From the NCBI GenBank assembly GCA_002798295.1, contig NWQT01000013.1, positions 1 to 42,205 of the forward strand: a stretch of 42,205 nt of DNA, written 5' to 3'. The notes under the pieces are model-generated. The model was not told the origin of the DNA. It worked only from the letters and a program-made list of their open reading frames with translations, and ran no database searches. Shown here piece by piece: positions 1 through 42,205 of this stretch. Position 1 is the first letter of the stretch. Each line of letters begins with the position of its first letter. Made by a program: the position numbers and the translations under genes. The stretch comes from Lysobacteraceae bacterium NML07-0707 (lineage in GTDB: Bacteria > Pseudomonadota > Gammaproteobacteria > Xanthomonadales > Xanthomonadaceae).

Positions 1-132
1 GTGCGCGAAGCCGCCTATGGATGGATGCTCGAATACAACCAGGCGCGTCCTCACGACGCACTCGGCCATCTCACCCCCACCGAATACCGCAATCACCTCG
101 CCGGAAGTTCTACTTTTGAAATGTATGCTTGA
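1..132 (+). CDS. IS3-family transposase OrfB, C-terminal fragment
   Basis: Only the last 43 residues lie in the window; the reading frame is open from base 1 and stops with TGA at 130-132. The peptide contains the IS3 OrfB C-terminal signature YNQARPHDALG followed by LTPTEYRNHL, which belongs to the end of the DDE integrase core. The catalytic residues lie upstream of the window. The stop codon falls inside a 19-bp sequence (128-146) that recurs at 407-425, so this is probably close to the right end of the element. It is a different IS3 type from the copy at the right edge of the window, whose C-terminus is unlike it. Confidence 0.8.
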   Translation: MREAAYGWMLEYNQARPHDALGHLTPTEYRNHLAGSSTFEMYA

Positions 133-425
133 CGGGGAAGCTTACGAGGGCACGTGTGTTGAAACTTCGGTCATGACGACATCACGTCGGCCTACAGCGG
201 TGCCCGCCACTGGTAGCCGGTACAGCACGGCGCAGAACATCTCGTACAGATCCACTTTGCGTAGCGTGGTCTTCTTGCGCACGCTTTCCAGTAGTGCACG
301 AATTTGTTCGAACTGTGCGCGGCTGATGTCAATTGGATAACGTGGTCTCATCACCATAGCATCAGATAGGTCAACGAGACTTTGAACAAGTTTTTAAAAG
401 CGTCCACTTGACGAGGAAGGTTACG
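128..425. repeat. 19-bp direct repeats bounding an IS5-like remnant
   Basis: Positions 128-146 and 407-425 share CTTGACG-GGAAG-TTACG with 17 of 19 bases identical and in the same orientation. The first copy covers the stop codon of the IS3 transposase tail, so it is probably an IS terminal sequence. The second copy suggests that another end of the same kind of element was left behind when the intervening DNA was replaced or deleted. Between them lies a decayed transposase fragment. No other gene is visible in 133-445. Confidence 0.5.
142..357 (-). pseudogene. IS5-family transposase N-terminal fragment, frameshifted
   Basis: The first 47 or so residues (RPRYPIDIS, FEQIRALLES, VDLYEMFCAVLY) match the N-terminal domain of IS5-family transposases. 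After LYRL the frame is lost. The expected continuation (GYQWRAPL) is visible one base out of frame and then meets stop codons. No DDE domain follows. This is a dead fragment of an element, probably disrupted by the neighbouring IS3 sequences. Confidence 0.7.
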
Positions 426-438
426 TTAGAAGCTGCAT

Positions 439-1198
439 TGATTTAGGGTCTTAGGAAGTTAAGGATTTAGATAGGCTGCTCACGCAGCATTTTCATCATG
501 AGTTTGTAGAGGTTATCGCGTCGATGATTGAATCGGAACTCGGTTTCCTTGAGGTGCAGGTAAAACATGTCTTTGCGAATGCCCTTCATCTTGGCCAGGT
601 GTAGCTTGGCATATGCCCAGAACGACTCAATACCGTTGATATGCGTCTGGTCGTTGGCGAACGCGTTGCTCTGGTGATTGACCCGCAAGTGCCTGGCGTA
701 GCCCACGTCCACCAGCCCGTGATAGCCGCGCCAGCCGTCACTATGGATGACGCTATCCAGTGCCACTTTACCCCGGATAGCCTTTTGCAGCGTGGCTTTC
801 TTCACGTCAGGGACAATTTCTGTGGACACCCATCCGTTGCGCTTGAACAGGCCAAACACGATGGTCTTGCTCCCTGCACCCCGTCCGCGCTTGCCGCGAA
901 CGCGGCGAGGCCCAAAGTAGGATTCGTCCACTTCCACCTGCCCCGACCACGGGCTGTGTTTTCCACGCTCAACAGCAATGCGCTCACGCAGCTTGATATA
1001 GATGGCATTTATCGAGCGCAAGCTGACCCCTGTCAGTCTTGCAGTATCCGAGGCCGACAAGTCCAAGGCGAAGTACCGCAAAATTTTCCGAAAAGTCTTC
1101 TCTGCGATTCGGGAAAGATGGTAGCACCTGTTTTTCCTTGTCATTACAGAAGATTAGCTCACCATTGAAGCGGCTTAACTTCCTAAGACCCTGATTTA
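439..1198 (-). mobile_element. complete IS1595-family insertion sequence with target duplication
   Basis: The element runs from 446 to 1191 (746 bp). It is bounded by perfect 17-bp inverted repeats, GGGTCTTAGGAAGTTAA at 446-462 and its reverse complement at 1175-1191. A 7-bp direct repeat TGATTTA flanks it at 439-445 and 1192-1198; IS1595 elements usually give 8-bp duplications, so the outer base may have changed. It carries one transposase on the minus strand. The right end lies 68 bp before the start of the propeller/amidohydrolase gene and probably sits in that gene's upstream region. A rearranged right-end copy occurs at 30005-30053. Confidence 0.88.
467..1144 (-). CDS. IS1595-family transposase
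   Basis: A 225-residue DDE-type transposase filling the IS. Visible catalytic landmarks are VDESYFG (D73), IHSDGWRGY (D136) and HINGIESFW (N170/E173), the ISXO2-like arrangement. The block RGKRGRGAGSK and the VFGLFKR strand are also typical. It lacks the cysteine zinc ribbon that starts longer IS1595 transposases, so it fits the short IS1016-like group. The start ATG at 1142-1144 lies about 30 bp inside the right terminal repeat. The frame is intact and both ends are intact, so the element may still be mobile. Confidence 0.9.
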   Translation of the reverse strand: MTRKNRCYHLSRIAEKTFRKILRYFALDLSASDTARLTGVSLRSINAIYIKLRERIAVERGKHSPWSGQVEVDESYFGPRRVRGKRGRGAGSKTIVFGLFKRNGWVSTEIVPDVKKATLQKAIRGKVALDSVIHSDGWRGYHGLVDVGYARHLRVNHQSNAFANDQTHINGIESFWAYAKLHLAKMKGIRKDMFYLHLKETEFRFNHRRDNLYKLMMKMLREQPI

Positions 1199-1265
1199 TT
1201 GCGACGCTGTTAGGAATGGAGAAAAACCACGTTATCCTTGCCGCCTTTCACCCTGGAGTCTGCCG

Positions 1266-4200
1266 ATGCGTCGCCTCACCCTGTTCTCTGCCTTGTCTCT
1301 GGCCTTGTGCGCCATGCCTGCCTGGGCGGAAAAGAAAGCCGCTCATTGGGATGTCAACGCGCCGCAGGGGCGCAGCACGCTGGCGAAGTTCGAGACTGAC
1401 GAAGGCACCTGGCTGGATGTGGATGTCAGTCCGGACGGGCGGCAGATTGCGTTTTCGATGCTGGGCGATATTTATCTGCTGCCGATTGAAGGCGGGCGGG
1501 CGCGGCGGCTGACTTCCGGCGCAGCCTGGGACGTGCAGCCGCGGTTTTCGCCCGATGGGCGGCAATTGGCGTTCACTTCCGATCGCGATGGCGGCAACAA
1601 TCTGTGGCGCATCGGCGTGGATGGGCGTAATCCTGTGCAGGTTACCCAGGAGAAGTTCCGACTCCTGAACAACCCGGCGTGGACGCCGGACGGGCAGTAT
1701 CTGATTGGCCGCAAGCATTTCACCGCCGAGCGCTCGCTGGGCGCGGGCGAGCTGTGGATGTATCACGTCAGCGGCGGGCATGAGGGCTTGCAGCTGACCA
1801 AGAAGAAAAACGACCAGCAGGATCTGGGCGAGCCTGCGGTATCGCCCGATGGCCGTTATGTGTATTTCTCCGAGGACATCACGCCCGGGCCGTACTTTCA
1901 GTACAACAAGAACCCGCATGCCACCATTTATGCCATCAAGCGCCTTGACCGGCAGAGCGGCGAAATCAGCACGCTCATCAACAGCGCCGGCGGCGCGGTC
2001 AGGCCGCAGCCTTCGCCCGATGGCAAGCAGCTGGCGTTTGTGAAGCGGGTGCGCGAGAAGTCGGTGCTGCACCTGCTCGACCTGGCTTCTGGCGATGCGC
2101 GGCCGCTATGGGATGGGCTCTCCCACGATATGCAGGAGGCTTGGGCGATTTTTGGCCCGTATGCCAATTTCAACTGGTTGCCTGATGGCTCGGCGCTGGT
2201 GGTGTGGGCGCAGGGCAAGCTGTGGCGGGTGGATGCGGCCAGCGGCGTGGCGCGGCAGATTCCCTTCACTGCCGAGGTCGAGCAGCGTCTGGCCGAGCCT
2301 TTGCGGTTTGAGCAAACACTCGATGCCGGGCAGTTCGCGCCAAAGATGATTCGTGATGTCGCCACCGCACCGGGCGGGCAGCAAGTGGTGTTTCATGCGC
2401 TGGGGCATCTGTACACCCGCAGCCTGCCGAGCGGCACGCCGACGCGGCTTACCCACAACCAAAATGTGTTCGAGTACCAGCCCAGCTTCAGTCCTGATGG
2501 CCGCAAGCTGCTGTACACCACCTGGAACGATGCCGACCTGTCGATGCTGATTGAACGCGACCTGGCCTCGGGCAAGGAGCGGGTATTGAATCCCGAGCCG
2601 GGCTTTTATTACGGGCCGCGTTATTCGCCCGATGGTCGCCGCATCGTGTTCAGCCGCACCGGCGGCAGCGGCACGACCGGCTCGCGCTGGGCCAATGAAG
2701 TCGGCATTTATGTGCTCGATGGTGATGCCGGCACGCCGCGACGCATTGCCAAATCGGGTGAAAACCCGCAGTTCTCTGCCGATGGCGGCCGGGTGTTTTA
2801 TTTCACCGGCGGGGGAATGTCCAAAAAGCTGATGTCGGTGGGCATAAACGGCGAAGATCCGCGTGAAGTGCTGGATTTGAAGTATCCGGATCTGGTCAGC
2901 ATCAGTCCGGATGGCAAGTGGGTGGCCTTTACCGAGCTGTTCAATGCCTATGTCGCGCCGCTGCCGCAGACCGGCGGCAGTATTGCGCTTTCGCGCCAGA
3001 GCAAGGCCATCCCGGTGGCGCAGGTCAGCCGCGATGTCGGCTCTTATCTGCATTGGTCGGCAGATTCTGGCTCGCTGCACTGGATGGTGGGCGATGAATA
3101 CTTCAGCCGCGATTTGAAGGATGTGTTCAGCTTCCTGCCCGGCGCGCCAGCACAGGCGGCCAAGCCGGAAACGGCGCGCGGCATCCGGCTCGGCCTGCAA
3201 GCGCCGGTGGATACCCCGCGCGAAGTGGTGGCTTTCACCCATGCCCGCATCATCACCATGCGCGATGCCCAGCGTCAGCAGGAAGTGATTGAGAACGGTA
3301 CTGTGCTGGTGGAGGGCGATACCATCCGCGCTGTCGGCGCCGATGTCCGCATTCCGGCTGGCGCGCGGGTGATTGATGCCAGCGGCAAAACCATCGTGCC
3401 GGGCTATGCCGATGTGCATGCCCATGTGGCGCATTTTGGCGGCGGCGTGGTGCCGCAGCAGAACTGGGCGTATTACGCCAATCTGGCGTTTGGCATCACC
3501 ACCACCCATGACCCTTCGGCCACCACCGAGCTGGTGTTCTCACAGGCAGAGCTGGTCAAGGCCGGGACGCTGGTAGGGCCACGGATTTTCTCCACCGGCA
3601 CCATCCTGTACGGCGCCGATGGCGACTTCAAGGCCGAGGTCAATTCGCTGGATGATGCCCGCTCGCATCTGCGCCGCATGAAGGCGCATGGCGCGTTCAG
3701 CGTCAAGAGCTATAACCAGCCGCGCCGTGAGCAGCACCAGCAAATCAATCAGGCCGCGCGCGAGCTGGGCATGCTGGTGGTGGAGGAGGGCGGCTCCACG
3801 CTCAACCACAATCTGCCGATGATTCTCGATGGCGTCACCACCATCGAGCACAATCTGCCGGTGGCGCCGCTGTACCGTGATGTGCTGGAACTGTGGCGGC
3901 GCACCGACGTGCGCAACACGCCGACCCTGGTGGTCAGCTATGGTGGCCTCTCCGGCGAATACTACTGGTATGCCCGCGACAATGTCTGGGAGGACGGCAA
4001 ACTCTCGCGCTTCTTCCCGCGCGAAACCCTGGATGCGCGCAGTATCCGCCGCGAAACCGCGCCGGATTGGGACTACTACCATATTGAAGTGGCCAAATCG
4101 CTGAAGCGGCTGCGCGATGCCGGGGTAAAAATCCAGGTCGGCGGCCACGGCCAGTTGCAAGGGCTCTCGCCACATTGGGAAACCTGGAGCCTGGTGCAGG

Positions 4201-4571
4201 GCGGCTTCAGCAACTGGGAGGCGCTGCGCGCCTTCACCATCGACGGCGTGGATTCGATTGGCTTTGGCAAGCAGCTGGGTTCACTGGAAGTGGGCAAGAA
4301 AGCGGACTTGGTGGTGCTGAACCGCAATCCGCTCGATGACATCCGCGCCACCGCCGATACCCGCTATGTGATGGTCAATGGCCGCCTGTTCGATGTGGAG
4401 GCGGACATGGCCGAAATCGGCCACCGTCAGGCGCCTGCGCCGACCTTCTACTGGCAGCGCCACCGCGAAGGCCTGCGTTTTGGCGAGCAATACGGCCCCA
4501 CCGGCGTCTGCCACTGCCCCAAATCCGGGCATGGGCATCATCAGCACGGCCATGACGGGCATGGTCACTGA
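1266..4571 (+). CDS. exported beta-propeller/amidohydrolase fusion protein
   Basis: A 1101-residue secreted protein. Residues 1-21 are a Sec signal peptide ending APAWA-like (MPAWA, then EKK). Residues 40 to about 620 hold around a dozen TolB/WD40-like blades marked by SPDGR-x-hydrophobic-F motifs. Residues 650-1075 are an amidohydrolase domain with probable metal ligands H718 and H720 (DVHAH), K814 (SVKSY), H862 (IEHN), H961 (GGHG) and D993 (TIDGV). It ends in a histidine-rich tail (1082-1101) that could bind metal. The substrate is not predictable; related proteins are annotated as peptidase-like or generic amidohydrolases. The ATG at 1266 is preceded by TGGAG at 1254-1258. An IS1595 element ends 68 bp upstream and may have altered its expression. 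A hairpin at 4590-4621 follows. Confidence 0.88.
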   Translation: MRRLTLFSALSLALCAMPAWAEKKAAHWDVNAPQGRSTLAKFETDEGTWLDVDVSPDGRQIAFSMLGDIYLLPIEGGRARRLTSGAAWDVQPRFSPDGRQLAFTSDRDGGNNLWRIGVDGRNPVQVTQEKFRLLNNPAWTPDGQYLIGRKHFTAERSLGAGELWMYHVSGGHEGLQLTKKKNDQQDLGEPAVSPDGRYVYFSEDITPGPYFQYNKNPHATIYAIKRLDRQSGEISTLINSAGGAVRPQPSPDGKQLAFVKRVREKSVLHLLDLASGDARPLWDGLSHDMQEAWAIFGPYANFNWLPDGSALVVWAQGKLWRVDAASGVARQIPFTAEVEQRLAEPLRFEQTLDAGQFAPKMIRDVATAPGGQQVVFHALGHLYTRSLPSGTPTRLTHNQNVFEYQPSFSPDGRKLLYTTWNDADLSMLIERDLASGKERVLNPEPGFYYGPRYSPDGRRIVFSRTGGSGTTGSRWANEVGIYVLDGDAGTPRRIAKSGENPQFSADGGRVFYFTGGGMSKKLMSVGINGEDPREVLDLKYPDLVSISPDGKWVAFTELFNAYVAPLPQTGGSIALSRQSKAIPVAQVSRDVGSYLHWSADSGSLHWMVGDEYFSRDLKDVFSFLPGAPAQAAKPETARGIRLGLQAPVDTPREVVAFTHARIITMRDAQRQQEVIENGTVLVEGDTIRAVGADVRIPAGARVIDASGKTIVPGYADVHAHVAHFGGGVVPQQNWAYYANLAFGITTTHDPSATTELVFSQAELVKAGTLVGPRIFSTGTILYGADGDFKAEVNSLDDARSHLRRMKAHGAFSVKSYNQPRREQHQQINQAARELGMLVVEEGGSTLNHNLPMILDGVTTIEHNLPVAPLYRDVLELWRRTDVRNTPTLVVSYGGLSGEYYWYARDNVWEDGKLSRFFPRETLDARSIRRETAPDWDYYHIEVAKSLKRLRDAGVKIQVGGHGQLQGLSPHWETWSLVQGGFSNWEALRAFTIDGVDSIGFGKQLGSLEVGKKADLVVLNRNPLDDIRATADTRYVMVNGRLFDVEADMAEIGHRQAPAPTFYWQRHREGLRFGEQYGPTGVCHCPKSGHGHHQHGHDGHGH

Positions 4572-4589
4572 CACGTTTGCAGCATGAGC

Positions 4590-4627
4590 AAGCCCTCGTC
4601 TGCATCGACAGGCGAGGGCTTGGTTTT
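4590..4627 (+). terminator. intrinsic terminator between convergent genes
   Basis: AAGCCCTCG (4590-4598) and CGAGGGCTT (4613-4621) form a 9-bp stem with a 14-nt loop, followed by TTGGTTTT on the plus strand. It lies just after the propeller/amidohydrolase gene and between it and convergent tehB. On the minus strand there is no T run, so it mainly serves the plus-strand gene. Confidence 0.7.
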
Positions 4628-4654
4628 GGGGCGTGGCGAGCTTGCCCGGATTTT

Positions 4655-5539
4655 TTAGGGTTTTCTTGCCAGCAAGGTGGCAAAGCGCAGCGCGATCGGC
4701 TTGCCCTCCGCATCGCTCTTGTGCAGATGGCCGGGGTTTTCGTTGTATTTGAGCAACTCCCAGCCCTGGTACATGGCTGAAAGCTCACCCTCGCCGAAGG
4801 TGAAGGGAAAGGGCTGGGTGCAGGGATAGTCGTCGGTATCCATCGCGCAGACGATGAGGTTGTAGCCGCCCGGCGCGGTGGCGGCCTGCATTTGCCGCAC
4901 CACCTCCGGGGCAGCATCGGCGTTCAAAAACATCAGTACCACGGTGCAGACGACAAGGTGGTAATGCCCTTGTATCAGTGTTTGCTGGGGAGCTTGATTG
5001 AAGTCGGTTTCAGTCAGTGTGATTTGCCCCTTGATAGACTCGGCCGCGATGATTTCGGCCAGCTCTTGCAGCGCTTCCCTGTTGCGATCAATGGCATCCA
5101 CATCAATGCCATTAAACCCCAGATACAGGCTGTTGCGGCCACGGCCACAGCCCACATCCAGTGCACGGGCATTGGCGGGCAGGTCAAGGCGCGGCAGGGC
5201 TTCAACCAGCTCCGAATGCGGCTGGCGCAGCTTGTACTTCTTGGCGATGTAGAGGTCGGGCGTGGTCAAAAAACGCAGTTGGCAACGCAAATCGGCGCTG
5301 GCCGAAACGATGCGATGCCATTGCTTTGGCTCAATCAGCGGCGGCTGCCTTTCCGGGCTGAAAGTGAACGTCTCAAGGGGATTGCCATCGGCATCGGTAA
5401 GGGCGAAATCCAGCGAGCCTTGCAGGATTTCCAGCTTGGCCCAGGTGCCTTCCTGGGTATGGTGATTGTGCAGAAAACCTTTGGGCAGGGTGTCCGGCGT
5501 CCATTCCGGCATGGTCTTGTAGATGATGAGGTTGTTCAT
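4655..5539 (-). CDS. tehB: TehB-like SAM-dependent methyltransferase with N-terminal DUF1971 domain
   Basis: A 294-residue protein. The first 90 or so residues are the small cupin-like DUF1971 domain (PEWTPDTLPKGFLHNHHTQEGTW). The rest is a class I methyltransferase with the SAM-binding motif LDVGCGRGRNSLYL. This two-domain layout and length match Haemophilus-type TehB, which methylates tellurite or related oxyanions and gives resistance; E. coli TehB lacks the first domain. The ATG at 5539 was chosen because GGAG sits 7 nt upstream; an upstream in-frame ATG at 5557 has no such site. The gene is divergent from uup with 52 bp between them. No tehA transporter is present nearby. Real substrate is inferred only. 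Confidence 0.88.
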   Translation of the reverse strand: MNNLIIYKTMPEWTPDTLPKGFLHNHHTQEGTWAKLEILQGSLDFALTDADGNPLETFTFSPERQPPLIEPKQWHRIVSASADLRCQLRFLTTPDLYIAKKYKLRQPHSELVEALPRLDLPANARALDVGCGRGRNSLYLGFNGIDVDAIDRNREALQELAEIIAAESIKGQITLTETDFNQAPQQTLIQGHYHLVVCTVVLMFLNADAAPEVVRQMQAATAPGGYNLIVCAMDTDDYPCTQPFPFTFGEGELSAMYQGWELLKYNENPGHLHKSDAEGKPIALRFATLLARKP

Positions 5540-5591
5540 GACAGGCTCCAAAAGCATGTGAAAATTGCGCTTTGTTTTGTTTGGGGCGCTC

Positions 5592-7472
5592 ATGCCACTG
5601 ATTACATTGAACGCCGTTGATTTCAGTATCGGCGGCCCATTGTTGCTGGAGCAGGTAAATTTTTCCATCGAGCCGGGCGAACGTATCGCCCTGATTGGTC
5701 GCAATGGTGCCGGCAAGTCCACCTTGCTGAAGCTGATTGCAGGCGAAATCAAGCCCGATGATGGCGAGATTCGCCTGCAAAGCGGGGTGCGCATTGCGCG
5801 GCTTGAGCAGGAAGTGCCGCAGGCGGCGCAGGGCAAGGTGTTCGATGTGGTGGCCCAAGGCCTGGGCGCGCTGGGTCAGCTGCTTGCCGAGCATCATCAT
5901 CTGACCCATGCCGAAGTGCTGGATGAAGTGGCGCTGGCCAAAGTCCAGGCGGCCATCGAAGCCCAGGGCGGCTGGTCACTGGAAAATCGCGTCAATGACA
6001 CCCTGCAACGGCTGGAACTCGATGGCGAAGCCGATTTCGCGCGGCTTTCTGGCGGCTTGAAACGCCGCGTGCTGCTGGCGCGGGCATTGGTGTCCTCGCC
6101 GGACTTGCTGTTGCTGGATGAGCCGACCAACCATCTGGATATCGAGGCCATCGACTGGCTGGAGGGCTTTTTGCAGCAATGGCCGGGGGCTTTGCTGTTC
6201 ATCACCCACGATCGGCGTTTTCTGAAGCAATTGGCCACGCGCATTGTCGAAATCGACCGTGGTGAGCTGACCAGCTGGCCGGGAGACTGGGACAACTATC
6301 TGCGCCGCCGTGAGGAGCGGCTGCATGCCGAGCGCCAGGAGAATGCCCGTTTCGACAAACTGCTGGCTGAAGAAGAAATCTGGATTCGCCAGGGCATCAA
6401 GGCGCGCCGTACCCGTGATGAAGGCCGGGTGCGGCGGTTGAAGGAAATGCGCCGTGAGCGCGCCGCCCGCCGTGAAGTGCAGGGCAAGGTGCAGATGGAG
6501 CTGGCCAGTGCAGGGGCTTCGGGCAAGAAGGTCATCCAGGTCAAGCACCTGGGCTTTGCCCATGGCGACAAGACCTTGGTGCGGGACTTTTCCACCACCT
6601 TGCTGCGCGGCGACCGCATCGGCCTGATCGGCCCCAATGGCAGTGGCAAGAGCACTTTGCTGAAGCTGCTCCTGGGCGAGCTTGCCCCGGACAGCGGCGA
6701 AGTGCAGTTGGGCACGCAGTTGCAGGTGGCATATTTCGACCAGTACCGCGCCACATTGCGCGAGGACTGGAATGCGATGGAAAACGTCGCCGAAGGCAGC
6801 GATACCGTGGAGGTAGGCGGGCGTCGCAAGCATGTGCTGGGCTATTTGCAGGATTTCCTGTTCACTCCCGAGCGCGCCCGCGCACCGATTACCCGGCTTT
6901 CCGGCGGCGAACGCAATCGCCTGTTGCTGGCCAAACTGTTTGCCCAGCCATCCAATCTATTGGTGATGGACGAGCCGACCAATGACCTGGATGTGGAAAC
7001 GCTGGAGCTTTTGGAAGAGCTGCTCCTGGAATATCCCGGCACCCTGATTCTGGTCAGCCATGACCGTGATTTTCTCGACAATGTGGTGACTTCCACGCTG
7101 GTGATGGAAGGCGATGGCCAGATAGGCGAGTATGTCGGCGGCTATAGCGACTGGCTGCGGCAACGCCCGCAAGCTGCGCCGCCGGCTGAAAAGCCCGTTG
7201 CCGCCAGAGCGCCGGAAAAGCCCGCAGAAAAACCGGCGAGCGCAAAAAAGAAACTGAGCTACAAGGACGCCTGCGAGCTGGAAGCCCTGCCGGCACGCAT
7301 CGAGGCGCTGGAAGCGCAGATTGCCGAGCACAGCACGCGCATGAACGAGCCGGCGTACTTCCAGCGCGATGCCGCCGCCGTGCAGGCCGACAATGCCGCA
7401 CTTGAAGCTGCGCAGGCCGAGCTGGATGCGGCCTATGCGCGCTGGGAGGCGCTGGATGCCCAGGCAGGTTGA
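5592..7472 (+). CDS. uup: ABC-F ATPase Uup
   Basis: A 626-residue soluble ABC-F protein with two nucleotide-binding domains and no membrane segments. Domain 1 has Walker A GRNGAGKST (about 36-44), signature LSGG and DEPTNHLD. Domain 2 has GPNGSGKST, LSGGERNR and DEPTNDLD. The linker RQGIKARRTRDEGRVRRLKEMRRER is characteristic of Uup. The C-terminus (about 560-626) is a charged helical region that forms a DNA-binding coiled coil in E. coli Uup. Uup acts in ribosome function and suppresses transposon precise excision. The ATG at 5592 is chosen over an upstream alternative at 5565 because it starts the conserved MPLITL segment and follows GGGGCG. The NUDIX gene follows after 4 nt. Confidence 0.95.
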   Translation: MPLITLNAVDFSIGGPLLLEQVNFSIEPGERIALIGRNGAGKSTLLKLIAGEIKPDDGEIRLQSGVRIARLEQEVPQAAQGKVFDVVAQGLGALGQLLAEHHHLTHAEVLDEVALAKVQAAIEAQGGWSLENRVNDTLQRLELDGEADFARLSGGLKRRVLLARALVSSPDLLLLDEPTNHLDIEAIDWLEGFLQQWPGALLFITHDRRFLKQLATRIVEIDRGELTSWPGDWDNYLRRREERLHAERQENARFDKLLAEEEIWIRQGIKARRTRDEGRVRRLKEMRRERAARREVQGKVQMELASAGASGKKVIQVKHLGFAHGDKTLVRDFSTTLLRGDRIGLIGPNGSGKSTLLKLLLGELAPDSGEVQLGTQLQVAYFDQYRATLREDWNAMENVAEGSDTVEVGGRRKHVLGYLQDFLFTPERARAPITRLSGGERNRLLLAKLFAQPSNLLVMDEPTNDLDVETLELLEELLLEYPGTLILVSHDRDFLDNVVTSTLVMEGDGQIGEYVGGYSDWLRQRPQAAPPAEKPVAARAPEKPAEKPASAKKKLSYKDACELEALPARIEALEAQIAEHSTRMNEPAYFQRDAAAVQADNAALEAAQAELDAAYARWEALDAQAG

Positions 7473-7476
7473 GCCG

Positions 7477-8016
7477 ATGACCAGTCTCGAACATGCCCTG
7501 CGCGTATTTGCCGGGCAATATCCACAGCAGGCGGCATGGGCGGGCGAATATCTGGCGCTGCTGCAAGCGGGCGGGGAGAACCCGTTTTACCGTAGCCGCC
7601 TGGCCGGGCATTTCACCGCTTCTTGCTGGCTGGTGAGCGCCGATGGCAGGCGGGTTTTGCTGACCCATCACCGCAAGCTGCAACGCTGGCTGCAATTGGG
7701 CGGCCATGCCGATGGCGAGCACGACCTTGCCGCTGCGGCATTGCGTGAGGCGGAAGAAGAATCCGGGCTGAGCGGGCTTGTGGTGGAGGCGCGGATTTTC
7801 GATATCGACAAGCACCAGATACCTGCGCAGGGCAAGGTGCCCGGGTACTGGCATTACGACGTGCGCTATGTGGTGCGGGCAGAGGCGAGTGAAGATTTCG
7901 TCATCAGCGAAGAATCGCTGGCGCTGGCCTGGCGGGATATCGCCGCCCTGGCCGAAGACGATGGCTGCGATGCCTCACTGGCACGCATGGCCCGGCGCTG
8001 GTTGCAGCGGGTTTGA
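7477..8016 (+). CDS. NUDIX hydrolase
   Basis: A 179-residue NUDIX-fold hydrolase, probably cleaving a nucleoside diphosphate derivative. The NUDIX box is visible as GHADGEH-DLAAAAL-REAEEESGL at about residues 73-96. The metal-binding REAEEE core is intact, but the first glutamate of the consensus G-x5-E-x7-REUxEExGU is histidine here. The gene begins 4 nt after uup stops, so the two are probably co-transcribed. An in-frame ATG at 7456 inside uup is an alternative start. The gene converges on the barstar gene with 1 nt between the stop codons. Confidence 0.85.
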   Translation: MTSLEHALRVFAGQYPQQAAWAGEYLALLQAGGENPFYRSRLAGHFTASCWLVSADGRRVLLTHHRKLQRWLQLGGHADGEHDLAAAALREAEEESGLSGLVVEARIFDIDKHQIPAQGKVPGYWHYDVRYVVRAEASEDFVISEESLALAWRDIAALAEDDGCDASLARMARRWLQRV

Positions 8017-8017
8017 T

Positions 8018-8407
8018 TCAGGCCGGTGGCAGGCGGGTATCCATCACGATGTCAACCCGCTGGCCTTGCTCGGCATAAAACGCCTGCGTTTCAGACAGGA
8101 TATCGGCAAGTATCTGCAAGTCCTCGGGACTTGCCTCACGCAAGACGCGGCAGTGGCGCAGTATCAATGCCTGTGGGGCGGTTTGCGGCGGGAATACATC
8201 GCGCAGCGCATCGGCGAGGCTATCCCAGTTATGGCCGATGCCTTCGGGAAAATCCAGCGCCCGGGCAAAGCGCGCCAGCAGCGCGGTCTTGTCGCGCACG
8301 CCGCGCAACGAAATCTCACGGCTATCGGTTCGGGTGTCCTGCAATTGGCGCAGATACGCCGGCATCTGTGCCGGACGCAGAAAAATGAGGCCGGTGTGAT
8401 CGGTCAT
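8018..8407 (-). CDS. barstar-family ribonuclease inhibitor
   Basis: A 129-residue acidic cytoplasmic protein. The barstar core is recognisable: FARALDFPEGIGHNWDSLADALRD corresponds to the barstar helix and loop that block the barnase active site. The N-terminal 30 residues are an extension. Its start codon overlaps the stop of the upstream RNase gene (ATGA at 8404-8407), so toxin and inhibitor are translationally coupled. Barstar normally protects the producing cell against any RNase that fails to be exported. That this protein binds the adjacent RNase is inferred from family and position. Confidence 0.88.
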   Translation of the reverse strand: MTDHTGLIFLRPAQMPAYLRQLQDTRTDSREISLRGVRDKTALLARFARALDFPEGIGHNWDSLADALRDVFPPQTAPQALILRHCRVLREASPEDLQILADILSETQAFYAEQGQRVDIVMDTRLPPA

Positions 8408-8859
8408 GGCGTGAATTTGCGGAAGCTCTGGTAATGGTCGTCGCTGTAATACCAGACATCAGGTGGCTGGCCGCCGGTGACGATGCGGCGCTGGCCGCGA
8501 TGTCCCAGCCCCGGTGTGGCTACGGTGTACTCCCGGTAATAACCGCGCGGTTTGCTGGGCAGACGCCGCTCGCGGTTGCCAAATACCGTGCCGTCCTGAC
8601 GGTGCGGATACGGGCCGCCGCGTTGAATCAGCGCGATGGTCTGCCAGGCTTCGTCCGGCAGATTTTGCCTATCGTGTGCAGCATTTGCTGTCACCGGAAA
8701 AGAGGTGTCCTGCGATACCGCGACCTCTTGAGTATGAGCCGGGACATGCCACCTGGCCTCCTCGGCAACCTGGTTGGCATCCAGACCGACACGCGCAATC
8801 AGCCATAGCAGGGCGATGGCAATGACCACGCCAATGGTGCCACGGCGATACGGCTTCAC
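8404..8859 (-). CDS. barnase-family (N1/T1) extracellular guanyl-specific ribonuclease
   Basis: A 151-residue protein with an N-terminal membrane/signal segment (residues 8-22, GTIGVVIAIALLWLI) and a C-terminal barnase fold. Aligned by eye with barnase, VFGNRERRLP-K-RGYYRE matches the catalytic region. The general base is E110, the phosphate-binding arginines are R121 and R125, and the general acid is H142 in DDHYQSF. All key residues are kept, so it should be active. The start is GTG at 8859: AGGA lies 6 nt upstream and the codon forms a GTGA overlap with the stop of the acetyltransferase gene. A longer TTG-initiated frame from 8877 is less likely. Whether the N-terminus is cleaved or anchors the enzyme cannot be told. 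Confidence 0.9.
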   Translation of the reverse strand: MKPYRRGTIGVVIAIALLWLIARVGLDANQVAEEARWHVPAHTQEVAVSQDTSFPVTANAAHDRQNLPDEAWQTIALIQRGGPYPHRQDGTVFGNRERRLPSKPRGYYREYTVATPGLGHRGQRRIVTGGQPPDVWYYSDDHYQSFRKFTP

Positions 8860-9308
8860 GGCGCGTCCTGTAGCCAATAGCTCATCAGCCGGCGCGGCTG
8901 CACGCGATAGCCGCGTTTTTCATAGATGGCGCGGGCGCGCGGGTTGTCATCGCTCACTTCCAGCCGCAGGGCGTTGCAGCCCTGGGTGCGGGCGGCGGTT
9001 TCGCAGGCTTCCAGCATCCGGCTTGCCAGACCGATACCCTGGAATTGGGGCAGCACATATAGCTCATCAAGCAGGGCGAAGCGGCCGTGGAATTCCAGTC
9101 CGTAGCACAGTCCGACCACGGCGTAAGCGGCCAGCTCTCCTTGCTGTTCGGCAAGCAGCAGATAGCCAGATTCAGGCTGTCCAAGCAGCGCCTGCAATAG
9201 TTGCCGTTGCCGCGCGCGATCCCAGGGCAGTTTTTCCAGCACATAGAAATCCTGCATCGCGTTCAGCAGGCACTCGATATCGGCAACGGTGGCATTGCGG
9301 ATGCTCAT
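8856..9308 (-). CDS. GNAT-family N-acetyltransferase
   Basis: A 150-residue single GNAT domain. The acetyl-CoA binding region is LDELYVLPQFQGIGLASRMLEACE (about residues 81-104), with QGIGLA as the pyrophosphate-binding loop. The C-terminal part (NPRARAIYEKRGYRV) is the usual beta6/alpha4 region. The substrate is unknown. The gene overlaps its neighbours by 4 nt on both sides: ATGA with the lipoprotein gene upstream and GTGA with the RNase gene downstream. Confidence 0.85.
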   Translation of the reverse strand: MSIRNATVADIECLLNAMQDFYVLEKLPWDRARQRQLLQALLGQPESGYLLLAEQQGELAAYAVVGLCYGLEFHGRFALLDELYVLPQFQGIGLASRMLEACETAARTQGCNALRLEVSDDNPRARAIYEKRGYRVQPRRLMSYWLQDAP

Positions 9309-9694
9309 GGGTTTTCAACCTTGCTTTCCGGGGGGCGTTCGGCCAACAGCACGCTGCCGATGGTGTCATCGCCCTGATATTTGCGCAGCAGCGCCTTCCA
9401 GGCGGCATCGTCGGCCTTGGGGCAGGTAATGCCGGCCATGGTGCTGTTGCCGCCCTCGGCCACCGGGCGGTTGAAGTGCCGGCACATGCGCTGGTTGAGG
9501 ATGAAATCCTGCACATCCTGCGGCAGGGATTGCGCATCCACGCCGGTTTCGCTGCCCGGCTGTGGCTGGGCGGCTGCAACCGGTTCGGTGGACGCAGCTG
9601 GCGCACTGGCTTGTGGCTCGGCGCTGCAAGCGCCCAGCCACAGTGCCAAGAGCAAGACCTGCGCGGGTTTATTCCGCACGGCCACCGAACTCAC
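9305..9694 (-). CDS. small lipoprotein of unknown function
   Basis: An exported lipoprotein of up to 129 residues with a signal segment ([11 protein letters not shown]) ending in lipobox LGAC. A Pro/Ala/Ser-rich linker of about 35 residues follows, then a compact domain with two cysteines (RMCRHFNRP and GITCPKAD) that could form a disulfide. I do not recognise the family. Start choice is uncertain: GTG at 9694, 9685 or 9679 are all in frame, and all overlap the end of efpL. The stop overlaps the GNAT start (ATGA). Confidence 0.7.
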
Positions 9695-10235
9695 CCGTCA
9701 CGGTATTGACCCAGACCTTTTCGCCATTGGCGATGTATTCGGGCACCTGGATTTCAATGCCGGTGGACAAGCGCGCCGGCTTGGGGCGCTTGGTGGCAGT
9801 GCCGCCCTTGAGTTCCGGCGGGGTGTCGATGACTTCCAGCACGACCGACGTGGGCAGCTGCAAGGCCACCGGGGTGTCGTCGATGATCTGCACATAGCAG
9901 CCGGTCAGGCCGTCGGTGATGTAACCGGCGGCATCGCCGATGGCGCTGGCATCCAGCGCGTACTGGCTGTAGTCCTCGTCATCCATGAACACATAGGCAT
10001 CGCCGTCCTTGTAGGAGAAGGTGGCCTGACGGCGCAGCAGCTCCACTTCGGTGAGATTGTCGTCGGCATCGAAGCTGGCATCGAGCTTGTTGCCGCCGGG
10101 CACCGAATACAGCGTGAAACGGAAGCGCACATTGCCGCCACGGCCCTGCGGGCTGGAGCGCTCGATGTCGCGCACTTGATACACGCCGCCGTTGTATTCG
10201 ACGACGTTGCCTTTCTTGATGTCGTAAGCCTTCAT
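9669..10235 (-). CDS. efpL: elongation factor P-like protein EfpL (YeiP)
   Basis: A 188-residue EF-P paralogue with the usual three-domain layout and the conserved C-terminal motif ([11 protein letters not shown], then GEKV). It matches YeiP rather than canonical EF-P: the loop tip reads SPQGRGGN, with arginine (R32) where EF-P has its modified lysine. The stretches [16 protein letters not shown] and [17 protein letters not shown]-type region also follow YeiP. EfpL binds stalled ribosomes and relieves pausing at difficult sequences without needing EpmA modification. The gene lies 12 nt after the SDR gene and heads the overlapping lipoprotein/GNAT/RNase/barstar chain. Confidence 0.92.
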
Positions 10236-10247
10236 GAAAACTCCGTG

Positions 10248-11018
10248 TTACTTGGCTGCCAGGCGCACCGCACCGTCGAGGCGGATGGTTTCGCCATTGA
10301 GATACGAGGTGCCGATGATATAGGCTGCAAGGTCGGCAAACTCCTCGGGCTTGCCAAGCCGCGAAGGGAAGGGGATGGAAGCCGACAGCGATTTCTGCAC
10401 GTCCTCGGGCATGCCATCGACCATCGGCGTCCAGAAAATCCCCGGGGCGATGGTCATCACGCGGATGCCAAAACGCGCCAGCTCACGCGCCATTGGCAAG
10501 GTCATGCCGACCACGCCGCCCTTGGAGGCCGAATATGCCGCCTGGCCAATCTGGCCTTCGTAAGCGGCGACCGATGCGGTATTGATGATCACCCCGCGCT
10601 CGCCGTCAGTGCCTGCTTCGTTGTGCTGCATCAGGTCGGCACAGGCCTTGGCGACATTGAAACTGCCGATGAGGTTCACCATTACCGTGGTCTGGAACTG
10701 CGATAGCGGCATCGGTCCTGCCTTGCCCAGCACCCGGCCAGCGCCGAGGATGCCGGCGCAGTTGATGCAGGCATTCAGCCCGCCAAGAAACTCTCGCGCC
10801 TTGGCAACATTGGCAATGACTTCCGCCTCGTTGCTGACATCGGTCTTGAAGAACGCCGCCTTGTCGGCACCGAGCTCGGTGACAGCGGCCTGGCCCTTTT
10901 CTTCGTTGACATCGAACAGCGCCACCTTGCCGCCCTGGGCGATCAAATGTTTGGCGGTGGCAAAACCAAGCCCGGAAGCGCCGCCGGTGATGATGGCGCG
11001 GGTCGCGGAAATCTGCAT
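10248..11018 (-). CDS. SDR-family dehydrogenase, HSD17B10-like (3-hydroxyacyl-CoA dehydrogenase type)
   Basis: A 256-residue classical short-chain dehydrogenase. The NAD-binding GGASGLG is at residues 12-18, the NCAG motif follows, and the catalytic set is Ser (NTASVAAYEG) with YSASK. The aspartate in ALFDVN favours NAD(H). The end of the Rossmann fold plus the PGIFWTPMVDGMPEDVQKSL segment resembles bacterial homologues of human 17beta-HSD10, which oxidise 2-methyl-3-hydroxybutyryl-CoA in isoleucine breakdown. This would fit with the nearby leucine cluster, but substrate is inferred. The start has GAGG upstream. Confidence 0.88.
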   Translation of the reverse strand: MQISATRAIITGGASGLGFATAKHLIAQGGKVALFDVNEEKGQAAVTELGADKAAFFKTDVSNEAEVIANVAKAREFLGGLNACINCAGILGAGRVLGKAGPMPLSQFQTTVMVNLIGSFNVAKACADLMQHNEAGTDGERGVIINTASVAAYEGQIGQAAYSASKGGVVGMTLPMARELARFGIRVMTIAPGIFWTPMVDGMPEDVQKSLSASIPFPSRLGKPEEFADLAAYIIGTSYLNGETIRLDGAVRLAAK

Positions 11019-11096
11019 GGGAACCTCGTGGAATGGAGAGAAGGAAGATTTTATCCAAGTCTTGCCAGTCGCTACGCATCCGCTTTGGGCGGGCGC

Positions 11097-12077
11097 TTAT
11101 TCTTCATCCGCCGTATCAGTGGAAACTGGGTGGTGAGTGCGCTCCCACTCCGCCTTGGCAGCCCCCTGTTTGTTTAGCACATGAATGTAAGCCCGTTTGG
11201 AGGATGGGGCATCGAAATGCCAAGGAAAAGCAGCTGGCTCTTCTATGGCCGCATATGTCAGCCGGACTTTATCCTCAGAACCAAGACAAATGGCAGTAAG
11301 TGGCCAAAGCACAGCACCGGAAGGGACTCCACGGTTGATACGCCGGATTGTAGTTGCACGCACAGGCTGCCCGTCAATATCGGCTTGCAATATCTGCCCG
11401 CGTATGCGGCCTGTGGCTTCATCCTGCCAGTTGCTGACCAGTGTATGGGTTTTGATTGACTGAAAGCGCGTTTCCAGCTCGGTCAAAACTTCCATCGGGG
11501 TTAAATCCTTGGCGTTCGAGCCGATTCTGGAAAAACAGTGGGAAGTGACATGGATGCGCTGCTGCCGGGAAACTTCCATGCCAGTATCAAAACGCTGGCG
11601 CAGATAGGCATCGGCAAGCGGCTGCCATTGGCCTTGTTGATAACGGGCGAGCAACTGGCCGCTGCCATCGGTTTCAAGGCTGAATTCAATGGCTTGAATG
11701 TCTCCACTCATGGTGTACTGGATGCCGATACGCGCACCTGCCGTACTGCACATGCCCCAAGCTTTTTGGATACGGCTGAAACCTGTGCCAACGACATGAC
11801 TGTTGATGTTTTCCAACAATTGCCCGTCTATAGGGTTGCCATCAATGCTTATGGCGCTGACCCCATGTTTCTTACCGAAATCCAGCCCGGATAAATGATA
11901 GTCGCTGAACTGTACCCGGATATTCCGTAAGCCGCAGTTGAAGACGTAATCCGTATCAACCCAGAGGGAAGGGCGGTGACCGTCCGGCCCATCCAGGAGC
12001 AGCCCTCTGCGGATGAGTTCATTTTGGTTGAACGGCTGCGAGGCAAGTAGTGCCAGTAAAGCTAGGGCGGATTTCAT
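11097..12077 (-). CDS. exported protein of unknown function
   Basis: A 326-residue protein that I do not recognise. Residues 1 to about 14 are hydrophobic (MKSALALLALLAS) and look like a short signal peptide, so it is probably periplasmic or secreted. The body is mixed alpha/beta with four cysteines (in VFNCGL, WGMCSTAG, TSHCFSR and TAICLGS) that could pair in the periplasm. The C-terminus is charged and probably disordered. The ATG at 12077 was preferred over one 57 bp upstream because it begins directly with the signal-like segment. Base composition is more AT-rich than the flanking genes, as in the next gene upstream. Confidence 0.6.
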   Translation of the reverse strand: MKSALALLALLASQPFNQNELIRRGLLLDGPDGHRPSLWVDTDYVFNCGLRNIRVQFSDYHLSGLDFGKKHGVSAISIDGNPIDGQLLENINSHVVGTGFSRIQKAWGMCSTAGARIGIQYTMSGDIQAIEFSLETDGSGQLLARYQQGQWQPLADAYLRQRFDTGMEVSRQQRIHVTSHCFSRIGSNAKDLTPMEVLTELETRFQSIKTHTLVSNWQDEATGRIRGQILQADIDGQPVRATTIRRINRGVPSGAVLWPLTAICLGSEDKVRLTYAAIEEPAAFPWHFDAPSSKRAYIHVLNKQGAAKAEWERTHHPVSTDTADEE

Positions 12078-12168
12078 GAGGCATCGTATATTGAGTGGAC
12101 GGAATTTGCGTGCTCGAAGTTTGTGAGGCACCAAGGGTACTTAATCTTAAAATCATTGGGAGGTAGGC

Positions 12169-13686
12169 TTATTTTGCTGTCTCAAGCCGAGACTTGGCAC
12201 AGAGCTTGGCGAGGCTGGAGAAGCCTTCGGTTTGAGCGAGGGTAGCCCAGGAAAAATGCAGTAATTTGTCGAAGGTGAATTGCTCGCGTGCCAGTGATAC
12301 CCATACGCCCTCTACAGCCACCAGCGCAAAACCGGCTGAGGCAAGCCGCAGTGCATAGGATTTGGCCTGAAAAAATGCCTCGCGCAGACTGGCTTCATTG
12401 GCAATGCGGTACTTGGCTTCCCAGATGAAGCGGGCGCTTTCCTCACCGCGCTTGGTTTGGGCAAGCAAAGCGTAATCGGGGTAAACACGCTCGCCTCGTC
12501 CCATTCGCAGCGACATTTGCCTGAGCCAGTCTTCTTCAGTAAAGCCAAGGCGTTGCAGCAGAGGCTCAAGAAGCTCGGTTTCGACATCGCGCTCGTTGTC
12601 CAGTTGTGCAGCTTGCGGCAAGTCTAGGCTGATAAGCCGTGGAAGCGAGGCGGTGTCGAAATCACGCGCTTCCAGCATGGAGAGAATGGCGTTGTACTCA
12701 GTCGGAGTGAACGAGACTCCCGCAATTGCCTGCATATTTTTCTTGATGATGGATTTTTCCCCCAATATCTCGTTTTCCCTCATTTGTTTCAGGTGCAGAG
12801 GCGGGATGGGGCGGGGAGAGCCAATCCATATTTGCTGAGGGTAATAGGAAAACGGGTCGAAAAAGCCTTTTGAGACGGCTCTGGCGATGCTGATGATGGA
12901 TTTCTTTGGGCTGATGCTGTAGGTCAGTATGATGTCGCCGGGCTGGGTGCGCTCGTTCCCTTGGATAAGAATAGGTGCTTGTTTGTTTTGGATTTTTTCG
13001 GCCTGCTCTTTGAAAGTGATGACCAGTTGGACATTGATTGGGTCGGGAAGCTCGCCCTCGGAAAAAAATCCGGGAGCCACCCTGGGCGCAAAATCATACA
13101 GAAATGCAGCCATTTCCTCAGGAGAAAGGCCGTGGCTGATGCGGAATTCATGCAGGCTGCGGCAAATTTCCGCGTAGTAATACAGTCGCTCTCGGTATTG
13201 CCGTTTTCCGGGCGGTGGTGGCAGTGGAATGGAAAATTCGCTGCAAATGGTTTCCAGCTGAAAGAAATGGTCAACCAGAAAGTAGGGCAGGAAAAAATCC
13301 CTGTCCAAGTGCTGCACAAACAAGGAAAGCCCGGGGATGAAGGTCAGCAGGTCGCGTGGTGGCCATTCGCCTTCATCAATCAATTCGTCGATGAAGTCGA
13401 GATAGCCGTCGATGGCTTCATCAATATTGGCCGATGCTTCAACCGGCGCATCGCGGGCGCGGGAGTTTTCCTCCGTTTCTGCCAGCGTCCAATCTGCGGC
13501 TAGCTCGATTTGCTCTTGCCAGTATTCCAGGGGCTGAGTGGAAGGCAGCCGCACTGCAAGAAAGTCGCGCAGCGTTTGCGCTTGACGCTGCTCAACCAGC
13601 TTCGGTAGTTGCGTGAAGAAGGCCAGGGCTTTCTGGCCTGCTTCGGTGGCGAGATAGCAATCAAAAACGTAGCGATTGAATTGCAT
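12169..13686 (-). CDS. uncharacterised EVE/PUA-like plus PD-(D/E)XK nuclease protein (HsdR_N-like)
   Basis: A 505-residue cytoplasmic protein with three visible parts. Residues 1 to about 230 are helical and aromatic-rich (HLDRDFFLPYF, YYYAEICRSLHEF, SPEEMAAFLYDFAP) with no function I can assign. Residues 238-350 resemble an EVE/PUA-type domain: QPGDIILTY, ISIARAV, YYPQQIWIG, PIPPLHLKQM, NMQAIAGV and a closing helix. Such domains can read modified bases. Residues 364-470 look like the nuclease domain of type I restriction HsdR: E369/E371, YPD404Y, WE423AK425Y and Q440-x3-Y444, giving a complete PD-(D/E)XK set. There is no helicase or methyltransferase beside it. It starts 8 nt after liuE stops, without a clear ribosome site, so translation may depend on coupling. 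Base composition is lower in GC than the liu genes. Confidence 0.72.
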   Translation of the reverse strand: MQFNRYVFDCYLATEAGQKALAFFTQLPKLVEQRQAQTLRDFLAVRLPSTQPLEYWQEQIELAADWTLAETEENSRARDAPVEASANIDEAIDGYLDFIDELIDEGEWPPRDLLTFIPGLSLFVQHLDRDFFLPYFLVDHFFQLETICSEFSIPLPPPPGKRQYRERLYYYAEICRSLHEFRISHGLSPEEMAAFLYDFAPRVAPGFFSEGELPDPINVQLVITFKEQAEKIQNKQAPILIQGNERTQPGDIILTYSISPKKSIISIARAVSKGFFDPFSYYPQQIWIGSPRPIPPLHLKQMRENEILGEKSIIKKNMQAIAGVSFTPTEYNAILSMLEARDFDTASLPRLISLDLPQAAQLDNERDVETELLEPLLQRLGFTEEDWLRQMSLRMGRGERVYPDYALLAQTKRGEESARFIWEAKYRIANEASLREAFFQAKSYALRLASAGFALVAVEGVWVSLAREQFTFDKLLHFSWATLAQTEGFSSLAKLCAKSRLETAK

Positions 13687-13694
13687 GGAAAGGT

Positions 13695-14594
13695 TTATGC
13701 CGCACTGCGTGCCCGCGTTACCTTGCTGCTGGTGGTGCGGCCGAGTTTCCCGGCAAGCCACTGTCCGGTTTCAACCAGGCGGTCGAGGTCGATGCCGGTT
13801 TCCACGCCCAAGCCATGCAGCATGTACACCACGTCTTCGCTGGCGACATTGCCGCTGGCGCCCTTGGCATAGGGGCAGCCGCCGGTGCCGGATACCGCAG
13901 CATCGACCACGGCCACGCCTTCTTCCAGACAGGCGAGGATATTGGCCAGTGCCTGGCCGTAGGTGTCGTGGAAGTGGATGGCAAGAGCGCTCATCGGTAC
14001 GGCCTCGGCCACGTCGCGCAGCATGGCGCGTGCTTTGCCGGGTGTGCCAACGCCGATGGTGTCGCCGAGTGAAATCTCGTAGCAGCCCATCTGGTGCAGG
14101 GCGCGGGCAACACGTACCACATCTTCCAGCGGCACTTCGCCCTGATACGGGCAGCCGAGCACGGTGGAGACATAGCCGCGCACTTTGATGCCGTCGGTGC
14201 GTGCCGCTTCCAGTATCGGGGCGAAGCGTTGCAAGGATTCGTCAATCCCGGCATTGGTGTTCTTGCGGTTGAAGGTTTCCGAGGCAGCGGTGAACACGGC
14301 CACTTCTTTGGCGCCGACCGCCTTGGCGCGTTCATAGCCTTGCAGATTGGGGGTGAGCACCGGGTAGTGGATGCCGGGGTGTTGTTCGATGCCGGCAAAC
14401 ACTTCGGCGGCATCGGCCATCTGCGGCACCCATTTCGGGCTGACAAAGCTGGTGGCTTCGATGGTTTTCAGGCCGGTTTGTGACAGGCGGTTGATCAGCT
14501 CGATTTTGTCGGCGGTGGCGATGAAGGTCTTTTCGTTTTGCAGGCCATCGCGCGGGCCGACTTCAACAATACGGACGTGGTTGGGCTGGCTCAT
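13695..14594 (-). CDS. liuE: hydroxymethylglutaryl-CoA lyase
   Basis: A 299-residue TIM-barrel lyase that splits HMG-CoA into acetoacetate and acetyl-CoA, the last step of leucine breakdown. Landmarks are [12 protein letters not shown] at the N-terminus, [18 protein letters not shown] with metal-binding histidines, and [14 protein letters not shown] with the catalytic cysteine. The ATG at 14594 is chosen because it begins the conserved [17 protein letters not shown] segment. It lies 1 nt after the liuD stop. The longer in-frame start at 14636 would lie inside liuD. The uncharacterised nuclease gene follows 8 nt downstream. Confidence 0.95.
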
Positions 14595-14595
14595 C

Positions 14596-16581
<1,986 letters not shown>

Positions 16582-16592
16582 GGGCATTCCAG

Positions 16593-17378
16593 TCAGTGTT
16601 GCGTCCAGGCAGCAGGGCGTTTTTCCAGAAAGGCGCCGATGCCTTCCTGACCTTCGGGCGATACCCGCAGGCGGGCAATCAGCGCGGCATTGTCAGCATC
16701 CTGCGCTGCGCTATCGGTATGTGCCAGCACATCGCGCACCAGTTGCTTGGCGCTGGCGCTGGCGTGCGGGCCGGCCTTCAGCAGCAGGGCGATTTGCTGG
16801 TTGATAGCCGCCTCCAGTTCACTGGCAGGGACTACTTGATGCAAAAGCCCAAGGCGCAGGGCTTCGGCCGCATCGAAGATTTCGGCGGTGGCGAAATAAC
16901 GTCGCGCCGCACGGGCGCCGATGGCTTCCACCACATACGGGGAAATCACCGCAGGCAAGAGGCCCAGGCGGCTTTCGGTCAGGCCGAACTTGGCCTCCGG
17001 CACGCCGATGGCGATATCGCAGCAGGCCACCAGCCCGACACCACCGCCAAAGGCGGCGCCATGCACGCGGGCGATGGTCGGTTTGGGCAGCTCGTTCAGG
17101 GTACGCATCAGCGCCGCCAGCGCCAGCGAGTCTTCACGATTCTGCGCCTCGCTCATCGCGGCCATGCTGCGCATCCAGTTGAGGTCGGCGCCGGCAGAGA
17201 ACGACGCACCTTCGCCTTCCAGCACCACCACGCGCACGCTGGCATCTGCCGCAAGCTGGCGCAGCGCGGCGGTAAGGTCGGCAATCAGCCCGGCATCAAA
17301 GGCATTGTGCAGGGTGGGGCGGGTCAGGCGCAGACGCGCAACCGCGCCTTCACGCAGCAGTTTCATGGCATCGCTCAT
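16593..17378 (-). CDS. liuC: 3-methylglutaconyl-CoA hydratase
   Basis: A 261-residue crotonase-family enzyme. The oxyanion-hole segments FSAGADLNWM and GAAFGGGVGL are visible, and TESRLGLLPAVISPYV carries the catalytic-loop glutamate region. Together with its place between carboxylase and lyase genes this points to the hydratase that turns 3-methylglutaconyl-CoA into HMG-CoA. The ATG at 17378 has GAGAAAG upstream. A 556-bp gap with repeats separates it from the zinc-ribbon gene, so liuC may have its own promoter. Confidence 0.92.
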   Translation of the reverse strand: MSDAMKLLREGAVARLRLTRPTLHNAFDAGLIADLTAALRQLAADASVRVVVLEGEGASFSAGADLNWMRSMAAMSEAQNREDSLALAALMRTLNELPKPTIARVHGAAFGGGVGLVACCDIAIGVPEAKFGLTESRLGLLPAVISPYVVEAIGARAARRYFATAEIFDAAEALRLGLLHQVVPASELEAAINQQIALLLKAGPHASASAKQLVRDVLAHTDSAAQDADNAALIARLRVSPEGQEGIGAFLEKRPAAWTQH

Positions 17379-17587
17379 GCGGCTTTCTCGAAACGAAACA
17401 AGCGGCAATGATAACGGTGCCGGGCGGCGGCTTGCTGTATGCGGCACCAAAGAAAAGCAGATTTGGCAAACCTGCTTGCCTTGCATGAGAGCCCGCACTT
17501 CTCATCCTGCACGTAGCTGTACGCCGCCTTGTTATTCCGCGCGAAGTCGTATCCACATCCCGTCACCCTGGGTGCAGAATGACAGCT

Positions 17588-17617
17588 GCTTTTGCTTTTG
17601 CTTTTGCTTTTGCTTTT
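17588..17617. repeat. (GCTTTT)5 tandem repeat
   Basis: Five perfect GCTTTT hexamers, followed by imperfect units (GACTTT, GCCCTG). In one minus-strand frame it encodes alternating Lys-Ser and in another Lys-Gln, but no gene is supported there. Copy number of such a hexamer can vary by slippage. Confidence 0.9.
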
Positions 17618-17786
17618 GACTTTGCCCTGTCCGGACGCGCCGAGTACCGCAGCGACCCATGGGAGCAGGCAGGGCTTTGTTTGAGCAGCGCGCAGCGATA
17701 CGAGTTTGCCCTGCCGCCATTGGGCGCATGGAACGCTGGGAACCCCGCGCAGCGGGGCGCGGTAGCCAGGGCTGGTTTCTTTGCCT

Positions 17787-17810
17787 CCTTTCTTTGCCAG
17801 CAAAGAAAGG
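17787..17810. repeat. perfect inverted repeat in the intergenic region
   Basis: CCTTTCTTTG and CAAAGAAAGG form a 10-bp perfect stem with the 4-nt loop CCAG. No T run follows on either strand, so it is not a standard intrinsic terminator. A second copy of the left arm (TTTCTTTGCC) starts at 17777. Confidence 0.75.
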
Positions 17811-17934
17811 CGGTGTGCCGCCGGGCGCATATCCCGGCATTGGACAAACATCGAAAACCCGGAGGATTTTGCGACTACATTACGCCTGTGTGAAATGAAG
17901 GCCGATTCCTGCTGGCTTGCCAGAGTCTTGAAAA

Positions 17935-18294
17935 TCAGCGCGAGCGCATCCGCGTGCTGGCCACCAAGTCCACATGCAGCGAAAAAGTACGGGTTTCGCC
18001 CGGATGCATCGCCCCCACGCCGACCACATGGCGGGCGATTTCTTCGCCGCGCTCGTTCTTGACTACCGCCACCATTGAATATTCCCAGGCCTCGCCTGGC
18101 GCCGGGCCAGGCAGGCTGCCTTCGATTTTCAGTGGCGAGGCCAGCACTTTGCGTTCGGGTGTGGCATCAAAACGCAAATGCCCCTTGCACTGCGGGCAAA
18201 TCGAAGCGCTGGCGAGAATGGTGGCGCGGCAATGCGGGCAATTGCGGGTTGCGCCCACGTCGGTATGTTTGCCGCGCCCCAACAGGCTGCTCAT
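17935..18294 (-). CDS. zinc-ribbon protein coupled to bactofilin
   Basis: A 119-residue protein with an N-terminal zinc ribbon (C19-P-H-C22 and C33-P-Q-C36). A beta-rich domain follows (WEYSMVAVVKNERGEEIARHVVGVGAMHPGETRTFSLHVDL) that looks like a small immunoglobulin-like or FxLYD-type fold. I do not recognise a named family. Its start overlaps the bactofilin stop (ATGA, 18291-18294), so the two are translationally coupled and probably act together. It could be an adaptor between bactofilin filaments and another partner; that is inference. Confidence 0.7.
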   Translation of the reverse strand: MSSLLGRGKHTDVGATRNCPHCRATILASASICPQCKGHLRFDATPERKVLASPLKIEGSLPGPAPGEAWEYSMVAVVKNERGEEIARHVVGVGAMHPGETRTFSLHVDLVASTRMRSR

Positions 18295-18845
18295 ACCGTA
18301 GCGCTGGCTTCCTTGCCCGCTGCCTGCGGCTTGCTTTCGGCAGGCTTGCTCTCTGCCTTGGCGCTTTTGCCATCCCAGCTGCCGCATTCGACATGGCCGC
18401 GCAGGCGGGCACCCGAAGCGATGGTCAGGTCTTCGGCCTTGATATCGCCCTGCATCACGCTGGAGGCCTGCAAGTCCACCCGGCGGGCGGATTCGATATT
18501 GCCTTCAAGGTCACCCGAAAGGGTGACTTTCTCCGCGCGCACGCTGCCATTGAGTCTGGCGCCCGGCTCAATGGTCAAATCGCCTTTGACATTGACATCG
18601 CCCTTGAATTTGCCGGCGATGCGCACATGGCCGCTGCCTTCAATCTTGCCTTCGATACTGAGGTCGGCGGCGATTACCGATTCCTTGCCGGGACGGCTGT
18701 TATTGGCCGCTACCGGAGTCGGTGTAGCTTCGCGTGCAGGCTGCGGTTGTGGCGCAACAAACGGGGTCGTGACGGCATCGCTTGGGAAGTCTGCGACGTC
18801 TTTGTCCTTCTTGGCGCTGTTACCGGGATCTCTCCAACTCACCAT
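18291..18845 (-). CDS. bactofilin (polymer-forming cytoskeletal protein)
   Basis: A 184-residue bactofilin. The central part (about residues 55-150) is a right-handed beta-helix built from repeats such as LSIEGKIEGSGHVRIAGKF, DVNVKGDLTIEPGARLNG and GDIKAEDLTIASGARLRGHVE. The N-terminal 50 residues are Pro/Ala-rich and the C-terminus is Lys/Ala/Glu-rich and disordered, as in the family. Bactofilins self-assemble without nucleotides into membrane-associated filaments that place cell-wall or polarity factors. The ATG at 18845 has GAGAGA upstream; an upstream ATG at 18899 is less conserved-looking. No M23 peptidase gene is next to it. Confidence 0.88.
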   Translation of the reverse strand: MVSWRDPGNSAKKDKDVADFPSDAVTTPFVAPQPQPAREATPTPVAANNSRPGKESVIAADLSIEGKIEGSGHVRIAGKFKGDVNVKGDLTIEPGARLNGSVRAEKVTLSGDLEGNIESARRVDLQASSVMQGDIKAEDLTIASGARLRGHVECGSWDGKSAKAESKPAESKPQAAGKEASATV

Positions 18846-18947
18846 GATGATTTCTCTCTCACTGCGAGCAGCCAGGCTGCGGGAAGGGCAAGTTATCACG
18901 CAGCCGCGGCCTTGCCCACTGTACGCGCCGGTTTGGTGGAAAGGGGC

Positions 18948-20555
18948 TTACATGCGGAATACGCCAAAGCGCGCCGGTTCAATCGGTGCATTGAGGCTGG
19001 CCGCCAGCGCCAGTCCCAGCACGCGGCGGGTATCGGCCGGGTCGATGATGCCGTCATCCCACAGCCTTGCGGTGGCGTAATAGGGATTGCCCTGGTCCTC
19101 GTATTGCTGGCGGATGGGCGCCTTGAAGGCGTCCTCCTCCTCCGCACTCCATTGCCCACCGCGTGATTCGATGCCGTCACGGCGCACGGTGGCGAGCACA
19201 CTGGCGGCCTGCTCGCCGCCCATCACGCTGATGCGCGCATTGGGCCACATCCACAAAAAGCGCCCGCCATAGGCGCGCCCGCACATGGCGTAATTGCCCG
19301 CGCCAAAGCTGCCGCCAATCACCACGGTGAATTTCGGCACGCTGGAGCAGGCCACGGCGGTCACCATCTTGGCGCCGTCACGGGCGATGCCGGCGTTTTC
19401 GTACTTTTTGCCGACCATGAAGCCGGTGATGTTCTGCAAGAACACCAGCGGGATGCCGCGCTGGTTGCACAGTTCGATGAAATGCGCGCCTTTCAATGCA
19501 CTTTCGGAAAACAGGATGCCGTTATTGGCAACGATGCCCACCGGGCAGCCGTGGATATGCGCAAAGCCGCAGACCAGGGTTTTGCCATAACGCGCCTTGA
19601 ACTCCTGAAACTCGCTGCCATCGACAATGCGGGCGATGACCTCGCGGATATCAAAGGGCTTGCGTGCATCCTGCGGCACGATGCCGTACAGCTCCTCGGC
19701 CGGATACAGCGGCTCGATGCTCGGCTTGAGGGCGAGTGGCCGTTGTGTGCTGCGGTTGAGGTTTGCCACCACATCGCGGGCGATGGCCAGCGCATGATGG
19801 TCGTCCTCGGCGAAATGGTCGGCCACCCCGGAAACGCGGGTATGCACATCGGCGCCGCCCAGTTCCTCGGCATCCACCACTTCGCCGGTGGCGGCCTTCA
19901 CCAGCGGCGGGCCGCCGAGAAAGATGGTGCCCTGTTCCTTGACGATGATGCTTTCATCGCACATCGCCGGGACATAGGCGCCACCTGCGGTACAACTGCC
20001 CATCACCACCGCGATTTGCGGGATGTTCTCCGCACTCATCCGCGCCTGGTTGTAGAAGATGCGGCCAAAATGCTCCTTGTCCGGGAATACCTCGTCCTGC
20101 AACGGCAGGAACGCGCCGCCCGAATCCACCAGATAGATGCAGGGCAGGCGGTTTTCACGGGCGATTTCCTGCGCGCGCAGGTGTTTTTTCACCGTCATCG
20201 GAAAGTAAGTCCCGCCCTTGACCGTGGCGTCGTTGGCGACAATCACGCATTCCTGCCCGCAGATGCGGCCAATGCCGGTCACCACCCCGGCTGCCGGTGC
20301 AGCATCGCCATACATGCCCTCGGCAGCCAGTGCATTGAGCTCCAGAAACGGGCTGCCAGGGTCGAGCAGAGCGTCGATGCGCTCACGCGCCAGCAACTTG
20401 CCGCGCGCAGTGTGCTTGGCGCGTGCAGCCTCGCCACCGCCCGCGGCCGCGCGCGCCAGCCGCTGATGCAGCTCGGCCGTCAGGCTGCGGTGATATTCGG
20501 CATTGGCAATGAAATCGGCAGAACGGGCATCCAGTTGCGAGGCGATTTGTGGCAT
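18948..20555 (-). CDS. liuB: 3-methylcrotonyl-CoA carboxylase, carboxyltransferase beta subunit
   Basis: A 535-residue carboxyltransferase. The acyl-CoA site includes [19 protein letters not shown] and [13 protein letters not shown], and the second half has [37 protein letters not shown]. These match MCC beta rather than propionyl-CoA carboxylase. It partners with LiuD. The ATG at 20555 (MPQIAS) is preceded by GTGAAAG. It is separated from liuC and liuD by the bactofilin pair, and no isovaleryl-CoA dehydrogenase (liuA) is in the window. Confidence 0.94.
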
Positions 20556-20700
20556 GGCTTTCACGAACGGGGAAAGCTGTAAGGATAACGTGCTCTTTAA
20601 GCTCAAGCACCACAAACAACTGTGTCAGTATCTTGCCCGTACCACGCACAACTTTGGCCAGAAGTTACAATGCCATCTAGGTTGATCAGCAAATTGACTA

Positions 20701-21120
20701 TCAGCACCACATATGTGGTGTCGTATCTTCGTCATGACGATGGCGGGGCAGGGTATCGGCCAGCATCAGCCAGGGCAGTTGGCGGCTTGTCCAGATGTGA
20801 TATTGCGGGCTGATCTGTTCGGGGTGGTCGAGGCTTGCCAGGGTGAAGTCGACAAGTCCCGGCTGCCGGCTGGTGCGAAAGGTCAGGGCGGTGCCGCAGT
20901 GCGGGCAGAACTCGCGGATGGCATGCACACTGGAAGCAAAGCGTGCAGGCTGACCACGGGTATAGGCAAACCGGTGTGCATCGATGCTGCCCCAGGCCAT
21001 CACGGGAGCGCCGCTGGCGCGTTGGCACAGGCGGCAATGGCAAAAGCCTGCATCCAGCCAGGGCGGCTGCAACTGATAGCGCAGTGCGCCACACAGGCAG
21101 CCGCCTTCAAGCCTTTGCAT
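20701..21120 (-). CDS. GFA-family zinc protein
   Basis: A 139-residue protein of the family named after S-(hydroxymethyl)glutathione synthase. All zinc ligands are visible: C8 and C10 (GCLCG), C27, C29 and C32 (FCHCRLC), and C72 and C75 (FCPHCG). Most members have unproven function, so formaldehyde chemistry is not certain. It starts 6 nt after trxB stops and is probably in one transcript with it. A perfect 16-bp palindrome covers its last codons. Confidence 0.88.
   Translation of the reverse strand: MQRLEGGCLCGALRYQLQPPWLDAGFCHCRLCQRASGAPVMAWGSIDAHRFAYTRGQPARFASSVHAIREFCPHCGTALTFRTSRQPGLVDFTLASLDHPEQISPQYHIWTSRQLPWLMLADTLPRHRHDEDTTPHMWC
20705..20720. promoter_or_regulatory. perfect 16-bp palindrome, possible operator
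   Basis: CACCACATATGTGGTG is its own reverse complement. It overlaps the last codons of the GFA gene and lies 150 bp before the liuB start on the same strand. It has no loop or T run, so it looks more like a dimeric-regulator site than a terminator. A role in liu control is only inferred; a chance codon effect is possible. Confidence 0.4.
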
Positions 21121-21126
21121 CGGCCT

Positions 21127-22113
<987 letters not shown>

Positions 22114-22172
22114 TTAGGGAATGAGGCGGCCAGTGTAGCGCCACTGCAGTGCAAATGTGGCCACAGGCAAGC

Positions 22173-22199
22173 CATTGCAAGCCCTGCTTGCTTGCAATG
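22173..22199. repeat. perfect 10-bp inverted repeat between trxB and ftsK
   Basis: CATTGCAAGC (22173-22182) and GCTTGCAATG (22190-22199) are exact reverse complements separated by 7 nt. The centre-to-centre spacing of 17 nt suits a dimeric regulator. It lies between the divergent starts of trxB and ftsK, about 65 bp before ftsK. It could also form an RNA hairpin in an ftsK leader; no T run follows. Confidence 0.55.
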
Positions 22200-22265
22200 C
22201 GCCAGAAAGTGATAAATCATTCTTAATCAATAAATTGCACAACTTTATTCAGGTAAAGCCCCACG

Positions 22266-24620
22266 GTGGAACAAGAAGCCCAAGAACCTCGCCGCCGCAA
22301 GGCACCCAGAACCGGCAAGGCGGACATGCCCATTACCGGCAAGCAGAAAATGCTGCGCGACTTGCTGATGATTGCCATCGCGCCCTTGCTGCTTTATCTG
22401 CTGGCCACCTTGCTGACCTATTCACCGGATGACCCGGGCTTTTCCCGCTCCGGTAGCGTCACCGGAACACTGAACAATGTCGGCGGTCATGCCGGCGCCT
22501 GGCTTGCCGATGCGCTCATCAGTCTGTGTGGTTATGCCGCTTTCCTGCTGCCGCCGCTGCTTGGCGTGGTGGCCTGGATTGCGCTGTTCAAGATGGATGC
22601 GGACGGTGATGGCGATGCCGATCTGGCACCGGCATTGCGCTTGGTGGGCATTTTCAGCTTTTTTATTGCCACCGTTGGCCTTCTGCAATTGCGTATCGGC
22701 GCCGTTGAGCATTTTTCCGGTGGTGCTGGCGGCTTTCTGGGGCTTTTGGTCGGCAATTCATTGCACACATTGTTTGGCCCCTTGGGCAGCAACTTGCTGC
22801 TGGTGACTTTATGGATGATTGCCATCACCCTGGCAACCGGGCTGTCCTGGTTTACGGTGATGGACTGGATTGGCGCGCAAGTGCTGAAGCTGCCCGAGCG
22901 CCTGCGCCGTGGTCAGCAGCAGGCCAGCCAGTGGCAGGAAGCCCGCAGCCTGAAAGAAGAGCGCAGCGAGGCGAGGCGCGAGGATAGCCAGCGCCGTGCC
23001 CGTCGTGAGCCGGTACATATCGAGCCTGCCCCAGCGCCAGTGGTGGAAAAAAGCGAGCGCGCCAAGCGCGATCAGCAAATCCCGCTGTTTACCGGCGGTG
23101 CGCCGGGCGAGTTGCCGCCACTGGCCTTGCTGGATGACCCCAAGCCACAGCCCAAGGGCTATGACGAGAAAACCCTGGAAGCGTTGAGCCGGCAGATCGA
23201 ATTCAAGCTCAAGGATTTCCGTATCGACACCCAGGTGGTGGGCGCATATCCGGGGCCGGTGATTACCCGCTTTGAAATCGAACCCGCGCCTGGGGTCAAG
23301 GTCAGCCAGATTTCCTCGCTGGACAAGGACATCGCCCGCGGCCTCAGCGTCAAATCGGTGCGCGTGGTGGACGTGATTCCCGGCAAGTCGGTCATCGGCC
23401 TTGAAATCCCCAATACCAGCCGCGAGATAATTTATCTCTCCGAGCTTTTGCGCTCGCGTGAATACGACAAATCCGCAAGCCCGCTGACCTTGGCGCTGGG
23501 CAAGGACATTGCCGGGCGTCCGACGGTGGCGGATCTTGCGCGCATGCCGCATTTGCTGGTGGCCGGCACCACCGGCTCGGGCAAGTCGGTGGCGGTCAAT
23601 GCCATGGTGCTGTCGCTGCTGTTCAAGGCCAGCCCGAAAGAAGTGCGCATGCTGATGATTGACCCGAAGATGCTGGAGCTTTCGGTGTATCAGGGCATCC
23701 CGCATCTGCTGGCGCCGGTGGTGACCGACATGAAGGAAGCCGCCAACGGCCTGCGCTGGTGCGTGGCGGAAATGGAGCGCCGCTACAAGTTGATGAGTGC
23801 GGTCGGCGTGCGCAATCTGGCCGGCTTCAACAAAAAGGTCAAAGACGCGGCCGATGCCGGGCAGCCGATTCTCGACCCGCTATTCCGTCCCAGCGGTGCG
23901 CCCGATGAAGCGCCGCAGCCGCTGGAGCCGCTGCCCTATATCGTGGTGTTCATCGACGAATTTGCCGACATGATGATGATTGTCGGCAAGAAGGTGGAAG
24001 AATTGATTGCCCGTCTGGCGCAGAAGGCGCGCGCCGCCGGGATGCACCTGATTCTGGCCACCCAGCGCCCCTCGGTAGATGTCATCACCGGGCTTATCAA
24101 GGCCAATATCCCCACCCGTATTGCTTTCCAGGTGTCCAGCAAAATCGACAGCCGCACCATTTTGGACCAGTCCGGTGCGGAAACCCTGTTGGGGCATGGC
24201 GACATGCTGTACATGCCGCCTGGCACTTCGATGCCCGAGCGCGTACACGGCGCCTTCGTCAGCGATGATGAAGTGCATCGCGTGGTCGAGCATCTCAAGG
24301 CCGGGGCAGGGGAGCCGGACTATATCGAAGGTGTGCTGGAAGAAGTGCAGACCCTGCACGATGGCAGCACGGTGGGCGCGACCGGCCTGCCGGAGTCGCC
24401 GCAGTCGGCCGGGGACGAGTCCGACCCGCTGTTTGACGAGGCAGTGAAGCTGGTGACCGAAACCCGGCGCGCGTCCATCTCCTTTGTGCAGCAGCGCCTG
24501 CGGATTGGCTATAACCGCTCTGCACGGCTGGTGGAGGCGATGGAAGCGGCAGGCGTGGTTTCCGCCCCGGAGCACAATGGCAACCGCACGGTGCTGGCAC
24601 CGCCGCCGCCCCGGGATTGA
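22266..24620 (+). CDS. ftsK: DNA translocase FtsK
   Basis: A 784-residue division-linked DNA pump. The N-terminus has four or so membrane segments between about residues 35 and 195, then a short charged linker. The motor begins near residue 300 with Walker [10 protein letters not shown] (K440) and Walker [13 protein letters not shown]. The C-terminal gamma domain (about 715-775, [35 protein letters not shown]) recognises KOPS sites and activates XerCD. The linker is much shorter than E. coli FtsK, as is common outside enterics. The start is GTG at 22266; ATG at 22326 with AAGG upstream is a fair alternative that removes 20 residues. Confidence 0.95.
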
Positions 24621-24690
24621 GCGCCGCGCTCTCAACCCCCCATTCATCCTGTCTGTCGCAGACTGATGCCCCCTGCAACGGAGCACCGCC

Positions 24691-25311
24691 ATGAAAAAGC
24701 GTTTTTCCATCTTCGCCATCGCCCTCATATGCGCCAGCGGCTCGGCACTGGCCGGGGCGCGGGATGCGCTCAATACCTTCAGTCACGGCCTGCGCACCCT
24801 GGATGGCGGCTTTGTGCAGGAGGTGTATGACAACAAGGGCGGGCTGAAAGAGTCCTCGGCGGGCAAGGTGTCGATGTCTGCGCCCAACCTGTTCCGCTGG
24901 CAGTATGTGCGTCCCTATCAGCAGCTGATTGTGGCTGATGGTCAAACTGTCTGGATTTACGAGCCGGACTTGCAGCAAGTCAGCCGCCGCCCGCAGGGTG
25001 TGGAAGAAGCCTCCAGCCCACTGACGGCGCTGATTGACCCGGCCAGGCTCGACCGCGATTTTGTCGTCATGGAAGAGCCCGATGCCGGAGACATGCAGTG
25101 GCTGGCGCTGACGCCCAAGCAGCGGGCGGATTCGAGTTTTGAAAAAGCCCGGCTGGGCTTCAACCAGCGTGGCCTGGCGCAAGTGGAAATCACCGATGCC
25201 CTGGGACAGCGCACGGTAATGCGCTTTGGTACCTGGAAACGTAATGGCCGGCTTCCGGCTGGCAGCTTCCGCTTCACACCCCCCAAAGGGGTGGATGTCA
25301 TTGGCCAATAA
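24691..25311 (+). CDS. lolA: outer-membrane lipoprotein carrier protein LolA
   Basis: A 206-residue periplasmic chaperone. Residues 1-21 are a signal peptide ending ALA. The mature part shows the LolA pattern: LRTLDGGFVQ, SAGKVSMSAPNLFRWQY, and QLIVADGQTVWIYEPDLQQV. It receives lipoproteins from LolCDE and hands them to LolB. The gene sits between ftsK and rarA, the usual gammaproteobacterial order. rarA begins 9 nt later. Confidence 0.95.
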   Translation: MKKRFSIFAIALICASGSALAGARDALNTFSHGLRTLDGGFVQEVYDNKGGLKESSAGKVSMSAPNLFRWQYVRPYQQLIVADGQTVWIYEPDLQQVSRRPQGVEEASSPLTALIDPARLDRDFVVMEEPDAGDMQWLALTPKQRADSSFEKARLGFNQRGLAQVEITDALGQRTVMRFGTWKRNGRLPAGSFRFTPPKGVDVIGQ

Positions 25312-25320
25312 GCGCTTGGC

Positions 25321-26664
25321 ATGAAGCATCTCCCGCCGCAGGCTGATTTGCTCGCCGGTAGCGACCATCGCCTCTCGCCGCTGGCCGAGCGCATGCGCCC
25401 GCGCACGCTGGATGAGATGGTCGGCCAGCCGCGCCTTTTGGCGCCCGGCAGCGCACTGCGCCGCGCGGTGGAAAGCGCTCATCTGCATTCAATGATTCTC
25501 TGGGGGCCACCCGGTTGCGGCAAAACCACGCTGGCACTGCTGCTGGCGCAGTATGCCCGGGCCGAATTCGTGGCGATTTCTGCAGTGATGTCCGGCTTGC
25601 CGGAAGTGCGCAAGGTGCTGGGTGAGGCCGAGCGCCGCTTTCAGGCCGGGCAGCGCACCGTGCTGTTCGTGGATGAAGTGCACCGCTTCAACAAAGTGCA
25701 GCAGGATGCTTTTCTGCCGCATATCGAGCAGGGCAGTGTGCTGTTTGTCGGCGCCACCACCGAGAACCCTTCATTCGAACTTAATTCCGCCTTGCTTTCA
25801 CGCTGCCGTGTGCATGTGCTGGAGGCCGTTTCCCCGGCAGATATCGAACACGCCCTGCGCCGTGCCCTGCAAGATGGCGAGCGCGGCTTGGGCGGGCAGG
25901 GCGTGGCGATTGCCGATGAGCATTTGCACGCCATTGCCATTGCCGCCGATGGCGATGTGCGTCGCGCCCTGACCTTGCTCGAAATCGCCGCCGAGCTCGC
26001 CAGCGAAGGCGTCGTTGCAGACGCGTTAATCGAACAGGTGCTGGCCGATCGCAGCCGCCGCTTCGACAAGGGCGGCGATGCCTTTTACGACCAGATCAGC
26101 GCCCTGCACAAATCAGTGCGCAGCTCCAATCCCGATGCTGCACTGTACTGGTTCGCGCGCATGATTGATGGCGGCTGTGACCCGGTTTATCTCGCCCGGC
26201 GACTGACCCGCATGGCGGTGGAAGACATCGGCCTTGCCGACCCGCGGGCACTGGCGATGGCCACCGAAGCCTGGGATGCCTACGACCGCCTTGGCAGCCC
26301 CGAGGGTGAACTGGCACTGGCGCAGGTGGTGATTTATCTGGCGAGCTGCGCCAAATCCAATGCCGCCTATATGGCCTGGAAAGCAGCGCTGCGCGATGTG
26401 CGCGAATACGGCAGCCAGGAAGTGCCGCTGCATATCCGCAATGCCCCGACCCGGCTGATGAAGGAACTGGGGTATGGCAAGGATTACCAGTACGACCACG
26501 ATGTTGATGGCGGCGTGGCGCTTGAGCAAACCGGCTTCCCCGATGCCATGGGCGAGCGCGTGTATTACCAGCCGGTACCGCGCGGCCTGGAAATCAAGCT
26601 CAAGGAAAAACTCGACGCATTGCGCAGCGCCCGCGAAGCGGCACGCACAAACCAATCCCGTTAA
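25321..26664 (+). CDS. rarA: replication-associated recombination protein RarA
   Basis: A 447-residue clamp-loader-like AAA+ ATPase. Walker A GPPGCGKT is at 62-69, Walker B reads LFVDEVHRFNK, sensor 1 is GATTENPSFELNSALLSR, and the C-terminal oligomerisation region carries EDIGLADPRAL and PLHIRNAPTRLMKELGYG. RarA acts at stalled forks. It is in one run with ftsK and lolA. Confidence 0.96.
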   Translation: MKHLPPQADLLAGSDHRLSPLAERMRPRTLDEMVGQPRLLAPGSALRRAVESAHLHSMILWGPPGCGKTTLALLLAQYARAEFVAISAVMSGLPEVRKVLGEAERRFQAGQRTVLFVDEVHRFNKVQQDAFLPHIEQGSVLFVGATTENPSFELNSALLSRCRVHVLEAVSPADIEHALRRALQDGERGLGGQGVAIADEHLHAIAIAADGDVRRALTLLEIAAELASEGVVADALIEQVLADRSRRFDKGGDAFYDQISALHKSVRSSNPDAALYWFARMIDGGCDPVYLARRLTRMAVEDIGLADPRALAMATEAWDAYDRLGSPEGELALAQVVIYLASCAKSNAAYMAWKAALRDVREYGSQEVPLHIRNAPTRLMKELGYGKDYQYDHDVDGGVALEQTGFPDAMGERVYYQPVPRGLEIKLKEKLDALRSAREAARTNQSR

Positions 26665-26733
26665 AAAACGCGCCGCACTTGGCAAGGGCAAGGCGCAGGG
26701 CGACAATATCCGCCTGTTTTTTAGCGCCTTATT

Positions 26734-27633
26734 ATGTTCAGCGACCATCTTGACCGGCTGGAAGCCGAAAGCCTGCATATCCTGCGCGAAGTCGCTGCCG
26801 AATTCCGCAACCCGGTGCTGTTGTATTCCATCGGCAAGGACAGCTCGGTACTGCTGCATCTTTTGCAAAAAGCATTTTTTCCAGCGCGCCCGCCCATTCC
26901 GCTGCTGCATGTGGATACCGGCTGGAAGTTTGCCGAAATGATTGCCTTCCGCGATCGCCGGGCGCAAGAAACCGGCTTGCAATTGCATGTGCATATCAAT
27001 CCTGACGGGCTTGCCCGTGGCATCGGCCCGGTCACGCATGGCGCTTCGCTGCATACGGAGGTGATGAAAACCGACGCATTGAAGCAGGCGCTGGACAAAT
27101 TGCAGGTGGATGCCGCCATCGGCGGCGCACGCCGTGATGAGGAAAAGTCCCGCGCCAAGGAGCGTATCTTCAGCTTCCGCGATGCCCGCCACCGCTGGGA
27201 TCCGCGACGCCAGCGCCCGGAGCTTTGGAATATCTACAACACCCGTATCCATAGTGGCGAATCGGTACGGGTATTTCCGCTTTCCAACTGGACCGAGCTG
27301 GATATCTGGGAATACATACGCCGCGAAAACATCCCGGTACCCTCGCTGTATTTTGCCGAGCTGCGTCCGGTGGTGGAGCGCGAAGGCGCACTGATTTTGG
27401 TGGATGACGAGCGCCTGCCGCTAGCTGAGGGCGAGATGCCGCAAATGCGTCAAGTGCGCTTTCGCACCCTGGGCTGCTATCCCTTGACCGGCGCTATCGA
27501 ATCCCAGGCGCGAACGCTCGATGACATTATTGCGGAAATGCGCGCCTCCACCCGTTCCGAGCGTCAGGGCAGGGTGATTGATCATGACCCTTCGGCCTCC
27601 ATGGAAAAGAAAAAACGCGAAGGATATTTCTGA
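26734..27633 (+). CDS. cysD: sulfate adenylyltransferase subunit 2 (CysD)
   Basis: A 299-residue ATP sulfurylase small subunit. The PP-loop is [12 protein letters not shown] near residue 33, and [21 protein letters not shown] and [15 protein letters not shown] are family blocks. With the GTPase part of CysNC it makes adenosine phosphosulfate from ATP and sulfate. The stop overlaps the cysNC start (TGATG, 1 nt), so the subunits are coupled. Confidence 0.96.
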
Positions 27634-29471
27634 TGACCGCGCAAACCGATTTGCTGCGCTTCATTACCTGCGGCAGCGTAGATGATGGCAAAAGCACCTT
27701 GATTGGCCGTTTGCTGCACGACAGCCGCCAGCTTTTGGACGACCAATTAGCCGCACTTGCGGCCGACAGCCGTAAACAAGGCACGCAAGGGAACGATATC
27801 GATTTTGCATTACTGGTCGATGGCCTGGACGCCGAACGCGAGCAGGGCATTACCATCGATGTGGCTTATCGCTATTTTTCAAGTACGGCACGGCGCTTCA
27901 TCGTGGCTGACTGTCCCGGTCATGTGCAATATACCCGCAATATGGCAACCGGCGCCTCCACCGCTGACCTTGCCGTGGTGCTGGTCGATGCCCGCAAGGG
28001 ACTGCTGACCCAAACCCGTCGGCATAGCTGGATCGTGCGCCTGTTCGGTATCCGGCAAATCGTGCTGGCCGTGAACAAGATGGACTTGCTGGGCTTTGAT
28101 GAAGACGTATTTCGCCAGATAGAGCGTGAGTATCGTGCACTTGCCCAAAAACTTGGCATCGACACCGTGCACGCCATCCCGCTTTCGGCTTTGCAGGGTG
28201 ATAACCTGATCGCGCCATCGGCCAATACGCCGTGGTATCAAGGCCCCAGCCTGCTGCAAGTACTGGATGCTGCGCCAAGCCGGGTGGAAGAGGGCGCCGA
28301 TACCGGTTTTCGCATGCCAGTGCAATGGGTCAACCGCCCGGATCAGAATTTTCGCGGTTATGCCGGTACCCTGGCATCGGGTATTGCCAAGCCTGGAGAT
28401 GAAATCGTGGTTCTGCCTTCCGGGAAGCGCTCGCGCCTTGCCCGGATTGTGAGCGCTGATGGCGATTTGCCAAGCGCCAGGCAGGGGCAGGCTGTCACCC
28501 TGACGCTTGACGATGAAATCGACATCGGCCGGGGGGACTTGATTGCGGCAGCAGATAATCGTTGCGAAACTTCCGACCAATTTGCCGCGCACCTGCTGTG
28601 GATGGACGAGGCGCCTCTGCTGCCGGGACGCCCGTATTGGCTGAAAATCGGCAGCAAAACTGTCAGCGCCAGTATTACCGAAATCAAGCATCGCATTGAT
28701 GTGGATAATCAGGCCGAGCTCGCTACCCGGGAGCTGGCAATCAATGAGGTCGCTGTCTGCAATATTGCCCTGGCAGAACCGATTGCTTTCACGCCCTACG
28801 ATGAAAATCGCACGCTTGGCGGCTTTATCCTGATTGACCGGCAAACCCATGCCACTGTGGCCGCAGGCACCATCGACTTCGCCCTGCGCCGCGCAGCCAA
28901 TGTGCATTGGCATGCCGCCAGCACCAGCCAACAAATGCGTGCAGCCAGCCTTGGGCAAACCCCGCGCTGCATCTGGTTTACCGGCCTGTCCGGCTCGGGT
29001 AAATCGACCCTGGCCAATCTCCTGGAACAGCGTCTGCAGGCGCTGGGCAAGCACGCCTATATTCTGGATGGCGACAATATCCGCCACGGACTGAACCGCG
29101 ATCTTGGCTTTACCGATGCCGACCGGGTGGAAAACATCCGCCGCGTAGCCGAAGTAGCCAAACTCATGACCGATGCAGGCCTGATTGTGCTGGTGAGCTT
29201 CATCTCGCCATTCCGTGCCGAGCGGCGTATGGCGCGCGAACTGTTTGCCCCTGGCGAATTCATCGAAATATTCGTCGATACACCACTGGCCGTAGCCGAA
29301 GCACGCGATCCCAAGGGTCTGTATACCAAAGCCCGTGCCGGAAAAATCCCGAACTTCACCGGCATCGATTCGCCCTATGAGCCTCCCGAAGCCCCGGAAT
29401 TGCATCTGCATACCGGCAAGAATTCCCCAGAAGAACTGGTGGAACTGATTTTGCAAAGATTTGAGCTTTAA
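27633..29471 (+). CDS. cysNC: bifunctional sulfate adenylyltransferase subunit 1/adenylylsulfate kinase (CysNC)
   Basis: A 612-residue fusion. Residues 1 to about 435 are the CysN GTPase with GSVDDGKST (14-22), [12 protein letters not shown] and NKMD. Residues 445-612 are the CysC APS kinase with GLSGSGKST (K457), [10 protein letters not shown] and [10 protein letters not shown]. The protein therefore activates sulfate to PAPS with CysD. The fused form is common in Xanthomonadaceae. No reductase genes (cysH, cysIJ) are nearby, and an IS graveyard begins right after the stop codon. Confidence 0.95.
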
Positions 29472-29514
29472 CGGAGCAGCCAGCCGTAAAATAGGGCTAG
29501 ATGTCGTTTCTCAA

Positions 29515-29904
29515 CACGTTGACGACCTCAACCGCGAGGCCATCCATATTGAGGTGATACCTTAATCTCCTTTGCTCGCCTGATCCGGATCTTCGAGCAG
29601 CTCAAGCATCGCCACGGCCTGCCGCCGTTGTTGCGTACCCAACAACGGCGCGGAGTTTACCTTCCTAGCCTGAACGCAGCGACATGGCATCCGGTATCTG
29701 TGCATTCTCCTGGGAATGCCGATGCAGAACGGCTATATCAAAAGCTTCAATGGCAAATTCCGCGATGAGTGTCTCAATGCGCAATGGTTCACTTCGTTAC
29801 AGCAAACCAGGTAAATCCTTGCTCTATGGCGATGTGACTGCAACGAAGTGCGTCCGCACAGTCGTTGTGGGCGCATTCCGCCTGCACGTTTTGCAGTTCA
29901 ATAA
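29515..29904 (+). pseudogene. IS3-family transposase remnant, multiply broken
   Basis: Pieces of an IS3 OrfB occur in different frames: VDDLNREAIHIEV (from 29518), then RLIRIFEQLKHRHGLPPLLR, then PMQNGYIKSFNGKFRDECLN (about 29717-29780), and WRCDCNEVRPHS ending at a TAA at 29902-29904. The segment order matches the DDE domain, but stops and frameshifts separate them and the catalytic DNG is lost. This is a decayed element. No gene is seen in the rest of 29472-30057. Confidence 0.75.
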
Positions 29905-30004
29905 AAAACCGCAACACACCCCAAAGATGCAGTAACCTTCAACACCGGACTTTGCTAGGTTCAAGTGGTACGGCTAAAGGAGGCAGGTCAGAACGATTAT
30001 AGTG

Positions 30005-30053
30005 TCTGTTTTTCCTTGTCATTACAGTGAAGCAGCCTAACTTCCTAAGACCC
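30005..30053. mobile_element. right-end remnant of the IS1595-family element
   Basis: The sequence repeats the right end of the element at 446-1191: CTGTTTTTCCTTGTCATTACAG (first codons of the transposase, reversed) and then, after a deletion of about 16 nt, the terminal repeat with 16 of 17 bases at 30037-30053. The remainder of the IS is absent. The remnant ends 4 bp before the stop codon of the Sel1-repeat gene. Confidence 0.75.
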
Positions 30054-30057
30054 CTGC

Positions 30058-31770
30058 TTATTGCTTGCATGCAAGACGTTGGACGGCATTGCAACTTGCC
30101 TTGCTGCCTGCTTCACAAGCCAGTTGGTAAAGCCCACTGGCGCGGCTCGCGTTTTTTCTATGGCCAATACCCAGCTCATACATCGTTGCCTGCTCTTCAA
30201 TATCAGAGACGCTGTACTCGTTCTTTATTTTTTCAAATATTTCAGCGGCATCATTCATGCGTTTTTCAAAACCCTGGCCATGCTGATACATGCGGGCAAT
30301 GGCAAACAGGGTGGGCAAGTGGCTGTTTTGTTGAAGTGCCTCGGAATAAAAGCGGAGTGCCTGCTTGTGATCTTGTACGAGGATGTCGCCATCCTCATAT
30401 AACTCGCCAATTAGCTGCAGCGCTGGTATATGTTTCTGTATGGCCGCCTGCTCGTACCAATAAATGGCCAGGATATTGTCTTGCGCAACACCAAAACCGG
30501 TTTGGTATGCCCGGCCCAGCATGTATTGGGCTTCGGCGTGTCCGCGTTGTGCTGCGCGAGTGAACCATTGGCTGGATTTTTCTGGCGCGATGGTCTGGCC
30601 ATTGGCGCCAACGGAGGAAGCATGCCCCATTTGGTATTGAGCTTCGGGGTGGCCTTGTTCGGCGGCGCGGTGATACCACTCAAGTGCAAGTGCATCATTC
30701 TGCTCGATTCCGATGCCCAGGTTGTAAGCATCGGCCAGCTGTTTTTGTGCATCGGCATGACCTTGTTCGGCAGCGCGACGGAACCAGTTCATGGCTTCAT
30801 CAGGATTCAAAGGGATGCCGGCAAAACCTTGGGAATACATGATGGCCAACAGATATTGGTCATCGGCATCTGCGTGCGCAAGATTGCTGGCGAGGTGATC
30901 CAGCAGTTTTGAGGAATTATTTTGTGAATTGTTTTGATACTGCTCCAAAAGCATGCCCAGCGCCTCGCTATTGCCTAACCGGGCAGCTTTCTTGTACCAG
31001 CCAATAGCTTGCTCCTGAGCATACGGTTTATCCATGGAAATCCGGGCTATGGTTTGCAGCATGGCTTCCGGATGCCCTTGCTCTGCTGCCAGCAAAAACC
31101 AGTCTTTTGCAGGCTCAATTTCTGCAAGACCCGACTCTGAATAAAGCCTAGCAAGCTGATACTGAGCCAGCATGTCGCCCTCTCTTGCCTTGGGGACAAG
31201 GGCGGCAATTTCCCGGCTGGGATACAGTTCCTTTTTTCGCTCATTGAAAAAGCGTGCTTTTTCTTTGTCTTCTGAAACCAGATGACCAGTCTCATGGTAT
31301 AGCGCAAGCTGGTAAACGGATGGGGAGTGGCCTTGTGCTGCGGCTTTTTCATACCAGTCAATGGCCTGTCGTTGAGCGGCTTCATTGCTTGCCACCTCTC
31401 CAGACTCATGTCGCCGGGCCAGTTCAAACTGGGCGTCAGGAATGCCCAGTTGCGCGGCGGCTTCAGTTAGCTCCAAAAGTTCGCGTAAAGACAGGCTAGG
31501 CTCTTCCATGACATGCTGTTCAAGTAAATATTTCGCGGGGATGTGTCCTTGTTGTGCCAGTGGTCGGAGCCATTCCCGCGCCCAAATGCGGCTTTGTACA
31601 ACACCCTCCCCGTAGAGATGCCTTTCGCCAAGACGCATGCGTGCATCCGTATCGCCGCGTTTGGCGGCCAGCATCAAGGCGTCAACTTCCCGATTGTTCT
31701 GTGCGGGGAGGGCGGCGGGCAAGAACAGCATCAGGCTGGCTGCCAAAGCTAGGGATTTGAAAGTCATCAT
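30058..31770 (-). CDS. exported Sel1-repeat protein
   Basis: A 570-residue secreted or periplasmic protein. Residues 1 to about 23 are a signal peptide (SLALAASLMLFLPAALPA). The rest is a solenoid of about a dozen Sel1-like repeats, shown by the recurring pattern A-x-WY-x-x-AAEQGH-x-x-AQ-x-x-LA-x-Y. Such repeats make protein-protein scaffolds; partner and role are unknown. The composition is more AT-rich than neighbouring housekeeping genes. Its 3' end abuts an IS remnant, so the native C-terminus may have been altered. Start is ATG at 31770 or the adjacent ATG at 31767. Confidence 0.85.
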   Translation of the reverse strand: MMTFKSLALAASLMLFLPAALPAQNNREVDALMLAAKRGDTDARMRLGERHLYGEGVVQSRIWAREWLRPLAQQGHIPAKYLLEQHVMEEPSLSLRELLELTEAAAQLGIPDAQFELARRHESGEVASNEAAQRQAIDWYEKAAAQGHSPSVYQLALYHETGHLVSEDKEKARFFNERKKELYPSREIAALVPKAREGDMLAQYQLARLYSESGLAEIEPAKDWFLLAAEQGHPEAMLQTIARISMDKPYAQEQAIGWYKKAARLGNSEALGMLLEQYQNNSQNNSSKLLDHLASNLAHADADDQYLLAIMYSQGFAGIPLNPDEAMNWFRRAAEQGHADAQKQLADAYNLGIGIEQNDALALEWYHRAAEQGHPEAQYQMGHASSVGANGQTIAPEKSSQWFTRAAQRGHAEAQYMLGRAYQTGFGVAQDNILAIYWYEQAAIQKHIPALQLIGELYEDGDILVQDHKQALRFYSEALQQNSHLPTLFAIARMYQHGQGFEKRMNDAAEIFEKIKNEYSVSDIEEQATMYELGIGHRKNASRASGLYQLACEAGSKASCNAVQRLACKQ

Positions 31771-31799
31771 GCCTTTGAGTATGAGCGTTTTATCGGCAC

Positions 31800-31828
31800 T
31801 TGTGCATAGGCTTAATCGGCGGCATAAT
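31800..31828 (+). promoter_or_regulatory. candidate sigma-70 promoter for the rpsF operon
   Basis: TTGTGC (31800-31805) and CATAAT (31823-31828) are separated by 17 nt. The -10 box matches five of six consensus bases and the -35 box three of six. It lies about 107 bp before the rpsF start, leaving a structured leader. Confidence 0.5.
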
Positions 31829-31843
31829 GCTCCGCTTCCTGCG

Positions 31844-31903
31844 CCCTGCGCAGGGAGTCTTGCTCCACGGCTTGATTGCCGGGGGCTGTCAGGCAGGGCA
31901 ATC
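31844..31903 (+). promoter_or_regulatory. structured leader of rpsF with two inverted repeats
   Basis: CCCTGCGCAGGG (31844-31855) is a perfect palindrome. GATTGCC (31874-31880) and GGCAATC (31897-31903) form a 7-bp stem with a 16-nt loop containing GGGGG-CTGTCAGGCAG. In many bacteria the rpsF leader binds the S6:S18 complex for feedback control. This leader could serve that purpose, but I cannot confirm the consensus by eye. Confidence 0.4.
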
Positions 31904-31934
31904 CCGCGCTGCCGATATCCACAAGGAAAACACC

Positions 31935-32375
31935 ATGCGTCATTACGAAGTCGTGTTCCTGGTCCACCCGGATCAGAGCGAACAAGTGCCGGGCATGCTC
32001 GAGCGCTACACCGCTGCCATCGAAGCTGCCGGCGGCAAAATCCACCGCGTTGAAGACTGGGGTCGCCGCATGCTGGCCTACTCCATCGACAATCTGGTCA
32101 AGGCGCACTATGCGATGTTCAACATCGAATGCGACCAGGCTGCCCTGGACGAGCTGGTCGATGCCTTCCGCTTCAATGATGCCATCCTGCGCCATCTCAT
32201 CATCAAGCGCGATGAAGCCATCACCGAACAGTCGCTCATCATGAAGAACAAGGATGAGAAGGGTGACAAGGCCGAGCGTGGCGAGCGCCGTCGCCGTGAC
32301 GACGAAGAGGGCGAAGCCGATACCGCTTCTGACGAAGAAAGCGGCGATAACAACGAAGCTGAAGAAGCCGAATAA
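31935..32375 (+). CDS. rpsF: 30S ribosomal protein S6
   Basis: A 146-residue S6. The fold is clear from [21 protein letters not shown], the [12 protein letters not shown] block and the [10 protein letters not shown] end. The C-terminal 40 residues are a highly charged tail rich in Asp, Glu, Arg and Lys, longer than in E. coli S6. The ATG at 31935 has AAGGA upstream. rpsR follows after 11 nt. There is no priB between them. Confidence 0.97.
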
Positions 32376-32386
32376 GGAGCACGACC

Positions 32387-32617
32387 ATGTCCAAGTTCTT
32401 CCGTCGCCGCAAGTTCTGCAAGTTCACCGCCGAAGGCGTGACCGAAATCGATTACAAGGATCTGGCCACCCTGCGCCAGTACCTGACCGAAACCGGCAAG
32501 ATCGTGCCGAGCCGCATCACTGGCACCAAGTCGCGTTACCAGCGTCAGCTGGCAACGGCCGTCAAGCGTGCCCGTTATCTGGCGCTGTTGCCGTACACCG
32601 ACAACCACGACGTTTGA
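32387..32617 (+). CDS. rpsR: 30S ribosomal protein S18
   Basis: A 76-residue S18 with RRRKFCKF at the N-terminus, [19 protein letters not shown] and the basic core [28 protein letters not shown]. It pairs with S6 on the platform of the small subunit. A strong AAGGAG precedes the ATG. Confidence 0.97.
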
Positions 32618-32715
32618 TCGTGGCAGGCGGCGGGTCAAGTGGCTCGCCGTCCCCATCCGTCCATTCGGACAGCCACCGTTGCGGGTCAGCCCGCTAACGA
32701 ATACGGAGATAACTC

Positions 32716-33168
32716 ATGAAACTCATCCTGCTGCAAAAAGTGCAGAACCTTGGCAAGCTCGGCGATACCGTCGAAGTCAAGCCCGGCTTTGGCCGCAACT
32801 ATCTGGTGCCGCAAGGCAAGGCCGTGCCGGCCACGGCCGCCAACCTGGCTGAATTTGAAGCCCGCCGCGCCGAATACGAAGCCAAGGCGCAAGCCCTGCA
32901 CGATGAAGCCGAAAGCCGCCGCGCCAAGTTTGAAGGCCAGAGCGTCACCATCCGTGCCAACGCCTCCAACGAAGGCAAGCTGTACGGCTCGGTCACGCCG
33001 CGCGATATCGCCGAAGCCTTTACCGCCGCTGGCCTGCCGCTCAACAAGAGCGAAGTGGTGCTGGGCGAAGGCCCGTTGCGCAATACCGGCGAATACGAAG
33101 TGATGGTTCACTTTGCCGCCGAAGTGGAAACCCCGGTCAAGGTGGTGGTGGAAGCCGAACAGGCTTGA
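32716..33168 (+). CDS. rplI: 50S ribosomal protein L9
   Basis: A 150-residue L9: N-terminal domain ([36 protein letters not shown]), long alanine/glutamate helix and C-terminal domain ([14 protein letters not shown]). GGAGA lies before the ATG. The 98-bp gap after rpsR contains a GCGGG-TCAG-CCCGC hairpin (32681-32694). A strong terminator follows the gene. Confidence 0.97.
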
Positions 33169-33191
33169 TTCTGCCCACCGGCCAATCTTCG

Positions 33192-33224
33192 ACGGGCATC
33201 CTTCGGGGTGCCCGTTTGCTTTTG
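33192..33224 (+). terminator. intrinsic terminator of the rpsF-rpsR-rplI operon
   Basis: ACGGGCATCC (33192-33201) and GGGTGCCCGT (33206-33215) pair over 10 bp (one G-U) around a TTCG tetraloop, then TTGCTTTTG. It lies 23 nt after rplI. Confidence 0.88.
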
Positions 33225-33290
33225 TGCTGGCAGTGCAGCCAGCGCCCCTCTAGCATTACGCCTTTGGCGTTTTGATGTGGATATCTGTGG

Positions 33291-34700
33291 ATGAACAATC
33301 GCAGCCCCGAGTTCGCGCAGCGTTTTGAAAACCGTACCGATAGTCGCGTGCAGCAATTGCGCGTGCCGCCGCAGTCGATTGAAGCCGAGCAGGCGGTGCT
33401 GGGCGGCTTGATGCTGGACAAAAGCGCGATTGACCGCGTGGGTGACATCCTCACCGAGCAGGACTTTTATCGCCGCGATCACCAGCTGATTTATCGCGCC
33501 ATGACCGAGCTTGTCAGCCGGAACAAGCCCTGCGATGTGGTGACCTTGCTGGAATGGTTCGAATCCAATGGCAAGGCCGAGCAAGTGGCCGGTGGCGCCT
33601 ATCTGGTGGAGCTGGCCAATACCACGCCATCGGCAGCCAATATCCGTGCCTATGCCGAGATTGTGCGCGACAAGGCGGTACTGCGGCAGTTGATTGATGT
33701 GGGTACCGGCATTGTCAACGATGCTTTTCAGCCCAATGGCCGGGAAAGCGCCGAGATTCTTTCCAAGGCCGAGCAGGATGTGTTCGCCATTGCTGAAGCA
33801 GGCAGCCGCGGACGTGCCGATTTTGTGCAGGTCAAGCAGGCGCTGCAAAGTGCCTATGAGGTATTGAATGAGCGACATAACAGCGGTGGCAGTATTACCG
33901 GGCTTGCCACCGGCTATACCGAATTTGACCAGATGACGGCAGGTCTGCAACCAACCGACCTGATTATCCTCGCCGCGCGTCCGGCCATGGGTAAAACCAC
34001 TTTTGCGCTCAATATTGCCGAATACGCGGCACTTCGCTCCAAGAAAGCCGTGGCGGTGTTCTCCATGGAAATGTCCGCCGCGCAACTGGCGATGCGCCTG
34101 ATTTCCTCCAATGGCCGGGTCAATGCCACGCGCCTGCGCACCGGGCAGTTGGAAGATGAAGACTGGGCACGGGTAGCCAGCGCAGTCAGCATGTTGCAAG
34201 GCACCAAAATATTCATCGACGACACCCCCGGGCTATCACCGGAAGTGCTGCGCTCCAAGGCGCGACGCTTGAAGCGTGAGCATGACCTGGGGCTGATTGT
34301 CATCGACTATCTGCAACTCATGGCCGTGCCGGGCAATAGCGAAAACCGCGCCACCGAGATTTCGGAAATCTCGCGCAGCCTCAAAGCCCTGGCAAAAGAG
34401 CTGAACGTGCCAGTGATTGCACTCTCGCAGCTCAACCGCTCGCTGGAAACCCGTACCGACAAGCGCCCGGTGATGGCTGACCTGCGCGAATCCGGCGCCA
34501 TCGAGCAGGATGCCGATATCATCGTGTTCATCTACCGCGACGAGTACTACAACAAGGAAAACTCGCCGGACAAGGGGTTGGCGGAAATCATCATCGGCAA
34601 ACAGCGCTCGGGGCCCACGGGCGCCATCAAACTGCGTTTCTTTGGCGAATACACCCGTTTTGACAATCTGGCACACGATAACTTTGGCAGTTTCGAGTAG
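33291..34700 (+). CDS. dnaB: replicative DNA helicase DnaB
   Basis: A 469-residue hexameric helicase. The N-terminal domain shows VPPQSIEAEQAVLGGLMLD and the RecA-like C-terminal domain has Walker A ARPAMGKTTFALN, VFSMEMSAAQLAMRL, VIDYLQLM and QLNRSLE. No intein is present. It follows the ribosomal operon terminator and overlaps nothing; alr starts 3 nt after its stop. Confidence 0.97.
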   Translation: MNNRSPEFAQRFENRTDSRVQQLRVPPQSIEAEQAVLGGLMLDKSAIDRVGDILTEQDFYRRDHQLIYRAMTELVSRNKPCDVVTLLEWFESNGKAEQVAGGAYLVELANTTPSAANIRAYAEIVRDKAVLRQLIDVGTGIVNDAFQPNGRESAEILSKAEQDVFAIAEAGSRGRADFVQVKQALQSAYEVLNERHNSGGSITGLATGYTEFDQMTAGLQPTDLIILAARPAMGKTTFALNIAEYAALRSKKAVAVFSMEMSAAQLAMRLISSNGRVNATRLRTGQLEDEDWARVASAVSMLQGTKIFIDDTPGLSPEVLRSKARRLKREHDLGLIVIDYLQLMAVPGNSENRATEISEISRSLKALAKELNVPVIALSQLNRSLETRTDKRPVMADLRESGAIEQDADIIVFIYRDEYYNKENSPDKGLAEIIIGKQRSGPTGAIKLRFFGEYTRFDNLAHDNFGSFE

Positions 34701-34703
34701 CGC

Positions 34704-35852
34704 ATGAGCATCGACTTCCAGACCCTGCGTCCCAGCCGCATTGAAATCAATCTCGATGCCTATGCCGAAAACTTGTGCCATATCCGCCAGCATACCGGCG
34801 TGCCGCTGATGGCCATCGTCAAGGCCAATGCCTATGGGCATGGCCTGCTGCCAATGGCGCGGCAGGCGCTGCAAGCGGGTGCCGAGCAGCTGGGCGTGGC
34901 CATTCCCGAAGAAGCGCTGGCGCTGCGCCAGGCGGGTATCAGCGCTCCGATTCTGGTGCTGGGCGCAGTACCCAGGGCGCAGCTTGCCGCCTGCATCCAT
35001 GCCGGCATTGAAATCACCGTGCCGTCCGAACCCGGACTTGCCGAGGCACTGGCGGTGGCCGAAGGCTTGGGCAAAAAGGCGCTTGTCCATCTGAAAATCG
35101 ATACCGGCATGGCGCGCATCGGGGTTCCGGCAGAAAAAGCCGCGCCACTGATTGAAGCGGCGCTGGCCTCGCCCTGGTGCCATATCCAGGGGATTTTTTC
35201 GCATCTGGCCTGTGCCGACGAGCCTGACTCAGCGATGACCGCCACCCAGCTGGAGCGTTTTTTGGGCGCCTGTGAGTATTTCCAGTGTATCGGCGCAGCC
35301 ATGCCGGTTCGGCACCTGGCCAATTCCGGCGGAGTGATGAATTTCCCCTCAACCTGGCTGGACATGGTGCGCCCCGGCATCATGAGCTATGGCGTTTTGC
35401 CCGGCAAAGAATGCCGCGCGCAGCTTCCCTTGCAGCCGGTGCTGGCGCTGAAATCCGTCGTGGCACACAGCAAGCCGGTCAAGGCCGATACCCCGGTGGG
35501 CTATGGCGCGACCTGGCACAGCCCCGGAGCTACCCATATCGCCACCATTCCCCTGGGCTATGGCGATGGCTGGTCACGCCAGCTTTCATCGCGCGGTGCA
35601 GTCCTGATTGATGGCCGCCGCCGGGCGATTGCCGGGCGCATCTGCATGGATCAATTCATGGTGGATACCGGCGCGCAGCCGGTTGCAACAGGGCAGGAAG
35701 TCGTGCTGATTGGTGAGCAGCAGGGCACACGCATCCGCATCGAAGAAGTCGCCGAACTTGCCGGCACTATCGGCTATGAACTGTTGACCCATATGAGCGC
35801 GCGCCTGCCACGGGTGTACCTCAAAAACGGCCAGCCGGTCATGGTGGGTTGA
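34704..35852 (+). CDS. alr: alanine racemase
   Basis: A 382-residue PLP enzyme making D-alanine for peptidoglycan. The PLP lysine is K40 in VKANAYGHG. The C-terminal domain has the catalytic tyrosine region PLGYGDGWSR and GRICMDQFMVD. It follows dnaB by 3 nt, the usual dnaB-alr pairing, and is probably co-transcribed with it. Confidence 0.96.
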   Translation: MSIDFQTLRPSRIEINLDAYAENLCHIRQHTGVPLMAIVKANAYGHGLLPMARQALQAGAEQLGVAIPEEALALRQAGISAPILVLGAVPRAQLAACIHAGIEITVPSEPGLAEALAVAEGLGKKALVHLKIDTGMARIGVPAEKAAPLIEAALASPWCHIQGIFSHLACADEPDSAMTATQLERFLGACEYFQCIGAAMPVRHLANSGGVMNFPSTWLDMVRPGIMSYGVLPGKECRAQLPLQPVLALKSVVAHSKPVKADTPVGYGATWHSPGATHIATIPLGYGDGWSRQLSSRGAVLIDGRRRAIAGRICMDQFMVDTGAQPVATGQEVVLIGEQQGTRIRIEEVAELAGTIGYELLTHMSARLPRVYLKNGQPVMVG

Positions 35853-35958
35853 CAACTCCGGCTGAATGTGTGAGCCGGGGAACTGGCCTGTTCATCTGGT
35901 GGCTACATGCAATCGGATAGGGTGCAATCATTCCCAGCAGCTACACGGAGTGATAGCG

Positions 35959-36636
35959 ATGAATTTGAGCCTGAAGATGACCGCCGCCGCCATGGCCGCC
36001 AGCCTGCTGGCAAGCTGCGCCAGCTATACCGGACAGACCAATGCCCCGGATGATCCCAACCGTACCCGCCGTGGTGCGCTCATTGGCGCAGGCATTGGCG
36101 CGGTGGCAGGGCTTTTGAGTGGCAGTGATGCCACCGAACGGCGCCAGCACGCGATGATTGGTGCGGGTATTGGCGGCCTTGCCGGTGCCGGTATCGGTGC
36201 CTACCAGGATCGCCAGGAGGCCGAGTTGCGCCGGCAAACTGCCGGAACCGGGGTGGAGGTCGAGCGTGAAGGTGATGTCATTACCCTGAACCTGCCCGAT
36301 GGCGTGACCTTCGACTTCAACAAGACCGACATCAAGCCCCAGTTCTATCCGGCGCTGAACAACATCGCCCGTACCGTGGCCGAATACAACCAGACCATCG
36401 TGGAAGTCGCCGGGCATACCGACAATATCGGCTCATTGGCGGCCAACCAGACCGTCTCCGACCGGCGTGCACATGCCGTAGGCCAGTATTTGATGGGGCA
36501 GGGCGTGCTGCCCGCGCGTGTGGAAATGCGCGGCTACAACTATCAATATCCGGTCGCCGACAACAGCACCGAGCAGGGCAGGGCGCAAAACCGCCGGGTG
36601 GAAATTCGCCTGATTCCGCTGCAAAGCGGTGGCTAA
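35959..36636 (+). CDS. OmpA-family lipoprotein with glycine zipper (YiaD-like)
   Basis: A 225-residue outer-membrane lipoprotein. The lipobox LASC ends at C20. Residues 45-88 are a glycine zipper (GALIGAGIGAVAGLLSG and AMIGAGIGGLAGAGIGAY). Residues 110-220 are an OmpA-type peptidoglycan-binding domain with FDFNKTDIKP, VAGHTDNIGS, RRAHAVGQYL and NRRVEIRL. It probably ties the outer membrane to the wall. The ATG at 35959 has GGAG 8 nt upstream. A terminator follows. Confidence 0.92.
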   Translation: MNLSLKMTAAAMAASLLASCASYTGQTNAPDDPNRTRRGALIGAGIGAVAGLLSGSDATERRQHAMIGAGIGGLAGAGIGAYQDRQEAELRRQTAGTGVEVEREGDVITLNLPDGVTFDFNKTDIKPQFYPALNNIARTVAEYNQTIVEVAGHTDNIGSLAANQTVSDRRAHAVGQYLMGQGVLPARVEMRGYNYQYPVADNSTEQGRAQNRRVEIRLIPLQSGG

Positions 36637-36667
36637 GACACCGCATCGCTTGACTTGCTGGTGAACG

Positions 36668-36698
36668 CACGGAGCCAATTGGCTCCGTGTTGCTTTTT
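36668..36698 (+). terminator. intrinsic terminator after the OmpA-family gene
   Basis: CACGGAGCC (36668-36676) and GGCTCCGTG (36681-36689) form a perfect 9-bp stem with AATT loop, then TTGCTTTTT. It separates the OmpA-family gene from guaB. Confidence 0.88.
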
Positions 36699-36725
36699 GG
36701 TATCCGTTATGCTGGGTTCTTGCGT

Positions 36726-36731
36726 TACAAT
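36726..36731 (+). promoter_or_regulatory. candidate -10 box for guaB
   Basis: TACAAT matches five of six -10 consensus bases and lies 28 bp before the guaB ATG, just after the terminator. The -35 region (about 36702-36708) is weak, so the call is tentative. Confidence 0.35.
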
Positions 36732-36759
36732 GGCGCGCTTCCCAAGCCCCGGAACCACT

Positions 36760-38220
36760 ATGCTCCGCATCCTTGCAGAAGCGCTCACTTACGACGATGT
36801 CTCCCTCGTCCCCGCCCATTCCACCGTCCTGCCCAAGGATGTTTCGCTGGCGGCCAAGCTCACCAACAGCCTGCATCTGAAGCTGCCGTTTGTTTCGGCG
36901 GCGATGGATACCGTCACCGACGCGCGCCTGGCCATCGCCATGGCGCAGCTGGGCGGCATCGGCATCCTGCACAAGAACATGAGCCTGGAAGAGCAGGCCG
37001 CGAGCGTTGCCCGCGTCAAGAACTTCGAGTCCGGCATCATCCGCGACCCGTTGACTGTCAGCCCGAAAACCAGCATCGGCGAAGTGCTGCGCCTGACCCG
37101 TGCACGCAATATCAGCGGTGTGCCGGTGGTGGACGAGGGCGGCCAGCTGGTCGGCATCGTCACTGGCCGCGACATGCGCTTTGAAAAGAAGCTCGATGAT
37201 CCGGTCTATAACATCATGACCCGCAAGGACAAGCTGATTACCGTCAAGGAAGGCGCCAGCGATGCCGAGGTGCTGGAGCTGTTCCACAAATACCGCATCG
37301 AGAAGGTGCTGGTGGTGAATGACGATTTCGCCCTGCGCGGCCTCATCACCGTCAAGGACATCCAGAAAAAACGCGACAACCCCAATGCGGCCTATGACGC
37401 CGATGAGCAATTGCTGGTCGGTGCGGCGGTGGGCGTGGGCGGCGATACCGAGGCGCGCATCGAGGCACTGGTGGAAGCGCAGGTGGATGTCATCATCGTC
37501 GATACCGCGCATGGACACTCGCAAGGGGTGCTCGACCGCGTGGCCTGGGCGAAGAAAAACTACCCCAACCTGCAAGTCATTGGCGGCAATATCGTCACCG
37601 GCGATGCGGCGCTGGCGCTGATGGATGCCGGAGCCGATGCGGTGAAGGTCGGCGTGGGTCCCGGCAGTATCTGCACCACCCGCATCGTCGCCGGTGTCGG
37701 CGTGCCGCAGGTCAGCGCTATCTCGATGGTGGCCGATGCCCTGCAAGACCGTATCCCGCTGATTGCCGATGGCGGTATCCGCTATTCCGGCGACCTCGGC
37801 AAGGCGCTGGCTGCCGGTGCCTCCACCATCATGATTGGCGGGCTGTTTGCCGGGACTGAAGAATCCCCCGGCGAAACCGAACTGTTCCAGGGGCGCAGCT
37901 ACAAGAGCTATCGCGGCATGGGCAGTCTCGGCGCGATGGAAAAGGGCAGCAAGGATCGCTACTTCCAGGACAGCGCCGAAGCCGACAAGTTGGTGCCCGA
38001 GGGCATCGAAGGCCGGGTGCCTTACCGTGGCTCGCTGGGCGCAGTAGTGCATCAGCTGGCCGGCGGCCTGCGCGCCACCATGGGCTATGTCGGTTGCAGC
38101 ACGATTGAGGAAATGCGCAAAAAACCGCAGTTCGTCAAAATCAGCGCCGCCAGCCAGCGCGAGGCGCATGTGCACGATGTGCAGATGACCAAGGAACCGC
38201 CGAACTATCGCGCTGGCTGA
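36760..38220 (+). CDS. guaB: IMP dehydrogenase
   Basis: A 486-residue IMPDH, rate-limiting for GMP synthesis. It has the barrel start [15 protein letters not shown], two CBS domains (about 93-205; [20 protein letters not shown] and [20 protein letters not shown]), and the catalytic loop GPGSICTTR with C305. The ATG at 36760 is preceded by GGAA and begins the conserved [13 protein letters not shown] start. guaA lies downstream behind two small membrane ORFs. Confidence 0.97.
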
Positions 38221-38222
38221 GC

Positions 38223-38549
38223 ATGTCCTTTGCAGCGCTCCTGTTCATGTTTTTGCCGATGCTGTTGCTGGCGGCAGTGAGCATTGCCTGGCGGTGTTTG
38301 ACGCTTGCCAGGCGGGTGTTCTGCTTTGCACCATTACCTGCTGCCGGATACTTCGGCATCGTTTGCTGGATAGCGCACGGCATTTATGGGGGCGCTCCCC
38401 CGGCGGCCGGGATGCCGCTGCTATCGCCACTGGAAATTGCAATCCGCATTGGTGGCATGGCTTTGGCTGGGGGTGTGATTGCCGTCAGCCTTGCCCACTT
38501 GATTGCACGAAAGGGTAGGATGACATCCTCCTCCGCTTTTACCGATTAA
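38223..38549 (+). CDS. small membrane protein of unknown function between guaB and guaA
   Basis: A 108-residue hydrophobic protein with about three membrane segments (roughly 3-22, 34-52 and 74-94) and a short basic end. It starts 2 nt after the guaB stop, without a clear ribosome site, so it may be translated by coupling. I do not recognise the family. The opposite strand also has an open frame here, so coding is likely but not certain. Confidence 0.5.
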   Translation: MSFAALLFMFLPMLLLAAVSIAWRCLTLARRVFCFAPLPAAGYFGIVCWIAHGIYGGAPPAAGMPLLSPLEIAIRIGGMALAGGVIAVSLAHLIARKGRMTSSSAFTD

Positions 38550-38555
38550 TTGCGT

Positions 38556-38687
38556 ATGTTCCGCCGTCGCAAGCCCCTGTGGTTGATGTTATTGCTGGCG
38601 GCCATCGTCCTTGCGGCCTGGCTTGCCATTTTCCGGCACCAGGCCGTTTCCATTGAATGCGCCACTGGCGCGATTGAAAACTGTTGA
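38556..38687 (+). CDS. 43-residue single-membrane-segment peptide before guaA
   Basis: An ATG frame of 44 codons ending at TGA 38685-38687. It begins with a basic stretch (MFRRRKP) followed by one hydrophobic helix ([19 protein letters not shown]) and a short polar tail with two cysteines. The layout is a classic small membrane protein with inside-positive N-terminus. It sits 6 nt after the previous ORF and 5 nt before guaA. The ribosome site is weak, so the call is tentative. Confidence 0.4.
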
Positions 38688-38692
38688 CCGCC

Positions 38693-40309
38693 ATGTCCCA
38701 CGACAAAATCCTCATCCTCGACTTCGGCTCGCAAGTCACCCAGCTCATCGCCCGCCGCATCCGCGAAGCCAACGTCTATTGTGAAGTGCACCCTTGTGAT
38801 GTGAGCAGCGACTGGCTGCGCGACTACGCCGCCGATGGGCGGCTCAAGGGCATCGTCCTCTCCGGCAGCCACGCCAGCGTCTATGAAGTGGATGACCGCG
38901 CGCCGGACGCCGCGTTTGAACTGGGCATCCCGGTGCTCGGCATCTGCTACGGCATGCAGACCATGGCGCAGCAACTGGGCGGGCAAGTGCAGGGCAGCAA
39001 TACCCGCGAATTCGGCTATGCCGAAGTGCGCGCCCATGGCCATACCGCGCTGCTGAAAGACATCCAAGACTTCCACACCCCCGAAGGCCACGGCATGCTG
39101 AAAGTGTGGATGAGCCACGGCGACAAGGTGACCGCCTTGCCCGAGGGCTTCAAGCTGATGGCCAGCACGCCGAGCTGCCCGATTGCCGGCATGGCGGATG
39201 AGGCGCGGCGCTTCTATGGCGTGCAGTTCCACCCGGAAGTGACCCACACCGTGCAGGGCCGCGCCATGTTGGAGCGCTTCGTGCTCGACATCTGCGCCGC
39301 CCAGCCGGACTGGATCATGCGCGACCACATCGAAGAAGCGGTGGAAAAAATCCGCGCACAAGTGGGCGATGAAGAAGTCATTTTGGGTCTGTCCGGCGGC
39401 GTCGATTCCTCCGTAGCCGCAGCCCTCATCCACCGCGCCATCGGCGACCAGCTCACCTGCGTGTTCGTCGATCACGGCCTCTTGCGCCTCAACGAAGGCG
39501 ACATGGTGATGGACATGTTCACCGGCAAACTGCACGCCAAAGTGGTGCGCGTCGATGCCAGCCAGCTATTCCTTGATGCGCTCAAGGGTGTGTCCGACCC
39601 CGAGCAGAAACGCAAGATCATCGGCAAGCTGTTCGTCGACGTGTTCAAGGCCGAGGCGGAAAAACTCAAGGCCGCAGGCAATGGCGCGAAGGGCGCCACC
39701 TTCCTCGCCCAAGGCACCATCTACCCCGACGTGATCGAATCCGGCGGCGCCAAGAGCAAAAAAGCCGTGGTCATCAAAAGCCACCACAACGTCGGCGGCC
39801 TGCCTGAACAACTCGGCCTGAAACTGCTGGAGCCGCTGCGCGATTTGTTTAAAGACGAAGTGCGCGAACTGGGCGTGGCGCTGGGCCTGCCGCACGACAT
39901 GGTCTATCGCCACCCCTTCCCCGGCCCCGGCCTCGGCGTGCGCATCTTGGGCGAAATCAAAAAAGAATACGCCGACCTGCTGCGCCAGGCAGACGCCATC
40001 TTTATTGAAGAACTGCGCTCCACCATCGAACCCAACAGCGGCAAAAGCTGGTACGAGCTCACCTCCCAAGCCTTCACCGTCTTTTTGCCCGTCAAATCCG
40101 TCGGCGTCATGGGCGACGGCCGCACCTACGACTACGTCGTGGCGCTCCGCGCCGTACAAACCAGCGACTTCATGACCGCCGACTGGGCGGAACTGCCGTA
40201 TGCACTGCTGAAAAAAGTGTCATCGCGCATCATCAACGAAGTGCGCGGCATCAACCGCGTGACCTATGACGTGTCATCCAAACCGCCTGCGACGATTGAG
40301 TGGGAGTAA
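38693..40309 (+). CDS. guaA: GMP synthase (glutamine-hydrolysing)
   Basis: A 538-residue two-part enzyme. The N-terminal class I amidotransferase has C85 (GICYGMQ) with H180 and E182 (FHPEVTHT). The synthase part has the PP-loop LSGGVDSS (S234 region) and the C-terminal dimerisation domain ending [24 protein letters not shown]-type motif. It turns XMP into GMP. The ATG at 38693 begins [14 protein letters not shown]; a TTG-led frame at 38684 is less likely. Confidence 0.97.
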
Positions 40310-40364
40310 TGACATTCAAAGTTGGTAATCTGATTTACACCAAAAATATTTCAAGGCAAAACAA

Positions 40365-41384
40365 ATGGCACGAGCTGATATCTTGGTTGATTTAGTAAAA
40401 GCTGTCGGCAGTGGCGACCAGTTGTCCTTTCGCAAGTCAGTTGAAATTCTGATTCAAGAGGAACTTAGTAAAGGGCATCGAATTCTAGCTGACCGCTTAG
40501 AAAAAGCGCTACGCGCCTATTCTAGTCAGGCAAATTTATCTCAAGCGCCTACTTCAACGATGCGCCAATCACAGACCAAAAATATTGCAGCACAAGATTT
40601 GACTGTTGAGTTGATCCCGGAGCGCTCATTGGGAAGTTTGGTGCTTGCTGACGGTATTCGCGCACAATTGTGAGAGGTCATTGAGGAACAGCATCGTGCA
40701 GAGCTGCTACATGCTTATGGCTTAAGCCCTAGACACCGAATCTTGTTGGCTGGACCACCAGGTAATGGAAAAACATCACTGGCCGAGGCATTAGCATTTG
40801 AATTGATGGTGCCGTTGATTGTTGTTCGTTACAACGCATTAATCGGTAGTTATTTGGGAGAGACGGCTGTTCGTTTAAAAGGGTTGCTTGATTATGCCAG
40901 AACACGGCGTTGCGTGTTGTTCTTTGATGAGTTTGAGACTTTGGGGAAAGAGCGAGGGGATACGCATGAAACCGGGGAAATTAAACGGGCGGTGAGTTCT
41001 TTGCTGCTTGAACTGGATAATCTTCCAGATTATGTTGTTGTAGTCGCAGCCAGCAATCACCCTGAACTTCTTGACAGGGCTGTTTGGCGTCGATTTCAGG
41101 TTCGATTGGAACTTCCACCTCCTACGCGAGCACAGTTGACATCCTTTATTGCTTCTATATGTGAAAATAGCAAAGTCAATTTTGGATTGACTGCTGAGAC
41201 TGTTGCCAAAAAACTTTTGGGGCTTAGCTTTTCGGAAGTAGAAGAATTTTGCTTAGGAGTGATTCGGAGGGCAGTGCTGGATCAAAAGGTGGATGATGCT
41301 AGGATGATCGTTTATTCCAAGCTGGAACAATGGAGGAAACGATTGAAACCTAAATCCAAAGATACATCGGAAGATAAAGATTAA
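40365..41384 (+). pseudogene. ietA: IetA-like AAA+ ATPase interrupted by an in-frame TGA
   Basis: One frame runs from ATG 40365 to the TAA ending at 41384 (339 residues if read through), broken only by TGA at 40671-40673 after residue 102. The N-terminal part (MARADILVDLVKAVGSGDQ) and the AAA+ part are both well preserved: GPPGNGKTSL, VLFFDEFETLG, VVVAASNHPELL and RRFQ. Reading resumes at EVIEEQHRAELLHAYGLSPRHRILLAGPP. A CGA-to-TGA change is the simplest cause. The gene is followed 9 nt later by a subtilisin-like protease start, the layout of the IetAS defence pair (AAA+ ATPase plus S8 protease). The region is AT-rich against the GC-rich background, which suggests acquisition. Confidence 0.75.
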
Positions 41385-41393
41385 GGAAATATC

Positions 41394-41581
41394 ATGCCTG
41401 ACAAATATTTCCCATTGCTGGTTTTTCCTGAAAAACAAATCCTCAAGCCAGAAAAGGGCAATGGCTTCCCCCCAAAAAAGCAGAATTTGCCAGATCATGG
41501 GGGCCAGGTGACCCGTGTTGGAAGACAGATTGAATATCTGAAAGAAGATTTTGTGCGCTACCAGGGCAGTCTGAGTGGTGC
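41394..41581 (+). pseudogene. ietS: truncated IetS-like subtilisin-family protease, N-terminus only
   Basis: About 62 codons remain. The start (MPDKYFPLLVFPEK) and the basic region (GNGFPPKKQNLPDHGGQVTRVGRQIEYL) resemble the N-terminus of S8 peptidases that follow this kind of ATPase. The catalytic Asp-His-Ser domain is absent because IS3-family DNA begins near 41582; the frame runs on only to a stop at 41621. AAGGAAAT precedes the ATG. Family assignment rests on the short N-terminus and on the neighbour, so it is moderate. Confidence 0.55.
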
Positions 41582-42205
41582 TGTAATGACCCACCACTTT
41601 CTGCACAGGTCAGGCTGCTAAAGCATACGCTTCAGCAGGTGTTTTCATGCCGAGCGCCTGATGCGGGCGTCGGTGATTGTAGAACTGGATCCAGTCGCCC
41701 AGCACACGCATGGCATGCTGCTGGCTCTCAAAGCGATGACGGTGTACGCATTGCTCCTTGAGGGTACGGATGAGGCGTTCCACCATGCCGTTTTGCTGCG
41801 GGCAATGCGGGGTGATGAACTCTTGCTGCAAGCCATAGCTGCGAACCAGCCGCGTGTAACCGCGGCTGGTAAACACCAGGCCGTTGTCCGAACGCAGCAG
41901 GAACGGCTCAGGCACACGCCCGAGCGTGCCATAGCGGGCAATCAGTGCCTGCTCCAATGCCGCCACCGCGGTACTGGCCTTGCCGCTGCGTGAGAGATGC
42001 CAGCCCAGCCATTGCCGGGTATGGCAATCGATAACAAGTGCCAACGTCAGCCAGCCATCACGTCCTCCCCATACCCGGCACAGGTCGGTCGCCCAACGCT
42101 GGTCGGGGGCAGTAGCGACCGAAGGCAGCGCCTGGATACGGGGCCGTCGTCCCACTGCACGCTTGCGCACCTGCCAGCCCTTGAGCTGGAAGATGCGTTG
42201 CACCG
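41582..42205 (-). mobile_element. IS3-family insertion sequence, right part (cut by window end)
   Basis: The element end is placed at about 41582, where TGTAATGACCCACC begins; IS3 ends usually start with TG. It contains OrfB on the minus strand and continues past the window edge. Its insertion removed most of the IetS-like protease. The other end and target duplication lie outside. Confidence 0.7.
41610..42205 (-). CDS. IS3-family transposase OrfB (partial)
   Basis: At least 197 residues to the window edge; the frame is probably open beyond it, so the apparent start is internal. The DDE core is seen as RWATDLCRVWGG, LRSDNGLVF and GMVERLIRTLKEQ, and the end is YNHRRPHQALGMKTPAEAYALAA. The frame is intact. 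It differs from the IS3 fragment at the left edge. Confidence 0.9.
   Translation of the reverse strand, partial: VQRIFQLKGWQVRKRAVGRRPRIQALPSVATAPDQRWATDLCRVWGGRDGWLTLALVIDCHTRQWLGWHLSRSGKASTAVAALEQALIARYGTLGRVPEPFLLRSDNGLVFTSRGYTRLVRSYGLQQEFITPHCPQQNGMVERLIRTLKEQCVHRHRFESQQHAMRVLGDWIQFYNHRRPHQALGMKTPAEAYALAA

Follow-up and report, generated by a model that had tools for sequence, protein, structure and literature searches.

The gene at positions 12169–13686 on the minus strand of the 42,205-nucleotide contig from Lysobacteraceae bacterium NML07-0707 analysed here (the window) probably encodes a horizontally acquired, stand-alone modification-dependent (type IV) restriction endonuclease, a reading to which we assign a probability of about 0.6. 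In its favour are the EVE fold of the middle domain, the nuclease resemblance of the C-terminal domain, the conserved catalytic residues and the lack of a partner at the 20 loci compared, together with a distribution that is patchy, copies on one phage and on two plasmids, and the lack of the gene in all other genomes sampled from the genus. Among the observations that count against it are these: the EVE domain of the window copy departs most from the family, and most neighbours of the relatives are metabolic, signalling, mobile or without assignment. The pairing of EVE with PD-(D/E)XK domains is a known prediction; what is new is a variant with a helical N-terminal domain.

Domains of the protein and their conserved residues

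The open reading frame begins with an ATG at 13686, ends with the stop codon at 12169–12171 and encodes a stand-alone EVE plus PD-(D/E)XK protein of 505 residues. Judging from sequence comparison the gene is real, as 21 relatives were found outside the window, most of them matching over nearly the full length at ~28–44% identity. Residues 1–491 match phrog_37753 of PHROGs v4 (E = 1.3e-88), which also matches all four other members tested (3e-101 to 3e-108). The match is full length, whereas the PHROG itself is a function-less clustering label with no domains or name given. Searches of PADLOC and NCBIfam at E up to 5 returned no match for the window protein, and no description of this family or its PHROG was found in open-licence PubMed Central text. 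Unless stated otherwise, the residue counts below refer to 20 aligned sequences. The family has 22 known members with the window copy counted; the two not aligned are L015 and L016, in each of which the gene is broken into two frames, and L011, which lacks its start at a contig edge, is absent from one alignment. A position was called conserved when the same residue occurs in at least 85% of the other members. The structure modelling used neither of the two plasmid sequences nor the phage sequence added later.

Residues 364–500 (12187–12597, minus strand, edges approximate) resemble a PD-(D/E)XK nuclease of the HSDR_N_2 type, to judge from the profile match and the predicted structure, and contain both the D and the (D/E)xK of this fold. 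In the AlphaFold2 model the core elements follow the order helix 365–379, strands 387–424, helix 431–447 and strand 452–457. On the minus strand, E369 (motif RDVE; 12580–12582), D404 (motif MGRGERxYPDY; 12475–12477) and E423-x-K425 (the ExK motif; 12412–12420) are present in 20/20 members, the stretch MGRGER (395–400) is invariant, and Q440 (motif QAKSYALRL; 12367–12369) is kept in 19/20, with R in the phage member. The preliminary description had put these residues and E371 into one nuclease motif set; E371 drops out, being E in the window copy only (1/20). The window copy departs at just one of the 37 conserved nuclease positions.

The profile evidence agrees with this assignment. A Pfam search of 17 members with an E limit of 1 matched eight families, including HSDR_N in 10 members (best 0.0025) and HSDR_N_2 in two (best 1.3e-4). 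Comparison of the nuclease domain by hhalign with an HSDR_N_2 profile of four sequences (five were chosen and one came out empty) gave E = 5.8e-5 and a probability of 65.6, and the alignment places the catalytic D, ExK and Q in corresponding columns; against the same profile the two remaining domains scored 0.17 and 0.052. The nuclease region also matched a type I R N-terminal domain in the viral library (rank 3, E = 0.019), and a Deinococcus plasmid protein matching the nuclease part only is annotated as an HsdR N-terminal-domain protein. The PD-(D/E)XK fold proposed earlier is thus borne out by the element order of the model and by the HSDR_N_2 match. In type I R subunits and kin, HSDR_N_2 (PF13588) is the N-terminal nuclease domain, but here the nuclease is preceded by an EVE and a helical domain and has no helicase or HsdM/HsdS; with 505 residues, three domains only, and no helicase motor or HsdM/HsdS in the window, the protein does not have the make-up of a type I R subunit.

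In the model, residues 213–352 (12631–13050, minus strand, edges approximate) have an EVE (PUA-like) fold of the PUA superfamily, in agreement with the EVE-like domain noted beforehand. The best of five full-length AlphaFold2 models, built with 17 sequences, has a mean pLDDT of 86.8 and a pTM of 0.75 (others 78–86). Among the best 50 of 270 PDB matches returned by Foldseek for this region, those below 1e-3 are 2gbs (1.8e-4), 2hd9 (2.7e-4), 2ar1 (3.9e-4) and 1zce (7.7e-4), all of which we take to be EVE proteins, and the ASCH protein 5y6c; also among these 50 are 2eve (E 3.4e-3, target TM 0.67) and, after it, YTH domains. The EVE domain is named after 2eve (available text of PMC7641849). Pfam EVE matched two of 17 members (best 0.0017), the window copy itself being without a match. 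Profile comparison with the classical EVE proteins of the window's genus was weak (E = 0.0036, probability 3.8, 119 columns), and its repeat gave E = 0.0081, no better than the 0.0062 of an off-target pair, the N-terminal domain against SduA_C over 24 columns. Since an unrelated pair reaches such a value, the comparison is too weak to stand alone, and its alignment was used for residue register and not as proof. The same genome also holds a classical EVE gene (L072) and a 43-codon EVE-like stretch on contig 5 (L080, 1501–1629; E 5.7e-6).

The EVE domain of the window copy is altered at five of its 20 conserved positions, the most of any of the 20 members (next 3/19). Residue 228 (13003–13005, minus strand) is Q in place of the D of 18/19 others, and residue 241 (12964–12966, minus strand) is I, with W in 18/19 others and Y in one; residues 268 and 320 are both A, with W in 15/19 and G in 19/19 others, respectively. 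An alignment of 17 members gave window-copy departures of 5/36 for the N-terminal domain, 7/27 for the EVE domain and 5/44 for the nuclease. In the weak profile alignment (E = 0.0036), residue 228 falls on the acid of the classical EVE SEPxEF stretch. In VcaM4I, E15 contacts N4 of the flipped base (available text of PMC7897488), and residue 228 may be its counterpart, a correspondence that we draw from the weak alignment, in which the VcaM4I sequence takes no part. The weight to be put on D228Q calls for caution, since most VcaM4I variants with a single change in the pocket still restricted T4gt to some degree, and three such changes proved toxic to the host (available text of PMC7897488). Taken together, the EVE losses (D228Q, W241I, W268A, G320A) and the intact nuclease suggest that the window copy carries a changed or weakened reader.

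Residues 1–212 (13051–13686, minus strand) are predicted to form an all-helical domain. When this region was modelled alone with AlphaFold2 from 16 sequences, the best of five models had a pLDDT of 87.3 and a pTM of 0.85 (others 73–84). A Foldseek search of the PDB with residues 1–212 found no fold match (best E-value 0.67); the preliminary description had left an N-terminal part of ~230 residues unassigned. A Bcl-2-like fold was considered and rejected, the best matches starting from E 0.67 and the first having an rmsd of 14.2, which were taken as chance. Three of 27 conserved positions in this domain are changed in the window copy.

The closest described relatives in domain content are the EVE-PD(D/E)XK fusions, a class that Bell, Wolf and Koonin (2020; PMC7641849) have already predicted to act in type IV restriction as endonucleases. 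They share the domain pair and the predicted role, and the available text of that paper describes the class without a helical N-terminal domain and without sequences. By that description, the helical N-terminal domain would mark off the present family. VcaM4I is likewise an EVE reader fused to a nuclease; it flips 5mC and 5hmC and restricts T4gt, a 5hmC phage (available text of PMC7897488). According to the same text it differs from the window protein in having an HNH nuclease, an N-terminal EVE domain and 309 residues (construct numbering), and so has no 210-residue helical domain. These two cases sustain the expectation that EVE readers fused to nucleases are known in modification-dependent restriction, the first as a predicted class and the second by restriction of T4gt.

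Relatives and their genomic surroundings

The 21 relatives comprise 18 bacterial contigs of several phyla, two Deinococcus plasmids and one phage contig. The 18 were retrieved by scanning 84,980 species genomes with a three-sequence alignment, and 15 of them are titled MAG; as the scan relies on two short patterns, 18 is a lower limit. By their titles they come from Treponema, Geobacter, Desulfobacteraceae, Deltaproteobacteria, a delta proteobacterium, Sulfurimicrobium, Rhodocyclaceae (2) and Sorangium, and from Planctomycetota/Planctomycetes (2), Terriglobia (2), Chryseobacterium (2), Adhaeribacter and Bacteroidales (2). The proteins of the two plasmids are ~31% identical to the window protein. 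The closest relative found, at 44% identity, lies on the IMG/VR contig L081, the same single contig being returned by two of four viral scans and nothing by those with the first two pattern sets; four queries of 50,697 phage records gave no match to the nuclease protein. The window protein was its own only match in its genome. None of the 16 other genomes of the genus (17 searched) contains a homologue, and samples of the family (149) and the phylum (398) gave no match besides the window protein.

The window, phage and Treponema proteins group together in the tree with 100/100 support. Within this group the window and phage proteins pair with 84/75, and the window protein stands apart from the three Pseudomonadota members; the branches are long. 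Clustering by phylum is partial, with eight changes compared with a minimum of six and a shuffled mean of 10.1, a value as low being reached in 7/200 shuffles. This partial clustering argues that the family is not freely exchanged and that transfer is occasional.

Clustering of 284 open reading frames at 20 loci, 22 of which are pieces of the nuclease protein, revealed no conserved partner. Apart from the nuclease protein, the widest cluster covers four loci; two of its members were scanned, both of them histidine kinases. Inspection of the translations found no helicase, HsdM/HsdS or methylase partner in the window, so the protein appears as stand-alone as had been proposed. The short genes directly downstream at several loci were considered as a conserved operon partner and rejected as unrelated (histidine phosphatase, cytidylyltransferase, DUF2807, transposase-like and Bro-N). 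A Bro-N gene (phrog_15286) lies directly downstream at two loci, in Geobacter (L005, 6415–7158) and in a Rhodocyclaceae MAG (L017, 2196–3059), 3 and 59 bases after the nuclease gene. No conserved adjacent antitoxin was found across the 20 loci, an arrangement unlike that of a toxin–antitoxin pair.

Three of the 20 relatives are found within a defence locus or next to one. The copy on one of the two Deinococcus plasmids is inside a BREX locus (L003), with pglZ on one side and, on the other, further genes that include pglX and brxC; L007 adjoins dndC, dndD/PbeC-like and dndE/dndH-like genes; and L002 is near an MmeI-type IIG enzyme. Methylases occur nearby at the individual loci L002 and L003, and one type II methylase appeared in the PADLOC scan of neighbours. 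It covered the 118 neighbours lying up to 5 kb away at the 17 other loci and, with an E limit of 1e-5, yielded matches to 50 models, an overall count which, having no background sample, is no evidence of enrichment. Among the 25 of these 50 models listed, three were matched in two members (PDC-S13, PDC-S04 and mad2) and 22 in one, and many of the single-member models are methylase models that probably reflect one protein. A Pfam scan of 50 neighbours found most to be metabolic, signalling, mobile or without assignment, including cobalamin synthesis (L009), aminotransferase (L008), phosphoglucomutase (L010) and galactose genes (L019). Transposases, presumed from the translations, as are those of the window, neighbour L011, L018 and L021. 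The defence-island neighbourhood raised by the preliminary description is present at L002, L003 and L007, and most contexts are metabolic.

On the phage contig L081, the nuclease gene is located between two genes, one for a coat protein and one for a tape-measure protein, to which 71 and 67 phage records match, respectively; a RelE-like gene lies beside it. This RelE-like gene and a small gene following it occupy 9468–9961. Most gene names on this contig are our presumption from the translations, as is the identity of 1wmi and 3g5o as RelE proteins.

Avoidance of m5C methylases by the hosts was looked for and not seen: matches to such methylases, some of them partial, were found in 12/19 member genomes, compared with 10/14 control genomes, and none in the window's own genome. 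Their presence in 12/19 member genomes makes it unlikely, on this genome comparison, that the protein is a simple cutter of any 5mC.

Position behind liuE and probable horizontal gain

The nuclease gene follows the stop codon of liuE on the same strand after an 8-nt spacer, as had been noted, and no obvious Shine–Dalgarno sequence precedes it. We assigned the names liuE, liuD and liuB from the translations, taking liuE to be the HMG-CoA-lyase gene. Given the 8-nt spacer and no obvious Shine–Dalgarno sequence, the gene may be carried on the liu transcript and rely on that transcript and on translational coupling for its expression. At 53.4%, its GC content is indeed lower than that of the liu genes (liuE 62.4%, liuD 63.9%, liuB 63.2%), and its third-position GC is 0.60 compared with 0.75–0.77 for liuE/liuD/liuB. 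The flanking gene opposite liuE (11097–12078) is equally low in GC (53.5%). For this low-GC gene, taken as 11097–12134, the third-position GC is 0.45 and the GC 53.5%; of the eight relatives examined, the three closest have a blastn match to it and five have none, and genome G550 seems to carry it in duplicate. Elsewhere in the window, transposase-like frames were recognised by eye from the translations at both ends (467–1144 and 41610–42203), and a low-complexity stretch translating as repeated KS or CF residues lies at ~17580–17620, between liu genes.

The insertion site was compared by blastn in eight of the 16 other genomes of the genus, in which both flanks match. The interval 12079–13694 (strand-independent; unmatched up to 13707) has no match in any of the eight. 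In three of them the matches resume at 12078, the start codon of the next gene, and at 13708–13710, the end of liuE; in the remaining five, the match resumes only at about 11000.

The interval between liuE and the next gene is a gene-turnover spot in the genus, with other genes there in the relatives, among the genes listed (L034, 4362–5141; L036, 1576–2331; L035, 1748–2749; also L037–L041, with L038 and L039 covered in part). Genomes G543 and G542 have a protein with an HNHP motif there, G550 has a second copy of the neighbouring gene, and more distant species have PAS-type and GNAT genes, again among the genes listed; these HNHP, PAS and GNAT names are presumptive. The L034 copy of the HNHP-motif protein has no PHROG or PDB match.

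The absence from the genus, the low GC and the tree jointly favour acquisition of the nuclease gene by horizontal transfer, as far as sequence comparison can indicate.

A predicted modification-dependent nuclease and its alternatives

In the mechanism that we infer, which takes in modification dependence, a defence role, base flipping, a role for the N-terminal domain and cotranscription, the EVE domain would flip and inspect a DNA base, and on finding an accepted modification the PD-(D/E)XK domain would cut the DNA nearby, with metal bound by D404, E423 and K425 together with E369. The helical N-terminal domain would most likely serve in dimerisation, in holding the nuclease off until the reader is loaded, or in both. 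Since unmodified host DNA would be spared, no methylase would be needed, and the gene could therefore move alone and sit behind a host operon as a stand-alone gene, here maybe on the liu transcript. The preliminary description had raised a possibly new defence or DNA-processing enzyme: its domain and context parts stand, its function is what we infer, and its newness yields to the class already predicted in PMC7641849.

The alternative that survives best, while still unlikely, is a Shedu-like abortive or infection-sensing nuclease, in which the N-terminal domain would sense a phage signal and free an unspecific DNA nuclease, the EVE domain being only a DNA-binding aid. The large conserved N-terminal domain is compatible with this, as is the retention of the nuclease residues in a window copy whose EVE domain is the most changed. 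Shedu (SduA_C, DUF4263, PF14082) is also a single-gene nuclease, and Shedu-type nucleases have variable N-terminal sensory modules, which lends this alternative further support (available text of PMC12839542). However, the nuclease here has no SduA_C match (hhalign E = 0.28 against a thin profile of only three sequences), and on this profile comparison membership of Shedu was ruled out; PF14082 is not among the eight Pfam families matched by the 17 members at E up to 1, and the EVE fold is kept in all aligned members.

A bolder version of the restriction reading is somewhat more doubtful again. Here the proteins would form a phage- and plasmid-borne restriction family in which a new all-helical fold gates the reader and nuclease and the pocket is retuned between members, and the base accepted by the window copy, which has D228Q, W241I and W268A, may be a modified thymine or uracil, or one that is bulkier, and not a modified cytosine.

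We consider it improbable that this is primarily a phage-borne competition gene, by which temperate phages would destroy the modified DNA of their rivals and of which the bacterial copies would be secondary. The phage contig does hold the closest relative, beside a RelE-like gene, and the PHROG match is full length; however, four viral scans produced a single viral contig, and the four queries of phage records none in 50,697. Still less probable is a reader and cutter of modified RNA in place of DNA. EVE and YTH domains bind modified RNA too, and ASCH and YTH proteins come after EVE among the structure matches, but the nuclease aligns with HsdR-type DNA nucleases. A housekeeping DNA-processing enzyme tied to leucine breakdown, to which the same-strand position 8 nt behind liuE might point, is scarcely credible, as the gene is absent from 16/16 other genomes of the genus while all 17 have liuE, its GC is low, and its relatives do not lie beside liu genes: searched with the liu proteins, the 284 reading frames at 20 loci gave only three crotonase-type matches (27–30%).

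Read as a modification-dependent restriction endonuclease, the protein turns a PHROG without function into a testable single-gene restriction enzyme, and the family contributes an N-terminal domain that is modelled with confidence and unmatched in the PDB. Its members are a naturally varied set of EVE readers, with one much altered member among them, from which it may be learned how such domains choose the modified base. For the mapping of DNA modification, single proteins that read modified bases could also be useful reagents.
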